Origin: Holdemania sp. Marseille-P2844
Lineage (GTDB): Bacteria > Bacillota_I > Bacilli_A > Erysipelotrichales > Erysipelotrichaceae
Direction: 5' to 3'
NCBI RefSeq assembly: GCF_900120005.1
Contig: NZ_LT635451.1
Coordinates: 1 to 64,000 of the forward strand
Length of the DNA stretch: 64,000 nt
The notes beneath the pieces were generated by a model. It was given only the letters and a program-made list of their open reading frames with translations, made no database searches and had not been told where the DNA came from. The position numbers and the translations under genes were made by a program. The stretch's first letter is position 1. Every line of letters starts with the position of its first letter. Positions 1 through 64,000 of the stretch are shown in pieces.

Positions 1-133
1 CATAAGAAAGCGAGCCGGAAAAGACAAGGGAGTCAACACCACGAATCGACTGAGAAGAGACACAATCCTCAGAGAAATGAAGATGAGGGTCTTTTAAATT
101 GAGAACAGATACGATAGAATGAGTAATGGACAT
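1..133 (-). CDS. ISL3-like transposase, N-terminal fragment
   Basis: The reading frame starts at the complement of 131-133 and stays open to the window edge (about 44 residues). It begins MSITHSIVSVLNLKDPHLHF and continues through a 'GVDSLVFSGSLSY' segment. This resembles the N-terminus of ISL3 transposases (LNIKDPN...KGI...HGTLTY), which precedes a zinc-binding CxxC region in that family; that region would lie outside the window. The family call rests on this short match only. Confidence 0.5.
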   Translation of the reverse strand, partial: MSITHSIVSVLNLKDPHLHFSEDCVSSQSIRGVDSLVFSGSLSY

Positions 134-257
134 AGTGAGATTTCCTTTCTATATTGTGTGGTAACTTTATTGTAACGGAAATTCTTACCTATGTCTCTTT
201 TTTTATGCTCAAGAAAAAAAGGCGTTGGTTTCCACCAACACCAAAATTTATAGAACC
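1..257 (-). mobile_element. End of an ISL3-like insertion sequence (cut by window edge)
   Basis: A minus-strand transposase start (ATG at 133) is followed, on its upstream side, by a terminal block with the palindrome GGCGTTGGTTTCCACCAACACC-like pairing at about 221-242, ending near TAGAACC at 251-257. ISL3-family ends commonly carry a GGTTCT tip followed by a GTGTTGG motif, which fits. The T-run at 258-266 could be an AT-rich target site. The other end and the target duplication are outside the window, so the boundary is inferred. Confidence 0.5.
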
Positions 258-542
258 TTTTTTTTTATATTCAAGTTCTAAAACCAAAGGCTGCGGAATA
301 GACTGAAATAATGCTTAACTTTCTTTGGAAAACAAATCATTTTATGAAACATGGGGAGAAAATGTGAAAGTTTGCAAAGAAAAAAAACGGGATTAACCGT
401 TCGAAAAATTAGCGAAATTAATTGCTAATAAAGCTTGTTTACAGGGCTTTTTCATGAATTTTAACACGTGTTTAATACAGAAAATGAACCATCAAATTTT
501 GTGAAAATTTCTTTGAATTATGTGAAAAATATGTGTTGAGGG
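258..542. other. AT-rich intergenic region, no gene seen
   Basis: This AT-rich stretch lies between the insertion-sequence end and the PTS promoter. No convincing open frame, RNA gene or terminator was found. It probably holds the original upstream flank of the PTS operon, displaced by the insertion. Confidence 0.5.
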
Positions 543-595
543 TTTACAAATCCCATTTTCTAGTGTATCATTTAATCATCGAGAAAACGGTTACA
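543..595 (+). promoter_or_regulatory. PTS operon promoter with overlapping cre site (CcpA)
   Basis: A sigma-A-type promoter is visible: -35 TTTACA at 543-548, a 17-bp spacer and -10 TATCAT at 566-571. At 582-595 lies AGAAAACGGTTACA, which matches the CcpA catabolite response consensus TGWAANCGNTNWCA at all fixed positions but the first. Its place just downstream of the predicted start fits CcpA roadblock repression, normal for a sugar PTS. A leader of about 120 nt follows, with a GCCCGG/CCGGGC pairing near 638-667. Confidence 0.6.
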
Positions 596-715
596 TCTGG
601 TCTGTGAAATCGCGTAAGAAGCCACGCGGATCTCAGCCCGGCTGAAATGGTTTTCGAGGATCCGGGCAACCGGAAAAAACCAAAGACACAAAAGGTTAGA
701 AAGGGAGGACTATTT

Positions 716-1504
716 ATGTCTGGAGGGTTGAGTATTATCCAAATCCTGCTGATCACAGCATGGGCATTTTGGAGCATCGTCGATAGTTTGTCTTGGAACA
801 TCGGTTTCAACAACTGTATTCTTGCATGCTTATTCACCGGCGTTGTTGTAGGCGATATGAAATATGGCCTGATCGTTGGTGGTACGTTACAGATGACTCA
901 GTTAGGCGCTGGCACATACGGAGGTGCTTCGATTCCGAACATCACTTCTTCCGGTATGATCGCGACAGCGTTAGGCGCTGCTTCCGGCGCTGACCCGATT
1001 GCAATGGCTTCTTCAATCGGTATCGCATTAGCTGCATTATTCACACAGTTGGACATCCTGGCTCGTTTCTCCAACACTGCATTCCAGCACATCGCTGACA
1101 AGTATGTTGAAGAAGACAACACAAAGGGTATCGCGCTGATGAACACATTAGGCATCATTCCTTGGGGCCTGTCCCGCGGATTGCCTGTTCTGTTACTGCT
1201 GGTTGCTGGCCAGGGCGTCGTTGACAATCTGATCAAGATCATTCCGGCATTCATCATGAACGGCTTCAAGTTCGCTGGTGGATTGCTGCCAGTCGTTGGT
1301 TTCGCAATCTTGATGCGTTACCTGCCAGTTCTGAAGAAGCCGCAGTTCATTATCCTGGGCTTCGTATTAGCCGCTTATATCAATATGCCGATTCTGGGTA
1401 TTGCCTTGATCGGTACAGCCGCAGCTTTGATCACTTATCAGAATGCTACTGCTAAGTTAGCTGCAGGCGCTGCACAGGGAGGCGACGACGATTATGACGA
1501 ATAG
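716..1504 (+). CDS. PTS mannose/fructose/sorbose-family IIC subunit
   Basis: This 262-residue membrane protein is the sugar channel subunit of a mannose-class phosphotransferase permease (ManY/AgaC family). It is strongly hydrophobic and has the family's N-terminal 'LLITAWAFWSIVDSLSW' and glycine-rich 'GGTLQMTQLGAGTYGG' segments. The ATG at 716 is preferred over in-frame codons further upstream because AAAGGGAGG lies 7-10 bases before it. The stop overlaps the IID start, so the two are translationally coupled. No IIA or IIB gene lies directly upstream; the only IIA here is at 4238-4642 on the other strand. The sugar cannot be told from sequence. Confidence 0.9.
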   Translation: MSGGLSIIQILLITAWAFWSIVDSLSWNIGFNNCILACLFTGVVVGDMKYGLIVGGTLQMTQLGAGTYGGASIPNITSSGMIATALGAASGADPIAMASSIGIALAALFTQLDILARFSNTAFQHIADKYVEEDNTKGIALMNTLGIIPWGLSRGLPVLLLLVAGQGVVDNLIKIIPAFIMNGFKFAGGLLPVVGFAILMRYLPVLKKPQFIILGFVLAAYINMPILGIALIGTAAALITYQNATAKLAAGAAQGGDDDYDE

Positions 1505-2333
1505 TAAGAAGTTCACTAAGAAGGAATTAAGAAGTCTGAATCTGCGCTGGATCTGGAACTCTCAGATCGGCTGGAACTATGAACGTATGCAGGGCTTGGG
1601 CTACCTGACCACTATGCTGCCGGTTATCGACAAGCTGTATGGCGATCGTCCTGAGCTGAAGCAGAAGGCGTTGAGAACACATTCCGTATTCTTCAACACA
1701 CAGCCTGCAATGGGTGATATCATTGTTGGTATGAATATCGCTATCGAAGAACAGACAGCTGAAACTGGTTCTGGTCTGGACGTCGCCGCTTCGATTAAGA
1801 CAGCGTTGATGGGACCATTCGCTGGTATCGGTGATACAATCTTCGGTATGATCGCTGGTGCGGTTTTCGGATCTATCGCAGCGACAATGGCTCTGGAAGG
1901 CAATGCTTTAGGTATCGCAATTTGGGAAATCTGGATGGTTGCCGTCCTGTTATTCCGTACAAAGATGTTTGACATGGGCTACGAACAAGGCGTTAAGCTG
2001 GTTACTTCCCTGTCCGGCACAATGAATGCTCTGACGGAAGCTGCTTCTGTCCTGGGCCTGACGGTTGTCGGCGGCATGATCGCGCTGAACGTTAAGTTCC
2101 CTCTGGCTACTCTGAAAATGAGCTTAGGCATTGACCCTGAAACAGGCGAAGAAATGTTTAACGAATTCAACCTGCAGAAATATGCTGACAGCATCATGCC
2201 TGCATTGTTCCCTGCATTATTCGCAGCTCTGTGCTACTGGATGCTGGGCAAGAAGTGGATGAACTCCAACAAGTTGATTCTGGTTGTTGTCTTATTCGCT
2301 ATCGTTCTGGCTTTCTTCGGAGTTCTGGCTTAA
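1494..2333 (+). CDS. PTS mannose/fructose/sorbose-family IID subunit
   Basis: This 279-residue partner of IIC is ManZ-like. It has the conserved 'FFNTQPAMGDIIVGMNIAIEEQ' region (around residues 65-90), a 'SIKTALMGPFAGIGDT' segment and C-terminal membrane helices. Together IIC and IID form the membrane channel that moves the sugar while IIB phosphorylates it. The start overlaps the end of IIC by 11 bases. A rho-independent terminator follows, so the operon holds only IIC and IID. IIA and IIB must be supplied from elsewhere. Confidence 0.9.
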   Translation: MTNSKKFTKKELRSLNLRWIWNSQIGWNYERMQGLGYLTTMLPVIDKLYGDRPELKQKALRTHSVFFNTQPAMGDIIVGMNIAIEEQTAETGSGLDVAASIKTALMGPFAGIGDTIFGMIAGAVFGSIAATMALEGNALGIAIWEIWMVAVLLFRTKMFDMGYEQGVKLVTSLSGTMNALTEAASVLGLTVVGGMIALNVKFPLATLKMSLGIDPETGEEMFNEFNLQKYADSIMPALFPALFAALCYWMLGKKWMNSNKLILVVVLFAIVLAFFGVLA

Positions 2334-2346
2334 TATCAAAACTCTC

Positions 2347-2376
2347 AAAAGTGGTGTCTTCGGACATCACTTTTAT
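2347..2376 (+). terminator. Rho-independent terminator after PTS IID
   Basis: The hairpin AAAGTGGTGTC-ttcg-GACATCACTTT, with a UUCG-type tetraloop, runs into TTTTATTTT. It lies 13 bases after the IID stop codon. Confidence 0.85.
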
Positions 2377-2434
2377 TTTGGCCGGGTACGGGAACTTTAA
2401 TCCATTCCAGTTAAAATGATAAAAGGAATCCCTG

Positions 2435-2488
2435 TTAACGGAATCTTAACAATTCTGTTGAGCAGGGTTCCGATTTTTCCTTTATAAT
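2435..2488 (+). promoter_or_regulatory. Candidate Pho box and promoter of the Na/Pi symporter
   Basis: TTAACG (2435-2440) and TTAACA (2446-2451) are direct repeats with an 11-bp period, the layout of Bacillus-type PhoP boxes. TTAAAA at 2411 may be a weaker third repeat. Just downstream are -35 TTGAGC (2458-2463) and -10 TATAAT (2483-2488), with a long 19-bp spacer typical of activated promoters. The neighbouring gene moves phosphate, which supports phosphate-starvation control. This is inferred from spacing and context. Confidence 0.5.
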
Positions 2489-2525
2489 AGGCTTGCTTAT
2501 ATGAGGAAAGGGTTATTGCATAAGT

Positions 2526-4151
2526 ATGGAACTTAGTTTTGTAATCGCCTTGATGGGCGGTTTGGCATTATTTCTTTACGGGATGAAGATGATGAGCGAC
2601 GGCTTGGAACTGTGCGCCGGGGACCGGCTGCAGTCAATTTTGGAACGCCTGACTTCAAACCGGTTGATGGGGGTCGTTGTCGGGGCGTTGATCACGGCTT
2701 TAATTCAAAGCTCCAGTGCAACGACGGTGATGACGGTTGGTTTTGTCAACGCAGGGTTAATGACGCTGCCGCAGGCAGTCGGCGTGATCATGGGGGCAAA
2801 TATTGGAACGACGATCACCGGACAGCTGATCGCTCTGGATATCGGAGCGGCGGCTCCGGCGATTGCCCTGGTCGGGGTGGTTATGGTTGTCTTCCTGAAA
2901 AAAGAAAAGACCAACGCGGTCGGGATGATTGTCGGCGGTCTCGGTATCCTGTTTATTGGCATGGGGATGATGAGCGATGCCATGGCGCCGCTGCGGAACG
3001 ATCCGACGTTCCTGTCGTTAATTACCGCGTTTAATAATCCGATCATTGCGGTTCTGACCGGCGCGCTTTTTACGGCGATCATCCAAAGCTCCAGCGCTTC
3101 CATCGGCATCTTACAGACACTGGCCAACAATGGCCTGATTACGCTGCAGCACTCCGTCTTTATTCTGTTCGGGATGAACATTGGAACATGCATCACGGCG
3201 GTGCTCTCGTCGTTAAGCTCCAGCCGGAACGCGAAGCGGGTTGCCTTGGTTCATCTGTTATTCAACATCGGCGGGGCGCTGTTGTTCTCCGTTGCGGTGC
3301 TGGCGCTGCCGCTGACCGCATGGATCGGGCAGTGGACGCCGGCCAATCCGGCGGCGCAGATCGCAAACTTTCACACGCTGTTCAACGTTGTAACTACCCT
3401 GGTTCTGCTTCCGCTGGGGAATGGTTTGGCCGCTTTGTCGATGAAGCTTTTGCCGCAGGAGAAAGAAACGCCGGCGCCGGCGATTGAAATCACGCGCATC
3501 CCGGAGCAGCGCCTGGGCAATGTGACGATTTCGCTGCATGAGATCAGCGAACTGCTGAACCGGATGTATACTCTAGTGCAGTCCAGCTTGGATGAAGCCT
3601 TTCGCGGTTTGACGACACTGGAATGGGATAAAGAGAAGATTCTGGCGCAGGAAAGCGAGATCGACGCAATGCACCGTAAGATTATTGACGCTATTCCCTA
3701 TGTGGCGACAGCCCGGATGAACGTTGAGGACTCCCGACGGTTAAACGTTTTGTTTAAAATCAACAGCGATTTGGAGCGGATGGGCGATCATGTTGTCAAT
3801 TTATCGGAACATGCCTCCCAAATTCTGAAAGAGAAACAGAAGATGACCCCGGAAGCACATCAGGAGCTGGCGGATTTGCGGCTGATTCTGGATCAGACGG
3901 CGGCGCTGCTGCCGGCGATTGAGGAATATCATCGGACAGAGACGCTGCAGCATATTGATCAGCTGGAGGAACAGATGGACCAGTATTGTGAGAAAAGCCG
4001 TCAGGATCAGATTAAAAGGCTGCGCAGCCAACAGATCGACGGTTCGCTGTGCGTCGTCTTCAGCGAAGTGCTGACCGATCTGGAACGAATTCACGACCAT
4101 TATCACAACCTCGCGCAACAGCTCTATCATGAGGAACTGGCCGTTTCCTGA
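2526..4151 (+). CDS. Na/Pi-cotransporter family protein with C-terminal PhoU-like domain
   Basis: This 541-residue protein is a type II Na+/phosphate symporter of the NptA/YjbB type. Two inverted-topology repeats carry the hallmark QSSSAT (about residue 61) and QSSSAS (about residue 189) motifs. Membrane helices fill residues 1-310. The rest (about 340-541) is a helical PhoU-like domain with 'DLERMGDHVVNLSEHA' and 'DLERIHDHYHNLAQQL' metal-binding-type segments. The gene stands alone between terminators. The likely role is sodium-driven phosphate transport, either uptake or, as shown for YjbB, export. Confidence 0.9.
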   Translation: MELSFVIALMGGLALFLYGMKMMSDGLELCAGDRLQSILERLTSNRLMGVVVGALITALIQSSSATTVMTVGFVNAGLMTLPQAVGVIMGANIGTTITGQLIALDIGAAAPAIALVGVVMVVFLKKEKTNAVGMIVGGLGILFIGMGMMSDAMAPLRNDPTFLSLITAFNNPIIAVLTGALFTAIIQSSSASIGILQTLANNGLITLQHSVFILFGMNIGTCITAVLSSLSSSRNAKRVALVHLLFNIGGALLFSVAVLALPLTAWIGQWTPANPAAQIANFHTLFNVVTTLVLLPLGNGLAALSMKLLPQEKETPAPAIEITRIPEQRLGNVTISLHEISELLNRMYTLVQSSLDEAFRGLTTLEWDKEKILAQESEIDAMHRKIIDAIPYVATARMNVEDSRRLNVLFKINSDLERMGDHVVNLSEHASQILKEKQKMTPEAHQELADLRLILDQTAALLPAIEEYHRTETLQHIDQLEEQMDQYCEKSRQDQIKRLRSQQIDGSLCVVFSEVLTDLERIHDHYHNLAQQLYHEELAVS

Positions 4152-4190
4152 TGATCTTTTCCGGAGGATATCAGAAATCTGAAGCATAAG

Positions 4191-4217
4191 AAAAGGCGGA
4201 AATTTTCCGCCTTCTTT
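4191..4217. terminator. Bidirectional terminator
   Basis: The stem AAGGCGGAAA/TTTTCCGCCTT has T-rich tracts on both strands (CTTCTTTG on plus, TTTTCTTA on minus). It ends the Na/Pi gene on plus and the PTS IIA gene on minus. Confidence 0.8.
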
Positions 4218-4237
4218 GTTTAAGGATAAAGGGTAAA

Positions 4238-4642
4238 TTAGTCTTCGTCCGAGCTCATGCTGGCCATGAACGCTTTGACGTCAACGATGCCTTCGCGTCC
4301 CTGGGCGATCAGGCTGTCAACCGCTTCGCCTTCCGACAGAATCGCTGTCAGAACCATCGGGAAGTTCATGCCGGCGATGAAATGGAATTTTGGATTCGTC
4401 GCGAATTCAACAAATGTTGTGTTGCATGGGGAACCGCCGAACAGATCCGCAAAGACCAGAACTTCGTCGTACTTGTCCAACTCCGGCTTCAGCGCGTTCA
4501 GTTTTTCCTTGAACTGTTCCGGGCCATCCGTTGGCAGCAGGCAGCAGGAATACAGATTTGTAACTTCGCCCGCGATCATTTTCAGAGAACCTTTGAAAGC
4601 TTCTGCATACTGACCATGGCTAATTAATAAAATACCTCTCAT
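4238..4642 (-). CDS. PTS mannose-family IIA subunit
   Basis: This 134-residue cytoplasmic EIIA-Man domain takes phosphate from HPr. The N-terminal 'GILLISHGQYAEAF' carries the active-site histidine at residue 9, and 'VFADLFGGSPCNTTF' is the typical later loop. It has a strong AAGGAGG site ahead of ATG 4642. It is single-domain, unlike IIAB fusions, so a separate IIB is needed and none lies in this window. It may serve the IIC/IID pair at 716-2333, although it is on the opposite strand and 1.9 kb away. Confidence 0.9.
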   Translation of the reverse strand: MRGILLISHGQYAEAFKGSLKMIAGEVTNLYSCCLLPTDGPEQFKEKLNALKPELDKYDEVLVFADLFGGSPCNTTFVEFATNPKFHFIAGMNFPMVLTAILSEGEAVDSLIAQGREGIVDVKAFMASMSSDED

Positions 4643-4759
4643 GAATAATTTCCTCCTTAAGTTACATTTTTATTTTATCATAAACTACGTTAATTTAATA
4701 GAATTTTAAATATAGAAAAGGGTCGAGTATGTTAAAATAACAGTAAGGGAGATCACACC

Positions 4760-5908
4760 ATGAAATTTAAATTTAAAGAACAAACCAAAGAGAATATCCT
4801 GGCCCTGACTTGTTCGGGCATTTTACTATTGGGTTTTTATTTTCTGATCACAAAATTTCCGCAGCTTAAGGAATTTCTGGGCAATATCCTCGGCATTCTG
4901 CTTCCGTTTATCCTCGGCTTTGCGTTGGCGTTTTTATTGGCGCCGGTAACGGCCCGAGTGGAAAAGAAATGGCTGGCAAAATCAAAAATGAAACCGGCAA
5001 GCAAGCGTAAAATCGGCGTTGCGGCGGCGATCATTTTCCTGTTCATCGTACTCATCAGCTTTATGGCGATTTTAATTCCGCAGCTGTTGGAAAGCGTTAT
5101 GACCTTGTCGACGCAACTCAGTGATTATCTGGGCAAAGCCAATACGCTGCTGAACGAAATTACGGAAGGTTTGGGCTTTAAAACCGGCTGGCTGGAAATC
5201 CTATTTAATTCCAGCGAAGCGCTGCTGGAATCCATGCTGGGAATGGCTAAGGATTACGTGCCGAAGATCTTGAATTATTCCTGGCTGTTTGTCCGCCAGA
5301 CGTTCAATTTCTTTATCGCGGTGATTATCGCAGTCTATATCCTGTTGGAAAAAGAACGATTTACAGAACAGTTTAAAAAGCTGGCTTATGCGATTCTGCC
5401 AAAAAACCGGGTGGAGTCGCTGATTCAGCTGAGCCGGCTGACGTCGCGGATGTTCAACAGCTTCATCATTGGGAAAATGATTGATTCGCTGATCATCGGC
5501 TTGATCTGCTTCATCGGCATGTTGATCATGCGGCTGCCGTTTGCGGTGCTGATCAGCTTTATCGTTGGTCTGACGAACATGATTCCGGTGTTTGGCCCGT
5601 TTATCGGCGCGGTGCCGGGCATCTTTATCCTGTTTATCGTCGATCCGATTTACTCGCTGATCTTCGCGGTCTTCGTCCTGCTTCTGCAGCAGTTTGACGG
5701 CAATATCCTCGGCCCGATGATTCTGGGCGATCAGCTGGGCCTGCCAAGCTTGTGGGTCATGTTTTCGATTATCGTCGGCGGCGGGATGTTCGGCATTCTC
5801 GGCATGTTTCTGGGCGTGCCGGTGTTTGCGGTTCTCTATGTCGTCGTCCGCGGATTTGTCAGCAGCCGGCTGAAAGAAAAGAATATCCGATCGGACGATA
5901 TGCTTTAA
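4760..5908 (+). CDS. AI-2E family (UPF0118) transporter
   Basis: This 382-residue multi-spanning membrane protein belongs to the AI-2E/YtvI/YdbI family. It has an N-terminal pair of helices, an amphipathic central region (about residues 110-170) and the conserved C-terminal block 'GLTNMIPVFGPFIGAVPG' and 'QQFDGNILGPMILGDQLGL'. Family members have been linked to autoinducer-2 export or Na+/H+ antiport, so the substrate is open. GGGAGATC precedes the ATG, and a terminator follows directly. It is divergent from PTS IIA. Confidence 0.85.
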   Translation: MKFKFKEQTKENILALTCSGILLLGFYFLITKFPQLKEFLGNILGILLPFILGFALAFLLAPVTARVEKKWLAKSKMKPASKRKIGVAAAIIFLFIVLISFMAILIPQLLESVMTLSTQLSDYLGKANTLLNEITEGLGFKTGWLEILFNSSEALLESMLGMAKDYVPKILNYSWLFVRQTFNFFIAVIIAVYILLEKERFTEQFKKLAYAILPKNRVESLIQLSRLTSRMFNSFIIGKMIDSLIIGLICFIGMLIMRLPFAVLISFIVGLTNMIPVFGPFIGAVPGIFILFIVDPIYSLIFAVFVLLLQQFDGNILGPMILGDQLGLPSLWVMFSIIVGGGMFGILGMFLGVPVFAVLYVVVRGFVSSRLKEKNIRSDDML

Positions 5909-5931
5909 CGGGCGTTTCGCCCGTTTTTTTT
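5908..5931 (+). terminator. Terminator after AI-2E family gene
   Basis: ACGGGCG-ttt-CGCCCGT followed by eight T residues. It begins at the stop codon of the transporter gene. Confidence 0.9.
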
Positions 5932-5979
5932 GAGGAACGACGCAGCATCTGGTGCGGCAAGAACTATATAAGGACTATA

Positions 5980-6008
5980 TAAAGAAAAGGGATCCAATCC
6001 GGATCCCT
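5980..6008 (-). terminator. Terminator after glutamine synthetase (minus strand)
   Basis: Read on minus, AGGGATCC-ggatt-GGATCCCT runs into TTTTCTTTATA. It sits just past the stop codon of the type III glutamine synthetase gene. Confidence 0.8.
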
Positions 6009-6016
6009 GGAACGAG

Positions 6017-8110
6017 TTAATTGCTGTGAAATAAGATATCTTCGTAGGTTGGCAATGTGTATTGTTTTTTATCAAAAACTGTTTCATGCTCGTCAATCGC
6101 GCTGCGAAGCTGCTGCATCAGCGGAGCAGCTTCATAATAGAAGCGAATGCCGCGCTCATGATAGTCGCCGACGCCGTCGATCTCTTTCAGTTTGCTTTCG
6201 AGACGTTCAGCGCCTTTATCCATTCGGTCCATCAGTTCATTTAAGTGGGCCAGCTGCTTTCTGAAATAGGAAGCCGGCTGATCCAGCGCCCGCAGTGTCG
6301 AAGCCAGCGACTGGATTTCCCGGGTGACAAGCGGCAGGATTTCCGTACGCGTCATGTCAATCAGAACCTTGGCTTCAATCTCGGAAATCTTCACATACTG
6401 CTCGTTCATAATCTCGCTGCGGGCGCTCAGTTCCTTTTCCGTAAAGATGTGATTGCGCGTAAACAGCTCGACAGTTTTCGGTGAGGTCAGGGCGCTGACC
6501 GATTCGATAAACGATGGAATATTTGGCAATCCGCGGCGTTTGGCTTCGGCGACCCACTCTTGGGAATAACCGTCGCCGGAGAACAGAATCCGTTCGTGAT
6601 CTTTTAAAATCTGCGTACAAATTTCCAGGGCGCGGGCGCGGATGTCCTGCTTGTATTTTAAATCCGAAAGCTGCCCGGCGATTTCGTTGAGCACATCGGC
6701 AGTGATTGTATTGAGCACGACGTTGGCAAACGAGGCAGACAGGGATGAACCCAGCATCCGGAACTCAAATTTATTGCCGGTGAAGGCCAGCGGCGAAGTC
6801 CGGTTGCGGTCCGTGTTGTCCTTGGGAATATATGAAAGACCGCTGATCGGCGTAAATGAACTGTCCTGTTGATCCTCGATCGTTTGCCCCGCACCCTTCA
6901 GGGAGTTTAGGACGTTTTCGATGTAACTGCCCAAATAGATTGAAATGATTGCCGGCGGAGCTTCATTGGCGCCTAAACGGTGGTCGTTGCCGGCGCCGGA
7001 GGATGACATCCGAAGCAGCTCGGCATGTTGATCGACAGCTTTGATAAATGCGCAGACAAACACCAGGAAGCGGATGTTTTCAGCCGGCTTATCCCCCGGT
7101 TCAAATAAGTTCTGGCGATCGTCGGTGACTAATGACCAGTTGTTGTGCTTGCCCGAGCCGTTGATCCCGGCAAACGGTTTTTCATGAAGCAGGCAGGCGA
7201 AGCCATGCTTATCTGCGGTTTTGCGCAATACGTCCATTGTCAGCTGATTCTGATCCACCGCAATGTTGACGTTGCTGAAGATCGGTGCAATTTCAAACTG
7301 GCATGGCGCGACTTCGTTGTGTTCAGTTTTGGCGTAAATCCCCAATTTCCACAGTTCCTGATTGACCTCTTTCATAAAAGCGGCGACGTGGAACGGAATA
7401 CTTCCGAAGTAATGATCTTCCAGCTCCTGTCCTTTGGCCGGCATTGCACCAAACAGCGTCCGTCCGGTCAGCACCAGATCCTGGCGCCGCTCAAAATAAC
7501 GTTTGTCAATCAAAAAGTATTCCTGTTCCAGACCAACCATCGGAATGACACGTTTTACATCTTTATCCCCGAAGATATTGACAATCCGGGTGGCCGCGGC
7601 GCTGATCGCCTCAATGGATTTCAATAACGGCGCTTTTTTATCAAGCGATTCGCCGTTATAGGAAACAAAGACGGTTGGAATACACAGCACGTTGTCACGG
7701 ATAAAGGCTGGCGAGGTGCAGTCCCAATACGTGTAGCCGCGGGCTTCAAAGGTCGCGCGCAGACCACCGCTGGGAAAGCTGGATGCGTCCGGTTCGCCTT
7801 TGATCAGCGACTTGCCCGAAAAACGAACTAACGGCTGACCATTTTCATCCGGTTCGATAAAGGAATCGTGTTTTTCTGCGGTAGAGCCGGTCATCGGCTG
7901 GAACCAATGCGTAAAGTGCGTGGCGCCGTTTTCCTGTGCCCAGCGCTTCATCGCATGCGCAATCGCGTCGGCGGTATTGCGGTCCAGGGAATCTTCTTTG
8001 GCGACGGTTTCTTTCCAACGCTTGTAGATCGGATACGGAAGCCGCTCCTGCATCAGCGTTTCATCAAACAGCAGGCAGCCAAATTCGTCAAACGGATCTG
8101 TGATTTTCAT
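6017..8110 (-). CDS. glnN: Type III glutamine synthetase
   Basis: This 697-residue enzyme makes glutamine from glutamate, ammonia and ATP and has the length of the GSIII class, much longer than GlnA. Visible features are the N-terminal 'FTHWFQPMTGSTAEKHDSF' block, 'PSGGLRATFEARGYT', the ATP/metal region 'GINGSGKHNNWSLVT' and 'EFRMLGSSLSASFANVVLNT'. GSIII is common in Bacteroides and gut Firmicutes. AGGAGGATGAGTT precedes the ATG at 8110. The gene is monocistronic, and no GlnR-like palindrome was recognised in the 245-bp divergent promoter region. Confidence 0.95.
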   Translation of the reverse strand: MKITDPFDEFGCLLFDETLMQERLPYPIYKRWKETVAKEDSLDRNTADAIAHAMKRWAQENGATHFTHWFQPMTGSTAEKHDSFIEPDENGQPLVRFSGKSLIKGEPDASSFPSGGLRATFEARGYTYWDCTSPAFIRDNVLCIPTVFVSYNGESLDKKAPLLKSIEAISAAATRIVNIFGDKDVKRVIPMVGLEQEYFLIDKRYFERRQDLVLTGRTLFGAMPAKGQELEDHYFGSIPFHVAAFMKEVNQELWKLGIYAKTEHNEVAPCQFEIAPIFSNVNIAVDQNQLTMDVLRKTADKHGFACLLHEKPFAGINGSGKHNNWSLVTDDRQNLFEPGDKPAENIRFLVFVCAFIKAVDQHAELLRMSSSGAGNDHRLGANEAPPAIISIYLGSYIENVLNSLKGAGQTIEDQQDSSFTPISGLSYIPKDNTDRNRTSPLAFTGNKFEFRMLGSSLSASFANVVLNTITADVLNEIAGQLSDLKYKQDIRARALEICTQILKDHERILFSGDGYSQEWVAEAKRRGLPNIPSFIESVSALTSPKTVELFTRNHIFTEKELSARSEIMNEQYVKISEIEAKVLIDMTRTEILPLVTREIQSLASTLRALDQPASYFRKQLAHLNELMDRMDKGAERLESKLKEIDGVGDYHERGIRFYYEAAPLMQQLRSAIDEHETVFDKKQYTLPTYEDILFHSN

Positions 8111-8355
8111 AACTCATCCTCCTGAAAACATGGTTTAATTTTATTCCAAATTTGATCGGAGTCAATAAAAATGTTAAAAAAATCATAAAAATGAAGAAAA
8201 AAATCAAAGAATGTCGGACATGATTGAAAAAAAAAGGGGGAAATTGAGAAAAAAACGCAGTCACATAGAAAAAGCTCGATTTTAAAGCGGAGGTCTGATT
8301 GACCCAGCCGGACATGGGCATACTGGACAATAGAAATAGGATAAGGAGGAAGCTT

Positions 8356-8685
8356 ATGTTAAAAAAATGCGAGGTCTGCGGCTTGATTCTGGACTCGGAA
8401 TTCATTCGGGACGATTGTCCGAAATGTCATGCGGACGCTTCGCGCTTCCGCACGCTGCCTCATGAGGAAACGGAAAAGATCACCCGCAGCCATTTGACCA
8501 ACAGTCTGCTTACGGAATTGGCGGCCGTCGCTGAGCATCAGGTGCGCTTAGCAGAAAAAGGCATCGCCGATCAGCTGGATCCCGGCTGTATTCAGACATT
8601 CGATCTGGCGTTAAGACAAGCGGTGCTGCTGCGGCAGATGATTCGTGCGGAAATTGCGATCCATGCCGGAAAGGAGAAATGGTAA
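8356..8685 (+). CDS. Rubredoxin-like zinc/iron-ribbon protein
   Basis: This 109-residue protein opens with two CxxC knuckles, 'KCEVCGLIL' and '[13 protein letters not shown]' (residues 3-30), as in rubredoxin-like domains. A helical second half (about 50-109) follows with no motif I can name. The ATG at 8356 follows AAGGAGG closely and is preferred to an earlier in-frame ATG at 8299. It lies one base upstream of the rubrerythrin start, so the pair is co-transcribed. It probably handles electrons or metal for the rubrerythrin. Confidence 0.75.
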
Positions 8686-8686
8686 C

Positions 8687-9226
8687 ATGGAATTAAAAGG
8701 ATCAAAAACAGAACAAAATTTATGGACGGCGTTTGCCGGAGAAAGTCAGGCGCGGGTAAAGTACGCGTATTACGCCGATCAGGCACGCAAGGATGGCTAT
8801 GGTCAGATCGCGGGCATTTTTGAGGAAACCTCAGCGAATGAAAACGCCCATGCCAAGCTGTGGTATAAGTTTTTGCATGGCGGCAAGATCCAGGAGACGC
8901 CGATCAATCTGAAGGATGCGGCCAATGGAGAAAACTACGAATGGACGGAAATGTACAGGGAATTCGCTGAAACCGCGAAACAGGAAGGGTTTACCGAAAT
9001 CGCCCGGCTGATGAGCGAGATCGCCAAAATTGAAAAAGGACATGAGGAGCGGTATCTGGCGTTATTGGGCAACGTGGAAAACAAAACAGTCTTTGCAAAA
9101 GCGGAACCGATCGTCTGGAAATGCCGCAACTGCGGATATACGGTCACCACTCAGCAGGCGCCGAAGGTCTGTCCGGTCTGCTTTCATCCGCAGGCTTATT
9201 TTGAACAGGAAGTTAAGAATTATTAA
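8687..9226 (+). CDS. Rubrerythrin
   Basis: This 179-residue non-haem diiron peroxidase reduces hydrogen peroxide in anaerobes. The ferritin-like domain has ExxH-type ligand motifs ('[18 protein letters not shown]', '[14 protein letters not shown]', '[13 protein letters not shown]'). A C-terminal rubredoxin domain carries 'WKCRNCGY' and 'KVCPVCFHP'. The ATG at 8687 follows AAGGAG in the tail of the preceding gene. The two genes form an oxidative-stress operon. Confidence 0.93.
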
Positions 9227-9274
9227 CATCGTTCAAATCTGACAAAAATCGGAATCCGTTTATAACCGGAAATC

Positions 9275-9321
9275 AAAGTGAACATGAATACGGGAAATCC
9301 CGAAGCCAGTTCACTTTTTTT
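9275..9321 (+). terminator. Terminator after rubrerythrin
   Basis: The stem AAAGTGAAC/GTTCACTTT is followed by TTTT. A small CGGGAAATCCCG hairpin lies inside the loop. Confidence 0.75.
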
Positions 9322-9490
9322 ATGCCCGGTACAAATAGATGAAAAAAGCAAGGTTTCAGCGACGCTGAATCACGGGGCAAAAGGAGCGAAAATGCCTGAA
9401 AAACCTGAATTCAGAATCAACGAGTTATAACCGAATATGGCAGTAATTGGAAACTCATCCTGTTATTATGACAAAAAGAAGGTGAAAAAC

Positions 9491-9787
9491 ATGAGCGAGG
9501 ATAAATATGCGGAGTTCATTTCACAGCGGATTTTTGACGTATGTCACAAACGCGGGGATGTTTCATTGTATGAATTATCCAAAATCTCCGGGGTCAGTAT
9601 GTCCACGATTCAGAACATTGTGCATTGCCACACAAAAAGTCCGGGATTGCAGACGATGCATCGGCTGGCTAACGGTTTGAGTATGACCATTTCAGAATTT
9701 CTTGATTGTTCGTCGATCAACGATTACGAATTCAGTGAAGAAGAAAATGGCGAAAACGGACTGAACGATTGTGAAATCATCAGCTGA
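9491..9787 (+). CDS. XRE-family HTH regulator
   Basis: This 98-residue protein has a Cro/CI helix-turn-helix at about residues 22-60 ('YELSKISGVSMSTIQNIVH', then 'TMHRLANGLSMTISEFL'). An acidic tail with no known domain follows. The start at 9491 follows AAGGTG; an earlier in-frame ATG at 9437 has no ribosome site. A 12-codon frame at 9392-9430 (MPEKPEFRINEL) with AAAGGAGC ahead of it might be a leader peptide. Targets are unknown. Confidence 0.75.
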   Translation: MSEDKYAEFISQRIFDVCHKRGDVSLYELSKISGVSMSTIQNIVHCHTKSPGLQTMHRLANGLSMTISEFLDCSSINDYEFSEEENGENGLNDCEIIS

Positions 9788-10239
9788 ATTTTTACGGAAA
9801 CCTATCCGTTGTGCGGCAAGAGCGCAGGGAAGTCGGAAAAAATAAAAAATTCCCTTTGAACAGAGATTCAATCTTCAACACTGTGTTTTAAAATTCCAAG
9901 TTCAGCGCTTCCAAAAAACATTGATCCGCAGATTTTCTGTTTTCCCAATCAGCGTTATTTGGATGTACGCATCATTGCGAGTCTGAAAGTGAGGGGATGA
10001 GTCAAGACGATTATCAGCGATAAAGGCGGCGGGAATTTGTTAAAGTCCTGAATTCGCGGCTGGATGCCTGATTTTTCACAGTGAGGGGGGCGGGGTGGCC
10101 CTGGTTTCGTCGTTTTTCTTTTCGAAATTCGATCGGGAATGGCCAGGCTGAAGCACCTCGCTTTTCCTCTGCCGCTTCGAAAAAAGGAACGCACCAAATT
10201 TCAATCTTTCTCTATACTGATAGGGGAGGAGGCTGGGCT
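9788..10239. other. Intergenic region with no recognised gene
   Basis: About 450 bp lie between the HTH gene and the yunC-like gene. No plausible frame with a ribosome site was found on either strand, and no classic terminator. The last 30 bases contain the strong GGGGAGGAGG site of the next gene. A promoter for the sporulation pair should lie here, but I cannot place one with confidence. Confidence 0.5.
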
Positions 10240-10548
10240 ATGATCGAGTTAAAAACATTGGAAATCGAGGCGTATCGGTTCATGGATATCACGCTGTTTC
10301 TGCCGCGCTGGACCTGTCGGATGATCGTCTGTACAAAGGCGGTGCTGGTTGATGAAAGCTGGGACCTGAACGTTCTGGAAACAAAACAAATCGCAGCCTT
10401 TCAGGTGCTGAAACCGGGAAAAGACGGACTGTTAAACGGAAAAATTACAGCGATGACGTCAACCGCCGCCCGCTTGGGAATATATATAGGAATGAGCGGG
10501 AAGGAAGCGCTGCTGAAGGTGATGCATGAAAAAACGGAAACGGGATAG
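10240..10548 (+). CDS. YunC-like DUF1805 protein
   Basis: This 102-residue protein matches the DUF1805/YunC pattern. It has a beta-rich N-terminus ('MIELKTLEIEAYRFMDITL') and the C-terminal 'ARLGIYIGMSGKEALLKV', which resembles the family's AAxxLGIxxGMxGKEAL ending. Its function is unknown. The ATG at 10240 follows GGGGAGGAGG. It overlaps the yunB-like gene by 23 bases; yunB and yunC are also neighbours in Bacillus subtilis, which supports both calls. Confidence 0.75.
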   Translation: MIELKTLEIEAYRFMDITLFLPRWTCRMIVCTKAVLVDESWDLNVLETKQIAAFQVLKPGKDGLLNGKITAMTSTAARLGIYIGMSGKEALLKVMHEKTETG

Positions 10549-11203
10549 GAACCGGCGCTGGCTGGCGCTCGTCGTGATCGCCGCGGCGCTGGTTTGGCTG
10601 GGCAACCGGACGCTCAGTCAGATCAACGCGCTGCTTAAGCCGCATGTTGAGAAAGTCGCTGCCAGTGAAGTCCGCAATGCAGCCTCGTCCGTGATTAAGC
10701 GGGCGGTCGATTCGCTGAATTTGAAAACGGAAGATCTGATCCGGGTACAGCGGGATGGGCAGGGCAACATTACGGATATCGTTTATGATACGCAGCGGAT
10801 GAATGAATTGATGAGCCTGTCGCTGGACGCCGCTCAGGAATCGCTGAATGCTGCGGAAGAAGGGGAAACGGACCCGCACACCCATCTTGTTTATTACGAT
10901 AAGGGCATCATTTATTCTCTGCCGGTCGGGATGCTGACCGGATCGGTGCTGCTGGCAAACGTCGGACCTTCGATTGACATCCGGATGCGTGCCGTCAACA
11001 GTCTGGTTGGGCAGATCGACGCCGTGTCCACGGCCTATGGCATCAACAGCACCCTGTTGGAAATCGACTTGAAGATCAGCGTGGAGATGTTGGTGATCAG
11101 CCCGTTTCTGCTCGATCCCCAACAGATTGAAGTTAAGATTCCGCTGGTTATGCAAATTGTGCAGGGGCAGATTCCGCAGCTGATGGTCGGCCAGCTTGCC
11201 TGA
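10526..11203 (+). CDS. Sporulation protein YunB-like
   Basis: This 225-residue protein has one N-terminal membrane helix (about residues 11-30) after a very basic start (KKRKRDRNRR). The body fits YunB, with 'GNITDIVYDTQRMNEL', 'SLPVGMLTGSVLLANVGPSI' and a C-terminal 'EIDLKISVEMLVISPFL' segment. YunB is needed for sporulation in Bacillus subtilis and is made in the mother cell under sigma E. Its presence suggests a spore-former. It is co-transcribed with the yunC-like gene, and a terminator follows. Confidence 0.8.
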   Translation: MKKRKRDRNRRWLALVVIAAALVWLGNRTLSQINALLKPHVEKVAASEVRNAASSVIKRAVDSLNLKTEDLIRVQRDGQGNITDIVYDTQRMNELMSLSLDAAQESLNAAEEGETDPHTHLVYYDKGIIYSLPVGMLTGSVLLANVGPSIDIRMRAVNSLVGQIDAVSTAYGINSTLLEIDLKISVEMLVISPFLLDPQQIEVKIPLVMQIVQGQIPQLMVGQLA

Positions 11204-11243
11204 TTCGTTAAACGTCAGGGATATCTTGAAGGGGAGAAGCCAA

Positions 11244-11269
11244 TAAAAAAACCGCATCTGCGGTTTTTT
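11244..11269. terminator. Bidirectional terminator between yunB-like and nfu-like genes
   Basis: ACCGCA-tc-TGCGGT is flanked by seven A residues upstream and six T residues downstream, so it can end transcription from both sides. Confidence 0.85.
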
Positions 11270-11285
11270 GCCTGTATCGCTGCAA

Positions 11286-11534
11286 TTAGAAGAACAACGG
11301 CTCGGAAGGCGCCATGTGGACTTCCGTTACGCCGGGAACTTCATCGAGAAGAATCGCTTCGATCCCATCCTTCAGCGTCGCGTCTAACGACAGACATTCG
11401 GAACAGGCGCCCAGCATTTTAACGGTGACAATGCCGTCTTCCAGACTGACGAATTCCACGTCGCCGCCGTCGCGCTGAATATACGGACGGATCTTTTCAA
11501 TAACATTTTTAACTTGAGTTTCCATGGTTTCCAT
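11286..11534 (-). CDS. NifU C-terminal-like (Nfu) Fe-S scaffold
   Basis: This 82-residue stand-alone Nfu domain starts around 'VIEKIRPYIQRDGGDVEFVS' and has the cluster-binding CxxC in 'LGACSECLSL'. It can hold a transient [4Fe-4S] cluster at a dimer interface and pass it to apo-proteins. It is on minus next to the YuiD-like gene. It may help mature the many Fe-S proteins encoded nearby (Rnf, rubrerythrin). Confidence 0.9.
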   Translation of the reverse strand: METMETQVKNVIEKIRPYIQRDGGDVEFVSLEDGIVTVKMLGACSECLSLDATLKDGIEAILLDEVPGVTEVHMAPSEPLFF

Positions 11535-11545
11535 AATTTATCACC

Positions 11546-12001
11546 TTATCTTATAAAATACATCAGCCCGGCGATGATTAAGCCGAGGATAATCCCGCCG
11601 AAGACTTCAATCCATTTGTGTCCCAGCACTTCCTTGACCTTGGTCAGATAAATCGGATCGTCCAGACGGGTCTGCGTCAGAATCTGGATATCCTTGATCA
11701 GCTGCTGCGTAATCCGGATGTTCTGTCCGGCATAATAACGGACGTTGGCGGCGTCGTAAGCGACGATCAGCGAAAACATCAGCGTGACGGCAAATAACGT
11801 CGACGAAAAATTATCCGTGATCCCGACGGCCAGCGTCAGCGCCGCTACCGTCGAGGTATGCGAGCTGGGAAAACCGCCGCTTTCCAAGGCGAGATGCCAG
11901 TCCCAATCCCGGGTTCGTATGTAGCGGATAACGGGCTTAAGCAGCTGCGCTGTTAAATTGGCTACAATCGCAGCCCAGAACGGATACATCTGTTGAAGCA
12001 T
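11546..12001 (-). CDS. Divergent PAP2 (DUF212/YuiD-like) membrane protein
   Basis: This 151-residue membrane protein has the family signature 'ESGGFPSSHTSTVAALTLAVG' (PAP2-like PSSH) and 'VAYDAANVRYYAGQ' blocks. It is a divergent member of the phosphatidic acid phosphatase 2 superfamily, with no proven substrate. The ATG at 12001 follows GAGGTG and is preferred to an upstream in-frame start at 12040. Confidence 0.85.
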   Translation of the reverse strand: MLQQMYPFWAAIVANLTAQLLKPVIRYIRTRDWDWHLALESGGFPSSHTSTVAALTLAVGITDNFSSTLFAVTLMFSLIVAYDAANVRYYAGQNIRITQQLIKDIQILTQTRLDDPIYLTKVKEVLGHKWIEVFGGIILGLIIAGLMYFIR

Positions 12002-12075
12002 GGTGCTCACCTCGAGAATTAGTATATCACAAAAACGCAAGGAGGTGATATAATAAAAAAAGATTGGAGGCGTCT

Positions 12076-12441
12076 ATGCAGTATCGAATCGGACAAATCG
12101 TGGAGGGAACGATCACCGGGATTCAGCCTTATGGGGCGTTTGTCAGTCTGGATGAGGAAACGTCAGGACTGATTCACATCTCGGAAATCTCGGAGGGCTT
12201 CGTTAAGGACGTTAATCATTTCGTTCATGTCCATGATCGCGTGAAGGTTAAAATTATTGATTTTGACAAGTCTACGCATCAGGCGCGGCTGTCCTTAAAA
12301 GCGCTGCATCCCACGGCATTCCGCAAGGAACGCGGGCGGGGGAAGGCCAGTCGTCTGCCAGTCATGAAAATTGGATTCCGGTCGCTGGCCGAAAACCTGG
12401 ACCGCTGGATCGAGGAAGCAAATAAAGGAGAAACAGTATGA
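12076..12441 (+). CDS. S1 RNA-binding domain protein (YugI/GSP13-like)
   Basis: This 121-residue protein has an N-terminal S1 OB-fold (residues 1-75: '[20 protein letters not shown]...GLIHISEIS'), then a basic tail. General stress protein 13 of Bacillus has this layout and associates with ribosomes. TTGGAGG precedes ATG 12076. Its TGA overlaps the pgi start (ATGA), so the genes are translationally coupled. Confidence 0.85.
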
Positions 12442-13712
12442 TCAAATTTGACACTTCGCATGCGCATCTGCAGGAAAACATTTTCGATTATCAACAAGCG
12501 GTAACGCTGGCACATACCCAGCTGCATGAAAAGAGCGGCGCGGGCAACGATTTCGTCGGCTGGGTCGAATGGCCGAACAGCTATGACCATGAAGAATTTG
12601 AAAGAATCAAGGCGGCGGCCAAACGGCTGGAAGGCCAGTGCGACGTGCTGCTGGTATGCGGCATCGGCGGCTCATATCTGGGCGCGCGGGCAGCGATTGA
12701 GATGATGCGCGGGCTGTATTGTCAGGCCAGACCGGAAGTCATCTTCATCGGCAATACGTTCTCCAGCACGTATTTCAAGCAGGTGGAAGCGTATATTCAG
12801 GATAAGGAAATCGTTCTTAACGTCATTTCCAAATCCGGCACGACGACCGAAACGGCGATGGCGTTCAGAATGCTGAAGCAGTTGATGGAAAAGAAATATT
12901 CCAAGGAAGAATGCCGGAAGCGGATTCTGGCGACGACCGACAAGGCGCGCGGCACTCTGAAAGAACTGGCGGATAAGGAAGGCTACGAAACGTTTGTCAT
13001 TCCGGACGATATCGGCGGCCGCTATTCCGTTTTGACAGCGGTCGGCTTACTGCCGATGGCGCTGGCGGGGATTGATATCGACGCGGTCATGAAGGGCTTT
13101 GCCCAGGCGTATGAAGATCTGAAGAACCCGGATCTGCATGTCAATCCGGCGTATCAGTACGCCGTTGCCCGCCGGATTCTGGAGAATCAGGGCAAGGATG
13201 CGGAAATGTTGGTCACCTATGAACCGCAGATGGCGATGATCGCCGAGTGGTGGAAGCAGCTGTTCGGCGAATCCGAAGGCAAGGAAGGCAAGGGCATTCT
13301 GCCATGCAGCGCGACGTTCTCGACCGACCTGCATTCGTTAGGCCAGTTTATTCAGGAAGGCAAGAAAATGCTTTATGAAACGCTGCTGTTAGTGGAGACT
13401 CCGACGCTGGACGGCACGTTCCCAAGCGACGGGGAAAATCTGGATAACATGAACTATCTGGCCGGCAAAAGCCTGGACTGGGTCAATAAGATGGCATGCC
13501 AGGGCACGCTGGAAGCGCATGAAGTCACCGGCAATGTGCCGAATCTGATCATCACGATGCCGGACATGAAGGAAGAAACCTTCGGCTATATGTGCTACTT
13601 CTTCTTCAAAGCCTGCGCCGTCAGCGTTTATCTTCTCAACGTCAATCCGTTCAATCAGCCGGGCGTCGAAGTCTATAAGAAAAACATGTTCCGCCTGCTG
13701 GGCAAGAACTAA
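12438..13712 (+). CDS. pgi: Glucose-6-phosphate isomerase
   Basis: This 424-residue glycolytic enzyme interconverts glucose 6-phosphate and fructose 6-phosphate. Visible features are the sugar-phosphate loop '[18 protein letters not shown]' (about residue 73), '[15 protein letters not shown]' (about 136) and '[17 protein letters not shown]'. A C-terminal '[16 protein letters not shown]' contains the conserved Lys. The length is typical of the Firmicutes form. It is coupled to the S1 gene and ended by a terminator. Confidence 0.96.
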
Positions 13713-13778
13713 GTCTGGGACTTTCTCGATTTCTCAGTTTGATGAAAGAAATCAGCAAAGCAGCACAAATAAAGAATA

Positions 13779-13812
13779 AAAAAGTGAATGCCGAAAGGTT
13801 TCACTTTTTTTT
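13779..13812 (+). terminator. Terminator after pgi
   Basis: AAAAAGTGAAatgccgaaaggTTTCACTTTTTTTT-type hairpin with a long T-run. Confidence 0.85.
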
Positions 13813-13920
13813 ATGCGCAGGCATGATTTTCAGGCTGCATAGAACAGAACGGATTTTTTTCCATTGACAAACGGTCTGAAACAGCGCAGACCGATCATCG
13901 CCGCTGGGCTGAAGCCCAAG

Positions 13921-15786
13921 CTATTCTGCGAAATAATCATATTTTAAAATCAAATTGGCGATTTCGTGAATTCGCAGCCAATGTTCGTTTTCTTCCATCG
14001 CCTGCTGCAGCGGAATGTTCAGATCGCTGAATTCTCGGGTTTGCTTGTCATAACGGTAATTGTTGGTCAGAATCTGGCGGTCGTCGTCGGCATATCCCGG
14101 ATAGCGGGGATCAAAGAAATCATGTCCCATGATCAGTTCCGGCTGAACGTCAATCGCAAAGAGATTAAATAAGGTTGGCAGGACGTCGATATCGGTGCCG
14201 GGTTTTTCAATCGTCTGACCTTCTATCAAAGGTGACCACACGAAGAACGGCACCTCTTCCAGCGAGCCGTGAGTAGCCAGCTGTTTTGCGGTCTGTTCGA
14301 TGACCGTTTCGGAAAAACCTTTGGCCCGGTGATCGCCGGCAACCGCGATGACGAGCTGATCAAGCGTGCCTTTCTGCTGAAAATGATCGATCACGGAGGC
14401 GACGGCCAGATCCAGACTCATGCTTTTGGCGAGATAAACTTTGACCTGTTCGTCCAGCTGCGGATAGCGCTGGCTGACCTTTGCATAGCTGGCGGCGTAT
14501 TCCCGGGCAGTTTCGGCATTGTGATCCGTTAAATCGGATTGTTCATAGCCCTGATGGCCGCTGTAAGTGATGTCGTAGAGGAAAAACGGCTGCGAATCGT
14601 CGATCATCCACTCGATAATTTCCATGCATACGGCGTCGGAGGTGCCATATTCCGGCCCCAAAACGCCCAGATCCCAGAAATCTTCATAGCCGATCTGCGC
14701 ATAGAATTGATCGCGGTTGTAAAATTCCTTCGTTCCGTTATGCGCGGCGATGGCGGAATAGCCCTGGCTGGCCAATCCTTTCGCCAGGGAAACCGGATAG
14801 GTGTTGTCCGCGTATTGCTGCATCGCGATCACGCCTTCGTTGTTGGGCATCAAACTGAGGTTCAGCATGAAGTCCGCGTCGCTGGTTGAGCCTTGAAGCA
14901 GGGGCGCAGTGTAATTCACAAAGTTATAGCCCTTTTGCTGGAGCTGATAGAGCGTCGGCGTCAGAAGGGGATCAATGACCGCCTGAGTCAGCGACTCCGC
15001 TTCAAAGAAAATCAGATTTTTGCCTTTGAACAAGCCCGTTTGCGCGTTGGGCTGGGCCGGAGCGGATTGGAGATAAGCCGCAATTTCTTCCTGTGCCTGA
15101 CGCTTTTGCGAACGGAAGCGCAGCGGCTCGAGCTGGTTGAGCTTCAGATCACGCAGGAAGAATGCTTCAGGGCCGAACAGCTCAACAAATTGGCGGGGAG
15201 AACTGACGTGTTCGTATAGGTATTGATCAGAATAAGTGTAGTAAAATTTGTCGGCTTCCTCAGCGTTGAGCTTGCCGTAAAACACAAGGCTGCATGCCAT
15301 GCTCAAACCCAGCCAGATGAAAGCGCCCAAAAAAAATTTCATCCGTCGCTTTCCGTCCGGTGCTGGCTGCGGCTTCAGCGTTGTTAAAAGCAGAAAGATC
15401 AGGATCAGGGCGATCAGAAACTGCCAGTCCTGCGGCAGCACGGCGCTGAAACCGGCCCCGAGATTTTGCGTGGCCTCGCTGCGCAGGCCGATGGCGGTCG
15501 ATAAGAAAATGTACTGACCGAATAAGCGGTAATATAAGCTCTGGCCGGCAATATACAGGAAGTACAGCAGCGTGCACAGTTGACCGGCAAGCTTGTCCCA
15601 GGGCGCCCGCAGTCCCCAGATCAGACTGTTGATTAACGCCGCCAGCGCGCCCAGCATCCAGTCGCCATAACCGGCCGGTGAAAAATAAGAATAATGAATG
15701 CTGATGAGAAGCAGGGCGATTCCCGCGCTGAGAATCAGCTTGTAGGCCAGCGGGGAAACCGCCGGCTTCGATTTCTTCGTTTTCAT
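13921..15786 (-). CDS. LtaS-like sulfatase-family phosphoglycerol transferase
   Basis: This 621-residue protein has about five N-terminal membrane helices (residues 12-180) and an extracellular sulfatase-fold domain. The domain has 'NLIFFEAESLTQAV' (metal site), 'GSTSDADFMLNLSLMPN' (catalytic Thr region, around residue 300), 'YSAIAAHNGTKEFYNRDQFY' and 'AVAGDHRAK'. These match lipoteichoic acid synthase and related phosphoglycerol transferases. It probably builds a glycerol-phosphate polymer on the outer face of the membrane. It is monocistronic on minus. Confidence 0.85.
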   Translation of the reverse strand: MKTKKSKPAVSPLAYKLILSAGIALLLISIHYSYFSPAGYGDWMLGALAALINSLIWGLRAPWDKLAGQLCTLLYFLYIAGQSLYYRLFGQYIFLSTAIGLRSEATQNLGAGFSAVLPQDWQFLIALILIFLLLTTLKPQPAPDGKRRMKFFLGAFIWLGLSMACSLVFYGKLNAEEADKFYYTYSDQYLYEHVSSPRQFVELFGPEAFFLRDLKLNQLEPLRFRSQKRQAQEEIAAYLQSAPAQPNAQTGLFKGKNLIFFEAESLTQAVIDPLLTPTLYQLQQKGYNFVNYTAPLLQGSTSDADFMLNLSLMPNNEGVIAMQQYADNTYPVSLAKGLASQGYSAIAAHNGTKEFYNRDQFYAQIGYEDFWDLGVLGPEYGTSDAVCMEIIEWMIDDSQPFFLYDITYSGHQGYEQSDLTDHNAETAREYAASYAKVSQRYPQLDEQVKVYLAKSMSLDLAVASVIDHFQQKGTLDQLVIAVAGDHRAKGFSETVIEQTAKQLATHGSLEEVPFFVWSPLIEGQTIEKPGTDIDVLPTLFNLFAIDVQPELIMGHDFFDPRYPGYADDDRQILTNNYRYDKQTREFSDLNIPLQQAMEENEHWLRIHEIANLILKYDYFAE

Positions 15787-15899
15787 GGTGTTCCCTCTTT
15801 CCTTCAGTTCAGATTTTCCAGAGTTTTAGTTTACACAAAAAGAGCCGGGAAAAAAACGGACAAATCAACGGGAATGACTAAAATTCCAGCGCGGAAGAA

Positions 15900-15932
15900 A
15901 ATAAAAATCCGGCTTCCTCAGGAAGACCGGAT
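15900..15932 (-). terminator. Terminator after apbE (minus strand)
   Basis: Read on minus, ATCCGGTCTTCC-tga-GGAAGCCGGAT runs into TTTTATTTT, 23 bases after the apbE stop. Confidence 0.8.
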
Positions 15933-15954
15933 CCTATCGTAAGGACAAAAATGT

Positions 15955-17073
15955 TTATTGCGCGAGATAATCTTTCATCGAATCCGTCATGACAACGGCA
16001 TATTCGCCCGACATGACGCTGTTGACGCCCGAAGGAACCTGGTCGGGATCCATGACCCACATGACCTCGATTGGCTGATCGGGATAGGTCTGGCGGAAGC
16101 GGTCGATCAGAGCCAGACCGTCGTCATAGCTCATTGTGAACAGCGCCGTCGACAGCGCGTCGGCGTAGCCGGAATTTTCCGTGACGATCGTGACCTGATG
16201 GTAATAGGTCGCCGGAAACAGCGTCTGCGGGTCGATGATGTGATGATAGAGCTTGCCGTCCTCGGCACCGTAGAAACGTTCGTAGTCGCCGCTGGAGACA
16301 AACGCCGCGGAGCCGGGCAGCGTGACGACCGCCAGCGAGCCGTTGCCGGATGGATTGCGGATGCCGACGCGCCATTGCTGACCGTCGGGCTTGTCGTTGA
16401 TCGTGCAGATGTTGCCGCCGGCGTCGACCGTGCCGTGAACCAGCCCCGCTTCGATCAGCTTCTGCTGGACCTTGCCGGCCGCGAAGCCCTTGGCGATTCC
16501 GCCGACGTCTAAGGAAGCGCAGCTCTGATTCAGATAGACCGTGCCGGCGATCTCGTCGATTTCCACTTTATCCCAGCCGGTGCACGCTTTTGCGCTCTCC
16601 AATTCGGCAAGCGGCGGCACTTTGCCCAGCTGGCCTTCGTTGTTTAACGCGATGCCTTCCTCGCGATAAGTATGCCAGATCTTGAGTACCGCGCCCATCG
16701 TGACGTCAAACTCGCCGTTGGATAAATCATAAAATTCTTTTGCCGTCTTGAGCAGCTCGATAATTTCCGGATCGACGCTGACCGGTTCGATCCCGGCGTT
16801 GTCGTTGATCGTCTTGATGTTGTTTAATCCGTCGTAATCGTTATAGACGTCAAACAATGCGTTGTAGTGGAGAAACAGCTGCTTCATTTCAGCGAAATAC
16901 TGATTGAACTGTTCTTCGTTTTCAGTAAATCCGGTTAACGTCATCACCGTGTCGAAGCCGGCGTCCAGCGCCATATTGGAATAACGCGTCAGCTCCGGCT
17001 CCTTCGGCTTGCTTTGACAGCCGCCCAGCATCAGCAGGCCGGCCAGCGCCAGCGACATTGCTTTTTTATTCAT
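15955..17073 (-). CDS. apbE: FAD:protein FMN transferase (ApbE lipoprotein)
   Basis: This 372-residue exported lipoprotein has signal peptide 'MNKKAMSLALAGLLMLGGC' with lipobox cysteine at residue 19. ApbE motifs are 'ALDAGFDTVMTLTGF', 'SLDVGGIAKGFAAGKV', 'VDAGGNICTI' and the C-terminal 'ADALSTALFTM'. ApbE uses FAD to attach FMN covalently to Thr/Ser in S-G-A-T/S motifs. It is divergent from the rnf operon, whose products hold five such sites, so it very probably flavinylates them. Start 17073 is chosen for the signal peptide and the GGGTG site. Confidence 0.93.
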   Translation of the reverse strand: MNKKAMSLALAGLLMLGGCQSKPKEPELTRYSNMALDAGFDTVMTLTGFTENEEQFNQYFAEMKQLFLHYNALFDVYNDYDGLNNIKTINDNAGIEPVSVDPEIIELLKTAKEFYDLSNGEFDVTMGAVLKIWHTYREEGIALNNEGQLGKVPPLAELESAKACTGWDKVEIDEIAGTVYLNQSCASLDVGGIAKGFAAGKVQQKLIEAGLVHGTVDAGGNICTINDKPDGQQWRVGIRNPSGNGSLAVVTLPGSAAFVSSGDYERFYGAEDGKLYHHIIDPQTLFPATYYHQVTIVTENSGYADALSTALFTMSYDDGLALIDRFRQTYPDQPIEVMWVMDPDQVPSGVNSVMSGEYAVVMTDSMKDYLAQ

Positions 17074-17194
17074 TTGAATCACCCGTGAAGATTCTAGCAT
17101 AAATCGTCGGGCGATACTACCCAAAGGAAACATTTTCAAAACGAATCCAGGGTGAAAAAACTTGAAATTTATCTAAATAGATGTGGAAAAAACG

Positions 17195-17223
17195 TTTAAA
17201 ATTAATAGCGATAATGCTATAAT
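17195..17223 (+). promoter_or_regulatory. Promoter of the rnf operon
   Basis: -10 TATAAT (17218-17223) with a weak -35 TTTAAA (17195-17200) at 17-bp spacing. A leader of about 95 nt follows before rnfC, holding the small frame and hairpin described next. Confidence 0.5.
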
Positions 17224-17246
17224 AGCTCCGAAGCGAAAGGCGGATA

Positions 17247-17303
17247 ATGAAAAAATCGATCACCGTCGATTTTTTGTGTTTGCCAGAGGCTTTCGGTATT
17301 TGA
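17247..17303 (+). other. Possible leader peptide and hairpin upstream of rnfC
   Basis: An 18-codon frame (MKKSITVDFLCLPEAFGI) starts at ATG 17247, with AAAGGCGG ahead of it. Inside it, AAAAAATCGA-tcaccg-TCGATTTTTTG forms an A/T-flanked hairpin with a terminator-like T-run at 17249-17276. Ribosome position on this frame could decide whether the hairpin forms, as in attenuators. There is no run of regulatory codons, so this is only a suggestion. Confidence 0.25.
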
Positions 17304-17324
17304 GGAAAGGAAGAGGTGGACGGA

Positions 17325-18620
17325 ATGTCACTATTAACGGGACCGATGCGCAAGCATCTGGACGGTCACAAAGAGCTTACAAGTCATACCGAGCTTGTCA
17401 AGGTTGAAGCGGGCAGCCTTGTATACATTCCTTTAATTAACGGTAATTCAACGGCAGTTGAAGTGTTGGTTAAGGAAGGTGACAGAGTAAAAGTCGGAAC
17501 GATGATCGCCAAGCGGAATGATCATTTTACAGTTCCTTACTTTTCATCTGTATCCGGCACAGTCAAAGGCATCCAGAAAATGATGCATGCTGGCTTGCGT
17601 CCGGTCGATCATCTTGTCATTGAAAATGATGGCAAAAACGAAACAGAACAGCCATTCGGCACATTGAACTATCAAACGGCAACGCAGGAGGAACTGGTTT
17701 CCTTCATGATGAACGCCGGCATCGTCGGCTGCGGCGGCGCGGGTTTTCCAAGCTATGTCAAGTACAGAGGCTGCAAGGGCATTGATCTGCTGATCATCAA
17801 CGCCGTCGAATGCGAACCGTACATCACGGCGGATTACAAGAATTCCAGCATGAACATGCAGGATCTGGTCACCGGCGTGGCGGCGATGCTGAAAATGTCG
17901 GGCGCTAAGGAAGCGGCGATTGCGATCAAGACGACGAAGAAGGACTTTATCCCGACAGTTGTCGAAGCGTTCAAGGATTACAGCAACATCAACGTCAAGG
18001 AAGTTCCGGACGTTTATCCGATGGGCTGGGAACGCACGCTGGTCTATGAAATCACCAAGAAGCGTTATGAAAAGCTGCCGGGCGAAGTCGGCGTCATCGT
18101 CAACAACGCGACGACGGCGATTGCATTCGGTCAGGCGCTGACCAAGGGCATGCCGATCACGCACAAATATGTGACGGTCAGCGGCGACGGCATCAACACG
18201 CCGGCCAATGTTCTGGTGCCGGTCGGCGTCAAGGCGGCGGATGTGATCGCGGCCTGCGGCGGTTACAGCGGGGAAGATGTGCTGCTGATCGCGGGCGGTC
18301 CGATGATGGGCAAAACGATCACGACCGATCAGTTCGTCATCACGCCGTACAGCAACGCGTTAACTGTACTGAAGAACAAACCGGTCAATCAGGTGGCCTG
18401 TCTGCGCTGCGGACGCTGCTCGGATCACTGCCCGGCGGGATTGCAGCCGGTCCGGATCAACCAGGCGGAAAAGTCCAAGAACGTTGCGATGCTGGAAAAG
18501 CTGAGCATCATGGAATGTATCGAATGCGGCATGTGCAGCTTTGTGTGCCCGTCGAAAATCGACGTCACTGAAGGCGTCCGGAGAGCGAAGCGCTACATGG
18601 CTCTGCGCGCTAAGAAATAA
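17325..18620 (+). CDS. rnfC: Rnf complex subunit C
   Basis: This 431-residue peripheral subunit links NADH to the ferredoxin-dependent Rnf ion pump. It has an N-terminal barrel-sandwich region ('LVYIPLINGNSTAVEVLVKEGD'), the NADH/FMN-type 'MNAGIVGCGGAGFPSYVKY' loop (about residue 128) and an SLBB-like region. Two C-terminal [4Fe-4S] motifs follow, 'CLRCGRCSDHCP' (about 358) and 'CIECGMCSFVCP' (about 397). The start at ATG 17325 follows AGAGGTGG. It is first in the operon rnfC-D-G-E-A-(small protein)-B. Confidence 0.95.
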   Translation: MSLLTGPMRKHLDGHKELTSHTELVKVEAGSLVYIPLINGNSTAVEVLVKEGDRVKVGTMIAKRNDHFTVPYFSSVSGTVKGIQKMMHAGLRPVDHLVIENDGKNETEQPFGTLNYQTATQEELVSFMMNAGIVGCGGAGFPSYVKYRGCKGIDLLIINAVECEPYITADYKNSSMNMQDLVTGVAAMLKMSGAKEAAIAIKTTKKDFIPTVVEAFKDYSNINVKEVPDVYPMGWERTLVYEITKKRYEKLPGEVGVIVNNATTAIAFGQALTKGMPITHKYVTVSGDGINTPANVLVPVGVKAADVIAACGGYSGEDVLLIAGGPMMGKTITTDQFVITPYSNALTVLKNKPVNQVACLRCGRCSDHCPAGLQPVRINQAEKSKNVAMLEKLSIMECIECGMCSFVCPSKIDVTEGVRRAKRYMALRAKK

Positions 18621-18634
18621 GGAGGGGAGTTTGT

Positions 18635-20014
18635 ATGAAATTTAATTTTAAACCGTCCCCGAACTATCGTGATGGTCAGAGCACCGGCCGGATCATGGGC
18701 GAGCTGACCTTGGGGCTGTTGGCGGTATTTGCATTTTCACTGTATTATTATTTTACCAATTTTTCAGCGTCTTACGGCTTGCGGGCAATTCTGTTGATGA
18801 TCACGGCGATCGTCAGCGCCTGCGGCACGGAGATCCTGTGGTGTGTCTTTACGAAGAAGGACATCCTGAACAGTCTGAAAAATTCTTATCCGTGGGTGAC
18901 GGCGATCATCTTGACGATGATGTGCCCGCTGTCGATTGAATACTATGCCTTAGCGGTCGCGACAGTGATCGCGATCTTCTTCGGCAAGCTGGTCTTCGGC
19001 GGCTTCGGACAGAATATCTTCAACCCGGCGGCCGTAGGCCGTGCGACGATTTTCGCCTCCTTTGCGGGCGCGGCGGCGGCCGATATTGTGACCGGCGCGA
19101 CACCGACGTCTTCGATGGCGGCGCAGAACTGGATTATCAATTCCGCGGAAGGCATGAGCAGCTTCCTGAAGCCGTTTGGCGGTTTGGGAAACATGTTTGT
19201 CGGTCTGTATCCGGGCGCTATCGGCGAGACAAGCGCACTGGTGATCCTGGTTGTCGGCGTGATCCTGGCGATCCGCAAGGTCATTGACTGGCGCGTTCCG
19301 GCTACTTACCTGATTACGTTGTTTGTTCTGGCAGCCGGCGTCGGCCTGATGCACGGTGCGCCGATCAGCTATGCTCTGTTCCATCTGTTAACCGGCGGCG
19401 CCATGTTCGGCGCGGTCTTCATGATGACCGATCCGGTCACCAACCCGACCAGCGCTGCAGGCCGGATTATGTTTGCGGTCGGCTGTGCGGTCATCACGAT
19501 CGTTCTGCGGCTGCGTTCCAATCTGCCGGAAGGTGTCATGTACTCGATCCTGATCATGAATATGCTGACACCGCTGATCGAAAGTCTGACCGACGGCCAG
19601 CAGATCAAAATGAAATCTAAGAACATCCGCAACCTGGCGATCCTGTTTGTTGCGGGTCTGGCGATTACGCTGTTGGTCGGCAGCACGATCAAACCAGTTG
19701 CCGCGGGTTCTGCGGAAGCAGGCGCGACCAACGGTACGGAAACGACGTACAACGTCACGCAGCATGGATTCCAGGGCGACAATCAGTTTGAGGTCGTCAT
19801 CGACACGGCCAAGGGCGAGGTTGTCAGCGTCAAGATGACGGAGTTCAACGATACTCCGGGTATCGGCGACGGCGTCAATGACGATTACCTGAGCCAGTTT
19901 GTCGGCGCGAAGAGCGAAGACGACGTCAACGCGGTGGATAATGTTTCCGGCGCGAGCTATACCAGCAAATCGGCGAAAAATGCCATTATTCAGGCATTGA
20001 ACGCCGGTAATTAA
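18635..20014 (+). CDS. rnfD: RnfD fused to a C-terminal FMN-binding domain
   Basis: This 459-residue protein has the RnfD/NqrB-like membrane body at about residues 1-345, with the flavinylation site 'TGATPTSSM' near 153. The rest is an extra extracytoplasmic FMN-binding domain (about 370-459) with 'GFQGDNQFEVVIDT', 'FNDTPGIGDGVND' and the attachment motif 'SGASYTS' near 440. Usual RnfD proteins end at about 310-350 residues. The added domain is strikingly like the second and third domains of RnfG in the next gene, which points to duplication across the gene boundary. Confidence 0.93.
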   Translation: MKFNFKPSPNYRDGQSTGRIMGELTLGLLAVFAFSLYYYFTNFSASYGLRAILLMITAIVSACGTEILWCVFTKKDILNSLKNSYPWVTAIILTMMCPLSIEYYALAVATVIAIFFGKLVFGGFGQNIFNPAAVGRATIFASFAGAAAADIVTGATPTSSMAAQNWIINSAEGMSSFLKPFGGLGNMFVGLYPGAIGETSALVILVVGVILAIRKVIDWRVPATYLITLFVLAAGVGLMHGAPISYALFHLLTGGAMFGAVFMMTDPVTNPTSAAGRIMFAVGCAVITIVLRLRSNLPEGVMYSILIMNMLTPLIESLTDGQQIKMKSKNIRNLAILFVAGLAITLLVGSTIKPVAAGSAEAGATNGTETTYNVTQHGFQGDNQFEVVIDTAKGEVVSVKMTEFNDTPGIGDGVNDDYLSQFVGAKSEDDVNAVDNVSGASYTSKSAKNAIIQALNAGN

Positions 20015-20025
20015 GGAGGTCAGAA

Positions 20026-21273
20026 ATGAAAAAAGCTTTGTATCTGGCCTGTTTCTTAGCCATTGTCAGCGCATTGGCCGGCGGCCTGCTGGCGGCAGTC
20101 AACGAAGTCACCGCGGCGAAAATCAATGCCAATGCTTTGGCTGAAGTGATGGGCAGCCTGGAAAAAGTATTCCCGGGCACAACCTATACGGAAGTAACAG
20201 ATTACACGGATGACTCCGGATTAGTCACCGGCGTCTATCAGGCGGAAGGCCAGGGCTATATGTTCCAGGTCGAAACTTCCGGCTTTAAAGACACGATTAA
20301 ATTTGTACTGGGCATTGACAACGATTCCAAGATCGTCGGCTACGATGTGATTGCGATTGCGGAAACTTCCGGCATCGGCAGCCGCGTTGCGGAAGATGAT
20401 TTCAGAAATACCGTCATTGGCAAGACCACCGGTGATCAGATCGACACGCTGTCCGGCGCGACGATTTCCTCCACGGCGGTTGTCAAGGGCTTAGATGCCG
20501 CCAAGGCTGTCTATGCTTCATTAACCGGCAACGCAGCTCCTGCGCCAAGCACCCCGGCAACGCCAGAAGCATCTAAGGAACCGGAAACACCGGCTTCCAC
20601 AGCGACAGTTCTGGATCAGAAGGCCGACGGCAGCCAGGTTACGGTTACCGTTGAAGCCAAGGGCTTCCAGGGCAACAATACCTATACTGTTGTGCTTGAT
20701 TCCGAAAAGCAGGAAATCGTCAGCGTTGCGATGACGGCGTTCAACGATACGCCGGGCGTCGGCGATGCGGTCAACGATGAGTATCTGACCGGGTTTGCCG
20801 GACTGAACAGCGAAGACGCGATCGGCGGCATCGACGTAAAGTCGGGCGCAACGTATACGAGCAATTCGGCTATTGATGCCGTCAAGGCTGCCTGGAACGC
20901 GGTTTTCGCAGCGGACAATCAGGATGCGGCGGATCAGCCGGTCGCTGGCGATGACAGCGATGATGCCGCGGTTCTGACATCGGAAGACGGCGCATTAAAG
21001 ACTTATACTGCGACGGCGAAAGGCTTCCAGGGCGATAACGAATATGAAATCGTCATTGATACTGACAAGCAGGAAGTCGTCAGCGTTAAAATGACAAGCT
21101 TTAACGATACGACCGGAATTGGCGACGCGGTCAACGACGAATATCTGGCGGGATTTGCCGGTTTGAAGTCGGAGGATGAAATTGCCAAGGTTGACGTCAA
21201 GTCGGGCGCCACCTTCACGAGCAATTCCGCGATTGAAGCGGTCCGCGCAGCGTTCGCGGCCAGCCAGAAATGA
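20026..21273 (+). CDS. rnfG: RnfG with three FMN-binding domains
   Basis: This 415-residue subunit has an N-terminal membrane anchor (residues 5-25) and three FMN_bind domains. The first is the ordinary RnfG domain with 'SGATISSTA' near residue 145. After a Pro/Ala/Glu linker come two near-identical domains with 'SGATYTSNSAID' (near 273) and 'SGATFTSNSAIE' (near 394). Usual RnfG has about 190-210 residues and one flavin. With RnfD's extra domain the complex could carry five covalent FMN groups. AAGGAGGTC precedes the ATG. Confidence 0.93.
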   Translation: MKKALYLACFLAIVSALAGGLLAAVNEVTAAKINANALAEVMGSLEKVFPGTTYTEVTDYTDDSGLVTGVYQAEGQGYMFQVETSGFKDTIKFVLGIDNDSKIVGYDVIAIAETSGIGSRVAEDDFRNTVIGKTTGDQIDTLSGATISSTAVVKGLDAAKAVYASLTGNAAPAPSTPATPEASKEPETPASTATVLDQKADGSQVTVTVEAKGFQGNNTYTVVLDSEKQEIVSVAMTAFNDTPGVGDAVNDEYLTGFAGLNSEDAIGGIDVKSGATYTSNSAIDAVKAAWNAVFAADNQDAADQPVAGDDSDDAAVLTSEDGALKTYTATAKGFQGDNEYEIVIDTDKQEVVSVKMTSFNDTTGIGDAVNDEYLAGFAGLKSEDEIAKVDVKSGATFTSNSAIEAVRAAFAASQK

Positions 21274-21285
21274 GGTGGATGAACA

Positions 21286-21936
21286 ATGAATCGTAAAGAG
21301 AATTTTACAGCGGGTTTCATCCGCGAAAATCCAGTATTCGGGCTGTATCTGGGATGCTGCTCCACGCTGGCCATCACCACATCGCTCAACAATGCCATCG
21401 GCATGGGCGTTTCCGTTATTATCGTTTTGATTTTATCCAACGTCATCATTTCGATGATGCGCAAGATTATTCCGGATGAGATCCGGATTCCGGTCTACAT
21501 CGTCGTTATTGCGGCGCTGGTTAAGAGTATTGAACTGTTGATCAAAGCGTATGCGTCTTCGATCGACGCGGCGTTAGGACTGTTTTTGCCGCTGATCGTC
21601 GTTAACTGCATTATCTTAGGCCGGGCGGAAGCCTTTGCGAGCAAGAACGGCGTTCTGGATTCCGCATTGGATGGTTTAGGCATGGGCTTAGGCTATACCT
21701 GCGCGTTGGTCGTCATGTCCTTAATCCGTCAGATTATTGCGACGGGATTAATCAACTTTACCAATCCGTTTACGAACCAGTTGATTTTTGAAGTTCGTCT
21801 GATTCCGGAAAGCTTCACGATTTCGATGTTCGGTTCGCCGACCGGCGCATTCCTGACCTTTGCGGTCTTAGCGGCGGCATTGACAGCGTATAAAAACGCA
21901 CAGGCGGCGAAGGCTGCGAAAAAGGAGGCTAAATAA
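21286..21936 (+). CDS. rnfE: Rnf complex subunit E
   Basis: This 216-residue integral membrane subunit belongs to the RnfA/E/NqrD/E family. It has 'GLYLGCCSTLAITTSLNNAIGMG' near the start and 'LPLIVVNCIILGRAEAFASKNGV' in the second inverted repeat. The two repeats each carry a cysteine ('GCC', 'VNC') of the kind that holds an intramembrane Fe centre shared with RnfA. It lies three bases upstream of rnfA. Confidence 0.95.
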   Translation: MNRKENFTAGFIRENPVFGLYLGCCSTLAITTSLNNAIGMGVSVIIVLILSNVIISMMRKIIPDEIRIPVYIVVIAALVKSIELLIKAYASSIDAALGLFLPLIVVNCIILGRAEAFASKNGVLDSALDGLGMGLGYTCALVVMSLIRQIIATGLINFTNPFTNQLIFEVRLIPESFTISMFGSPTGAFLTFAVLAAALTAYKNAQAAKAAKKEAK

Positions 21937-21938
21937 CG

Positions 21939-22514
21939 ATGGCTAACTTATTTACTTTGTTTATTTCGGCAGTGCTGATTAACAACGTCATCCTGTCGCA
22001 GTTTCTGGGTGTCTGCCCATTCTTAGGCGTTTCCAAGAATAAAAGTTCAGCGATCGGCATGGGTGCGGCGGTTACGTTTGTTATCTTCGGCGCTTCAATC
22101 CTGACCTATGGTCTGTATAAGCTGGTTCTGGAACCGAATTCTCTGGAATATATGGATCTGTTGTCATTCATTCTGATCATCGCTTCTTTTGTTCAGTTTG
22201 TTGAAATGTTCATCAAGAAGTTCTCTCCGGCTTTATATAAGTCGCTGGGGATCTATCTGCCGCTGATCACAACGAACTGCGCCGTTCTGGGCGTTGCGCT
22301 GGATAACATCAAGCAGGGCTTTACATTCCCTGAAATGCTGGTGTATTCTCTGGGCATCCCAATCGGCTTCACGTTGGTTCTCTACATCTTCTCCACGATC
22401 CGGGAACGCCTGGACGCGGCGGACACCCCGGTTTCCTTCAAGGGCAATCCGATCGCTCTGATCGTTGCGGCGCTGATGGCGCTGGCGTTCAGCGGCTTTG
22501 CCGGACTGGTTTAA
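21939..22514 (+). CDS. rnfA: Rnf complex subunit A
   Basis: This 191-residue six-helix membrane subunit has the family motifs 'LINNVILSQFLGVCPFLGVSK' and 'GIYLPLITTNCAVLGVAL'. Its cysteines pair with those of RnfE around the intramembrane Fe-S cluster. It is translated next to rnfE and followed after three bases by the small Cys-rich protein gene. Confidence 0.95.
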   Translation: MANLFTLFISAVLINNVILSQFLGVCPFLGVSKNKSSAIGMGAAVTFVIFGASILTYGLYKLVLEPNSLEYMDLLSFILIIASFVQFVEMFIKKFSPALYKSLGIYLPLITTNCAVLGVALDNIKQGFTFPEMLVYSLGIPIGFTLVLYIFSTIRERLDAADTPVSFKGNPIALIVAALMALAFSGFAGLV

Positions 22515-22517
22515 TCC

Positions 22518-22703
22518 ATGGTCATCGCAATCCTGGTCTTAATCGGACTGGGAGCGTTGTTCGGCTTGTTCTACTATCTGAATAGTAAAACGCCAGTACC
22601 TGAAGGATGCGAGGATCTGACGGCGGAGTGTGAGGGCTGCAAGATTACTTCCTGCGCTCATAACCCCGTACTGAAACAATCAAAAGGAGAGAATAAAGAA
22701 TGA
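22518..22703 (+). CDS. Small Cys-rich single-span membrane protein inside the rnf operon
   Basis: This 61-residue protein has one N-terminal membrane helix (residues 2-21), then a cytosolic or exposed tail with four cysteines: 'EGCEDLTAECEGCKITSCAHN'. The Cys pattern recalls small FeoB-associated Cys-rich membrane proteins. Its stop overlaps the RnfB start by four bases (22700-22703), so it is coupled to it. The standard rnf operon has no such gene. It may carry a metal or Fe-S site for the shortened RnfB, but that is an inference. Confidence 0.7.
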   Translation: MVIAILVLIGLGALFGLFYYLNSKTPVPEGCEDLTAECEGCKITSCAHNPVLKQSKGENKE

Positions 22704-23008
22704 TTACAGCAATTATCATGATGTTTGTGGTCGGCGCCGTTCTCGGTTTGATTCTGGGGATTGCCTCCAACGTGTTCAAAGTGGAAGTCGACGAACGCGT
22801 TGAAAAAGTAACGGCAATGCTTCCAGGCTATAACTGCGGAAGCTGCGGCTTTGCCGGATGCTCCGGCATGGCGGAAGCGATGGTGGCCGGCGAGGTCGCT
22901 ACGGCTTCGGCTTGTAAGCCAAGCAAACCGGATGCCCGCGCAAAGATCGTTGAGTATTTGACGACAACGCCGGGACCGGACGGCAACACGATTAACATTA
23001 AGGCATAA
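22700..23008 (+). CDS. rnfB: Short RnfB lacking the ferredoxin domain
   Basis: This 102-residue protein has the RnfB N-terminal membrane helix (residues 4-25) and the single [4Fe-4S] domain 'CGSCGFAGCSGMAEAMV...ACKPS' (about residues 47-75). Usual RnfB runs to 190 residues or more and has further 2[4Fe-4S] ferredoxin domains, absent here. The frame ends naturally and a strong terminator starts within three bases of the stop, so this is not a window artefact and no remnant of the missing domain is visible downstream. Confidence 0.9.
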   Translation: MITAIIMMFVVGAVLGLILGIASNVFKVEVDERVEKVTAMLPGYNCGSCGFAGCSGMAEAMVAGEVATASACKPSKPDARAKIVEYLTTTPGPDGNTINIKA

Positions 23009-23010
23009 TG

Positions 23011-23062
23011 AAACAGCTGTCTGTTTGTTCGCAATTCAAGAACAACGGACAGCTGTTTTTTT
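23011..23062 (+). terminator. Terminator of the rnf operon
   Basis: The stem AAACAGCTGTC(t)GTT pairs with AAC(g)GACAGCTGTTTTTTT, closing a loop of about 17 nt. Confidence 0.85.
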
Positions 23063-23090
23063 GATTTTCTGGATAATTGGACTGATTTGG

Positions 23091-23549
23091 GAGCGAATGG
23101 GTGTTTTTAGGGAGCGAATAGACTTTGAAGTAAGATCAAAAGCTCGACTCTTGTATTTATTTCAATCCAACAGCTTTAGTGTTGTCAAGTGTTTTGGAGC
23201 GAATGGGTGTTTTTAGGGAGCGAATAGACATTGAAGTAAGATCAAAAGCTCGACTCTTGTATTTATTTCAATCAAACAGCTTCAGTGTTGTCAAGTGTTT
23301 TGGAGCGAATGGGTGTTTTTAGGGAGCGAATAGACATTGAAGTAAGATCAAAAGCTTGGCTCTTGTTTTTGTTTCAATCCAACAGCTTTAGTGTTGTCAA
23401 GTGTTTTGGAGCGAATGGGCGTTTTTAGGGAGCGAATAGACATTGAAGTAAGATCAAAAGCTAGGCTCTTGTTTTTGTTTCAATCCAACAGCTCCAATGT
23501 TGTCAGGCGTTTGGGAGAGAATGGGCGTTTTTAGGGAGTGAATAGACGG
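23091..23549. repeat. 106-bp tandem repeat array, four full copies and a partial fifth
   Basis: GAGCGAATGG starts at 23091, 23197, 23303 and 23409, and a degenerate GAGAGAATGG starts at 23515, an exact 106-bp period. Each unit holds GGAGCGAATGGG, GGGAGCGAATAGAC, the run AAGTAAGATCAAAAGCT, and AACAGCTTTAGTGTTGTCAAG. Copies 1-3 are near-identical and divergence grows rightward. The unit length is not a multiple of three and contains stops, so it is not coding. It lies between the rnf terminator and the degV terminator. Its role is unknown. Confidence 0.9.
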
Positions 23550-23592
23550 GGTTCACGGAGTACGATAGTCCTGATTTTTTATATCTGGTAAG

Positions 23593-23619
23593 AAAATAAA
23601 AAAACCGGATCGCTCCGGC
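23593..23619 (-). terminator. Terminator after degV (minus strand)
   Basis: Read on minus, CCGGA-gcga-TCCGG is followed by TTTTTTTATTTT immediately after the degV stop. Confidence 0.8.
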
Positions 23620-24459
23620 TTAGAATTTCAATTTTTTAACGCGTCCGTAACCTAATGTCCGCGGCCCGGTATGAGCCATGATGATGGGACCCATCGCGTG
23701 AATAGTGACTGGCTGTCCAATTCGCTCTTCCATCTGCCGTTTCAATTCCTCAGCTTCTTCTTTCATATCAGCTTCAACGATCATCCATTCATACTCAGTG
23801 GGATCCGCGACTTCTGCGATTGCGTCCAATCCGACTTGATAGGCTTTCTTTACTGTACGAACTTTGCCAAGTACGTCGATACTGCCGTGTTCCACCTTGA
23901 GGATTGGAACAATTTTCAGAAGATTGCCCAACGCCGCGGCGGCTGCGGAAATTCGTCCGCCCCGTTTCAGATACTCCAGCTTTTCCGGAATCAGTGCTGC
24001 CCACAGATCAGCTTCTTCTTCGATTTTGTTTTTGATTTCATCGCAGCTGCGGCCGGCTTCAACCTGTTCCAGCGCCCATTGACAAAGCCAGGCGAGAGGA
24101 TAACAGGCAAAACGGGCGTCAACGACGGTTACCCGTCCATCAAAAGCGGCCGAAGCGGTTAGGGCGGATTGAAAGGAACCACTTAAACCCGAGGAAAGCG
24201 GAATGTAGAGAATTTCATCATATTCTTTTAATAAGTCACTCCACTGTTGAATTAATTTTCCCAAATGCGCCTGGGAGGTCTTGACGATCGCCCCCTGTTC
24301 CATCCGGCGAATGAATTCCGGCGTTTTAATTTCCATTTCTTCAATGTATTCCTGACCATCAATCATTAAAGGAAACCGCATGACGGTCAATTTCATCTGT
24401 TCTGCTTGTTGGGTATTAATATCGGCGGACGAATCCGTCATCACTGCTATTTTTGGCAT
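23620..24459 (-). CDS. DegV family fatty-acid-binding protein
   Basis: This 279-residue DegV-fold protein is of the kind that binds fatty acids (FakB in staphylococci). Motifs are 'IAVMTDSSADINTQQAEQ' at the N-terminus, 'IPLSSGLSGSFQSAL' (about residue 95) and 'YLKRGGRISAAAAALGNLLKIVPIL'. The start is the ATG at 24459 after GAGGTGAAAAAG; codons upstream in the same frame lack a ribosome site. It is probably the last host gene before the prophage. Confidence 0.92.
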   Translation of the reverse strand: MPKIAVMTDSSADINTQQAEQMKLTVMRFPLMIDGQEYIEEMEIKTPEFIRRMEQGAIVKTSQAHLGKLIQQWSDLLKEYDEILYIPLSSGLSGSFQSALTASAAFDGRVTVVDARFACYPLAWLCQWALEQVEAGRSCDEIKNKIEEEADLWAALIPEKLEYLKRGGRISAAAAALGNLLKIVPILKVEHGSIDVLGKVRTVKKAYQVGLDAIAEVADPTEYEWMIVEADMKEEAEELKRQMEERIGQPVTIHAMGPIIMAHTGPRTLGYGRVKKLKF

Positions 24460-24598
24460 CTTTTTCACCTCGTGCTTTACAATTATACCATAAGACATTC
24501 CCCGACTGGGAAAGACTTTTCTAAGTTTCCCCGGTTCTTTTGGATTTATTAGACAAATCTTTAAAATTGCCTGGCCTCTGGATAAATTCATCATTTTA

Positions 24599-24628
24599 AG
24601 AAAAAGGACACCTGAATCCAGATGTCCT
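24599..24628 (-). terminator. Terminator after integrase (minus strand)
   Basis: Read on minus, AGGACATCTG-gatt-CAGGTGTCCT is followed by TTTTTCTT. Confidence 0.8.
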
Positions 24629-24772
24629 GTGCGAACTATTAATGGGGCGATCGACCAGACATCTTTATGCTCAGTTTTCTTTGAATGTTTTTGAATGTTC
24701 CTGTATTTAAAGGCTTTTTTGATGTATGCGTAATTTTCCTTTTGAAGGTTTTTGAACGTTTTTGAGAAAAAA

Positions 24773-24802
24773 TATGGCAAATTTATGGCAAATATATGGC
24801 AA
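24773..24802. repeat. Three TATGGCAA repeats at 11-bp period (candidate integrase arm sites)
   Basis: TATGGCAA occurs at 24773-24780, 24784-24791 and 24795-24802, exactly 11 bp apart, so all face the same side of the helix. They start five bases beyond the integrase stop. Short phased repeats beside an integrase gene are typical of arm-type binding sites. Function inferred. Confidence 0.55.
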
Positions 24803-24806
24803 GATA

Positions 24807-25967
24807 TTAACTGCGGAGACGATCTTCGAGAGCTTTCAATTTTAGTTCTTCATTCGATCTGGCATAATCTATCGTCATTCCGGCATTGTTGTGTCCCATT
24901 AATTCCATAACAGTCCTTGGATCAACCCCTTCCGTGATCAGATCTGTACTGAACTGGTGTCGAAGTTGATACATATTAAAATTTATGCCAAGCATCCGGG
25001 ATGCATATCTCACTTTATTCGTTACCTTGTCAATATCGAATAGGGTACCGTCAAATTTCGCAAATAGAAATTCTGAGTCCTGGTAAGCCAATAAATCATT
25101 AAGAATTGGAATTAAGTCTGAAACAATAGGAATTATCCGCGTTGACAATTCTGTTTTTGTTGCGCGCAGGACATTGTACTCGGTGGCAGAAGAACCAATT
25201 TCTTTATTCACACTAATGGTTCTTTCCTTGATAGAAATATCTTGGCGAGTCAAAGCGAAACATTCGCACGGCCGCATACCTGTATAGTATAACATAAACA
25301 AGGCATAAATCATAATTTCTGTTTCAAATTTATCTTTATCACTGTTACGGGTGCATTCTCTCATTTTGTCCATTATTTTTATGAGTGTATCATAATCAGT
25401 CTTGTTGTTTTTCTTTTTTACTTTTAACGCCAGACTTTTTGGTTTAATGACTTCTTCCATCAAATTGATGCTGATGTACTTCTTCATGCGTGCTGTGCGG
25501 AAGAGATATTGCCAGCAGGTATAAACTCTATCAATCGTCGTATTTGTGCAGTCCTCAATCAAAGAGTTCAGGTTCAACTGGACTTGGTAAGATGTGATTT
25601 TAGCTATATCCGTATGTCCGAGCGTCGGTTTAATATACTTGTCATAAACCTGTTTACGTTTTCTTATTGTTTCTTTTCGCCGGGGGAAAAGAATTACAGA
25701 ATCGTCGTAAACTTTGTCTAAAGGAATTGGCTTTACTTTTTTAATTCCAACCGTGGCAATTTGCTTCAGCATTTCATTTCTGTGATCGACAGCGGCAGTA
25801 AATGCTAATTTTGCAGAGCCGTAGTCTTTCTCACTAAACGATTCGTTATAAGTTTCCCAGTTTTCATATTCGTTTTTATACTGAATATTGACTTGGAATG
25901 TCCATAACTTTGTTCTATCAGAATAGCGTTGACGAATGTGTTTTTCAGCTTTGAATTTGTTTGCCAT
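24807..25967 (-). CDS. int: Tyrosine-family prophage integrase
   Basis: This 386-residue site-specific recombinase has an N-terminal arm-binding-type region and a core-binding domain, followed by a catalytic domain. The catalytic residues are the Arg in 'YYTGMRPCECFAL', the 'YQLRHQFSTDL' box (H-x-x-R variant) and the nucleophile Tyr in 'MGHNNAGMTIDYAR'. It catalyses integration and excision of the prophage. GAGAGGAGC precedes the ATG. It is oriented toward the degV side, as expected for a left-end integrase. Confidence 0.95.
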   Translation of the reverse strand: MANKFKAEKHIRQRYSDRTKLWTFQVNIQYKNEYENWETYNESFSEKDYGSAKLAFTAAVDHRNEMLKQIATVGIKKVKPIPLDKVYDDSVILFPRRKETIRKRKQVYDKYIKPTLGHTDIAKITSYQVQLNLNSLIEDCTNTTIDRVYTCWQYLFRTARMKKYISINLMEEVIKPKSLALKVKKKNNKTDYDTLIKIMDKMRECTRNSDKDKFETEIMIYALFMLYYTGMRPCECFALTRQDISIKERTISVNKEIGSSATEYNVLRATKTELSTRIIPIVSDLIPILNDLLAYQDSEFLFAKFDGTLFDIDKVTNKVRYASRMLGINFNMYQLRHQFSTDLITEGVDPRTVMELMGHNNAGMTIDYARSNEELKLKALEDRLRS

Positions 25968-25995
25968 ACTGGCGCTCCTCTCATATTTATGATAA

Positions 25996-26106
25996 AATCA
26001 GAGCATAGAAAAAGTATTGTCTGGCGGACAATTTTTCTATGCTTGGATCCTTGTTGGTAGCTCGGATCCATTTCCCGGCCGTTGGTAGCGGCTGGGCTTT
26101 TTTATT
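25996..26106 (+). ncRNA. Three consecutive hairpins between integrase and lipoprotein genes
   Basis: The hairpins are: GCATAGAAAAA...TTTTTCTATGC with an inner TTGTC/GACAA stem (26003-26042); GGATCC/GGATCC (26047-26070); and CCCGGCCG-ttggtag-CGGCTGGG (26074-26096) followed on plus by a CTTTTTTTATTTTATTC tract. The last two share the loop sequence GTTGGTAG. On plus this looks like a short RNA with a terminator; on minus the first hairpin lies upstream of integrase. Either a small RNA or a terminator cluster is possible. Confidence 0.35.
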
Positions 26107-26829
26107 TTATTCTTCTGGCGTCCAAAAACGTGAAAGTTCTTCTTCGGAGCAATAGCAGCCTGTAAATTCAGCTTCTATTCCCCATCCATCATAAGTGCAA
26201 GTAAATGTTAACTGATCACCTTTTCGCATATTTCTAAAAGCAACATGATCTCCATCAAAGGCACAGTTAAATAGAACATTACCTTGTTTGAATGTTATAA
26301 GGGGATTACCTTTAAACAGCGTCGAACTTATTTCTTCGATATTTGCTGTGATTAAAAAGTTTTTACCACCATAGAGGTCACTTCCGTTTAGCTCGTTTTC
26401 GACCATAGCATTTTGTATTTCTGTGATGATTGTTGTTGGTCGATCGTCAATAACTCTATTTTTTTCCGCTTCTGCTTCGAGCTTATTTTTTTCTTCTTCT
26501 GAAAGCACAACATTTACAACCATTTCGTTGCTTACTACGCCACTGTACTTATCAGAACAAGTGACAACCGCAGAACCGACATCAATGCCTTTTACATAAT
26601 AACTAAGTATTCCTGACGTTTTTCCAATGTTTTCATCACTGATTTTACAACTAATACTTTTTTTATCAGGATCGCTTGGAGTAATGTAAACATTGAATTC
26701 AGTTTTCTCTCCCTTTATTACCGTTAATGATGCCGGTGTTATAGCTATTTTTTCAACCATTGAGGATTTACATCCTGACGCTAATAATAAGAGCGAGACA
26801 GCAAAAATGGTCTTACCCATAACTTTCAT
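26107..26829 (-). CDS. Prophage lipoprotein with Ig-like and OB-fold-like domains
   Basis: This 240-residue exported lipoprotein has a signal peptide with lipobox 'LLLLASGC' (Cys about residue 20). A bacterial Ig-like segment (about 28-108: 'SLTVIKGEKTEFNVYITPSD') is followed by a charged helix. The C-terminal half (about 130-225) resembles the tRNA_anti-like OB-fold of surface lipoproteins ('ALVE...GKNFLITANIEEIS', 'FRNMRKGDQLTFTCTYDG'). It is co-directional with the repressor, so it should be expressed in lysogeny. A role at the cell surface, such as superinfection exclusion, is plausible but unproven. Confidence 0.75.
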   Translation of the reverse strand: MKVMGKTIFAVSLLLLASGCKSSMVEKIAITPASLTVIKGEKTEFNVYITPSDPDKKSISCKISDENIGKTSGILSYYVKGIDVGSAVVTCSDKYSGVVSNEMVVNVVLSEEEKNKLEAEAEKNRVIDDRPTTIITEIQNAMVENELNGSDLYGGKNFLITANIEEISSTLFKGNPLITFKQGNVLFNCAFDGDHVAFRNMRKGDQLTFTCTYDGWGIEAEFTGCYCSEEELSRFWTPEE

Positions 26830-26830
26830 A

Positions 26831-27142
26831 TTAATCCCCTATAATAAGGCAAAGATCTTCGCCTTCCCTTTCAAATACTTTCAATTTTTTTATAATTTCG
26901 TGAACTTCTTCCTCGCATTGATCTACGGAAGAAGCTCCTGCTGGTTTGTAGAAATGGTTTTCCATAATATGAATAATTTCATGGATTGTAGTTTTTCTCT
27001 GTTGCTGATAACCTAAACGGCCATTAACAAATACATGGTATTCATCTCCGTCATAATAGCAGAATCCTCTCCCTGCACAGGTCAAACTGTAATCGATTTT
27101 TATCCTGATATTGTGTAAGTCACAATATTCTTCAAAGGTCAT
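26831..27142 (-). CDS. ImmA/IrrE-family metallopeptidase
   Basis: This 103-residue small zinc peptidase has the HExxH motif in 'TTIHEIIHIMENHF' (about residue 52). ImmA-type enzymes cleave the adjacent phage or ICE repressor after DNA damage to start induction. Its ATG sits directly against the stop of the repressor gene upstream on minus. The protein is shorter than average ImmA, but the catalytic motif is intact. Confidence 0.85.
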   Translation of the reverse strand: MTFEEYCDLHNIRIKIDYSLTCAGRGFCYYDGDEYHVFVNGRLGYQQQRKTTIHEIIHIMENHFYKPAGASSVDQCEEEVHEIIKKLKVFEREGEDLCLIIGD

Positions 27143-27544
27143 TTATTTTAGACCTTTTTCTTTTCTTATTCCGTCGATCAGGATAAGGACCGGTTTCAGA
27201 TCTTCTACGGTAAGATCTCTGCATTTATCAAAAAGGATTCTAACGTTATCGTTTTCGGTTATGTGCCTGTAAGTTTCAAGCAGATCAGGATTGTCGCGGA
27301 AGTATGCATACACTTCCTCCTTTTTGAATCCATATTGGTCAAGGGTATCATCCTCCTCTTTACCCATTAAATAATCAACAGATACACCGAGGTAATCTGC
27401 GATCTTCGATAATTTGTCATACTTCGGCTGTGATTTGCCTTTTTTCCATTCAGAAAAGACTGCTGCATTTATGCCAGTTTCTTTAGCCAAACGGTAAAAA
27501 GTAAGACCCTTTTTCTTTAATAGATCCTCAAGAATTTCGTACAT
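27143..27544 (-). CDS. Prophage CI-like repressor (XRE HTH)
   Basis: This 133-residue protein has an N-terminal Cro/CI helix-turn-helix (residues 5-60: 'LTFYRLAKETGINAAVFSEWKKG' with 'KLSKIADYLGVSVDYLMG') and a helical C-terminus. No serine-protease dimerisation domain is present, consistent with inactivation by the neighbouring ImmA-like protease. It faces the Cro-like gene across an operator region and shares near-identical recognition-helix context with it. Confidence 0.9.
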   Translation of the reverse strand: MYEILEDLLKKKGLTFYRLAKETGINAAVFSEWKKGKSQPKYDKLSKIADYLGVSVDYLMGKEEDDTLDQYGFKKEEVYAYFRDNPDLLETYRHITENDNVRILFDKCRDLTVEDLKPVLILIDGIRKEKGLK

Positions 27545-27554
27545 TAGATCACTC

Positions 27555-27641
27555 CTAAACTGTTTAGAAAAACAAAATTAAAAAATCTGATTGACATTTA
27601 GAATAATCTAATGTAATATTTAGACAGTTAGAAAATTCTAA
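27555..27641. promoter_or_regulatory. Lysogeny switch: operators and PR-type promoter
   Basis: Three related palindromes lie between repressor and Cro-like gene: CTAAACTGTTTAG (27555-27567), TTAGAATAATCTAA (27598-27611) and TTAGAAAATTCTAA (27628-27641). The plus-strand promoter TTGACA (27591-27596), 17 bp, TAATAT (27614-27619) has the second operator exactly in its spacer and the third just downstream, so repressor binding would block it. A looser copy is CCTAAATATCAAGAATTTCC near 27696-27715. This is the probable immunity control region. Confidence 0.75.
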
Positions 27642-27744
27642 ATAAAAGGTGTGCTGATATATTTGATTTGACACTTTAAATATACCATCGAAAATCCTAA
27701 ATATCAAGAATTTCCTAACTATTAAATAAGAAAGAGGTGATATT

Positions 27745-27930
27745 TTGTACAACAAGTTTGCTCAACTTCTCGAAGAAAGAGGTATTACTGCCTATCGAGT
27801 TGCCAAAGAAACAGGATTAAATTCTACCGTATTTACTGATTGGAAAAACGGTAAATCAAAGCCCAAAGTCGATAAGCTGAAAATCTTAGCCGATTACTTC
27901 GGCGTCCCGATTGATTACTTTTTGGAGTGA
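27745..27930 (+). CDS. Cro-like XRE regulator
   Basis: This 61-residue protein is one Cro/CI-type helix-turn-helix ('ITAYRVAKETGLNSTVFTDWKNG'). It starts at TTG 27745 after AAAGAGGTGA. Its recognition region closely resembles that of the divergent repressor, as expected if both bind the same TTAGAA-type operators. It is the first gene of the early operon. Confidence 0.85.
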   Translation: MYNKFAQLLEERGITAYRVAKETGLNSTVFTDWKNGKSKPKVDKLKILADYFGVPIDYFLE

Positions 27931-27938
27931 GGTGATGT

Positions 27939-28142
27939 ATGCACGAAATCGGGTTTGTTTTATCGCTGATTAGATGCTTTCTTCTAATGGCTCTCATTGT
28001 GTGCTTATTCATGATGGTGCATAAAAGAACCGGATTAACAGACCGGCTCTCTGAACTAGAAGTCAAAGTAAGCTGTCTCTACAAAATGCTGGTCATCTAC
28101 TTGATCGGCATTATCCTAGAAATTTTGATTCAAGTTTTTTAA
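27939..28142 (+). CDS. Small two-helix membrane protein (unknown)
   Basis: This 67-residue protein has hydrophobic stretches at residues 4-25 and 48-65, linked by a charged 'HKRTGLTDRLSELEVK' segment. GAGGTGATGT precedes ATG 27939. No family recognised. Its place in the early operon beside cro is common for small phage membrane proteins. Confidence 0.6.
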   Translation: MHEIGFVLSLIRCFLLMALIVCLFMMVHKRTGLTDRLSELEVKVSCLYKMLVIYLIGIILEILIQVF

Positions 28143-28159
28143 GGAAGCGAGGTGAAAGA

Positions 28160-28420
28160 GTGAACCAACGTCTTGCTTACACTGCTGAGGAAGCTGCTGA
28201 AGTGTTGGGGGTGACTTACGATAAATTTTGCTTTTGGGTAAGGCAAGGTCTTATCACAGGAATTAAAGTAGGAACAGGAAGCATCTATGCAGAAAACGAA
28301 CTTCAACGCTTTCTTGATGAAAACAAAGGTAAGTGCTTATCCAGTTCAGATCATTGCAAGATCGCAATGATACAGCAAAATAAAGGGCTCCCCGGTGGCA
28401 CCCGGAAAGCCCAAAGATGA
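28160..28420 (+). CDS. MerR-like HTH / excisionase-type DNA-binding protein
   Basis: This 86-residue protein starts at GTG 28160. Residues 5-55 fit the helix_turn_helix excisionase fold ('YTAEEAAEVLGVTYDKFCFWVRQGLITGIKVG'). It could be the Xis that directs the integrase or an early regulator. A GGGCTCCCCGG... hairpin and a terminator overlap its 3' end. Confidence 0.65.
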   Translation: MNQRLAYTAEEAAEVLGVTYDKFCFWVRQGLITGIKVGTGSIYAENELQRFLDENKGKCLSSSDHCKIAMIQQNKGLPGGTRKAQR

Positions 28421-28450
28421 ATCCCATTGCAAAAGATTCATCTCTATTTT
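28416..28450 (+). terminator. Terminator after excisionase-like gene
   Basis: GATGAATC (28416-28423) pairs with GATTCATC (28435-28442) and runs into TCTATTTTATC. It would separate the immunity genes from the next gene. Confidence 0.6.
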
Positions 28451-28489
28451 ATCACAAGCGCTTGAGCTTGTGAAGGAAGGGAGAATTAA

Positions 28490-29041
28490 ATGAAAAAGTA
28501 TCGGCTTAGACGCCCGGCCCTAGTAGTCCTCACAGCCGCAATCACTGCCGGGGTGACGCTCAACCTGCCGGCCGCGGAGGCTGAGACACCTGCACCGCAG
28601 ACGGTGACCGTGATCGATCTCTACCAGCCCGATACGCCGCCGGCTTACACTGCTGACATGGATATCAGCTGGCATGAGTGGCAGCCAACTGGTAAGGCTT
28701 CCGGGGTTGTCCCGGTAGCATTGCTGGAGCTGGCAGAGGAGTACCAGATCAGTCCGGTTTATGCGACAGCGGTGTTTGTCCTTGAGACCGGCTGGGGCAG
28801 CTCGTCGGCATGGCTGACCAAGCATAATCCGGCCGGCATCCGGTGCGGATTCAGGTATTGCAAATATGACACGGCCACAGAGGGCCTCAGACGCATGTTT
28901 GAGATCATGCAAGATTATTACAGCAACGGCCTAACCACAGTGGATCAGCAACGTTCCTTGTGGTCAGAGGCCGAGGATACAGATTTAATTGTCCAGCTCA
29001 TGTGTCAGCTGGCAGGAGGAGAACAAAATGGAATTCAATAA
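28490..29041 (+). CDS. Secreted glucosaminidase-like (cell-wall hydrolase) protein
   Basis: This 183-residue protein has a signal peptide ('RRPALVVLTAAITAGVTLNLPAAEAE', cleavage near residue 31). Its domain at about 75-150 has the FlgJ/LytG-type glucosaminidase pattern: 'ELAEEYQISPVYATAVFVLETGWGSSSAWLTKHNPAGI' with a likely catalytic Glu in 'LETGWG'. It would act on peptidoglycan outside the cell. Base composition is clearly more GC-rich than its AT-rich neighbours, so it looks like a recent acquisition. AAGGAAGGGAG precedes the ATG. It is not in a lysis cassette. Confidence 0.7.
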   Translation: MKKYRLRRPALVVLTAAITAGVTLNLPAAEAETPAPQTVTVIDLYQPDTPPAYTADMDISWHEWQPTGKASGVVPVALLELAEEYQISPVYATAVFVLETGWGSSSAWLTKHNPAGIRCGFRYCKYDTATEGLRRMFEIMQDYYSNGLTTVDQQRSLWSEAEDTDLIVQLMCQLAGGEQNGIQ

Positions 29042-29306
29042 ACCAACAATCCACATGGAGCTTGATGGATGCAAGGTTAAAGGATATATGACCGGGCAAA
29101 AGCTGGATTTGTTTATTATGATGGCTGCCGTCGCTGATTTTGCGAGACAAGAGTTAACTGAGGATGAAATTATAAACGCTGTTTCATCCGGATTGGCAAA
29201 AGCACACGATGAAAAATGTCGAACATGTGAATGCAGTGACGATGAATCCTTTAAGAATTTAGCGGAGGTACTAATTAAAGAGGTATTCGGCAATGACAAG
29301 AGTTGA
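29028..29306 (+). CDS. Phage protein of unknown function
   Basis: This 92-residue protein starts at 29028 after GGAGGAG, overlapping the preceding gene by 14 bases. It has a small beta region, a central helix pair ('KLDLFIMMAAVADFARQEL') and a 'CRTCEC' cluster that might bind a metal. No family recognised. First of the recombination-operon genes. Confidence 0.65.
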   Translation: MEFNKPTIHMELDGCKVKGYMTGQKLDLFIMMAAVADFARQELTEDEIINAVSSGLAKAHDEKCRTCECSDDESFKNLAEVLIKEVFGNDKS

Positions 29307-29574
29307 AGATCAGCTTTGGCGACAGGAGCAAAATTTCCATTACAGCGCCGGCTGTCAAATGCAATCGGAATTTGAATTGGCTTACGAATGCGATTGCGGT
29401 CATTCCTGTGAAACTGGTGAAGAACACAAGGTATTCGGGGGAACGATGTGTCCAAATTGTTACTCGAAATTTGTAGAAAACCTTCGTAATGAATGCTCAC
29501 AAATAATTCAGACAAAGTTTGAAAAAGAAGAAATTGAAATTATGTGCGAAGAAGGGATCCTGGGGAATGTCTAG
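29293..29574 (+). CDS. Small Cys-rich phage protein, probable zinc ribbon
   Basis: This 93-residue protein has a putative zinc ribbon formed by 'YECDCGHSCETGEEH' and 'GTMCPNCYSKF' (about residues 35-60). It overlaps both neighbours. Function unknown. Confidence 0.6.
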   Translation: MTRVEDQLWRQEQNFHYSAGCQMQSEFELAYECDCGHSCETGEEHKVFGGTMCPNCYSKFVENLRNECSQIIQTKFEKEEIEIMCEEGILGNV

Positions 29575-30517
29575 GAAAAGAAATTCCAATGTAATTAAGC
29601 TTAAGATCCCAGGAACCAGAGAAGAATGGCTAAAAGACAGAAACAAAGGGATTGGCGGAAGTGATGCAGGTTCTGTGCTTGGACTGAATCCTTGGAAATC
29701 AGCATATACGCTGTGGTGTGAAAAGACAGAAAAAATCACTAATGATACAGATAATGAAGCAATGCGACAAGGACGTGATTTAGAAGAATATGTGGCATAT
29801 CGCTTCGTAGAAGAAACAGGTAAGAAAGTTAGAAAATCTAACTTTAGTTATCAGAGAAAAGATTATCCATTCATGCTGGCCAATGTTGACCGGATAATTG
29901 TTGGAGAAAATGCAATTTTAGAGTGCAAAACTGCATCCGCTTTAACGAAGGTTCAATATAAAAAAGGCGAGATACCAGATAACTATTATGCTCAATGTGT
30001 TCATTACATGGCAACAACAGGTGTTGATCGAGTGTATATAGCAATTCTCGTTCTTGGCAAAGGTTTTTATTGGTATGTTGTCGAACGTGACGAAGAAGCA
30101 ATTAACGCCTTGATATCAGCTGAAAAGACATTCTGGGATTATGTTGTAAATGATGAAGAACCGCCTGTTGATGGATCTGAATCGACATCAAATGCCCTTC
30201 TGCAACGCTACCCGGAAGGATACGGCGCAATAGATTTGTTCGGAAGAGAAGAAATTATCAGTTCGATTAGGGATCTCGAAAATTCGAAGAAAAGTATAGA
30301 AAAACAAATAGATAAGCTTAAAAACGAACTGAAGAAAGATCTTGGTGATCATGAATATGGACAGACCAATAACTTCAAAGTTTGTTGGAAAACAGCAAAG
30401 CAAAATCGAATTGACGCTGAGACGCTGAGGAAGAAATATCCAGATATTTACTCTGAGTGTCAAAAAGAAATTTCGTTCAGAAAATTTGAAATAAAAGAGG
30501 AGGATTATGAACAATGA
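29567..30517 (+). CDS. YqaJ-family viral recombinase (exonuclease)
   Basis: This 316-residue lambda-exonuclease-like nuclease has 'GIGGSDAGSVLGLNPWKSAYTLW' at the N-terminus, 'MRQGRDLEEYVAYRF', and catalytic 'MLANVDRIIVGENAILECKTAS' with the D...ExK signature. A C-terminal coiled coil is near residues 230-270. It resects DNA ends to give a 3' strand for RecT, encoded immediately downstream with overlap. Start chosen at ATG 29567. Confidence 0.9.
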   Translation: MSRKRNSNVIKLKIPGTREEWLKDRNKGIGGSDAGSVLGLNPWKSAYTLWCEKTEKITNDTDNEAMRQGRDLEEYVAYRFVEETGKKVRKSNFSYQRKDYPFMLANVDRIIVGENAILECKTASALTKVQYKKGEIPDNYYAQCVHYMATTGVDRVYIAILVLGKGFYWYVVERDEEAINALISAEKTFWDYVVNDEEPPVDGSESTSNALLQRYPEGYGAIDLFGREEIISSIRDLENSKKSIEKQIDKLKNELKKDLGDHEYGQTNNFKVCWKTAKQNRIDAETLRKKYPDIYSECQKEISFRKFEIKEEDYEQ

Positions 30518-31368
30518 ATGGTCAGACAGTAAACAATAAGGCTACATCTATTACCAAAGCGGCAGAAAGTGCTGTGGAAGGTAAAAAGAAAGGAAACATT
30601 ACATTAAAAGATTATGTTGTTTCCATGCAAGGAGAAATTGCCAAGGCTTTACCTAAAGTAATGACGCCGGAAAGATTTACACGCATTGCGTTATCAGCAA
30701 TTTCTTCCAATAAAAAATTAGCAGAATGCACGCCTCAATCATTCTTGGCCGCCATGATGAATGCAGCTCAACTTGGGCTTGAACCAAACACGCCACTTGG
30801 CCAAGCATACTTAATTCCGTATAAATCAGCTTGTACTTTTCAGTTAGGTTATAAGGGCTTAATTGATCTTGCTTATCGAAGCGGAGAGGTCAAAACGATC
30901 ATGGCTCAAACTGTTTACGAAAATGACGAATTTGATTTCGAGTTCGGCTTAACACCGAAATTACATCATGTTCCTGCAAAATCTAACCGTGGAAATCCGG
31001 TTTGGTTCTACGCTGTATTCAAAACTGTAAATGGCGGTGAAGGCTTCGAAGTTATGAGCGTAGAAGATGTTAAAGCACACGCTAAAAAATATTCAAAATC
31101 TTATAGTGATGGCCCGTGGCAAACAAACTTTGAGGAAATGGCGAAGAAAACGGTACTTAAGAAAGCTCTGAAATATGCGCCTATAAAAACTGAATTTGTT
31201 CGTCAGATTGAAACTGATGAAACTATTAAATCAGATATTTCCGATGATATGACTTTAGTTCCTAACGAGAATGAAATCTATGAAGCGGAAGTTGAAAATG
31301 AATATTCGGTAGATCAAGAAACTGGAGAAGTGAAGGGAAAAGCGGCGGACCAGCCGAGCCTGCTGTAA
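30514..31368 (+). CDS. recT: RecT single-strand annealing protein
   Basis: This 284-residue protein has the RecT core 'ALPKVMTPERFTRIALSAISSNKKLAECTPQSFLAAMMNAAQLGLEPNTPLGQAYLIPY', 'LGYKGLIDLAYRSGEV' and 'MAKKTVLKKALKYAP'. It anneals homologous single strands. Paired with the YqaJ exonuclease (overlap ATGA-type at 30514), it forms a Red-like recombination system. Confidence 0.95.
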   Translation: MNGQTVNNKATSITKAAESAVEGKKKGNITLKDYVVSMQGEIAKALPKVMTPERFTRIALSAISSNKKLAECTPQSFLAAMMNAAQLGLEPNTPLGQAYLIPYKSACTFQLGYKGLIDLAYRSGEVKTIMAQTVYENDEFDFEFGLTPKLHHVPAKSNRGNPVWFYAVFKTVNGGEGFEVMSVEDVKAHAKKYSKSYSDGPWQTNFEEMAKKTVLKKALKYAPIKTEFVRQIETDETIKSDISDDMTLVPNENEIYEAEVENEYSVDQETGEVKGKAADQPSLL

Positions 31369-31383
31369 GAAGGGAGAAAAATA

Positions 31384-31902
31384 ATGATTGTTACAGATAG
31401 AGAAGTGTTAAAAAACAACGGCGCAGAAACCATTCTTTCGGATCCAGAATTGATCGATGGTTTCTGTGATGAACTCGCGACGGTTCTACAGAATATTGAC
31501 GATCCACGAACAAATCCAACAAAGCCAAGAAAAATCATTATTGAGTTTGAAATCTCGGCAACATCTAATAAAGAAACGATTGCGATTTCTGCCAGTACGA
31601 ATTCAAAAATCGTAAAAAAAGAGATTGTTAAAGACAGAATGGATATCACGAGATCGATCGACGATGTTGGACGTCTAATCAAATACAAAATGACTGAGGT
31701 AAAAACTGAAGCGCCTGGACAAGCTGACTTGTTCGGAGGCGAAGAACCTCAATCAAAGGAAATTAACATCATGTTCTCAGAAGCCCCAGACAAGACTTCT
31801 GAGAACGATTTAGACAAAGCCAGCAAAGAACACACAGATGAAGAAAACATCGAAAATTTGGCTGTTTCTGGCGGTGACAATCGCGATGATGAAGATAATT
31901 AG
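31384..31902 (+). CDS. Phage protein of unknown function between RecT and RusA
   Basis: This 172-residue protein has a structured N-terminal part (about 1-105, alternating beta strands such as 'KIIIEFEISATSNKETIAISAS') and a disordered acidic C-terminal tail rich in Glu/Asp/Ser. An acidic tail is often used to contact replication proteins. No family recognised. AGGGAGAAAAA precedes the ATG. Confidence 0.65.
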   Translation: MIVTDREVLKNNGAETILSDPELIDGFCDELATVLQNIDDPRTNPTKPRKIIIEFEISATSNKETIAISASTNSKIVKKEIVKDRMDITRSIDDVGRLIKYKMTEVKTEAPGQADLFGGEEPQSKEINIMFSEAPDKTSENDLDKASKEHTDEENIENLAVSGGDNRDDEDN

Positions 31903-32302
31903 CTTCGTTGTTCCCGGCGAACCGAAAGCAAAGGCGAGACCCAGAGTTACACGCTCTGGGATCGCCTACACTCCTAAAGATACGATTAATTATGAGAATT
32001 TGGTAAGGCTGTCATTCCAAACGGCATACCCGTATCACACGCCAGTGCAAGGTAAGGTTAAAGCGGAAATTATCGCTTATTTCAGTATCCCTAAATCAGC
32101 ATCTAAACGTAAAATGGCATCGATGGTTTTAGGCGAGATCAGTCCGATGAAGAAACCAGATCTCGATAATATCGCAAAAATCATTCTTGATAGTCTGAAT
32201 CAAATCGCATTTAAAGACGATAGTCAGGTAACCAGCTTGAGGGTGGAGAAAGTCTATTCGGAAAGGCCTTGTGTTGAGGTTCGCTTGGTGATGGAGGAGT
32301 GA
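31889..32302 (+). CDS. RusA-family Holliday junction resolvase
   Basis: This 137-residue protein starts 'MKIISFVVPGEPKAKARPRV' and has the metal-binding aspartates in 'MKKPDLDNIAKIILDSLNQIAFKDDSQV'. It cuts Holliday junctions made during phage recombination. Two adjacent ATG codons (31886, 31889) are possible starts. It overlaps the end of the preceding gene. Confidence 0.9.
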   Translation: MKIISFVVPGEPKAKARPRVTRSGIAYTPKDTINYENLVRLSFQTAYPYHTPVQGKVKAEIIAYFSIPKSASKRKMASMVLGEISPMKKPDLDNIAKIILDSLNQIAFKDDSQVTSLRVEKVYSERPCVEVRLVMEE

Positions 32303-32321
32303 CAATTAGGAGGTAATAGGT

Positions 32322-33158
32322 GTGGCTGGATACATTAAAATACATCGCAAATTAAAGGAGTGGGAATGGTACGGTGACACCAACACAATGCGCGTTTTTC
32401 TCCACCTTCTGTTGTCTGCAAATTGGAAAGAAACGAGGTTCAAAAACGAGAAAATTGGTCGAGGAGAATGCGTCACAAGTTTAGCAAACTTATCTAATGA
32501 CTTAGGTTTAACGCAATCGCAGATTAGAACAGCGTTAAATCACATGGAAATGACAAACACAATCACAAACCGACGATTCTCAAATTACCGCATTATAAAG
32601 GTAGAAAACTTCGATCTGTATCAAGCGAATGACATACCTGAAGACAGACCTTTATCAAAAGATTCAGCAGACTTATCAACGGATGTTCAACAGACTTGTG
32701 ACGAAAGTTTAGCGACTGCTTTAGCAACATCAAAAGAATATAAGAATTTAAGAAGTAAAGAAGTAAAGAAAGAAGAAGTAAAAACATATAGGTCGCTTGT
32801 CGATGAATACACGCCTGATCTCACTCTAAGAAAAGCCCTTGACGATTTTGTCGGAATGAGGAAAGTCATGAAGGGCTTTACCGTCAGGGCGTTGGAGCTT
32901 GCGCTTAAAAATCTGGACAAGCTGGCTCAAGACGATCAGACAAAAATAATGATCGTTAATCAGACTATTGAGCGTGGATGGAAAACATTTTACCCACTTA
33001 AGCAGAAAAGCACTTATACATCACATCGGCAGGACGTGCTACCGGATTACTACCAACAGATGAAATCCGGATCGGAAAAAGAAACCGCAGAAGAAACGGA
33101 TTTTGATCGTAAAGAATTCGAGGAAATCCGCCGCAAGTTAAAAGAACAGGAGAAGTAG
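32322..33158 (+). CDS. DnaD-like phage replication initiation protein
   Basis: This 278-residue protein starts at GTG 32322 after AGGAGG. It has an N-terminal winged-helix domain ('GYIKIHRKLKEWEWYGDTNTMRVFLHLLLSANW') and a linker rich in Lys/Glu. A C-terminal DnaD/DnaB-like helical domain at about 180-230 ('TPDLTLRKALDDFVGMRKVMK...TIERGWKTFYPL') is followed by a basic/acidic tail. It probably recruits the host replisome to phage DNA. No DnaC-type loader gene follows. Confidence 0.75.
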   Translation: MAGYIKIHRKLKEWEWYGDTNTMRVFLHLLLSANWKETRFKNEKIGRGECVTSLANLSNDLGLTQSQIRTALNHMEMTNTITNRRFSNYRIIKVENFDLYQANDIPEDRPLSKDSADLSTDVQQTCDESLATALATSKEYKNLRSKEVKKEEVKTYRSLVDEYTPDLTLRKALDDFVGMRKVMKGFTVRALELALKNLDKLAQDDQTKIMIVNQTIERGWKTFYPLKQKSTYTSHRQDVLPDYYQQMKSGSEKETAEETDFDRKEFEEIRRKLKEQEK

Positions 33159-33160
33159 AG

Positions 33161-34069
33161 ATGGAAAGAAAATATTACGAAATCAACGAAGCTGCAGCTC
33201 GCAGGTCAAAGAAAATGATGTCCTTTGATGATTATCGCGATGGAAGTGCAACAGCGGCTTATCAGTGGGAAGTGGAACAAATATACCAATTAGCTGAGAA
33301 AGTGGCTGAGAGACGGCCAGACGCCGCTGAGAAAGCGGAGAAATTAGCCGATCAGTATGCTAAGTTGCTTGCAGATCACCACAATACCAATTTCCAGATT
33401 GATCAGATGTGTCCGTCGGTGATGATCGCAGGACCGGCTAAATTTCCAGTGAGAAAAAAAGAAAGGCAGAACCAAGCGCGGGATCGGAATCGAGAGAAAT
33501 ACGAGCGGTGCAAAGAAATCGAAGATAAAATCAGAAATCTGCTAAATGGTAAGGAAGTCATAACCGCCGGCGATCCGGAAGCCATAGAAAAGCTGAAAAA
33601 CAAGCTGGCGAATCTTGAGCAGGCGCAGGAAACCATGAAGGCAGTCAATGCCTTTTATCGCAAGTATAAAACGCTGGACGGTTGCCCTAATTTACCTTTA
33701 GAAGAGCTGGAAAAACTGAAAATATCTTTGGACATCAATTGGCGCGCAGACCCGAAGCCGTTTGAAAGTTGGGCTTTATCCAACAACAATGCGGAAATCC
33801 GGCGTGTGAAAGAGCGAATCAAGAATCTGGAGGAAGTGAAAGCCCGGCCTGCTGACACAAAAGAGTATGACGGATTTTCGGTTGTCGAAGACCCCGAAGC
33901 AATGCGGATCAAACTGCTATTTGAAGATAAACCTTCGGCAGAAATCCGCGACATCCTAAAAAAGAATGGTTTCCGCTGGTCGCCACGGGCGAACGCCTGG
34001 CAAACGCAGCTAACCAATAATGGACGTTATCGGCTCGAGCGAGTGCTGAAGGAGCTGGAAGCGTGCTGA
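33161..34069 (+). CDS. Conserved phage/ICE protein with C-terminal KxxGFRWSPR motif
   Basis: This 302-residue mostly helical protein has 'MMSFDDYRDGSATAAYQWEV' near the start, 'CPSVMIAGPAKFPVRKKERQN' about residue 85, a long coiled coil, and the ending 'ILKKNGFRWSPRANAWQTQLTNNGRYR'. Proteins with these three blocks are widespread in Firmicutes phages and conjugative elements next to replication genes. I know no assigned function. It overlaps the next small gene. Confidence 0.7.
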   Translation: MERKYYEINEAAARRSKKMMSFDDYRDGSATAAYQWEVEQIYQLAEKVAERRPDAAEKAEKLADQYAKLLADHHNTNFQIDQMCPSVMIAGPAKFPVRKKERQNQARDRNREKYERCKEIEDKIRNLLNGKEVITAGDPEAIEKLKNKLANLEQAQETMKAVNAFYRKYKTLDGCPNLPLEELEKLKISLDINWRADPKPFESWALSNNNAEIRRVKERIKNLEEVKARPADTKEYDGFSVVEDPEAMRIKLLFEDKPSAEIRDILKKNGFRWSPRANAWQTQLTNNGRYRLERVLKELEAC

Positions 34070-34221
34070 TGGTTTACCGTCTACGCCGTTATCCGCACCT
34101 GGCGCCGTCTTACATCGTGTGCAGTAACGCTGTGGAGGGCTTGCGACTCGTAAGCGGAGCGCTGAAACTACAAGAAACAGAGATAGAAGTGATCGGGATG
34201 ATCCCGTGGGAAGGAAAATAA
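34069..34221 (+). CDS. Small phage protein, 50 residues
   Basis: The frame MVYRLRRYPHLAPSYIVCSN... ends at 34221. It starts at an ATG that overlaps the TGA of the preceding gene, a common coupling in this operon. No motif recognised. It is GC-richer than the genes around it. Confidence 0.5.
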   Translation: MVYRLRRYPHLAPSYIVCSNAVEGLRLVSGALKLQETEIEVIGMIPWEGK

Positions 34222-34227
34222 GAGAAA

Positions 34228-34683
34228 ATGGGGAATAAAATTTCCACAATTTCGGAAGATCAGTACCAACACAATATACCGTTGGTAAGAGAATACATCC
34301 GGAACAAAGAGATGTACAACCGAGACTTCGCGAAGCTCTGCGGTGTAAATAATTCTACAATGCAAACGATTCTTGCTGGTCAGTTCAGAGGTACGATTAA
34401 CACTTGGCAAAAAATCAAGCAGGCAGCAAAGCTGGATATACAATTTGACGATAAAATTGCATCGCAAATTCCGACAAAGCAAAGCCGAGAAGATGAGTTT
34501 ATAAAAAACTACCTCATCAAACACCTGACCGTATTCGGAAATGTGTATGTTAACGCAAAACGTATCAAATGGCTTGGAGGGCCGAAGAAAGTGCTGGATA
34601 TACTCCAAGCGTTTGGACTTGATTGCGAATTTTCCGAAGACGAAAAAGGAACAAAGTCAATTATCAAAATAAGGGAGAAATAA
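34228..34683 (+). CDS. Probable HTH phage protein
   Basis: This 151-residue protein has a helix-turn-helix-like segment at about residues 22-55 ('NRDFAKLCGVNNSTMQTILAGQFRG'). A second, basic region is 'VNAKRIKWLGGPKKVLDILQAFGL'. The spacing after the previous stop is six bases with AGAG. DNA binding is likely; targets unknown. Confidence 0.55.
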   Translation: MGNKISTISEDQYQHNIPLVREYIRNKEMYNRDFAKLCGVNNSTMQTILAGQFRGTINTWQKIKQAAKLDIQFDDKIASQIPTKQSREDEFIKNYLIKHLTVFGNVYVNAKRIKWLGGPKKVLDILQAFGLDCEFSEDEKGTKSIIKIREK

Positions 34684-34687
34684 AAAT

Positions 34688-35191
34688 ATGAGCTTAATTA
34701 AAATCAACGGAGATATCGACGGAATCCGTGAAACAACATACGAAGAAGCCAAAATTTGCTACGACAACGGGAAAACCGTTTACACACTCAATTTCAGCGG
34801 TGAAAAGGAAAGTGCTGGTTTTATCGCTATTAGAAAATCCGATGGTATGTCGCTGTTTAAAAGCACGTCGCTTTCGTACTTTGTTGGAATTGATGATGTC
34901 ATGATCGTTACGCGACATGACAATTTGATCAGATTATATCGTTCACTGGGTATTCAAGCTCCAGTCAAAAGTTTCATCCGACCAGTAGAGGTAACGAATA
35001 AAATTGTTTTTGGAGAGTTGCCGTTTTACATCATTCCAAACTGTACGGCATTCTATCACGCTCAATTCGATCACAATCCTAAAACGATCGATGATTTAAC
35101 CTCGGAGGAATTATGTGGAAAGGTGAGGTCTATTAAGAGATATGTTTGTCAATCTGATGATGCAAACATCGGAGAGGAGGCTTGGAGATGA
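34688..35191 (+). CDS. Phage protein of unknown function
   Basis: This 167-residue protein has mixed alpha/beta character with no recognised motif. AAGGGAGAAATAAAAAT precedes the ATG. It overlaps the next gene by four bases and belongs to the middle early operon. Confidence 0.6.
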   Translation: MSLIKINGDIDGIRETTYEEAKICYDNGKTVYTLNFSGEKESAGFIAIRKSDGMSLFKSTSLSYFVGIDDVMIVTRHDNLIRLYRSLGIQAPVKSFIRPVEVTNKIVFGELPFYIIPNCTAFYHAQFDHNPKTIDDLTSEELCGKVRSIKRYVCQSDDANIGEEAWR

Positions 35192-35475
35192 GAATGAACA
35201 AAATTAAAAGGTACATTATTGGAGAGCACATTGATTCTCCAGGTAGATATTTTTATTGGAGATTGCCGGATAACATATCCTATATTCATAAGACAGATCG
35301 CGAAACAGCTGATTTGGCTATAGTTGAAAACATGAATGGTGTTGCTTTAGTGAAAATTATTGGATGTGCAGGGATTTTCGGCGAATTTCCTTATGGTCAT
35401 AAGAAAGTCTTACAGTTGATTGTAAGAGATGGATGGGACATTAACCAGTATAGAAAAAATTCATTACCATTTTAA
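35188..35475 (+). CDS. Phage protein of unknown function
   Basis: This 95-residue protein starts at ATG 35188 after GGAGAGGAGG; an upstream TTG at 35182 is also in frame. No family recognised. It is followed by SSB with a normal ribosome site between them. Confidence 0.55.
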   Translation: MRMNKIKRYIIGEHIDSPGRYFYWRLPDNISYIHKTDRETADLAIVENMNGVALVKIIGCAGIFGEFPYGHKKVLQLIVRDGWDINQYRKNSLPF

Positions 35476-35488
35476 GGAGGGATTAAGA

Positions 35489-35920
35489 ATGATAAATCGA
35501 ATTGTTCTTGTAGGGCGTTTAACGCGCGATCCAGAGATTAAAAAAACACAAAACGGACTTTCCGTTGCCGACTTCACAGTAGCTTGCGATCGCCGGTACT
35601 CTGGCGGTGATAGAAAGGATCGCAAAGCTGATTTTATTAACTGTGTGGCTTGGCGACAATCTGCGGATTACCTCGGCCAGTATGCTCATAAGGGCGCGAT
35701 AGTTGGAGTTGAAGGAAGATTGCAGATTGATAACTATGATGATAAAGATGGCCGGCGAGTTTATAAAACAACCGTTCAATGCGATAACGTTAAGCTTATT
35801 TCTGGCTATGGTAATCAAGAGCATTCTGCAACTCAAAAAGCAGATTCTGACGCATCTTTTGAGGAGTATATGAGAGATGCGCCGGCATTAGAAATCAGCT
35901 CGGATTATTTTCCATTTTAG
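35489..35920 (+). CDS. ssb: Single-stranded DNA-binding protein
   Basis: This 143-residue SSB has the OB-fold (residues 1-105: 'MINRIVLVGRLTRDPEIKKTQNG', 'FINCVAWRQSADYLGQYAHKG', 'VEGRLQ'). It ends 'SSDYFPF', close to the DDDIPF tip that recruits partner proteins. AAGGAGG lies ahead of ATG 35489. Confidence 0.93.
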   Translation: MINRIVLVGRLTRDPEIKKTQNGLSVADFTVACDRRYSGGDRKDRKADFINCVAWRQSADYLGQYAHKGAIVGVEGRLQIDNYDDKDGRRVYKTTVQCDNVKLISGYGNQEHSATQKADSDASFEEYMRDAPALEISSDYFPF

Positions 35921-35933
35921 TTGAGGCGAAATA

Positions 35934-36173
35934 ATGAAATGCGAAAATTGCGGTAAAGAAGTAAATACGTTGTTAATAAATAAGTTCAACCAAGATGGAT
36001 CAGATGATGAAAAAAGAGAAACAATCCTTTGTCCTAACTGTAAAAAATATCCGTTCAAAGATAAAGAAATCCAGGAATACGAAATTGTAAGGCTGGTAAT
36101 GTTCAAAAGCAAAGAAAATGAAGGAAGTTATTGGTGGATGAATTACAAGCTTGATGTGAGGACGAATTTATGA
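35934..36173 (+). CDS. Small zinc-ribbon protein
   Basis: This 79-residue protein has 'MKCENCGKEV' and 'ILCPNCKKYPF' forming a likely four-Cys zinc ribbon. Function unknown. It overlaps the start of the methyltransferase gene by four bases. Confidence 0.65.
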   Translation: MKCENCGKEVNTLLINKFNQDGSDDEKRETILCPNCKKYPFKDKEIQEYEIVRLVMFKSKENEGSYWWMNYKLDVRTNL

Positions 36174-37735
36174 AAAATAATCCTACAATCTTTGATGAAC
36201 TTATTGTTGATAATTTTGCAGGGGGCGGAGGTGCCAGTACAGGTATCGAAATGGCCTTGGGAAGATCCGTTGACATTGCAATAAACCATGATCCGGAAGC
36301 AATACGAATGCACAAAACAAACCATCCATTCACTGAACATTATTGCGAATCAGTATGGAATGTTGATCCAGTAAAGGCTTGTTCCGGTCGACCGGTGGGG
36401 CTGGCGTGGTTCAGTCCTGATTGTAAGCATTTCAGTAAAGCAAAAGGAGGTAAACCGAAAGATAAAAATATTCGAGGGTTAGCGTGGGTTGCACTGCGTT
36501 GGGCAGGAACAGTCAGGCCGCGGGTAATCATGCTTGAGAATGTAGAGGAATTTAAAACTTGGGGACCGCTTAATCGCCGGCATCATCCAATAAAAGCAAA
36601 ACAGGGACAGACATTCAAAAAATTTGTAGGACAACTTGAAAAACTTGGTTATGAGGTTGATTTCAGGGAACTTGTAGCGGCTGACTATGGTGCACCAACA
36701 ATGCGCAAGAGATTCTTCATGATTGCTCGATGTGATGGAAAACCTATAACATGGCCAGAGCCAACTCATGCTCCAGCGTATAGCTTAGAAGCAAAATCAG
36801 GGAAGTTAAAACCTTATGTCGGTGCCTACACTCAAATTGATTTTAGTTTACCCTGCCCATCGATATTTGATTCTGCCGAAGAAATAAAAGAAAAGTACGG
36901 TATTCGTGCGGTCAGACCGCTGGCGGATAAAACCATGAAAAGAATTGCCAAGGGAATAAAGAAATTCGTGCTAGAAAATCCTAAGCCGTTTATTATCCAG
37001 TGTAATCATAGCGGTGAACGTCGACCACAAAGTATCCAGGAGCCTATGCCAACAATAACTGGAAAACATGGGTATGGGATAGTTTCACCTTTGCTGATCC
37101 AATATCATTCCGAAACTTCTTTTTCTGTGGTTAGAGGTCAAGAACTTAAAGATCCGATCATGACAGTAGATGGTTCAAATAGGTATGGTTTAGTAACTTC
37201 ATTTTTGCACAAGTATTACGACGGTGGATATACAGGTGCTGGTGCAAAGGTAATAGATCCTTTACCAACGATTACTGCGCGAGATCATAACAGCGTGTGT
37301 GCAGCAAGGTTAAAACAACTCAGCAATAATAGCGGCGAACACTTAGAGGAAGTTAGATCATTTTTGATCAAATATTATGGACAAGGGATAGGTCAGGATA
37401 TAAAAGATCCGCTTGATACCATTACTGCCAACGATCGATTTGGATTAGTTACTATCGCGGGGATTGATTATACGATCGTAGATATAGGGTTGCGGATGTT
37501 GGAACCAAGTGAGCTTTATGGCTGCCAGGGATTTCCTTCTGATTATGTAATTGATCACGATTATACAGGAAAAAAATACCCTAGATCAGAACAAGTCAAA
37601 AGATGTGGCAATGCTGTATGCCCTCCTATACCAACTGCGCTTGTTAAAGCGAATTTGCCTGATCTTTGCCATAAAGAATCCATTAAATCTATGCAACATT
37701 TAAAGAGATGCGAAGCCTATGCGGAGTCTATATGA
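36170..37735 (+). CDS. DNA (cytosine-5-)methyltransferase with repeated target-recognition region
   Basis: This 521-residue protein has motif I 'VDNFAGGGGASTGIEMAL' (SAM site), motif IV 'WFSPDCKHFS' (catalytic Cys about residue 83), motif VI 'MLENVEEF', motif VIII 'MRKRFF' and C-terminal motifs 'ELYGCQGFPSDY' and 'RCGNAVCPP'. The catalytic loop has SPDC where most C5 enzymes have PPC. Between motifs VIII and IX four diverged ~45-residue units repeat the pattern DPLxTITAxDRxGLVxxxLxKYY. No restriction enzyme is nearby, so it probably protects phage DNA or regulates. Confidence 0.88.
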   Translation: MKNNPTIFDELIVDNFAGGGGASTGIEMALGRSVDIAINHDPEAIRMHKTNHPFTEHYCESVWNVDPVKACSGRPVGLAWFSPDCKHFSKAKGGKPKDKNIRGLAWVALRWAGTVRPRVIMLENVEEFKTWGPLNRRHHPIKAKQGQTFKKFVGQLEKLGYEVDFRELVAADYGAPTMRKRFFMIARCDGKPITWPEPTHAPAYSLEAKSGKLKPYVGAYTQIDFSLPCPSIFDSAEEIKEKYGIRAVRPLADKTMKRIAKGIKKFVLENPKPFIIQCNHSGERRPQSIQEPMPTITGKHGYGIVSPLLIQYHSETSFSVVRGQELKDPIMTVDGSNRYGLVTSFLHKYYDGGYTGAGAKVIDPLPTITARDHNSVCAARLKQLSNNSGEHLEEVRSFLIKYYGQGIGQDIKDPLDTITANDRFGLVTIAGIDYTIVDIGLRMLEPSELYGCQGFPSDYVIDHDYTGKKYPRSEQVKRCGNAVCPPIPTALVKANLPDLCHKESIKSMQHLKRCEAYAESI

Positions 37736-38775
37736 CTTGTTTAGAAGACAAAATTACCCGTGCGCAGGAGCGCGTTGAATCCCTTTACAACGAAACAGAA
37801 GGAAAATGTTATCTTTCATTTTCTGGCGGAAAGGACAGTACCGTTATTCTGGCGCTGATCAAACAATGCGAAGATCTTTTGACAATTCCGCCAGGAGCGA
37901 TTCCAGCGGTGTTTAACAACACAGGAATTGAACTCGGTGCAACTACTGAGTTTGTGCGGTGGGTAAGTGAAAACTGGTACAGTAATGTGATAACAATCAG
38001 ACATGATAAAAGAGATTCGTTCGATTGGATTTTGAAGAACAAAGGCAAGCCTATTAAAAGCAAAATGAAATCTGATAATCTTGGAAAATGGCAAAGAAAT
38101 CATAACTTGTTTTACTTGGAACAGCTGCTCGGCGATAAAACAGGTCGTTATAAAAATACAATGCTTGCCGACCGCGATCTGCACCTTCTTCATCCTGATT
38201 TCGATATTAAAGTAGGCAACAAGTGCTGCCAATATCTCAAAAAGAAGCCCTTTGACAAATGGGAAAAAGAACATGGCATGAAGGGATATATGACAGGCGA
38301 ACGTGCAGCTGAAGGCGGAGTAAGATTAGCAACCATGGAAGCTAGGATAAAAGCTGGCGGGACGGCTTGCACACGAACAAAAGGTAACATGATCGTTAAA
38401 CTTCCGATCATAGACTGGACAGATGAGGATATCGATGAGTTTATAAAAAAATACACAATTCCATTGTCCAAGGCTTACACAATTTACAGATCTGATCGAA
38501 CCGGCTGTATTGGCTGCCCGTTTGCTGGACAGAGATTAAGTAAATCGCTTAAGGCATTGTATGATCATGAGCCATTACGCTACAAGGCAGCGCTACACTG
38601 GCTCAAAGATGTTTATATCGCGCAGGAAGTGCGACTTCTGTTTGATCCTCAATACGAGGCGGAAAGGATGGAGAAGTGGGAGAAAGTGTACAGCCAAATG
38701 CGCTACGAGATGATAAAGAAATACCGGCCGGAAAAGTTGAGAAGGTGGGATCATCAGCAATGTGAATTGTTTTAG
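37732..38775 (+). CDS. PAPS-reductase / adenine nucleotide alpha-hydrolase-like phage protein
   Basis: This 347-residue protein has the PP-loop 'CYLSFSGGKDSTVIL' (about residue 30), 'FNNTGIELGATTEFV', and 'CIGCPFAGQ' with 'CCQYLKKKPFDKW' that may hold a metal or Fe-S cluster. It belongs to the phosphoadenosine phosphosulfate reductase family, which also includes DndC-like enzymes. It starts at ATG 37732 overlapping the methyltransferase end, so the two are a unit. The reaction in phages is not established. Confidence 0.85.
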   Translation: MTCLEDKITRAQERVESLYNETEGKCYLSFSGGKDSTVILALIKQCEDLLTIPPGAIPAVFNNTGIELGATTEFVRWVSENWYSNVITIRHDKRDSFDWILKNKGKPIKSKMKSDNLGKWQRNHNLFYLEQLLGDKTGRYKNTMLADRDLHLLHPDFDIKVGNKCCQYLKKKPFDKWEKEHGMKGYMTGERAAEGGVRLATMEARIKAGGTACTRTKGNMIVKLPIIDWTDEDIDEFIKKYTIPLSKAYTIYRSDRTGCIGCPFAGQRLSKSLKALYDHEPLRYKAALHWLKDVYIAQEVRLLFDPQYEAERMEKWEKVYSQMRYEMIKKYRPEKLRRWDHQQCELF

Positions 38776-38831
38776 CAAAACGACGATTTACAACATCCGG
38801 AGCCCTAAAAAGGCAGGAGGAAGGAAAAGGT

Positions 38832-39038
38832 ATGACAGACGAAAAAAGAGAAATTGAATTGTTAAGACGCGAAAATAGAGCGTTAGAGGATGATAACTTC
38901 CAGAAGTGCGAAATCATCACTGAATTGAAGGGAAGAATCAAAAAGCTGGATCGTGAAAATCTCGGATTGCGCCAGCAAGTTGAGAACATGAAAAGAAAGG
39001 AAGCGTCACGCTATAAAAGCGATGCGTGGGTAGATTAA
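38832..39038 (+). CDS. Short coiled-coil phage protein
   Basis: This 68-residue protein is almost entirely a Lys/Glu-rich coiled coil with Leu heptads (residues 5-55). AGGAGGAAGGAAAAGG precedes ATG 38832. No function assigned. Confidence 0.6.
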   Translation: MTDEKREIELLRRENRALEDDNFQKCEIITELKGRIKKLDRENLGLRQQVENMKRKEASRYKSDAWVD

Positions 39039-39039
39039 A

Positions 39040-39603
39040 ATGAGAAAAATTATGAACAAAAAGGAACTATACAAACTTGCTATAGATACATGGGGATCAG
39101 AAGCTCAGATTAATCAGGGAATCGAGGAAATGGCGGAGCTGATCCAAGCAATCAACAAGTTTCGACGGAAGTTATGCACAGAAACAATTACTCATGTTGC
39201 GGAAGAAATTGCTGACGTCGAGATTATGCTGGAACAATATAAAATGATTTTTTACCAGGAATCTCTTGTCAAGGAAATAAAAAAGGACAAGCTGCAGCGG
39301 CTGGCTGAACGCCTTAAAGAAGCCGATGAGAAACTATTAATGAGCGAATGTCAACAAGATAATGACACACTGACAAAAGCAGCGGTAGTGACTGAAGGAG
39401 AATCATTACAAGAACTGGTAGACAGAGCTTATCCGCAGAACTTGACATACGCAGCAGATGGGTGTGATACAGACGGTAATCTAATATATGACCTGGCTTA
39501 TTGTCCGAATTGCGGAAGAGAATTTGAATATGCAATAGGTGACTGGGGCTGCAATTATTGCCAAGATTGTGGCCAGGCACTGTACTGGGGTAACAACCAA
39601 TGA
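39040..39603 (+). CDS. MazG-like NTP pyrophosphohydrolase fused to a zinc ribbon
   Basis: This 187-residue protein has an N-terminal MazG-type helical domain (residues 10-75) with 'GIEEMAELIQAINKF' and 'HVAEEIADVEIMLEQ', the ExxE...ExxD metal motif. A C-terminal zinc ribbon follows (about 150-180: 'YCPNCGREFEYAIGDWGCNYCQDCG'). MazG domains hydrolyse nucleoside triphosphates to monophosphates. The ribbon is an unusual partner and may bind nucleic acid. A second ATG at 39052 is possible. Confidence 0.78.
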   Translation: MRKIMNKKELYKLAIDTWGSEAQINQGIEEMAELIQAINKFRRKLCTETITHVAEEIADVEIMLEQYKMIFYQESLVKEIKKDKLQRLAERLKEADEKLLMSECQQDNDTLTKAAVVTEGESLQELVDRAYPQNLTYAADGCDTDGNLIYDLAYCPNCGREFEYAIGDWGCNYCQDCGQALYWGNNQ

Positions 39604-39674
39604 TCCACGCGCTGCTCGCCGTCTTCTTTGTGGCGGTTGTGCTGATCATTGACAGGATCGGAGGTGATCTGTGA
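39600..39674 (+). CDS. Tiny hydrophobic peptide, 24 residues
   Basis: The frame MIHALLAVFFVAVVLIIDRI... starts in an ATGA overlap with the MazG gene and ends in a TGATG overlap with the next. It is one membrane helix with an acidic end. Coupling on both sides supports translation. Confidence 0.5.
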   Translation: MIHALLAVFFVAVVLIIDRIGGDL

Positions 39675-39850
39675 TGGATGTTAAAACATTAGTAAGATGC
39701 CTGTTTATAGCAGGCATTACGATAGCGTACATTGCCTGGGCAATTTACGAAATTGGAACTCCTGATAAAATCGAAAGAGGATCATTTCAGATGTGGCTAA
39801 TAATTACATCCGTCGTTATCTATAGTGTAGCGATATGGGCGTGGTCATGA
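39674..39850 (+). CDS. Small two-helix membrane protein, 58 residues
   Basis: The protein starts MDVKTLVRCLFIAGITIAYI and ends in a second helix before 'WAWS'. The GGAGGTG ribosome site lies inside the preceding tiny gene. No family recognised. Confidence 0.55.
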   Translation: MDVKTLVRCLFIAGITIAYIAWAIYEIGTPDKIERGSFQMWLIITSVVIYSVAIWAWS

Positions 39851-39933
39851 CTGCCGCTGAGCTCCAGGCGGCCATCCTGGCCACGCAAAAGCAGATCATC
39901 TGGCGAGGCTCAGGCGCAAGCTGCGAGCCGTAG
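39847..39933 (+). CDS. Tiny phage peptide, 28 residues
   Basis: The frame MTAAELQAAILATQKQIIW... starts in an ATGA overlap with the previous gene and ends at 39933, 15 bases before the HAD gene. It may exist mainly to couple translation. Confidence 0.35.
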   Translation: MTAAELQAAILATQKQIIWRGSGASCEP

Positions 39934-39947
39934 AGAGGAGATAAACG

Positions 39948-40433
39948 ATGAGCAAGATAGTATCATTTGACTTTGACGGCACTCTGGCGGTGACCAAGTG
40001 GCCGGAGATTATCCGGCCGATATACCCAGTCGTTGAGTACGCCAAGCAATGCAAGGCTAACGGTGATCAGATCATTCTCAACACGATGCGAGAGGGCGAT
40101 CGGTTACAGGAGGCTGTTGATTGGTGTCTGGCACAAGGCATTGAGTTTGACGCTATCAACGATAATGTGGCGTGTATGCAGGAGTTTTATAAAAACAATC
40201 CACGCAAAATTTTTGCGAATGAATACATCGATGATCACAATCTTGTCTTTGCAGGTATTGGCAATGGCAGCCGTCGCAACTTGGATAAGTACGCAGCTGC
40301 GCTTTGCCAACAATTTGCTTGTAGTCTTGGCTGTAGTTTGACTTGCGATTGTCAAGGGTGCGAGTTATACAGATTATGCCATGATCCGGATAAATTGTTG
40401 GCGTTTATGATGCAACCAACAGACAACTATTAA
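39948..40433 (+). CDS. HAD-superfamily phosphatase-like protein with Cys-rich tail
   Basis: This 161-residue protein has motif I 'VSFDFDGTLAVTKW' (nucleophile Asp about residue 8), motif II near 'IILNTMREGD' and acidic 'NEYIDDHNLVF'. The last 40 residues hold many cysteines ('CSLGCSLTCDCQGCELYRLC'), which suggests an added metal site. The substrate could be a nucleotide or polynucleotide end. AGAGAGGAG precedes ATG 39948. Confidence 0.75.
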   Translation: MSKIVSFDFDGTLAVTKWPEIIRPIYPVVEYAKQCKANGDQIILNTMREGDRLQEAVDWCLAQGIEFDAINDNVACMQEFYKNNPRKIFANEYIDDHNLVFAGIGNGSRRNLDKYAAALCQQFACSLGCSLTCDCQGCELYRLCHDPDKLLAFMMQPTDNY

Positions 40434-40476
40434 AGATAAATTGAAATTTTGATACTTTAAATAAAGCTGACAAAAA

Positions 40477-40530
40477 GAGCCATTTCTGGCTCCCGTGTGT
40501 AATCGACAAATTTATTTTAACACACAGGGA
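40477..40530 (+). promoter_or_regulatory. Leader hairpins upstream of late regulator
   Basis: GAGCCA-tttc-TGGCTC (40477-40492) is followed by CCGTGTGT (40493-40500) pairing imperfectly with ACACACAGG (about 40519-40528), whose end meets the GGGAGG ribosome site. The pairing could limit translation of the late regulator. No T-run follows, so neither looks like a terminator. Confidence 0.35.
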
Positions 40531-40541
40531 GGTATAAGGAA

Positions 40542-40988
40542 ATGGTAGGGATCACAGAATCGGAATATAAGCAAAGGTTCAAAAAGAAACTTTGGTTGTA
40601 TGGAAGCTACACCAGAGAAATTGAAAAACTTCAAAGACGATTTTTTGAAATTCAGAACGAACTGCATTGGCATTGCGATTTTCCCAAAGCTGCAGCCCGA
40701 AGCTGCCGTGTAGGCAGTCCGGATCCCAAACACCCGGCGGAACAACAACTGATCATAGAATATACCAGCCTAGAATATCTAATTGAAGAAGTGGCACAGG
40801 AACGCAGCTATCTTGGATTGGATGATTTTATGGCTGGTCTGGATCCCGAGGACCGCGAATTGATTAAACAAGTTTATGTGGAAGAAAAATCATATCGTGA
40901 GATCGGATATCTGCTTCCACGCAGTAAATCTAACGTTGGTTATAGAATAAACCAGCTGATTTTAGAAACTTGGGACACGTCCCACTAA
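40542..40988 (+). CDS. Sigma-70-like late transcription regulator (ArpU/RinA type)
   Basis: This 148-residue protein has a helical N-terminus and a C-terminal sigma-region-4-like helix-turn-helix: 'LDPEDRELIKQVYVEEKSYREIGYLLPRSKSNVGYRINQLI' (about residues 100-140). Such proteins switch on late genes in phages of Gram-positive bacteria. Its last codons overlap the palindrome TGGGAcacgTCCCA at 40971-40984, a candidate site for its own action. GGGAGG precedes the ATG. Confidence 0.8.
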   Translation: MVGITESEYKQRFKKKLWLYGSYTREIEKLQRRFFEIQNELHWHCDFPKAAARSCRVGSPDPKHPAEQQLIIEYTSLEYLIEEVAQERSYLGLDDFMAGLDPEDRELIKQVYVEEKSYREIGYLLPRSKSNVGYRINQLILETWDTSH

Positions 40989-41003
40989 AAAACGTGTTAC
41001 TAT
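40971..41003 (+). promoter_or_regulatory. Candidate activated late promoter
   Basis: The palindrome TGGGA-cacg-TCCCA (40971-40984) is followed by CACTAAAAAACG and a -10-like TACTAT (40998-41003), with no good -35. The palindrome centre lies about 23 bp upstream of the -10, where an activator or sigma-like protein would bind. Related GACACATCCC blocks recur at 42845, 45175, 45209 and, more loosely, 48304. Confidence 0.45.
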
Positions 41004-41234
41004 GTGCGCGTAAGATGCAACAGGGTATATTACCGGTGCCGACTAAAATGCGGCGTAAGCTCGTAACAGCGCGGGCGGTTGGTGTCACGTCTCTGCTTAG
41101 ATGGTGACAACGCCGAGCGGGGAATAAGCGGATTGAGCAGAATCTGTTAAACCTCAAAAAAATAAGCTCCCGAGAATTCTAAGCGAATCGGGTGCGATAC
41201 AAGCGTTCCTGATTTCGGGGCGCTTTTATTTTTC
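41004..41234 (+). ncRNA. Structured non-coding leader after the late regulator
   Basis: This gene-free, hairpin-rich stretch includes GCCG/CGGC at 41038-41054. A long imperfect stem lies at 41074-41114 (GGCG/CGCC outside, GTCAC at 41084-41088 with GTGAC at 41104-41108 inside, and a CTGCTT loop). CCCGA/TCGGG lies near 41169-41192. It ends in the terminator AAGCG...CGCTTTTATTTTT (41201-41234). A promoter-like element lies upstream. It may be a discrete phage RNA or an antitermination leader. Confidence 0.45.
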
Positions 41235-41265
41235 CCTGGCAGTTATCTCCCTGACTGCTGGGGTT
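41235..41265 (+). other. Second hairpin after the structured RNA
   Basis: CCCTGGCAGT (about 41235-41244) pairs with ACTGCTGGGG (about 41254-41263), allowing G-U pairs. It lies between the terminator and the next gene and may shield its 5' end. Confidence 0.4.
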
Positions 41266-41320
41266 AAATTTAAAGCCATTCGGAATTAGTTCTATAAATA
41301 AAAAGAAAGAGAGAAAAATC

Positions 41321-41854
41321 ATGGAAGAAAATAAGAATACATTACGTAACCAGATCCGCACGATGTTGCATATGCAACGTGAATTGGACAAAGAAATTTT
41401 GAATAAACAAGGGATTAAGAAATACCCTTATGAGAATATTAAGATTGCGCTGATTGTCGAGATTGGCGAAATGATGAACGAACTTCCGACGAAGTTCAAA
41501 CATTGGAAGTCAACTGCTGTCGATGATCGAGAAAAAGCTCTGAAAGAATACGTTGACGTATACCACTTTCTTTTAAGCCTGTGCAATGAATATAAGATGA
41601 ATGTGCCAAGATACTTGGAGTGTTTGAATGACGCTCAGGAATACCAAACTCGAGCTGAGAAAGAGGATAAAACAGTGCTGCTTAGCAAAGTTCTTGCGTC
41701 GCTAATCTGGAACGTAAGTGAAGGCTATATCGACAAAGCGGTTGGAAGTGCAAAGCTGCTGGCAGACGCGCTCGGATTCACGCAAGATGAAATCTATGAG
41801 CAATATTTAGTCAAAAACGGTATCAATCATCAGCGCCAGGATCAAGGGTATTAA
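41321..41854 (+). CDS. All-alpha dUTPase-like nucleotide pyrophosphohydrolase
   Basis: This 177-residue protein has the helical dimeric dUTPase/MazG pattern: 'ALIVEIGEMMNELPTKFKHWK' and 'EKALKEYVDVYHFLLSL' give the ExxE and ExxD metal ligands. It probably cleaves dUTP to dUMP, keeping uracil out of phage DNA. AGAGAGAAAAATC precedes the ATG. Confidence 0.8.
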   Translation: MEENKNTLRNQIRTMLHMQRELDKEILNKQGIKKYPYENIKIALIVEIGEMMNELPTKFKHWKSTAVDDREKALKEYVDVYHFLLSLCNEYKMNVPRYLECLNDAQEYQTRAEKEDKTVLLSKVLASLIWNVSEGYIDKAVGSAKLLADALGFTQDEIYEQYLVKNGINHQRQDQGY

Positions 41855-41859
41855 GAATT

Positions 41860-42216
41860 ATGATCAACACCGTCATTTGTAGCGGTAAGATCGGAACGGA
41901 TCTCATCTATAACAAGACAGCTAAAGGAGACAGTTATGCTTTCCTTAAACTCGCGGTGCCAAAAAGGTATTTAGGAGATGAAAATCGTAACACGCACGTT
42001 CTGATCCAGTTTAACTGTTATGGTAAAGTGGCTGATAATGCGTTTGAGTATGCAGTTAAAGGCGATTTTTGCGAGGTCCAGGGGCATGTTGACTTGGATC
42101 GCAAACGAGGGATTATGCTGGTGGCTGATAGCATTCGATTTGTTTCTGGATCCCGTCGTGAGCCGGCCGACAAACTCGGCGGCGAAGAATTCAAAGGGGT
42201 GGATGACTATGAATAG
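41860..42216 (+). CDS. Second single-stranded DNA-binding-like protein
   Basis: This 118-residue OB-fold protein has 'NTVICSGKIGTDLIYNKTAKGDSYAFLKLAVP' and 'FNCYGKVADNAFEYAVKGDFCEVQGHV', the SSB/PriB pattern. It ends in acidic 'GVDDYE'. It is distinct from the SSB at 35489, so the prophage carries two, one early and one in the late-side block. Confidence 0.8.
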   Translation: MINTVICSGKIGTDLIYNKTAKGDSYAFLKLAVPKRYLGDENRNTHVLIQFNCYGKVADNAFEYAVKGDFCEVQGHVDLDRKRGIMLVADSIRFVSGSRREPADKLGGEEFKGVDDYE

Positions 42217-42231
42217 GAGAAGATTTGTTTA

Positions 42232-42831
42232 ATGAATCTGCTGGAATGGATCAAGAAGAAAAGCGATCAGATAATCCAAGATCTGGACAATGATATTCTC
42301 GATAACGAAAATATGAAACTGCGAATCGCAAGTGGAGATGGTGTTAATATTTATCCGATCGTAGCTTACATTTTTAATAAAGATAACAACCTGTCCGAGA
42401 TGGCTGATCGGTCCTTCACTGATCCGGCAGAGATTGATTTTTGTTTGAAGAAGTATCAAGAGATCATGTACATGCTTAATAAAAAGATCAATTTCGTTCC
42501 AACCAAAGAAAATTTCTGCCAGTTCATGGGATGGACAGCAGAAGTTTATAACCAAAATCTCAATAGTGACGCTGATGATATCCGGGCGGTGATGCAGATG
42601 GTTGAGGATTATCTGATTGATTCGCAACTGTCTGCCGGTCAAGGTGGTGTGACCAAAGCCAACTTAACAAAGTTCCGGACACAAGTTTCTGGCAACAATG
42701 GACATAGCCTTGTGACACAAAAAGAAGCCAACGAGGACAACCGATTCAAAGCACGATTCAAACCGGCTGATCAATTGGAGAGAGAGCTTAAAAACCTTTT
42801 GCCGCAGGCTTCATGTAGTAAAAAATCATGA
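42232..42831 (+). CDS. Phage protein, possibly a small-terminase-type packaging protein
   Basis: This 199-residue mainly helical protein has a region 'KENFCQFMGWTAEVYNQNL', which looks like a small DNA-binding helix pair, and a basic 'RFKARFKPADQLERELKNLL' tail. No motif is decisive. No other small terminase candidate is evident ahead of the large terminase 6 kb downstream. The intervening cargo element could have separated the two. The function is a guess. Confidence 0.4.
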   Translation: MNLLEWIKKKSDQIIQDLDNDILDNENMKLRIASGDGVNIYPIVAYIFNKDNNLSEMADRSFTDPAEIDFCLKKYQEIMYMLNKKINFVPTKENFCQFMGWTAEVYNQNLNSDADDIRAVMQMVEDYLIDSQLSAGQGGVTKANLTKFRTQVSGNNGHSLVTQKEANEDNRFKARFKPADQLERELKNLLPQASCSKKS

Positions 42832-42882
42832 AACAGTTTTGATATGACACATCCCATTCTAAAAAATATAAATGTTCAATAA
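42831..42882 (+). repeat. Left copy of the TATGACACATCCC repeat
   Basis: AAACAGTTTTG then ATATGACACATCCC (42831-42855), 14 bp, then AAATGTTCAATAA. It matches the right-hand copies at 45161 and 45196 in order and spacing. Confidence 0.8.
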
Positions 42883-42915
42883 ATGCATTGACTTAATGAA
42901 CATTTATGATATCAT
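42870..42915 (+). promoter_or_regulatory. Recombinase promoter with inverted-repeat operator
   Basis: -35 TTGACT (42888-42893) and -10 TATCAT (42910-42915) have a 16-bp spacer. The perfect 9-bp inverted repeat AAATGTTCA (42870-42878) / TGAACATTT (42897-42905) spans the -35, suitable for autoregulation by the recombinase or by another DNA-binding protein. Confidence 0.65.
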
Positions 42916-42940
42916 TTAGATATGGAAGGTGGGTGTCATT

Positions 42941-43579
42941 ATGGCATATTATGGATATGAGCGAGTATCGACAGGAAAGCAAGGATTTGACAGACAGGAT
43001 GAGGCGTTAAAGCAATGGTCCAGCGATAACGGAGTTATTTATGATAAGGTGTTTAGTGATACAGTCACGGGTAAAACATTCTTCCGTGACGCTTATCAGA
43101 AAATGAAAGAAATCCTGCAACCTGGCGATTATGTTGTAATCAAAGAGATCGATCGTCTCGGGCGTGATTGGGACGGGATCAAGGAAGAATGGGCATGGAT
43201 GGACAAACATGATATTAACGTTATTATCATCGATATGCCCATGATGAATTCCATGTACAAAGATGGCGCTACTCTCGATATGCGGTTTATGCGATCAGTA
43301 ATATTTGAGCTGATGTGTTATCTCGCTGAGAGGGAAAGAGAAAAAATCTCGCAGCGAACCAAAGAAGCGTTGGCGGCGAAGAAATCGGCTGGAAAAACGC
43401 TTGGCCGGCCGGTAGATGAAAAGCGCAGAAAGAAAATTTGCAAGCTTTATTTATCCGGGATGTCTATTGTTGATATATCAAAGCAAATGGACGTTGCAAG
43501 AGGAACGGTTTACAGCGCGATCAAAGAGGCTGGATTAGAAATTAAGAAAGACCGGAGAAAAGAAACCAAGGGAAGCTGA
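42941..43579 (+). CDS. Serine recombinase (resolvase/invertase family)
   Basis: This 212-residue protein has the catalytic N-terminal domain 'YYGYERVSTGKQGFDRQDEAL' with Ser about residue 8, 'VIKEIDRLGRDWDGI' and 'RSVIFELMCYLAEREREKISQRTKEAL'. The linker 'GKTLGRPVDEKRRKKICKLY' leads to a C-terminal helix-turn-helix ('SIVDISKQMDVARGTVYSAI'). It is of resolvase size, not a large serine integrase. Start chosen at ATG 42941 after AAGGTGGG; a GTG at 42929 is in frame. It may recombine the repeats that flank the element. Confidence 0.92.
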   Translation: MAYYGYERVSTGKQGFDRQDEALKQWSSDNGVIYDKVFSDTVTGKTFFRDAYQKMKEILQPGDYVVIKEIDRLGRDWDGIKEEWAWMDKHDINVIIIDMPMMNSMYKDGATLDMRFMRSVIFELMCYLAEREREKISQRTKEALAAKKSAGKTLGRPVDEKRRKKICKLYLSGMSIVDISKQMDVARGTVYSAIKEAGLEIKKDRRKETKGS

Positions 43580-43592
43580 AAGGCTTCCTCTA
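43571..43592 (+). terminator. Weak terminator after the recombinase
   Basis: GGAAGC-tgaaag-GCTTCC, overlapping the stop codon, followed by TCTATT. The T-run is short. Confidence 0.5.
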
Positions 43593-43618
43593 TTAGCGGT
43601 GAAAATTGAGTGATTGTA

Positions 43619-43657
43619 ATCATCTTAACACGCAACTCAGCGTTAAGATGATATACT
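43619..43657 (+). promoter_or_regulatory. Panacea gene promoter with perfect 11-bp inverted repeat
   Basis: ATCATCTTAAC (43619-43629) and GTTAAGATGAT (43642-43652) are perfect inverted repeats abutting -10 TATACT (43652-43657). An operator over the promoter is the usual arrangement for autoregulated toxin-antitoxin operons. Confidence 0.65.
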
Positions 43658-43675
43658 ATATATGGAGTGATATAT

Positions 43676-44176
43676 ATGGATAAAAGCAAAGCGGAAGTCA
43701 AAGATGTTGCTAGATATATAATTAATTATTGTAATGATAGCAACATACCGGTTTCTAATCTAAAACTGCAAAAACTACTTTACTTTGTGCAAGGGGTATC
43801 TTTTGCGGCGTTCGGTGAAGCGTGTTTTACAAGCGAATTTGAGGCTTGGAGCTTCGGCCCGGTTATGCCTGAGGTCTATCATGAATTTAAGGTGTTTGGT
43901 TCTAATAGCATACCTAAGGTTGAGACATATTATGACTTTACTGATCCTCATGACATAGTTAAGACATTCGACGAATCGGTATTAGATTCTAATACTAAGT
44001 TATTGGTTGAGTTAGTAGTAAAAATGTTTAAAAATTATTCGTCTACTAAATTGGTTAGTATGACTCACGCACAAGCGCCTTGGGCTGACGTGTATGAGCC
44101 TGATCAAAAAAGTATAAAAATAACTAATGAAAGCATTAAAAAATATTTTCAGAATCAATATGGATCGGGTAATTAA
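43676..44176 (+). CDS. Panacea-domain (DUF4065, SocA/GepA-like) protein, likely antitoxin
   Basis: This 166-residue protein matches DUF4065: 'VARYIINYCNDSNIPVSNLKLQKLLYFVQGVSFAAFGEACFTSEFEAWSFGPVMPEVYHEFK' (residues 8-75) and 'SMTHAQAPWADVYEPDQ' near 130. Panacea proteins neutralise many unrelated toxins, including membrane toxins, in PanAT pairs. The gene lies two bases upstream of a membrane protein gene and behind a palindromic operator. Antitoxin function is inferred from family and layout. Confidence 0.82.
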   Translation: MDKSKAEVKDVARYIINYCNDSNIPVSNLKLQKLLYFVQGVSFAAFGEACFTSEFEAWSFGPVMPEVYHEFKVFGSNSIPKVETYYDFTDPHDIVKTFDESVLDSNTKLLVELVVKMFKNYSSTKLVSMTHAQAPWADVYEPDQKSIKITNESIKKYFQNQYGSGN

Positions 44177-44178
44177 TT

Positions 44179-45096
44179 ATGGATATCGATGTAGAAAAAT
44201 TAAATAGAGTTTTGCAAAATTTACTTGACGGAAATGATTTGGACGATATTAGAATTACAAAATATTCCGAAAAAGAAGAGGCAATGAATGATGTGTTGGC
44301 AATTTTAGATGTGAGTAGCGATGAATTTGATCCATCTAGTTTTGTTTCCAGATTGAAGTCGTATATAGAAAATCATGATAGAATTTTATATTCTGTTGTT
44401 ACTAATAGGGTGTATGCAAAGAAAACTGTGGAAATGGGTACGTTACTAACAAATCTTGATAAAGTCCTGCAAAGCGAATATATATTCTGTAATTTTGATG
44501 AAGAAAAGCGGGCTAATATCATAAAAGTGATTATTAAACTTACTGATCATATCAACTTAGCGATGAGCCAGAAAACCAGTTTTGAAATGTCGGATGAAGC
44601 TTTTAAAAAAAGATCGGATCCATTAATCAAAGCAGCTATAAAAGCAACAGAAGAACGATTTGAAGGTGTTGCTAAAAAAGCTGAAGCAGAAGTTGGAGAA
44701 GTGAAAAAAGATATACTTAATCAACTGATATCAATTGTTGCCATTTTTACTGCAATTTCATTTGTAATGTTCGGCGGTATAAGTACCATGTCAACTTTAT
44801 TCAAAGAGATCGGTGATGGTGTTGATTTAGGTAAAGTCATGGTATTAGGATCAATGCTTGGTATGGCTATGGTTGCAGCTACATATTTGTTTTTAAGATT
44901 CGTTATGGTAATTGTTAAGGATTCGGCAAAACACCCTGTCATGGATAAAATTTTTTATTGTTCAATAGCTTTATTATTTTTAATGTTTATTATTTCGCTT
45001 GTGGTGTGCTATGAAGGCTATGATCTAATGCCTGTAGTTTTATGTGCTATAGTAGTATTCATGTTTCTTCCATATGTGATTGATCGTATAAATTGA
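44179..45096 (+). CDS. Four-helix membrane protein paired with Panacea, candidate toxin/effector
   Basis: This 305-residue protein has a soluble N-terminal part (about 1-175, with a predicted coiled coil 'ATEERFEGVAKKAEAEVGEVKKDIL'). Four hydrophobic helices follow at about 180-200, 220-245, 258-280 and 283-301. No enzymatic motif is visible. Membrane toxins are one of the main partner classes of Panacea antitoxins, though they are usually shorter. The long cytosolic head could be a sensor. It is strongly AT-rich compared with flanking phage genes. Confidence 0.65.
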   Translation: MDIDVEKLNRVLQNLLDGNDLDDIRITKYSEKEEAMNDVLAILDVSSDEFDPSSFVSRLKSYIENHDRILYSVVTNRVYAKKTVEMGTLLTNLDKVLQSEYIFCNFDEEKRANIIKVIIKLTDHINLAMSQKTSFEMSDEAFKKRSDPLIKAAIKATEERFEGVAKKAEAEVGEVKKDILNQLISIVAIFTAISFVMFGGISTMSTLFKEIGDGVDLGKVMVLGSMLGMAMVAATYLFLRFVMVIVKDSAKHPVMDKIFYCSIALLFLMFIISLVVCYEGYDLMPVVLCAIVVFMFLPYVIDRIN

Positions 45097-45120
45097 TAAT
45101 AAAATTCTTATATTATAGCA

Positions 45121-45150
45121 ACGTGATCTCTTGAGGTCACGCTTTTTTTT
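45121..45150 (+). terminator. Terminator after the Panacea/membrane-protein pair
   Basis: CGTGATC-tcttga-GGTCACG followed by CTTTTTTTT. It ends the cargo operon just before the right repeats. Confidence 0.85.
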
Positions 45151-45160
45151 GAAAACTTAG

Positions 45161-45247
45161 AAACAGTTTTTATATGACACATCCCAAAAGCCTGCAACAG
45201 TTTGCCTATGACACATCCCCTTTTATATGTGTAAAAATGTTCAATAA
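45161..45247 (+). repeat. Right copies of the TATGACACATCCC repeat
   Basis: The first copy, AAACAGTTTTT-ATATGACACATCCC, is at 45161-45185. The second, AACAGTTTGCC-TATGACACATCCC, is at 45196-45219, with AAATGTTCAATAA at 45235-45247 as in the left copy. The duplication on this side would fit two successive insertions or target duplications. Confidence 0.8.
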
Positions 45248-45346
45248 GTATCGGTTATTTTCCTTTGCGAAAATCATTTGAATTCCGTTGAAAAACGCGA
45301 TAAAATGCTTATTTTAAGGCTTTTTATCTAATGAAAGGATAGGCGA

Positions 45347-45392
45347 AAATGTTCAAAAAGTCGTTGACAATATCGACGGATAGAGATATCCT
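45347..45392 (+). promoter_or_regulatory. Promoter for the 45.4-45.6 kb hairpin RNA / small peptide
   Basis: -35 TTGACA (45364-45369), 17-bp spacer, -10 TATCCT (45387-45392). AAATGTTCAA starts 17 bp upstream of the -35, as it does (18 bp) at the recombinase promoter, so the two may share a regulator. Confidence 0.6.
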
Positions 45393-45398
45393 TTAGAT

Positions 45399-45640
45399 GT
45401 ACACGGGGCGGCCCAACAAAAAACCGCCCCAGTCAAAGACCGTGCGGAAGATCGCTAGAAAGGCGGGACGTATGGTTAAGGTGATTTTGATTATATGGTT
45501 GTCGCTCCGTCTAAGGTTAAGCAAAATTAAAAAAGCTTAACCCCTGCCCGGGTTAAGCGCACCACAACGGGTTACCCCGTGTACACCAATTATACAACAG
45601 CATCAAAAAAGCCGCAAGCGTTCCAGCGCTTACGGCGACG
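45399..45640 (+). ncRNA. Hairpin-rich RNA encoding a tiny peptide (type I toxin-like)
   Basis: Downstream of the promoter lie GGGGCGG...CCGCCCC (45405-45430), GCTTAACCC-cctgcc-GGGTTAAGC (45535-45558, overlapping the peptide stop), ACGGG-ttac-CCCGT (45567-45580) and GCCGcAAGCG-ttccag-CGCTTaCGGC (45611-45636). A 22-codon basic/hydrophobic peptide sits between the first two. A strongly structured mRNA for a very small membrane peptide is typical of type I toxins. An antisense RNA promoter was not identified. Confidence 0.45.
45472..45540 (+). CDS. 22-residue hydrophobic/basic peptide, toxin-like
   Basis: The frame starts MVKVILIIWLSLRLRL and ends in SKIKKA. It has a short hydrophobic N-half and an Arg/Lys-rich C-half. 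AAGGCGGG precedes ATG 45472 and a perfect 9-bp stem covers the stop codon. The size and amphipathic pattern fit small membrane toxins. The call depends on context only. Confidence 0.4.
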   Translation: MVKVILIIWLSLRLRLSKIKKA

Positions 45641-45717
45641 GCTGGAAATCATGACAAGGAAAACCAGCCGACCCAATTATAGCACGGGGACAACCCCCGC
45701 GGAAAGGAGAAAAAATC

Positions 45718-46611
45718 ATGACAACAAGAACAACAATCAGAACACCGCGCGGCACCTTCGAGGCGGTAACCTTCCCTTCGGAAGAATCGGCCAGATCGGC
45801 GGGATTCGGCCTTTACTTCACCAACGACGACGGCACGGATATTTTCACGAAATCCGATGCGGAAACCCATCACACGGATTTTGCGATCATCAAAGCGATG
45901 AAAAGAAAGTTTGATTTTGGTTGCATCGATTACGAAGGACGAGGAAAGGCGCTTAACCGGGTAACCGTGGAAATGGAATATAAGCAGAACGGAGACAAAA
46001 AGCGTTTTTCCGTCTCTGCATTGGTTTGGAATGCTCGGCATTCCGACGTTGTTGCCGGTGGTCAATGCCTTGACAGCATCGCCCCATATATCCAAAATCC
46101 GGTTTTCTCCGAAATCTTCAGACTCTGGAAAGCGTATCATCTTAACGATATGCACCCAGAATGTGAGCATCAACACGCCGCGGGATGGCATAAGCTGGCG
46201 GGAAAGAAGGTTACTTTATATCATTGGAGAATGACGCAAGAAGCCATGAAAGAACAAAGAGCCGCCGAAAAAGCCGCCCTTGTTGCGTTGAAGCTTGGGG
46301 AAACATTCAATCCGACAATTGATCAAAAATTTTTCGCTAACCTCGAATATTCGTTGACTACATGGACGGAAATGCTGCCCGCGGAATTGGCGAAATATTA
46401 CGAGCCGAAGAAACCGCTTTACGCCGGCGACGAAGGGCACACAGAAACAAAGTCTTTAGGCTGGTTACATGAGAGCGAACACCCGGACGGGATTCTTGCT
46501 AAAGCTTGCCCGGTGTGTGGCTACACATACGGAAGCGAATGGAAATATTTTCCCATTCCGGAAGAAGACGAAAAAATTATATATAAGCTTATTGAAAAAG
46601 GGAGCTTATAA
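45718..46611 (+). CDS. Conserved phage protein with C-terminal zinc-ribbon-like pair
   Basis: This 297-residue protein has a mixed N-terminal domain ('TIRTPRGTFEAVTFPSEESARSAGFG'), a central 'EFAKYY'-like helical region and a C-terminal 'AKACPVCGYTYGSEW' CxxC near residue 270. Similar proteins occur in Firmicutes phages and conjugative elements without known function. GAAAGGAG precedes the ATG. It is GC-richer than the cargo genes to its left. Confidence 0.6.
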   Translation: MTTRTTIRTPRGTFEAVTFPSEESARSAGFGLYFTNDDGTDIFTKSDAETHHTDFAIIKAMKRKFDFGCIDYEGRGKALNRVTVEMEYKQNGDKKRFSVSALVWNARHSDVVAGGQCLDSIAPYIQNPVFSEIFRLWKAYHLNDMHPECEHQHAAGWHKLAGKKVTLYHWRMTQEAMKEQRAAEKAALVALKLGETFNPTIDQKFFANLEYSLTTWTEMLPAELAKYYEPKKPLYAGDEGHTETKSLGWLHESEHPDGILAKACPVCGYTYGSEWKYFPIPEEDEKIIYKLIEKGSL

Positions 46612-46612
46612 A

Positions 46613-46792
46613 GTGAAACAGGCAGAGATAAAACGATTATTTGTTTTAGAATTTTATGGAACGATGGCGGCATATAAAGCCGCCAGAAAAAACGATTATT
46701 GCAAAGTACAGCTTGAATGGTCTTGCTTTATTGATGGTTTATGCCGTGATGGCGTAATCTCACAAGCGCAATATAATAGCGCCACTTTTTAG
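46613..46792 (+). CDS. Small conserved phage protein, 59 residues
   Basis: It starts at GTG 46613 after AAAGGGAGC and reads MKQAEIKRLFVLEFYGTMAA, then 'QLEWSCFIDGLCRDGVISQAQY'. The pattern recurs in accessory regions of gut Clostridia next to the previous gene's family. Function unknown. Confidence 0.6.
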   Translation: MKQAEIKRLFVLEFYGTMAAYKAARKNDYCKVQLEWSCFIDGLCRDGVISQAQYNSATF

Positions 46793-46806
46793 GGATGGGG
46801 GTAAAT

Positions 46807-47175
46807 ATGAATAAGAAAAAGCGCATCGAGCAAGCCTTTCCGGGCATCTATCAAGCGATATCGGATTATAACGGTTGGGATGGTCACGCTGTTATTATGA
46901 TTGATGTATCTGATTGCAATATGTGGACTGATTTATTTGTTTCCGACTCGGAGCATAAACGCTATCACAGCCCATCAATTTTTAAGTTGATAAAAAAGGA
47001 CGGTTTATTCTGGCGTGACGACAAAACGTCGGCAGGCGCCGCGCTCTGGGAGATGTCGGAAGATCTAAGTTCTTATGGAGCTTGGAAGATCGGCCTGGAC
47101 GATCCCGAAATTAGAAAAATGGCCGAAGATGTGGCGAAGATCGCCGAAGGTTTAATGAAAGGAGAGGGAAGATGA
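46807..47175 (+). CDS. Phage protein of unknown function
   Basis: This 122-residue protein starts at ATG 46807 with GGGGG before it; another in-frame ATG lies at 46795. It is aromatic-rich ('GIYQAISDYNGWDGHAVIMIDVSD'). No family recognised. It overlaps the next gene by four bases. Confidence 0.55.
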   Translation: MNKKKRIEQAFPGIYQAISDYNGWDGHAVIMIDVSDCNMWTDLFVSDSEHKRYHSPSIFKLIKKDGLFWRDDKTSAGAALWEMSEDLSSYGAWKIGLDDPEIRKMAEDVAKIAEGLMKGEGR

Positions 47176-47393
47176 TCAGGTTTAATGTTTACACTGAGGA
47201 CGGAGTTTTTATCAGGTCCTACAGAGATAAAGAGGCGGTCCGGCGCTTTATCCTCCACGACGGCCGGTCGTCGGCCTTAGGTGTTGTTAAGGTGATCCCG
47301 TCAGCTGGGGCAGCACATTCTTACAGCTTCTTTGACTTTCTGCGCTGTTATGGTACAGTAAGAGAGGAGGTGAAGCCATGGGAAAGCTTATAA
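47172..47393 (+). CDS. Small phage protein of unknown function
   Basis: This 73-residue protein has a beta-rich N-terminus ('MIRFNVYTEDGVFIRSYRDKEAVRRF'). Its 3' part holds a promoter-like TTGACT...TACAGT and the ribosome site of the next tiny gene. Confidence 0.5.
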   Translation: MIRFNVYTEDGVFIRSYRDKEAVRRFILHDGRSSALGVVKVIPSAGAAHSYSFFDFLRCYGTVREEVKPWESL

Positions 47394-47473
47394 AGGGTGT
47401 TCTGATGGTCATCTTCTTCCCGATCTGGTTCTGCTTCTGGTTTCTGGCGGCGCTGGTTGGGCTCAATAAATAA
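47378..47473 (+). CDS. 31-residue hydrophobic membrane peptide, toxin- or holin-like
   Basis: The frame MGKLIKGVLMVIFFPIWFCF... ends in AALVGLNK. It has one long, Phe/Trp-rich membrane helix with basic ends. GAGAGGAGGTG precedes ATG 47378. A promoter-like TTGACT/16 bp/TACAGT lies about 30 bp upstream, and a terminator starts two bases after the stop, so it can be its own transcription unit. Small toxic peptide or phage membrane factor; unproven. Confidence 0.55.
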   Translation: MGKLIKGVLMVIFFPIWFCFWFLAALVGLNK

Positions 47474-47474
47474 A

Positions 47475-47502
47475 GGCAGCTTATAACAAGCTGTCTTTTT
47501 TT
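47475..47502 (+). terminator. Terminator after the small membrane peptide
   Basis: GGCAGCTT-ataac-AAGCTGTC (one G-U pair) followed by TTTTTTT. Confidence 0.85.
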
Positions 47503-48298
47503 ACGTTCTCGCCGATTGTTGATTATGCTTTATATTTATTAGATATGTTTATGATTATTAACTGATTTACATATCTAGCCTCTCTGACTTGCATAAATGG
47601 CCGTTCTAGCGACGTTTGCTCGTTGCAACTATAGTTTACTTGCTTAATTCGTTTGTCGCTGTAATGGCTTCTAAATGGGCTATGCGGCGTTTGACATTTT
47701 CCCTTATTGCTTGATGCGCTGGGCATCTAAGATATAATCGGCCTATAACGCTGTCTGAGCCAATATAAGGCGCGTTTCCTTTCTGATCAGGGATCGAGCT
47801 TATATAAAGCGCTTTTATCGCGTCTGGGCTGCTTCTGGGAGCTTGTGAGGCCTTCTTGCTGTTCGTGCTGCTAGATATGTATATATATAATAATACTTTA
47901 AACTTATATTCTATTTAGTATATAAAATTATGTATTGTATATTAAAGAAATATAAATAATAAAGGTTTTATATTTATTATTATGATAGACGCTTTTTCAT
48001 GAGTTCCTACGTGCTTGTAGGCATCGTTTATATAGGCGTTATGTATTCGTGCATGATTACGCTGACATGAGCTCATGTGATGCTGTGAGGCGTTATGAGA
48101 GTGGATATGATGAGGGATGTAACGACAGTTAATCACGCCTCGTTATTTTAAAAGTTTCAACTTAAATATGCGTAAGGTATGACATAGGATGCGCCATTTC
48201 CTCATGGTGTTTCATGGGTCGATCAACGATCATGTTCATTAAACGTTCGTTTATTGCACACTTCAGATAGTCAAATAAGCCTTATTTAAAGGCTTTTT
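47503..48298 (+). ncRNA. ~800-nt gene-free, hairpin-rich segment between two terminators (candidate large phage RNA)
   Basis: No frame with a ribosome site is found on either strand. Hairpins include TAGATATG/CATATCTA (47540-47577), GCGACG/CGTTGC (47608-47625), GATGC-gctgg-GCATC (47713-47727), CCTAC-gtgctt-GTAGG (48006-48021) and the palindrome CATGAGCTCATG (48066-48077). GAGGCGT pairs with ACGCCTC near 48086-48140. GGCGTTATG-type words recur. The segment ends in the terminator AAGCC-ttatttaaa-GGCTTTTT. Size, phage location and final terminator are like ROOL/GOLLD-class large RNAs; no sequence match could be tested. Confidence 0.4.
48277..48298 (+). terminator. Terminator at the end of the non-coding segment
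   Basis: AAGCC (48277-48281) pairs with GGCTT (48291-48295) and ends in TTTTT. A looser TATGACGTACCCC copy of the late-region repeat starts at 48301. Confidence 0.7.
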
Positions 48299-48392
48299 CC
48301 TATGACGTACCCCTTCCCTATTGTCTGATCGACGCCCGGGGGTCTAGTTACCCCATTTCACTACACACCAATATTTTGAAAGGAGTCATTCA

Positions 48393-48503
48393 ATGACGGC
48401 ATTAGAAAAACAAATTTCCCAGCTGATTAAAGAAATCCATGAACTGGGCAAGACATTAAAGGAAATACAGAAATCAATAGAACGAGGGACAAGAAATGAT
48501 TAA
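48393..48503 (+). CDS. 36-residue coiled-coil peptide
   Basis: The frame MTALEKQISQLIKEIHELGK... has Leu/Ile heptads throughout. GAAAGGAGTC precedes ATG 48393. The stop overlaps the next start. It is the first gene of the structural operon and its function is unknown. Confidence 0.55.
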   Translation: MTALEKQISQLIKEIHELGKTLKEIQKSIERGTRND

Positions 48504-48879
48504 ATCAGGAACAAAAATTAAATTATATCCGTGGAAAACGTATCGGGACGACCCCACGAAGTCTGTACCAATAGCAATTGTGGAAGACAAGCACGGCCGG
48601 AGAGTTATGTGTCAAGCATTGGACATTAATCTGTACGCAGCTTCTACAACAAAGAAATCTTCAAGGCGAACGGGATTTCTGTATCTGAACATTTATACGA
48701 ATGCGGATCTTACGATTGGCGAATATGTCACGGTAGACCAGATCGTTTCGATCCAGAGCATCTTTATCGGGCGAACAAGAATTTTTATTGCGACGATTAC
48801 GATTAAAGAACAAGATCGGTCCATACCTGAAATTTTGGACGATGGCGTGATAGTGGAGGATTGCTTAGTAACATTCTGA
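48496..48879 (+). CDS. Phage protein of unknown function ahead of terminase
   Basis: This 127-residue beta-rich protein ('GTKIKLYPWKTYRDDPTKSVPIAIVEDKHGRR') has no recognised family. It occupies the spot where small terminase usually lies but does not resemble one. AGGGACAAGAAATG links it to the preceding peptide. Confidence 0.55.
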   Translation: MIKSGTKIKLYPWKTYRDDPTKSVPIAIVEDKHGRRVMCQALDINLYAASTTKKSSRRTGFLYLNIYTNADLTIGEYVTVDQIVSIQSIFIGRTRIFIATITIKEQDRSIPEILDDGVIVEDCLVTF

Positions 48880-48912
48880 TTATTTAATTTAGAAAGGGGG
48901 TGGTTAGTCACC

Positions 48913-50637
48913 GTGAACTATAAAGAAGCAGCTCAGGCATATATGAAATTGTTTAAGCAAGTGAAAGTTCGGGATTCTCCGATGATGTATAAAGTGACAA
49001 CCAACCTCTACATGGCGTTGTATCAGCTATATGAAGAATCTGATGTACAGGGGCAAGTTAATATTTGCTACGAAATCAACGATAACGTTCTGAAAAAAGT
49101 TCAAGAAGCGATCGATAGATGCCGGGATGTCCTGATTGCGAATAAATTATTTGATCTATACAGGCATTTGTTCGCAATGTCAGCACGAAGAATCATGGCA
49201 AATATGGCCTTATACGTGGAAGCGCAGAAAACAAAAAAAATCTGGGATAAGACACTGGAAACAATGGAGCCAGTGTTTTTTTATGGATCGAAGTTTGTCA
49301 ACGAAGAACAATTCTTGATGCTTCGCGCTTCATGTATGCCAGGGCTTGGAAAATCGTATTTCGGCAATCTTTTGGTTGCCAATATTATTGGTAATGATCC
49401 CAACGCAACAATCTTGAGAATTACGTACTCGGATGACCTCGTTAAAACGACAACCCGGCAGACGAAAGCTATTATTCAATCAAAAGCGTTCGAAGAAATT
49501 TTTCCTCGGTACACTGGCAAACCTCGATTTAAAAATGATGATAACTACTCTTTCGTCATGTGTGACTGCGAAGATGAAAATCAATTTTTTGCGGTCACAC
49601 GCGATGGACAGTCAACGGGTAAGCGTGCAAAATATCTTATCATCGATGATCTTCTGAAAGGCGAAATTGAATCCAGCAACACTACACTTCATGCACAACT
49701 GGTAAATCGTTTTGATTCGGATTGGACATCTCGTGCCGATGACGATTCGCAGAAGATATGTCTTTTGGGAACCATGTGGGCTCACACAGACCTGTTGAAT
49801 GTGGTTTATGATCGTGAAGTCAATTCTGATGATTGCCAGATGGTGGAAGATGATAACCGGAAGTTTACGATTGCATCTGACGAAATGGCATTTATCAGTA
49901 TTCCTGCTTTGAATGAAAACGGCGAATCAACCTGTCCTTTACGCTTTTCAACAAAAAAATTGATGAAAAAGCAAAGGGAAATGAGCGATTATCTATGGGC
50001 TGCTGTTTATCAGCAGAATCCAATTGCTCCGGAAGGGTTGGGGTTCACATGGTCAGCTCTTCAACAATATGAGCGATTGCCGAAGCTTGAACTGGAAACT
50101 GTGTATGCTTCACTGGACCCGGCACGCCGCGGAAAAAACTATGTTTCTATGCCGATTTTTAACAGATATAAAGGTGATGATCGATATTACCTTGTTGATT
50201 TTCTTTACAAGAAAAAGTCAATGAAAGAACTATATGACGATATCGTTGAGAAAATCATCAGCAATAATGTTTTACAGATTGTTATCGAAAACAACACGGA
50301 TACAAGCTTAAAAGAAGTGCTGGAAGAACGCTTGCGAAGACGCCGATATTACAAATGTACGATCATTGAGAAATACTCTACGGAAAACAAAGAGATCCGA
50401 ATCAGCAATCATCAGGGATCCGTCAGAAATTCGATCGTCTATCCAAAAAAGGGGTTATACCCAGAAAGCACAGATATGGGAAAAGCTATGGCTTCAATAA
50501 CGTCATATAGCTTTGATTATCCGAATAAATTCGATGATGCGATCGATTCTATTGTGTTGTTTATTCAGCAATTTATCGATAACTTATTGAAAATGTCTAA
50601 GCCAAAGTCAATAAATCGACGGAAGCTCGGTATTTAG
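48913..50637 (+). CDS. terL: Terminase large subunit
   Basis: This 574-residue packaging ATPase-nuclease has Walker A-like 'CMPGLGKSYFGNLL' (about residue 140), Walker B 'YLIIDDLLKGE' (about 240) and a C-terminal RNase H-like nuclease with 'VYASLDPARRGKNY' and 'IVIENNTD' plus 'DDAIDSIVLFI'. It starts at GTG 48913 after AAAGGGGGTGG. It pumps DNA into the prohead formed by the portal next door. No clear small subunit is adjacent. Confidence 0.93.
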   Translation: MNYKEAAQAYMKLFKQVKVRDSPMMYKVTTNLYMALYQLYEESDVQGQVNICYEINDNVLKKVQEAIDRCRDVLIANKLFDLYRHLFAMSARRIMANMALYVEAQKTKKIWDKTLETMEPVFFYGSKFVNEEQFLMLRASCMPGLGKSYFGNLLVANIIGNDPNATILRITYSDDLVKTTTRQTKAIIQSKAFEEIFPRYTGKPRFKNDDNYSFVMCDCEDENQFFAVTRDGQSTGKRAKYLIIDDLLKGEIESSNTTLHAQLVNRFDSDWTSRADDDSQKICLLGTMWAHTDLLNVVYDREVNSDDCQMVEDDNRKFTIASDEMAFISIPALNENGESTCPLRFSTKKLMKKQREMSDYLWAAVYQQNPIAPEGLGFTWSALQQYERLPKLELETVYASLDPARRGKNYVSMPIFNRYKGDDRYYLVDFLYKKKSMKELYDDIVEKIISNNVLQIVIENNTDTSLKEVLEERLRRRRYYKCTIIEKYSTENKEIRISNHQGSVRNSIVYPKKGLYPESTDMGKAMASITSYSFDYPNKFDDAIDSIVLFIQQFIDNLLKMSKPKSINRRKLGI

Positions 50638-50650
50638 AAAGGACTGAATT

Positions 50651-52246
50651 ATGACAGAAGAAATAAATCCATCCCCAAGTCCTCAGGATCCATCTCAAGA
50701 TATTCCACCGGAGGAAATAACAGATCCTACGCAGGAAGAAATTCAGAGCAAGATTGACGCTTTAGGCTCAAGGTTTCACTTCGGCCGAAAAAGGATTGTT
50801 ATCCCATTGGAAAAGAACAATCTAACACCAGAAAATATAGGACGATATATCAATCATATCATGGCGTGTCATCAGGAAAATGTGACTGAATATCGGCATC
50901 TTCACGGAATTTACAGAGGCGACCAGGAGATTCTCAAGAAGCGACGTTTATATGATGAGGCAAACAAAGGAAATACAATCATTGTTGAAAACCACGCCTT
51001 TTCAATGGTTGAATTTAAAAAGGGATATCAGTATGGCGATGGCGTAAAACTGTCGATGGAATCGGAAAGTGACTGTCCCCAAGAATTGTCTGAGTTTTCA
51101 AAGATTCTCCGAGCTTGTGACTACGATTCTAAAAACATTGATCTGGCAGAATGCCTTTACACTGCCGGCACAGCCCGAAGAATCACACTGCCGCTAAAAG
51201 AACATGAAAAGAAGTATAACAGAAAGAAAGTTAAGGTCCCATTTCGCACTGAAAACTTGGAATTCGAGGAATCTTTTGTGGTCTACTCTACGGCAATTGG
51301 TCATGACAAATTGTTTGGCGGTGTGGTATCAAAGCAACCGTCTTCCGATATTAACGATCGAAAGTATACGCTTACTATTTATACGGACGATCTAATTTTG
51401 GAATATGATTACACGCCTATGGGGATCGCTCAATTAAAAAGTGAAGGAAAAAATACTATTGGAGTGTGCCCGATCGTCGAATATGATCTGAATAAATCCC
51501 AATTGGGGATCATCGAAGTTGTGGAAACTATTCTCAATGGTATTAATCTAATATCTTCAAACAGTGTTGATAATATCGTAGATTTTGTTAATTCGCTCTT
51601 GGTGTTTTATAACCAAGAAGTGGATATTAAGCGATTAAAAGATTTATTAGAAGCGGGTGCTTTGGAAGTGAATTCAAACGATCCGTCACGCCCTGCGGAC
51701 GTTAAATATTTGGTTAACGCCCTTAATCAAGCAGACGTCCTCGCGAAATATGAGGCTCTTATTACGGTTGCCTATGACATCGCAGGCGTCCCGCGCGCTT
51801 CCGGGACATTTACTTCCGGTGGTGATACAGGCCAGGCGCGATTGCTTGGCGGAGGATGGACCCGAGCGGACATCGTTGCAAAGCAAGACGAAAAGTCAAT
51901 CATCAAAGGTATCAATCAGGATCTCGACGTTATGCTTGCTATTTGTAAAATGGATCCGGCCTGCCCGATCAATGAAATTTACCCAGAAGATATTAAGATT
52001 TCGTTCAACCGAACAAACAGCGATAACTTGCTCGTAAAAACACAGTCGTTGTCCAATTTGATCGCGATGAACTTCCCGAAAGAAGCTGCGCTAAACGCGA
52101 TTGGCCTTGTATCAGGAATTCACGAAGTTTGCCAGCAATGGGAAGCTCAAATAGATAAGTCAAAGCAGGAAGCTGTTGAACTTGCTAAAAATCAAGAACA
52201 AGAAAATAACGTAGAAAACAAAAAAGTTAAGGAACCGGACGAATAA
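50651..52246 (+). CDS. Portal protein (SPP1 gp6-like)
   Basis: This 531-residue protein has 'FKKGYQYGDGVKL' and 'DLNKSQLGIIEVVETILNGINLISSNSVDNIVDFVNSLLVFYN', and 'SGGDTGQARLLGGGW', typical of the SPP1-type portal. The N-terminus is Pro/Glu-rich and disordered. It forms the dodecameric DNA gate at one capsid vertex. AAAGGACTG precedes the ATG. A terminator overlaps its stop codon. Confidence 0.92.
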   Translation: MTEEINPSPSPQDPSQDIPPEEITDPTQEEIQSKIDALGSRFHFGRKRIVIPLEKNNLTPENIGRYINHIMACHQENVTEYRHLHGIYRGDQEILKKRRLYDEANKGNTIIVENHAFSMVEFKKGYQYGDGVKLSMESESDCPQELSEFSKILRACDYDSKNIDLAECLYTAGTARRITLPLKEHEKKYNRKKVKVPFRTENLEFEESFVVYSTAIGHDKLFGGVVSKQPSSDINDRKYTLTIYTDDLILEYDYTPMGIAQLKSEGKNTIGVCPIVEYDLNKSQLGIIEVVETILNGINLISSNSVDNIVDFVNSLLVFYNQEVDIKRLKDLLEAGALEVNSNDPSRPADVKYLVNALNQADVLAKYEALITVAYDIAGVPRASGTFTSGGDTGQARLLGGGWTRADIVAKQDEKSIIKGINQDLDVMLAICKMDPACPINEIYPEDIKISFNRTNSDNLLVKTQSLSNLIAMNFPKEAALNAIGLVSGIHEVCQQWEAQIDKSKQEAVELAKNQEQENNVENKKVKEPDE

Positions 52247-52262
52247 GGAGTCCGGTTTTTTA
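52231..52262 (+). terminator. Terminator overlapping the portal stop codon
   Basis: AACCGGAC-gaataagga-GTCCGGTT followed by TTTTAT. Capsid genes downstream need read-through or a separate promoter. Confidence 0.8.
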
Positions 52263-52264
52263 TA

Positions 52265-52346
52265 CGTCAGAGAAGACGATAAAACGCAAATGACAGAGAA
52301 GTCATTAAAACGCAAAAGCAAAAGACAGAGAAGTCTAAAAAACGCA
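52265..52346 (+). ncRNA. Three tandem covarying hairpins with identical AGAGAA loops
   Basis: Hairpin 1 is CGTC-AGAGAA-GACG (52265-52278), hairpin 2 is ATGAC-AGAGAA-GTCAT (52290-52305) and hairpin 3 is AGAC-AGAGAA-GTCT (52323-52336). Each is followed by an A-rich tail ending AAAACGCA. The loop never varies while stem pairs change together (C-G, T-A, A-T at the outer pair; T-A, A-T, A-T at the third). Spacing of 26 and 32 bases rules out a protein-level repeat. The third lies just before the scaffold gene's ribosome site. Likely an RNA-binding-protein or RNase site array. Confidence 0.7.
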
Positions 52347-52355
52347 GGAGGAATT

Positions 52356-52955
52356 ATGTCTTTACAGGAAATGATCCGCAGAGGAACGAAAATCAAACTC
52401 AACATCCAGCAATTTGCCGAAACAACAGATACTGATCCAAAACCGGAGACGAAAACTGATCCTGAATCAGAGGGTGATCCAGAACCGCCGGCAGAGCCAA
52501 CGGTATCAAAGGCCGCATTTGATAAAGTGGCAAAAGAACTCGCTGAAATCAAAAAGAAGTATAGAGCGAACCTTGATGAAACCGCTCGCCAAAGAGACGA
52601 ACGAGAAGAAGCAGAGAAAGCAACCCGTGCTTTGAAATTGGAGAATGCGCTGCTTAAAAACGGATTCTCAGTTGATGAAATCGAGAGCTTGAGGGATTCG
52701 GTTGCTGATGTGGACGTTGAAGGAATTGTATCAGGGTTTGGCGCCGTCATTGCGGCTCGGTTAAAGGCGAAAGACGATGAGATCGCGGCACTGAAATTGG
52801 AAAGTGTTAAAAGACCGCCTACACCGGCCGGAGAGGGTGGACTTGAGGTAGACAAAATCACAGCGAAAGATTTTGCAAAAATGAATTATCAACAGCGTTT
52901 GGAGCTAAAGGAAAAACATCCAGATGTATACAAGAAATTTACAGGAGGAAAATAA
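52356..52955 (+). CDS. Capsid scaffold protein (DUF4355-like)
   Basis: This 199-residue protein has an acidic, disordered N-terminal part (Asp/Glu/Pro-rich, residues 15-50), a long coiled coil (about 55-110) and a C-terminal 'KDFAKMNYQQRLELKEKHPDVYKKF' segment typical of scaffold proteins. It guides major capsid assembly. The ATG at 52356 has an ideal GCAGGAGGAATT site; an in-frame ATG at 52290 would translate the hairpin region and is less likely. Confidence 0.85.
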   Translation: MSLQEMIRRGTKIKLNIQQFAETTDTDPKPETKTDPESEGDPEPPAEPTVSKAAFDKVAKELAEIKKKYRANLDETARQRDEREEAEKATRALKLENALLKNGFSVDEIESLRDSVADVDVEGIVSGFGAVIAARLKAKDDEIAALKLESVKRPPTPAGEGGLEVDKITAKDFAKMNYQQRLELKEKHPDVYKKFTGGK

Positions 52956-52958
52956 TCT

Positions 52959-53981
52959 ATGCCAAGAACAGGTACTTTTGGCGGCTTTCCATTCGATCCG
53001 GAAGTGTTTTCCGGTTATGTATCGGAACCGTCTTATTTAAAAACAGCAATTATCGCTTCCGGAATTATTCGGGAAGATAATACAATTCGATCTTTGATCG
53101 GAACCAGCGGCAACGTCGGAACTATGCCTTTATATGTCCCGATGGATTACGAAGAAGAAGGAAACGCGGCGTTGAACTACGACGGCATGACAGATAACAC
53201 GCCAATTGAAACATCCGGGAAAAAACAAACCTTTATGTCCGTCCTGAGAATGAAGTCGTGGAAAGCTAAAGATTTCACTCGTGAGCTAACTGGCGCTGAC
53301 CCAATTGGCGATATCGGTCGTAAGGTTGGCGATTACTATCAGCAGACTTGGCAGCATGTTCTGATGGCGATCATGGAAGGCGTCGAGGGAGTTGCAGGGC
53401 TTGAGACGCACAAAACTAATCTCGCAAAAACAGAAGGGACGATCGAAGAATCTGATAAAATCGGTGAAACAACGTTAATTGAATTAGGTCAGAAGGCTCT
53501 TGGTGATATGGCGGATCGTTTCCGTTTGGTTATCATGCATTCGGCCGTTTATACACGTCTATCCATTCTGAAGTTGATTAACTTTAGCAAGTATACAATT
53601 CCAGGAGCAATTGTTGATACTGTTGATCTTCCTACTTACAACGGCAAGATTATTGTCGTTGACGATCGTGGGACAGTAGATACATCGATTGCCGGTTATC
53701 CAAAATACAAAACAATCATGGCGGGTGAAGGAACTTTCTTAACTTGTTCGCGAGATCTGGATAAGCCATATTATGCCGAATATGACCCAGAAACTGCGGG
53801 TGGTGTCGAAATGTTGTATACAAAACAGGGCAGAGTATTACATCCTAACGGATTGTCTATTATTTCGGATAATATCAAAGAAGAATCCCCGACAGATGAG
53901 GAGTTAAAGAATCCGAATAACTGGAAACTGGTTTTCAATCACAAAAACGTCCCGCTGGCCTTCCTGTACACTAACGGTTAA
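52959..53981 (+). CDS. Major capsid protein
   Basis: This 340-residue HK97-fold-type coat protein follows the scaffold with ACAGGAGG. It has 'SEPSYLKTAIIASGIIRED' at the N-terminus, 'GDYYQQTWQHVLMAIMEGVEGVAGL' (spine helix) and a C-terminal 'VEMLYTKQGRVLHPNGLSI'. Position after portal and scaffold, and length, support the call. Confidence 0.9.
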   Translation: MPRTGTFGGFPFDPEVFSGYVSEPSYLKTAIIASGIIREDNTIRSLIGTSGNVGTMPLYVPMDYEEEGNAALNYDGMTDNTPIETSGKKQTFMSVLRMKSWKAKDFTRELTGADPIGDIGRKVGDYYQQTWQHVLMAIMEGVEGVAGLETHKTNLAKTEGTIEESDKIGETTLIELGQKALGDMADRFRLVIMHSAVYTRLSILKLINFSKYTIPGAIVDTVDLPTYNGKIIVVDDRGTVDTSIAGYPKYKTIMAGEGTFLTCSRDLDKPYYAEYDPETAGGVEMLYTKQGRVLHPNGLSIISDNIKEESPTDEELKNPNNWKLVFNHKNVPLAFLYTNG

Positions 53982-53982
53982 T

Positions 53983-54357
53983 ATGTTTATTCTTATCAAT
54001 GGAATGCCCTTTTGCTATGACGGCGAAAGGGCATATCCGATTCAAATTGACGCATTTAAAGTTTTCATTCTGAAAGATAACCCTATACCGGTTAAAACGA
54101 CGATTGGGTGCGTCTATACAGAAGATGAAATGCGTATGCGGCTGGGCATCAAAAAAATTGACGATTGGGACGAAGTCAATAAAAAAGTTGTCAAGAAATC
54201 AAACAAAACTGTTTCCAGCGTTGGTGTCAACCCTTATATTATTCAAGCGCAAAATATGGATGGTAAGGATGAACAACAATCCGAGGATGAACAACAGTCC
54301 GAGGATGAACAACTTTCAGATCCTGTTGAAAAAAAGCGAAGAAAAAGAAAGGAGTAA
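53983..54357 (+). CDS. Head protein with acidic repeat tail
   Basis: This 124-residue protein has a folded N-half ('MFILINGMPFCYDGERAYPIQIDAFKVF') and a tail holding DEQQSE repeated three times, encoded by near-identical 18-bp repeats at about 54270-54320. The tail ends 'EKKRRKRKE'. It is probably a minor head or decoration-type protein, inferred from position. Confidence 0.55.
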   Translation: MFILINGMPFCYDGERAYPIQIDAFKVFILKDNPIPVKTTIGCVYTEDEMRMRLGIKKIDDWDEVNKKVVKKSNKTVSSVGVNPYIIQAQNMDGKDEQQSEDEQQSEDEQLSDPVEKKRRKRKE

Positions 54358-54360
54358 GGC

Positions 54361-54663
54361 GTGGAAAATGAACTGATCGCGAGATTGTCAGAAAAATATC
54401 CTTATATTGAATTGCTGGATATTGAAGATGCGGTAGAAGCCGCTCTTTTTGTCCTTTCAGAATTGAAAAAAGATGACATTTCAAATCTAATACCAAAGTA
54501 TAAAAATTGGGTTTATCGTGCGGCCATTGAGTTTATTGAGCGTAGCGGTATGTCATCTGTGCTTGCGTACTCGGAAAATAACTACACGGTCAGCTTTGAC
54601 CGAACACAGCTATCCAGCGGTCTGATTCGCGAGCTTACTCCTAAAGTTGGTGTGCCTAAATGA
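54361..54663 (+). CDS. Head-tail connector protein
   Basis: This 100-residue helical protein starts at GTG 54361 after AAAGGAG. Position two genes after the capsid, with 'YIELLDIEDAVEAALFVL' and 'YKNWVYRAAIEFIE' helices, fits the gp6/gp15-like adaptor that binds the portal. Overlaps the next gene. Confidence 0.65.
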   Translation: MENELIARLSEKYPYIELLDIEDAVEAALFVLSELKKDDISNLIPKYKNWVYRAAIEFIERSGMSSVLAYSENNYTVSFDRTQLSSGLIRELTPKVGVPK

Positions 54664-55028
54664 CGATTATTCGGAACAATCGAATTTTAGTTTCACACAT
54701 CATTGGGCGTGATACTTCAACGGGTATTGAAAGAAAGAAATACGGTTATCCGACAGAATATCGATTAAGTCTTTCTTCAGTTTCCGGGGAATTGGAGATC
54801 AAAGAGTACGGTGACCGGGTCTTCAATATGTTGAAAACTGTGATCGATTATCGGATGACGAAAAATATTTCTGAAGGTGATGACGTATGGGTTTATGATA
54901 CTCCGCCAGCAGGGGCGGATTACAAAGTTGTTGGAGTTCGTCCGGGCAATTTTAAATCCGTAATTTATTTAGAAAAGAAGGTGACAAAATGCGTAAAGTT
55001 AAAATCCGGAATAAAAAGAACAATGTAG
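54660..55028 (+). CDS. Head closure / head-tail joining protein
   Basis: This 122-residue protein is beta-rich: 'YPTEYRLSLSSVSGELEIKEYGDRV' and 'VWVYDTPPAGADYKVVGVRPG', the last typical of small head-closure (gp16-type) proteins. Starts in an ATGA overlap. Its end overlaps the next small gene by 40 bases. Confidence 0.6.
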   Translation: MTIIRNNRILVSHIIGRDTSTGIERKKYGYPTEYRLSLSSVSGELEIKEYGDRVFNMLKTVIDYRMTKNISEGDDVWVYDTPPAGADYKVVGVRPGNFKSVIYLEKKVTKCVKLKSGIKRTM

Positions 55029-55141
55029 TTAAAAGTGTAGACGAAAAGTTCGTCAAAGACTTTTTGGGGACCGGTGATTGGGAGTTGCTTAAAGAAAATG
55101 CTGTAAACCAAAAAAATGCAGCTGGCAAAGATCGAGTTTAA
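54989..55141 (+). CDS. Small connector-region protein, 50 residues
   Basis: The frame MRKVKIRNKKNNVVKSVDEK... ends in 'FLGTGDWELLKENAVNQKN...'. AGAAGGTGAC precedes ATG 54989. Similar very small 'xxxxGTGDWE' proteins are found between head-tail genes of many siphophages. It overlaps both neighbours in other frames. Confidence 0.65.
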   Translation: MRKVKIRNKKNNVVKSVDEKFVKDFLGTGDWELLKENAVNQKNAAGKDRV

Positions 55142-55652
55142 TCTTTCTCCCAATTCAACGGCAAAAACGAAAGAAAAGTTAATCGCTTTGAAGAAGGAAC
55201 TTGGTAATATCAATGATATATTTCTTCGCCGCTCTATGGAATTCATTTGCGAACGGATTCAAAAAAACATTGAGGAAACAACAGGAAATGGTATTTATCA
55301 AGTAACTGGAACTCTTCTCAATGAATTTGGACCGGACAAAGTGATTTATGAGGGAAAGACGCTGGCAACTCTAATTTCCCATTGCGGTTATTCTGCCTTT
55401 GTTGAATACGGAACTGGTATTGTCGGTGCCAGCGATCCCCATCCCAACGCAGGATCAGATGGATGGCAATATGACACGAACGGACACGGAGAAGAAGGGT
55501 GGTACTATCTGGATAAAGCCGGAAAGCTACATTTCACAGCGGGTATGCCTGCTCACAGGTTTCTTTACAATGCGGTCAACGATTATCTTGCTATCTATAA
55601 ACAAATTTATTTCAATGTAATGAAGGAAAGGATGGATGCTTTGGGGATATGA
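55116..55652 (+). CDS. HK97 gp10-like tail-completion protein
   Basis: This 178-residue protein has the gp10-family pattern 'RSMEFICERIQKNIEETTGNGIYQVTGTLLNE', 'SAFVEYGTGIVGASDPHPNA' and a late 'GMPAHRFLYNAVNDY'. The 'FVEYGTG...HP.A.pF' core is diagnostic. It helps join the tail to the head. Ends four bases into the next gene. Confidence 0.82.
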   Translation: MQLAKIEFNLSPNSTAKTKEKLIALKKELGNINDIFLRRSMEFICERIQKNIEETTGNGIYQVTGTLLNEFGPDKVIYEGKTLATLISHCGYSAFVEYGTGIVGASDPHPNAGSDGWQYDTNGHGEEGWYYLDKAGKLHFTAGMPAHRFLYNAVNDYLAIYKQIYFNVMKERMDALGI

Positions 55653-56056
55653 ATACACAAGTGCATGAAGACATTTTTATTGCGTACAAACGATTAATGG
55701 AATCGACACAATATCAGCCGGTTGTTCTGAAGAAAGCAAATGGTTCTAATTATCCTTTAATCACTTTGGAAATGATCGACAATTCGCTGGATACAATTTC
55801 GACAGATCGAAGCGTGACTTATTCAAAATCTGATTACGAAGTAAACATCTACGCACCTGACATTGAATTGGATGGGGTTAGTATTGAAAATGTCATGGTC
55901 GCTTGGTCGTTGGCTGATGAGACCGATAAATTTATGATTGCAGCGGGATTGCATAGAATAAGCTGTCGGCCCACGCCAAACATTGATAAAGACCTCTATC
56001 GAATCACAATGAGATTTAACGCAAAACAAGACGACTATCGAGGTCGTCTTTATTGA
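55649..56056 (+). CDS. Tail terminator-like protein
   Basis: This 135-residue protein lies between the gp10-like protein and the tail tube, the usual place of the tail terminator. It has 'YPLITLEMIDNSLDTISTDRSVTYSKSDYEVNIYA' and 'RISCRPTPNIDKDLYRITMRF', strands that fit that fold. Confidence 0.65.
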   Translation: MNTQVHEDIFIAYKRLMESTQYQPVVLKKANGSNYPLITLEMIDNSLDTISTDRSVTYSKSDYEVNIYAPDIELDGVSIENVMVAWSLADETDKFMIAAGLHRISCRPTPNIDKDLYRITMRFNAKQDDYRGRLY

Positions 56057-56070
56057 AGGAGGAAGTTAAC

Positions 56071-56781
56071 ATGAAGTTTTACGAACAATTCCCCGAGAAT
56101 CGCGCAAAAAGTGGCATTGGCTGCGCTTTGTATTCTAAGAACGCGACTGGGAAATTCTCCATCGTCTTACCTTTGGAAACCGTTCCGGTTGCCTCTGCAG
56201 CTGCCGGATCCATTGATATTGACGTAACAACTGTACCATTCATCGGAAAGATCGAAGGCAAAGCATCGCTTGACGAAAAAGAATCAGAATTCTTTGTACA
56301 TCGTGATTCCATTCGGCGTTTACAAGAACTCACCGGAAAGACGACCGAGTTTCTTGTAGTTAATCCTGATTATACCGGTTATCGTTATAACGGAACGGTG
56401 TCTATCGCTCAGAGCGATGCAACGTCGGGCGATCCTCTTAAAGGAACGATGAAGATCATCCCTTCGGAGGATCTTGGTTTTATCGACGATTGCTTTGATC
56501 TGTTGCAGCAAACCGCAAAGTTTTCGTCACCGATTGAACCAACGCGGGTACTTAAAAAAAGCGAAAAGTATGAGGTTACAATCGAAACGGATCCTGCCGA
56601 TGCCACGGTTACGGCAGAGAGCGATGCATCTGGTTGTGCAAGTGCGACTGTAACAGGAAAGAAATTGATGGTTACAGGTGTTGCGGCCGGATCAGCTGTC
56701 ATTAGTTTAAAAGCAGCTAAAGACGGCTGTGCATCGTGGGTTACAACAATTCACGTAATTGTAGAGGAGGACGCTGCATAA
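56071..56781 (+). CDS. Major tail tube protein with C-terminal Ig-like domain
   Basis: This 236-residue protein has a tail-tube domain at residues 1-165 ('ENRAKSGIGCALYSKNATGKFSIVLPLE'). A BIG2-type Ig domain follows at about 170-232 ('YEVTIETDPADATVTAES', 'GVAAGSAVISLKA'). Such domains decorate the outside of siphophage tails and may bind carbohydrates. Start chosen at ATG 56071 after AAGGAGGAAG. Confidence 0.85.
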   Translation: MKFYEQFPENRAKSGIGCALYSKNATGKFSIVLPLETVPVASAAAGSIDIDVTTVPFIGKIEGKASLDEKESEFFVHRDSIRRLQELTGKTTEFLVVNPDYTGYRYNGTVSIAQSDATSGDPLKGTMKIIPSEDLGFIDDCFDLLQQTAKFSSPIEPTRVLKKSEKYEVTIETDPADATVTAESDASGCASATVTGKKLMVTGVAAGSAVISLKAAKDGCASWVTTIHVIVEEDAA

Positions 56782-57236
56782 TGACTGTTAAATTTTGTGA
56801 TGCAGGCGGATCTGAATTTGAGTTCCGCCTTTCAAATAAAGCGCGAATTGAAATTGAAAAAAAAGATACGGAATTTTTGAAAATTCCAGAAGTTGCCGAG
56901 GTCGTTTCGAAGCTCAAGTCCGATGATGAAGAAGGAATGCGCGAATTTATGCCTGTACTTATTCCTCACTTAGATGAACTGCAAGATGATGATGTTTTTG
57001 ATATCGGGTACATTTTATTGAAAAATGATAGACGGTATCGCAATGAAATGAACGAAGACAAATGGAATGAAATCATCGATGTCACATCAGAAAAGTACGG
57101 TTATGAGGAAACGTTTAATGCGATGACAGATATCGTAAGTGAGGTTTTTACAAAAGTGGCGCGGATGCAAGAGTACAAAGAAAGCAAGGTTCAGTTTCAC
57201 ACGTTCGTGTCCACAAAGAGCAAAGAAGCCAAGTAA
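56781..57236 (+). CDS. Tail assembly chaperone (gpG-like)
   Basis: This 151-residue protein has 'GGSEFEFRLSNKARIEIEKKDTEFL' at the start. It sits between tail tube and tape measure, the standard chaperone place. The next frame (-1) stays open through its end and on to 57574, so a longer frameshifted product is expected. Confidence 0.8.
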   Translation: MTVKFCDAGGSEFEFRLSNKARIEIEKKDTEFLKIPEVAEVVSKLKSDDEEGMREFMPVLIPHLDELQDDDVFDIGYILLKNDRRYRNEMNEDKWNEIIDVTSEKYGYEETFNAMTDIVSEVFTKVARMQEYKESKVQFHTFVSTKSKEAK

Positions 57237-57238
57237 AA

Positions 57239-57574
57239 ACTTTTGCGGAATTTTGCAATAAAACGTTACTTCCGCTTGCGGTTGAAGTCGGGATGGATAT
57301 CGATTCTTTTTGGTATGACGATTGTAATCTGATCTACGCTTACGTTGAAGCTTATTACAATCGTCTTAATATGACAGCCTGGCTGAATGGTTTGTATATT
57401 TATAGCGCCGTCAGTACGGTTGTAAGCAACGCCTTGAGCAAGAAAGGACATAAAAAACTTGCGTATCCTTCCATGCCATTTGATCTCAGAGAAAAACAAG
57501 AAGAACTTGAGATAAAGGCGGATAGTAAGAAGAGAGATTGTGAATATCGAAAACGGTTAATGCAATTCTATTAA
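57239..57574 (+). CDS. Tail assembly chaperone extension (gpGT, -1 frame)
   Basis: The -1 frame is open across the end of the gpG-like gene and continues 'TFAEFCNKTLLPLAVEVGMDID' to a stop at 57574. A frameshift near CAAAGAAG (57221-57228) would give a fused product of about 260 residues, as in lambda gpG/gpGT. No classic XXXYYYZ heptamer is present, so the slip site is uncertain. An alternative is separate initiation at ATG 57293. Confidence 0.65.
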   Translation, partial: TFAEFCNKTLLPLAVEVGMDIDSFWYDDCNLIYAYVEAYYNRLNMTAWLNGLYIYSAVSTVVSNALSKKGHKKLAYPSMPFDLREKQEELEIKADSKKRDCEYRKRLMQFY

Positions 57575-57608
57575 CTGTTTTTCTAAAAAAGGAAAGGAGG
57601 TAGAAATA

Positions 57609-60600
57609 GTGGGAGATTATGATGCCGATATTGGTTTGCAACTTAAAACAGCTGTTGATCCCGGCGCGGAATCATTGCAGAAAGTAATTGACGTTGTTGG
57701 CCGGCTTAACAGAAGTGTTACGGCAATTACAAAAAAAGTAGAACGTATGACACAAGTTTTCGAACGTTTAAAGTCAGTGGATCTTTCTGCGATCCAAGCC
57801 GCAAGTCAAAGAATGGCAGAATTTGTAAATGCGTTAAGTAATGTGAATGTTGAAAGCTCAATTAAGCAACTTCGTAAGATTCCAAAGATTATGGAGTCCA
57901 TTGCGGCTATTGACGCATCCAAAATTGGCGAAGTGTTTACAACGTTGGCAACGCAAATTCAACCGTTTCTTGCCATGCTTAAAGAAGCGGAGTCATCACT
58001 GATCGCTTTTGAAGCTGCGATGCACCAGCTTAATAAAAAAAGCAATTTAAAAAATGTAGAAAAATCTATTTCAAATGTAAATAAAGAAGCCAAGAAATCG
58101 CCGTCTTTATTAAAGCGAATGTTTAATATCGGCAAGATCTATTGGTTTTTAAATTACACAAAGCAGCTCGGACAAAGCTTTGCAAATATAGTCAATAATG
58201 CAATTGATTACGTTGAAACCGAAAACTACTTTGCAAGAGCTATGGGAGAAGCTTATGAATCGGCCAACAGGTTTCAGAACAAAATCGCAGAGGCGTATGG
58301 TTTAGCAACAACTGAAACCATGAAGTACCAGGCTACATTCATGAATATGATGAATTCAATCGGAGGGTTGGGCGCAAAGACAGCAGAAAAACTGTCAGAG
58401 ACGCTGTCAATGATGGCCGTTGATTATGCGTCTTTATATAACACCTCTATTGAATCTTCAATGACGAAATTTCAGGCCGCCTTGACAAAGCAAGTACGTC
58501 CGATTCGTTCAACATCGGGTTACGATATCACTCAAGCGACCTTACAGGAAAGCTTGCAGCAACTTGGTATTTATGATCGCTCAGTTCGTACATTATCGCA
58601 AATTGAACAGCGTTTATTGATCATCTATACTTTACAGCAGCAGATGGCAAATTCGAGCGCTATGGGCGACTATGCACGAACGATCGAGAATGCGGCAAAT
58701 CAGCTCAGAGTTCTTCAACAGCAGTTTAAAGAACTGACGAAGTGGGTTGGTGGAATATTCTATCAAGCCTTAGAAAAGGTGCTTCCATACATTAATGCGG
58801 TGGTCATGGTTCTAAAAGAATTGGCAAAAATGGTTGCTATTTTCTTTGGATATAATCCAAATTCTTCGGGATCTTCCGGGGTTGGAAATATACTTGATGG
58901 ATATGGCGACAGCGCCGAAGACGCAACGGCAAAAGTTGAAGATCTTGAAAAAGCGGTAGACAACATGAATGCCATGGGAATTGATGAACTCAATACCTTT
59001 TCGAAGGATACGGGCGGATCCAGCGCTGATCTTGGTGGTATGGGTATTGATGATCGAATTCTCGCTGGACTGATGGACTATGACGGCTTGATGGGCGACG
59101 TTCAAATGAAAGCTGAGAAGATCCGTGATGCAATCATGGACTGGCTGGGATTTGATAAAATCCTCAATGACGACGGCTCTGTTTCCTGGATTTTGAGAGA
59201 TGGGCCAACAAACATCGGCCGAATCATAACTGGTTTAAAAGTCGCTGGCGCAATCATTGCAGGTTGGATTTTATCAACGCCGCTCAGACGTTTCATCGAG
59301 CTTTTCTCTGGCGATAATAAATTTTTCAAAGGATTATTTAACATAGGAGACTTTTTCAAAAGGGTTGATGGACCCGGAATTGATTGGAGCAAATTGTTTC
59401 ACTTCGACGCACTCACAAAGAGCCTGAGCGGGATCTTCTCAAACCTTGGTAGTCTGGTTAAAAACTCAAAAATTGGAAAGGCTGTAGGATCTGCCGGCAA
59501 AGGCTTAATGGATGGTCTTTTGAATAGTAAGGCGGTTACGCTACTGACATCCAAGCTTGCGGGACTAAAAGCCGCTTTCTCTGGGATATCATCAACTGTC
59601 GGACTTATTTCAGCGGAGTTCGCAAACCTGTTTGCACCTTTCATTCAGTTTATGCAGCCATTCGTTCAGTTTATTTCAGCCTTTGTTACCAGTCCCGCTT
59701 TTATCGCGGCGTTCTTTGCCGCTCTAATTGGAGGTTTCATTTACCTTTACAACACGAGCCAGAATTTCCGTAATTTTGTTGGACAGATCATTGATACAAT
59801 CGTTGAAAAATTTAATATATTTGTGACAACGATTCAAGCTCTGGGAACCCAGCTGTGGGAACAGGTCATCAGTCCGATTATCGATTTGATTGGGAAAAAG
59901 CTGAGCTGGTTATGGGAAAATGGTTTTAAAGATCTTGTAATAAATCTGACTGGATTTATTGGCCTTGTAGTGACATCCCTATTTGATCTCTGGAATAACG
60001 TTCTTGCACCACTCATTTCATGGTTAATAGAACTCCTTGCACCGACGGTTATCGGTGTTGTTGATACGATCTTGGGAGTTGTTCAGACCATCGTAAAAAC
60101 AGTTAGCGATGTTGTTGACGCTGTTATTACCATTCTTAAAGGTATAATCAAATTCATTACTGGTGTGTTTACTGGAAATTGGAAAATGGCGTGGGAAGGA
60201 CTTGGCGATATTTTCACTGGCATTATGAATGTTATTATTTCTGTGTTTGAAGGAATGATCAATTTCATTATTGATGGAATTAATGGGTTTTTAAATTTTT
60301 TGAATGGATTGATTTTGGGGGTTGCGTCTTTGCCGACGCTTGATTGGGTTGCTAATTTTGTGCTTGGTACATTACCTCATGTACATCTGGATCGTATTGG
60401 TAAGAAAATTAGTTCAAGTAGTTCTGCCGGCGCTGATTCTATGTATGGCTATGCCGAGGGTGGTTTTCCGGATCGTGCTGATATATTCTTCGCCAACGAA
60501 GATGGTATACCTGAGTTGGTAGGCAGAATTGGTTCTCAGACAACTGTCGCGAATCAGGAACAGATTATCGAAGGCATCAAGCGAGGTGTAATGGAGGCAA

Positions 60601-60734
60601 TGGCGGCTGTTGACAGTGGTGGAGATATTAACTTGAATCAAACGATTGAACTGGACGGCGAACCGATTTATCGTAACCAGCAGAAAATCAAAAAGAATAG
60701 GGGTTATAACTTCGGATTGGAGGGGATTGACTGA
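57609..60734 (+). CDS. Tail tape measure protein
   Basis: This 1041-residue protein starts at GTG 57609 after AAAGGAGG. It has an N-terminal helical/coiled-coil region, hydrophobic segments between about 690 and 930 ('FIAAFFAALIGGFIYLYN', 'VVDTILGVVQTIVKTVSDVVDAVI') and a C-terminal region ending 'GDINLNQTIELDGEPIYRNQQKI'. It sets tail length, which by the usual ~1.5 angstrom per residue rule would be about 155 nm. It belongs to a siphovirus. Confidence 0.93.
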   Translation: MGDYDADIGLQLKTAVDPGAESLQKVIDVVGRLNRSVTAITKKVERMTQVFERLKSVDLSAIQAASQRMAEFVNALSNVNVESSIKQLRKIPKIMESIAAIDASKIGEVFTTLATQIQPFLAMLKEAESSLIAFEAAMHQLNKKSNLKNVEKSISNVNKEAKKSPSLLKRMFNIGKIYWFLNYTKQLGQSFANIVNNAIDYVETENYFARAMGEAYESANRFQNKIAEAYGLATTETMKYQATFMNMMNSIGGLGAKTAEKLSETLSMMAVDYASLYNTSIESSMTKFQAALTKQVRPIRSTSGYDITQATLQESLQQLGIYDRSVRTLSQIEQRLLIIYTLQQQMANSSAMGDYARTIENAANQLRVLQQQFKELTKWVGGIFYQALEKVLPYINAVVMVLKELAKMVAIFFGYNPNSSGSSGVGNILDGYGDSAEDATAKVEDLEKAVDNMNAMGIDELNTFSKDTGGSSADLGGMGIDDRILAGLMDYDGLMGDVQMKAEKIRDAIMDWLGFDKILNDDGSVSWILRDGPTNIGRIITGLKVAGAIIAGWILSTPLRRFIELFSGDNKFFKGLFNIGDFFKRVDGPGIDWSKLFHFDALTKSLSGIFSNLGSLVKNSKIGKAVGSAGKGLMDGLLNSKAVTLLTSKLAGLKAAFSGISSTVGLISAEFANLFAPFIQFMQPFVQFISAFVTSPAFIAAFFAALIGGFIYLYNTSQNFRNFVGQIIDTIVEKFNIFVTTIQALGTQLWEQVISPIIDLIGKKLSWLWENGFKDLVINLTGFIGLVVTSLFDLWNNVLAPLISWLIELLAPTVIGVVDTILGVVQTIVKTVSDVVDAVITILKGIIKFITGVFTGNWKMAWEGLGDIFTGIMNVIISVFEGMINFIIDGINGFLNFLNGLILGVASLPTLDWVANFVLGTLPHVHLDRIGKKISSSSSAGADSMYGYAEGGFPDRADIFFANEDGIPELVGRIGSQTTVANQEQIIEGIKRGVMEAMAAVDSGGDINLNQTIELDGEPIYRNQQKIKKNRGYNFGLEGID

Positions 60735-61138
60735 TGAATAAAAACTATGGATCTGCACCAGTGTGGTTGTTTAATGGCATCCCCGCCCCAATTCCGATGG
60801 GGCAGCTCAAGATTGTCGGGTCGCAGCTCGTTGATAGTAAACGCAACGGCCGAGCGGAAGTCGTTGCTCAGAAAATCAACCGTAGGATGCGGAAATATGA
60901 TTCCGTTCAATGGAGCTATTTAACCTATGATGAATGGCAATGGATTATCCGAAATGTAGAAAATTTTGAAGTGAATTTAACCTTTTGGGATGAATATGAA
61001 AATCGTATTATTACCAGAAGGTTTTATTTTGGCGATGCCAGCGCAACTCCGTATGAATGGGATAGTGTATCGTATTCAGTGGCAAAACCACTAAGCTATA
61101 TTAACTGCACCGTAAATATAATTGACATGGGGTATTGA
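60734..61138 (+). CDS. Distal tail (Dit-like) protein
   Basis: This 134-residue protein starts in an overlap with the tape measure stop. It directly follows tape measure, as Dit does, but is much shorter than SPP1-type Dit and lacks the C-terminal galectin-like domain. It has 'PVWLFNGIPAPIPMGQLKIVGS' and 'NRIITRRFYFGDASATPYEW'. Probably the hub between tail tube and tip. Confidence 0.65.
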   Translation: MNKNYGSAPVWLFNGIPAPIPMGQLKIVGSQLVDSKRNGRAEVVAQKINRRMRKYDSVQWSYLTYDEWQWIIRNVENFEVNLTFWDEYENRIITRRFYFGDASATPYEWDSVSYSVAKPLSYINCTVNIIDMGY

Positions 61139-61140
61139 TT

Positions 61141-63393
61141 ATGAAAATGACAAGCAAAGCTTATCGTGAGGAAATCAATCAGCCTGTGCGCGGGATGTTT
61201 GCGGTTCGTGTATCTGTTGGTGTTGTCAGTATGGATGCTCAGACCAACGCCAAGATTAATAATCCAAGTGATTATTTCATTTCTGACGCAAAGATTTTCG
61301 ACGATAGAGAAATCCTTTTTCCATACGCTTCTTTTGAATTTGACCAAGCATCGGCTGATGGATCGTCTTTTTTTCCTCCAGAAGGAGATATCGATGAGGC
61401 TTTATTTAATGGATATATTGTTGATGCCCTTTCTGATGAGGAGGGGAATATTAATGTCACTATTGATTTTTCCTTTCCGTCAGATGTTCAACCTTTGGAA
61501 GTTAAAGGACTTACGCTTGATTTTGGAGATTATTCTCATCCGACAAATTTTGTTGTGCGATGGGATGAAGGAGCTAAAGAGTATAGTAACGAAGTAGGTT
61601 ATTTCTCTGATGAAACGACAGTTTTTTCAGGTATTAGAAATCAATTCTCAATCACATTCAGCAAGATGAGTGTGCCGCACTCAAGGTTGCGTATACGCTA
61701 CATGATGTTTGGTGTCGGTCTACTTTATGATGACAGTATTATCCAAAAAGTATCGCTAAAGACCTATACAAACCCCGTGTCAAACAAGCTTCCGACCGTT
61801 GATATGTCGATGGATATCATCAACAAGAATTATGAGTATGATCTTGAAAATCCATCATCCAGAATTAATTTTCTGGAAGAACAGCAGGATGGATATCTGG
61901 CTTTCGGGTATCAATTGAAAAGCGGAACATGGGAATGGTTTAACATGGCTTCCGCAAAGCTTAAAACTTGGTCTGCTGAGCAATATACAGCAAATTTCAA
62001 ATTTGAAGGATTGCTTAACTTCTACGATGCAGATTATTACAAAGGAATTTACAGCGATTCAGGACGCTCTCTGTATGATCTGTTTATTGATGTTGTGACG
62101 GATATGGGATTGGACCCTTGGCAATATGCAATAGATGATTACTACAAAACAATTGTCACACATAATCCCATCCCAATTTGTAAACACGCTGAAGCGCTTC
62201 AAATGATTGCGAATGCCGGCCGGGGATATCTTTCTTATGATGCCAATGGAGTGCTCGTGCTGAATACTAATTTTATTCCTGATTATTCGTTTTCCGCTGA
62301 GGACAAAGCTCCATACAGCAATGTATCCCTACTAAAAAAAGGGTGGAATAATCACTATGCAACATTCGGAAATAACGAAACAGATCAAGAAAGTTTCTTT
62401 CTTCCGGAAAATTCAGATTACATTGATATCGCGTATGTATCACGATCAATGTCTGATTCATCAGGATCTTTTACGAAGGCCCCTGAAATAACGATTAACC
62501 TTGAGTCTGGCCTTGTGACTATGGGGATTATTTTAGAATTTGGAAATACGATTGCGTCTGAGTTTGAGGTTTGCACCTATTTAAAAGGTCAACAAGTGGA
62601 AGTAAAGCAATATAAAAACACATCCTCTTTCATTAACTGTAATCGAAGTTGGCAGAAATTCGACAAGGTTATCCTGCGCTTTTTGAAATCGTCTGAAGGA
62701 AATCAGCATATCTGCGTAAATCGAATCAGTTTCGGCGAACTCTCAGATTATTACATCAGTTTTGGAGAGTACATTGAGAAAACGCCAAAAGGAACAGTTG
62801 AAGAAAAAATTAAGACACTGTATGTTACGGCGACACGTTTCGCAAAACAAGGTGTCGAGGAAGAAATATCATCAGTCGACTTCTCATCGACGGAATCGGG
62901 CCTCTATGAGACGATTACGTTTGATGAACCCAGATATGATATCCGGGTCGAAAACGCCACTCTGATTGAATGTGGAAGCTATTATGTAAAGATTCAATAC
63001 GCTGCGGTAACCGAAGATTCTACAGCTCATATTTACGGAAAGAAGTTTGCTTTAAGTTACGTGAATGTCGGTCGGATGGTGCATGAAAAGGGAACGGATA
63101 AGTATTTCAGCAACGATCTTGTAGATGATGTTGGACAGGCGAAGCTCATGGCAAAATGGCTTGGTGATTATGTGTTTGAAAACAAGCAATATGAGTTCAA
63201 TTGGCGTGGAGATCCATGCGTTGATAGTAACGATATCATTTATATTCAAAACAGGTTTAATGATCGAATGCCTTTCCGGATCATGAACAATGAGGTTACC
63301 TACAACCAGAACGCATACAGCGGAAAGATTAAAGGGAGGAGAGTTTATGTGGACGCAACCGAAGATAAATTGGGATATCGAGGACAAGATTAA
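61141..63393 (+). CDS. Tail tip / Tal-like baseplate hub protein
   Basis: This 752-residue protein follows Dit as the tail-associated (Tal/gp21-type) protein does. The N-terminal part has ring-domain-like segments, and a middle region 'FNFKFEGLLNFYDADYYKGIYS' resembles siphovirus hub proteins. C-terminal 'DVGQAKLMAKWLGDYVFENKQYEFNWRGDP...NRFNDRMPFRI' matches tail-tip gp44-like folds. No peptidase motif was seen. ATG 61141 is chosen over TTG 61135. Confidence 0.75.
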   Translation: MKMTSKAYREEINQPVRGMFAVRVSVGVVSMDAQTNAKINNPSDYFISDAKIFDDREILFPYASFEFDQASADGSSFFPPEGDIDEALFNGYIVDALSDEEGNINVTIDFSFPSDVQPLEVKGLTLDFGDYSHPTNFVVRWDEGAKEYSNEVGYFSDETTVFSGIRNQFSITFSKMSVPHSRLRIRYMMFGVGLLYDDSIIQKVSLKTYTNPVSNKLPTVDMSMDIINKNYEYDLENPSSRINFLEEQQDGYLAFGYQLKSGTWEWFNMASAKLKTWSAEQYTANFKFEGLLNFYDADYYKGIYSDSGRSLYDLFIDVVTDMGLDPWQYAIDDYYKTIVTHNPIPICKHAEALQMIANAGRGYLSYDANGVLVLNTNFIPDYSFSAEDKAPYSNVSLLKKGWNNHYATFGNNETDQESFFLPENSDYIDIAYVSRSMSDSSGSFTKAPEITINLESGLVTMGIILEFGNTIASEFEVCTYLKGQQVEVKQYKNTSSFINCNRSWQKFDKVILRFLKSSEGNQHICVNRISFGELSDYYISFGEYIEKTPKGTVEEKIKTLYVTATRFAKQGVEEEISSVDFSSTESGLYETITFDEPRYDIRVENATLIECGSYYVKIQYAAVTEDSTAHIYGKKFALSYVNVGRMVHEKGTDKYFSNDLVDDVGQAKLMAKWLGDYVFENKQYEFNWRGDPCVDSNDIIYIQNRFNDRMPFRIMNNEVTYNQNAYSGKIKGRRVYVDATEDKLGYRGQD

Positions 63394-63748
63394 TGTTTCA
63401 GATTACAACCGGATAAAGAATAATATGCAGTATTTAATTAACCTGGCATACGAATTATATCCGGAATTTGGAATTGTTGCTCTTGGACAAGATAAAACGT
63501 ATTCAGATTTACCCTACGCGAGTATTTGGAATGCGATAGAAAGAGATATCGATGCAATTTATGCAAACACCTTCCCAATCCAAGACCATCAAGAAACGAA
63601 TACTTATTATCCTAATAATAAGTATATTTCGGCTATCGACCTTAATCGGATTGAGGCTTTTCAGTTGAAAATGAAAGAATTATTGGAAAATCAAAAAAGA
63701 GGACGTCATCGTCTCTCTTTTAGATTAGGGGGTGATCTATACGCTTAA
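63347..63748 (+). CDS. Baseplate-region protein
   Basis: This 133-residue protein starts at ATG 63347 after AAAGGGAGGAG and overlaps the end of the hub gene in another frame. It begins 'MWTQPKINWDIEDKINVSDY' and includes 'AFQLKMKELLEN'. Small proteins with 'W...D.vn..DYNRIe.N' starts are common near siphovirus tail tips. Function unproven. Confidence 0.6.
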   Translation: MWTQPKINWDIEDKINVSDYNRIKNNMQYLINLAYELYPEFGIVALGQDKTYSDLPYASIWNAIERDIDAIYANTFPIQDHQETNTYYPNNKYISAIDLNRIEAFQLKMKELLENQKRGRHRLSFRLGGDLYA

Positions 63749-64000
63749 AACGAATTACAAAGACGATATATTCTCTGGCTCAAGGAAATATACTCTTGTT
63801 GAAAATCCGGACGGAACAATTTCTCTTGAGGATAAAACGGATTATGTTCAGCAGGGTGATACCTTTGCGGCAAAAGACGCAAACAGTATTTGCCTTGCGA
63901 TAGGAGTTAAACACGAAACTGAAATCATTGTTCCATCAACCGCAGTTTGGACACTTCTCACGGCTGAAAATGTAGGAACTTTAGATCCTCGCCCAAAGGT
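63732..64000 (+). CDS. Baseplate/receptor-binding region protein, 5' part (runs off window)
   Basis: The frame starts at GTG 63732 (MIYTLKTNYKDDIFSGSRKY) and overlaps the previous gene by 17 bases; the GGGG of the ribosome site lies inside that gene. It is open to the window edge (89 codons). 'DDIFSGSRKYTLVENPDGTISLEDKTDYVQQGD' resembles the start of siphovirus baseplate upper or fibre proteins. The remainder is not visible. Confidence 0.6.
   Translation, partial: MIYTLKTNYKDDIFSGSRKYTLVENPDGTISLEDKTDYVQQGDTFAAKDANSICLAIGVKHETEIIVPSTAVWTLLTAENVGTLDPRPK

What the first reader, a model, noticed from the sequence alone, without database searches (positions are those of the whole stretch)
52265..52346. 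Triple hairpin array with invariant AGAGAA loop and covarying stems
Three hairpins in 82 bases share the loop AGAGAA and a 3' tail ending AAAACGCA, while stem bases change in compensating pairs. Their spacing puts them in different frames, so selection acts on RNA structure. They sit after a terminator and directly before the scaffold/capsid ribosome site. A phage or host protein that reads the loop could control capsid gene expression, or an endonuclease could cut there.
Basis: seen in the sequence. Interest (0 to 1): 0.7.

Follow-up and report, generated by a model that had tools for sequence, protein, structure and literature searches.

The report
Phage scaffold gene's self-reading hairpin array
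Three small RNA hairpins just in front of a virus's capsid-scaffold gene belong to a widespread, uncatalogued RNA element of gut phages, and co-evolution of one hairpin letter with two scaffold residues suggests that the scaffold protein reads its own messenger RNA to control how much of itself is made.

Summary
Each unit is a 4-bp stem, a hexaloop AGAGAA and a tail AAAACGCA. The last tail abuts the Shine-Dalgarno sequence of the scaffold gene. The same array stands before the same scaffold family in hundreds of viral contigs and prophages: 290 of 291 array loci have that family downstream, and 37 of 39 loci fetched by scaffold protein alone carry units. No unit occurs elsewhere in 4.6 Mb (both strands). 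Loop variants AGGGAA and AGTGAA exist. The third loop base co-varies almost perfectly with two residues in the scaffold's only conserved stretch, a basic helix. AGAGAA goes with D/N at 56 (100/101) and never N at 59; AGGGAA or AGTGAA goes with S/T/Q/E at 56 (103/103) and N at 59 (101/103). These are the two best of 185 columns, and 9 of 9 independent tree pairs agree. Best explanation: the scaffold binds the hairpins of its own mRNA and represses its own translation, as known physiologically for phage P22. Binding and repression are inferred, not shown. Rfam's GP20-b has a similar layout before other scaffolds, but the array is not a GP20-b member. Endonuclease cutting is unsupported.

The parts
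52265..52288 (+). Unit 1: stem CGTC/GACG (52265-52268, 52275-52278), loop AGAGAA 52269-52274, tail ATAAAACGCA 52279-52288
52289..52314 (+). Unit 2: stem AATGAC/GTCATT (conserved 4-bp core TGAC/GTCA), loop AGAGAA 52295-52300, tail to ACGCA 52314
   Evidence: CM R1 40.7 bits
52323..52346 (+). Unit 3 (terminal): stem AGAC/GTCT, loop AGAGAA 52327-52332, tail AAAAAACGCA 52337-52346 directly before the Shine-Dalgarno sequence
   Evidence: CM R1 40.2 bits
52347..52351 (+). Shine-Dalgarno GGAGG of the scaffold gene
   Evidence: same arrangement in relatives
52356..52955 (+). Scaffold protein gene (199 aa), proposed reader of the array
   Evidence: phrog_172 head scaffolding protein E 2.5e-5; same family as 290 of 291 array-linked ORFs
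52509..52565 (+). Codons 52-70: conserved basic helix KAAFDKVAKELAEIKKKYR; D56 and A59 co-vary with loop base 3
52233..52262 (+). Terminator-like hairpin AACCGGAC-GAATAAGGA-GTCCGGTT and T run at the end of the portal gene
   Evidence: fold; terminator-like hairpins precede 61 of 212 arrays against 3 of 190 control stretches
50651..52246 (+). Portal protein gene (context)
   Evidence: phrog_64 E 7e-52; SPP1 gp6-like PF05133
52959..53981 (+). Major capsid protein gene (context)
   Evidence: phrog_247 E 6.5e-68

Best explanation
The array is a multi-site operator in the 5' leader of the scaffold mRNA. Each unit is a 4-bp hairpin whose hexaloop A-GNGA-A resembles a GNRA tetraloop on a non-canonical A.A pair, followed by an A-rich CGCA tail. 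The scaffold protein binds it through the basic face of the first turns of its long coiled-coil helix (window residues K52, D56, K57, A59, K66, K67, R70). Residues 56 and 59 read loop base 3, and the lysines hold the phosphates. Scaffold not sequestered in procapsids fills the units; occupation of the last unit, whose tail touches the Shine-Dalgarno sequence, blocks ribosome entry. Scaffold synthesis is thus matched to assembly. Shown: the structure, its strict link to this scaffold family, and the residue-base co-variation. Inferred: direct binding, repression rather than activation, and cooperativity between units.
For: 1) Strict linkage: 290 of 291 array-linked ORFs match the scaffold HMM; 37 of 39 loci fetched by scaffold protein alone have units against 0 of 514 control windows; 515 units in scaffold leaders and none elsewhere in 4.6 Mb, both strands; no further real copy in the 3.68-Mb own genome. 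2) Co-variation of loop base 3 with residues 56 and 59: AGAGAA-only arrays have D/N at 56 in 100 of 101 and never N at 59; AGGGAA/AGTGAA-only arrays have S/T/Q/E in 103 of 103 and N in 101 of 103. These are the top 2 of 185 columns (normalised MI 0.96 and 1.00; next 0.69), so they exceed positions nearer the RNA. On a tree built without the motif columns, 9 of 9 supported independent pairs agree, p = 0.004. 3) Near natural experiment: L300 (AGAGAA, LDKATSE) and L306 (AGGGAA, LEKANSE), 86% identical outside the motif. 4) Arrays mixing loop types carry some intermediate residues (D56 with N59 in L318/L325; S56 with T59 in L244). 5) The only scaffolds lacking recognisable units (L311/L312) also lack the motif. 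6) Array phages use five capsid-protein PHROGs and several scaffold C-termini, whereas phages whose capsid protein is 46-51% identical to the window's (L039-L042) have another scaffold family and the GP20-b leader: the leader follows the scaffold, not the capsid. 7) The last loop lies mostly 29-37 nt before the start codon. 8) P22 scaffold is autoregulated (Wyckoff & Casjens 1985, title cited in PMC5744158; details from my own knowledge).
Against: No binding, probing or expression data. RNA and scaffold gene are neighbours, so linkage and recombination inflate co-occurrence; the column ranking argues against linkage as the whole explanation but cannot remove it. Loop classes were collected with patterns naming those loops, so other classes may be missed. 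The sense of regulation (repression or activation) is not established. The model of the scaffold has pTM 0.44 (only the helices are confident), with no solved homologue found.
Confidence: 0.68

Rival explanations
1. The scaffold binds the array, but for assembly rather than for control: the mRNA concentrates scaffold (and perhaps newly made capsid protein) and nucleates procapsids near their site of synthesis, or helps to exclude or recruit nucleic acid.
For: All binding evidence is shared with the best explanation; multiple units give multivalency.
Against: The last unit's tight link to the Shine-Dalgarno sequence is not needed for nucleation.
Confidence: 0.13
2. The scaffold-bound array activates or times translation, or couples it to transcription (for example by opposing the upstream terminator), instead of repressing it.
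For: Terminator-like hairpins precede 61 of 212 arrays, and one precedes this array.
Against: Most arrays have no such terminator. The array lies after it, whereas a processive antiterminator would have to act before it. No conserved structure that hides the Shine-Dalgarno sequence and would need opening was seen.
Confidence: 0.08
3. A host protein or another phage protein (capsid protein, late regulator) reads the array; the scaffold residues co-vary only through linkage.
For: The RNA and the scaffold motif are only about 150-220 nt apart in the window, and modular exchange is common in phages.
Against: Residues 56 and 59 beat all other columns, including those nearer the RNA; capsid proteins come from five PHROGs; no units in the own host genome outside the phage.
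Confidence: 0.08
4. The hairpins are endonuclease sites, mRNA-stability elements or decoys of a type III toxin-antitoxin system.
For: Tandem small hairpins with A-rich tails; an upstream terminator-like hairpin could protect a 3' end.
Against: No toxin gene follows; the next gene is a scaffold. Loop variation tracks the scaffold helix. Rfam finds no such family.
Confidence: 0.03

Closest known systems
GP20-b RNA (Rfam RF03003), cis-regulatory candidate
   Same: Same place (directly before a scaffold gene), about two hairpins, A-rich tail ending GCGUA/CCUA before the Shine-Dalgarno sequence; found in the window's nearest capsid relatives.
   Different: The array scores below Rfam's cut-off (13.9 bits against 36.2 in L100) and is not reported at E<=10 in the window. 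Loops differ, unit number varies, and the GP20-b scaffold is PF06810/phrog_194, which the array-scaffold HMM does not match at full length.
Autoregulation of phage P22 scaffolding protein
   Same: Scaffold limits its own synthesis post-transcriptionally (Wyckoff & Casjens 1985, title cited in PMC5744158; details from own knowledge).
   Different: No hairpin array or recognition helix is known to me for P22; protein relationship not tested here.
MS2/R17 coat protein-operator hairpin
   Same: A structural phage protein binding a hairpin at a ribosome site to repress translation (own knowledge).
   Different: Coat of an RNA phage, unrelated protein, single hairpin, another gene controlled.
Lambda N peptide-boxB
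   Same: A basic helix reading a small hairpin with a GNRA-like loop (own knowledge).
   Different: Antitermination, not a scaffold leader; arginine-rich peptide; boxA present.

Membership tests
GP20-b (RF03003) | Score above Rfam gathering threshold (36.2 bits) | tested here: not met
   No GP20-b hit in the window at E<=10; 13.9 bits in L100; none of the 12 AGAGAA loci passed
GP20-b (RF03003) | Location directly upstream of a phage scaffold gene | tested here: met
GP20-b (RF03003) | Associated scaffold of family PF06810 | tested here: not met
   Window and array scaffolds: no PF06810 hit; GP20-b scaffolds hit it at 1e-26 to 1e-45
Autogenous RNA operator of a structural protein | Conserved RNA structure at the ribosome site of the regulated gene | tested here: met
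Autogenous RNA operator of a structural protein | The encoded protein binds the RNA specifically | tested here: inconclusive
   Co-variation of loop base 3 with residues 56/59; no biochemistry possible
Autogenous RNA operator of a structural protein | Expression falls when the protein is in excess | not testable with these tools
   needs reporter assay
Type III toxin-antitoxin RNA | Tandem repeats followed by an endoribonuclease toxin gene | tested here: not met
   The next gene is the scaffold in 290 of 291 loci
Lambda boxB/nut site | boxB hairpin with boxA and an N-like peptide, acting before terminators | tested here: inconclusive
   GNRA-like loop present; no boxA noticed by eye; the array lies after the terminator-like hairpin; no search for an N-like gene

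The most novel reading that the evidence does not exclude
A large clade of gut phages carries a built-in assembly sensor: a tandem RNA hairpin operator read by the scaffold's own coiled-coil helix with a simple, switchable code (D56/no N59 reads AGAGAA; S or T56/N59 reads AGGGAA or AGUGAA), conserved while capsid proteins and scaffold C-termini are exchanged; Rfam's orphan GP20-b is the counterpart for another scaffold family.
Probability: 0.55. Interest if true: 0.85.

Novelty: new variant of a known kind. Interest (0 to 1): 0.8.

Why it matters
It gives a likely molecular answer to how phages match scaffold synthesis to capsid assembly, a question open at the RNA level (to my knowledge) since the P22 work of the 1970s-80s. 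It offers a protein-RNA recognition code testable by two point mutations. It suggests what the orphan Rfam element GP20-b may do. It also adds an RNA family, not matched by any Rfam model in these searches, that marks the scaffold gene in hundreds of uncharacterised gut phages, and it supplies candidate orthogonal translational repressors.

Tried and rejected
Rfam scans of the window and relatives gave no family for the array. Nucleotide and protein comparison with named phages: no match for the window, and only two unannotated faecal records for another array scaffold. A CM hit next to a 23S rRNA gene (L243) suggested a host rRNA factor; 23S leaders of relatives lack it, so it is taken as chance. 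Isolated low-scoring hits in other genomes look like coding or chance matches. Type III toxin-antitoxin decoy, endonuclease site, antitermination site and DNA-binding site were considered; variable but always complementary stems argue for a folded strand rather than duplex DNA. An alternative pairing of unit 3 with the start codon in the window looked like a switch; by eye it is not seen in other leaders such as L016 (not tested systematically). Foldseek and sequence search against PDB found no relative. The P22 paper and Weinberg 2017 are not held.

Full report
WHAT IS THERE. The window holds a prophage late operon: terminase (48913-50637), portal (50651-52246), scaffold (52356-52955), major capsid protein (52959-53981) and tail genes. 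Each is a stem, the loop AGAGAA, a stem and a tail ending AAAACGCA; the last tail touches the GGAGG of the scaffold gene. In 20,000 shuffles of the region, one had a unit and none had two.

STRUCTURE PROVED BY RELATIVES. Collecting 194 distinct units by loop and tail alone, without asking for a stem, showed pairing of stem positions 1-3 in 193-194 and position 4 in 171, against 81-155 (positions 1-3) and about 78 (position 4) in shuffles; positions 5-8 are at chance. On a diverse alignment all four pairs have changes on both sides, the covariation score is 1.16 against 0.21 shuffled, and slid pairings fall below 0.12. Spacings between units occupy all three frames.

WHERE IT OCCURS. Every complete downstream ORF of the first 89 nonredundant arrays belongs to one scaffold family; in the larger set it is 290 of 291, and the remaining one looks like a diverged member. 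In the other direction, 39 loci were fetched by scaffold protein only (some are near-identical phages); 37 have units, against none in 514 control windows. In the array loci 515 units lie in scaffold leaders and none elsewhere in 4.6 Mb, both strands. The own genome of 3.68 Mb has no further real copy. One CM hit beside a 23S rRNA gene in a relative is taken as chance, since other 23S leaders lack it. In one relative (G006) a second array lies in a prophage-like remnant without a scaffold (L255).

THE LOOP VARIES WITH THE SCAFFOLD. Loci found by scaffold protein revealed the loops AGGGAA, AGTGAA and AGACAA besides AGAGAA and GGAGAT. AGNGAA can be read as a GNRA-type tetraloop on an A.A pair, and GGAGAT as the same on a G.U pair (inference). 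Scaffolds are very divergent (14-27% identity to the window's), and the only stretch conserved in all is a basic helix, K52-x3-FDK-xx-SE-xxxx-KK, at the start of a confidently predicted helix 52-101 (overall pTM only 0.44). Arrays with only AGAGAA loops (101) have D or N at 56 in 100 and never N at 59. Arrays with only AGGGAA/AGTGAA loops (103) have S/T/Q/E at 56 in all and N at 59 in 101. Of nine mixed arrays, eight pair AGAGAA with AGGGAA, and these include intermediate residues. Of 185 alignment columns these two are the best predictors of loop class; the next reaches 0.69, and columns nearer the RNA than the motif do worse. Within the subset sharing the N-terminus LLGDAYKEGM both columns separate the classes completely. 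On a tree built without the motif columns the loop class changes 18 times; all nine well-supported independent pairs agree (p = 0.004). L300 and L306 are 86% identical outside the motif and differ in loop base 3 and at both residues. L311/L312, the only loci without recognisable units, have lost the motif.

IT FOLLOWS THE SCAFFOLD, NOT THE CAPSID. Representatives of array phages use major capsid proteins of five PHROGs (247, 544, 1328, 29, 422), and their scaffold C-termini differ. Conversely, the closest relatives of the window's capsid protein (46-51% identity, L039-L042) have a scaffold of family PF06810/phrog_194 and carry Rfam's GP20-b element at the same place. Their scaffold ends in a C-terminal segment similar by eye to the window's, as expected if that end binds the capsid protein. 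The leader therefore changes with the rest of the scaffold.

MECHANISM. The simplest reading is that the scaffold binds the hairpins of its own mRNA. The last loop starts 29-37 nt before the start codon in most phages, so protein bound to the last hairpin and tail should clash with the 30S subunit; repression by free scaffold would match its supply to procapsid assembly. Physiological autoregulation of P22 scaffold is known (Wyckoff & Casjens 1985, title cited in PMC5744158; not held in the library, details from my own knowledge). Shown here: RNA structure, linkage, co-variation. Inferred: binding, repression, cooperativity. Alternatives are ranked in the rivals.

KNOWN OR NEW. No Rfam model matches the array above threshold. 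GP20-b is the nearest listed element and has a similar layout of hairpins with A-rich tails before the Shine-Dalgarno sequence, but it is below threshold for the array and serves another scaffold family, so the array is not filed as GP20-b. I recall GP20-b from the 2017 Weinberg survey as an orphan candidate; that paper is not held. The paper searches found no account of the array or of a scaffold reading such hairpins, but the library lacks most subscription journals.

LIMITS. Sampling of loop classes used loop-specific patterns. Viral contigs give little host information. Linkage between neighbouring sequences cannot be removed entirely. No experiment was possible.

Noticed in passing
L039-L042, L278-L285: Rfam GP20-b leaders also look like tandem hairpins each followed by UAAAA and, last, a GCGUA/CCUA tail before the Shine-Dalgarno sequence; Rfam's first stem may be better drawn as hairpin plus tail.
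   Followed up: partly
L014, L077, L080, L087, L129, L136, L141, L148, L177: A second unit type, loop GGAGAT, is nearly always followed by tail AGCGCA instead of ACGCA/TCGCA, so loop and tail types go together.
   Followed up: partly
array loci: Terminal units always have A before CGCA; upstream units have T in about half (57 of 120), a position-dependent difference without explanation.
   Followed up: no
L255 (G006): A two-unit array without a scaffold gene in a prophage-like remnant.
   Followed up: partly
L021, L146 and similar: Genes for apparent glycosyltransferase-like proteins (judged by eye) inserted between the decoration-like protein and the major capsid protein.
   Followed up: no
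window 52290-52355: An in-frame ATG upstream would extend the scaffold ORF by 22 residues through units 2 and 3; it lacks an evident ribosome site.
   Followed up: no
array loci: Terminator-like hairpins lie within 130 nt upstream of 61 of 212 arrays against 3 of 190 control stretches.
   Followed up: partly
L314, L315, L319: Scaffolds with a deviating recognition helix have a single AGAGAA hairpin with a deviating tail (CACTA instead of CGCA).
   Followed up: no
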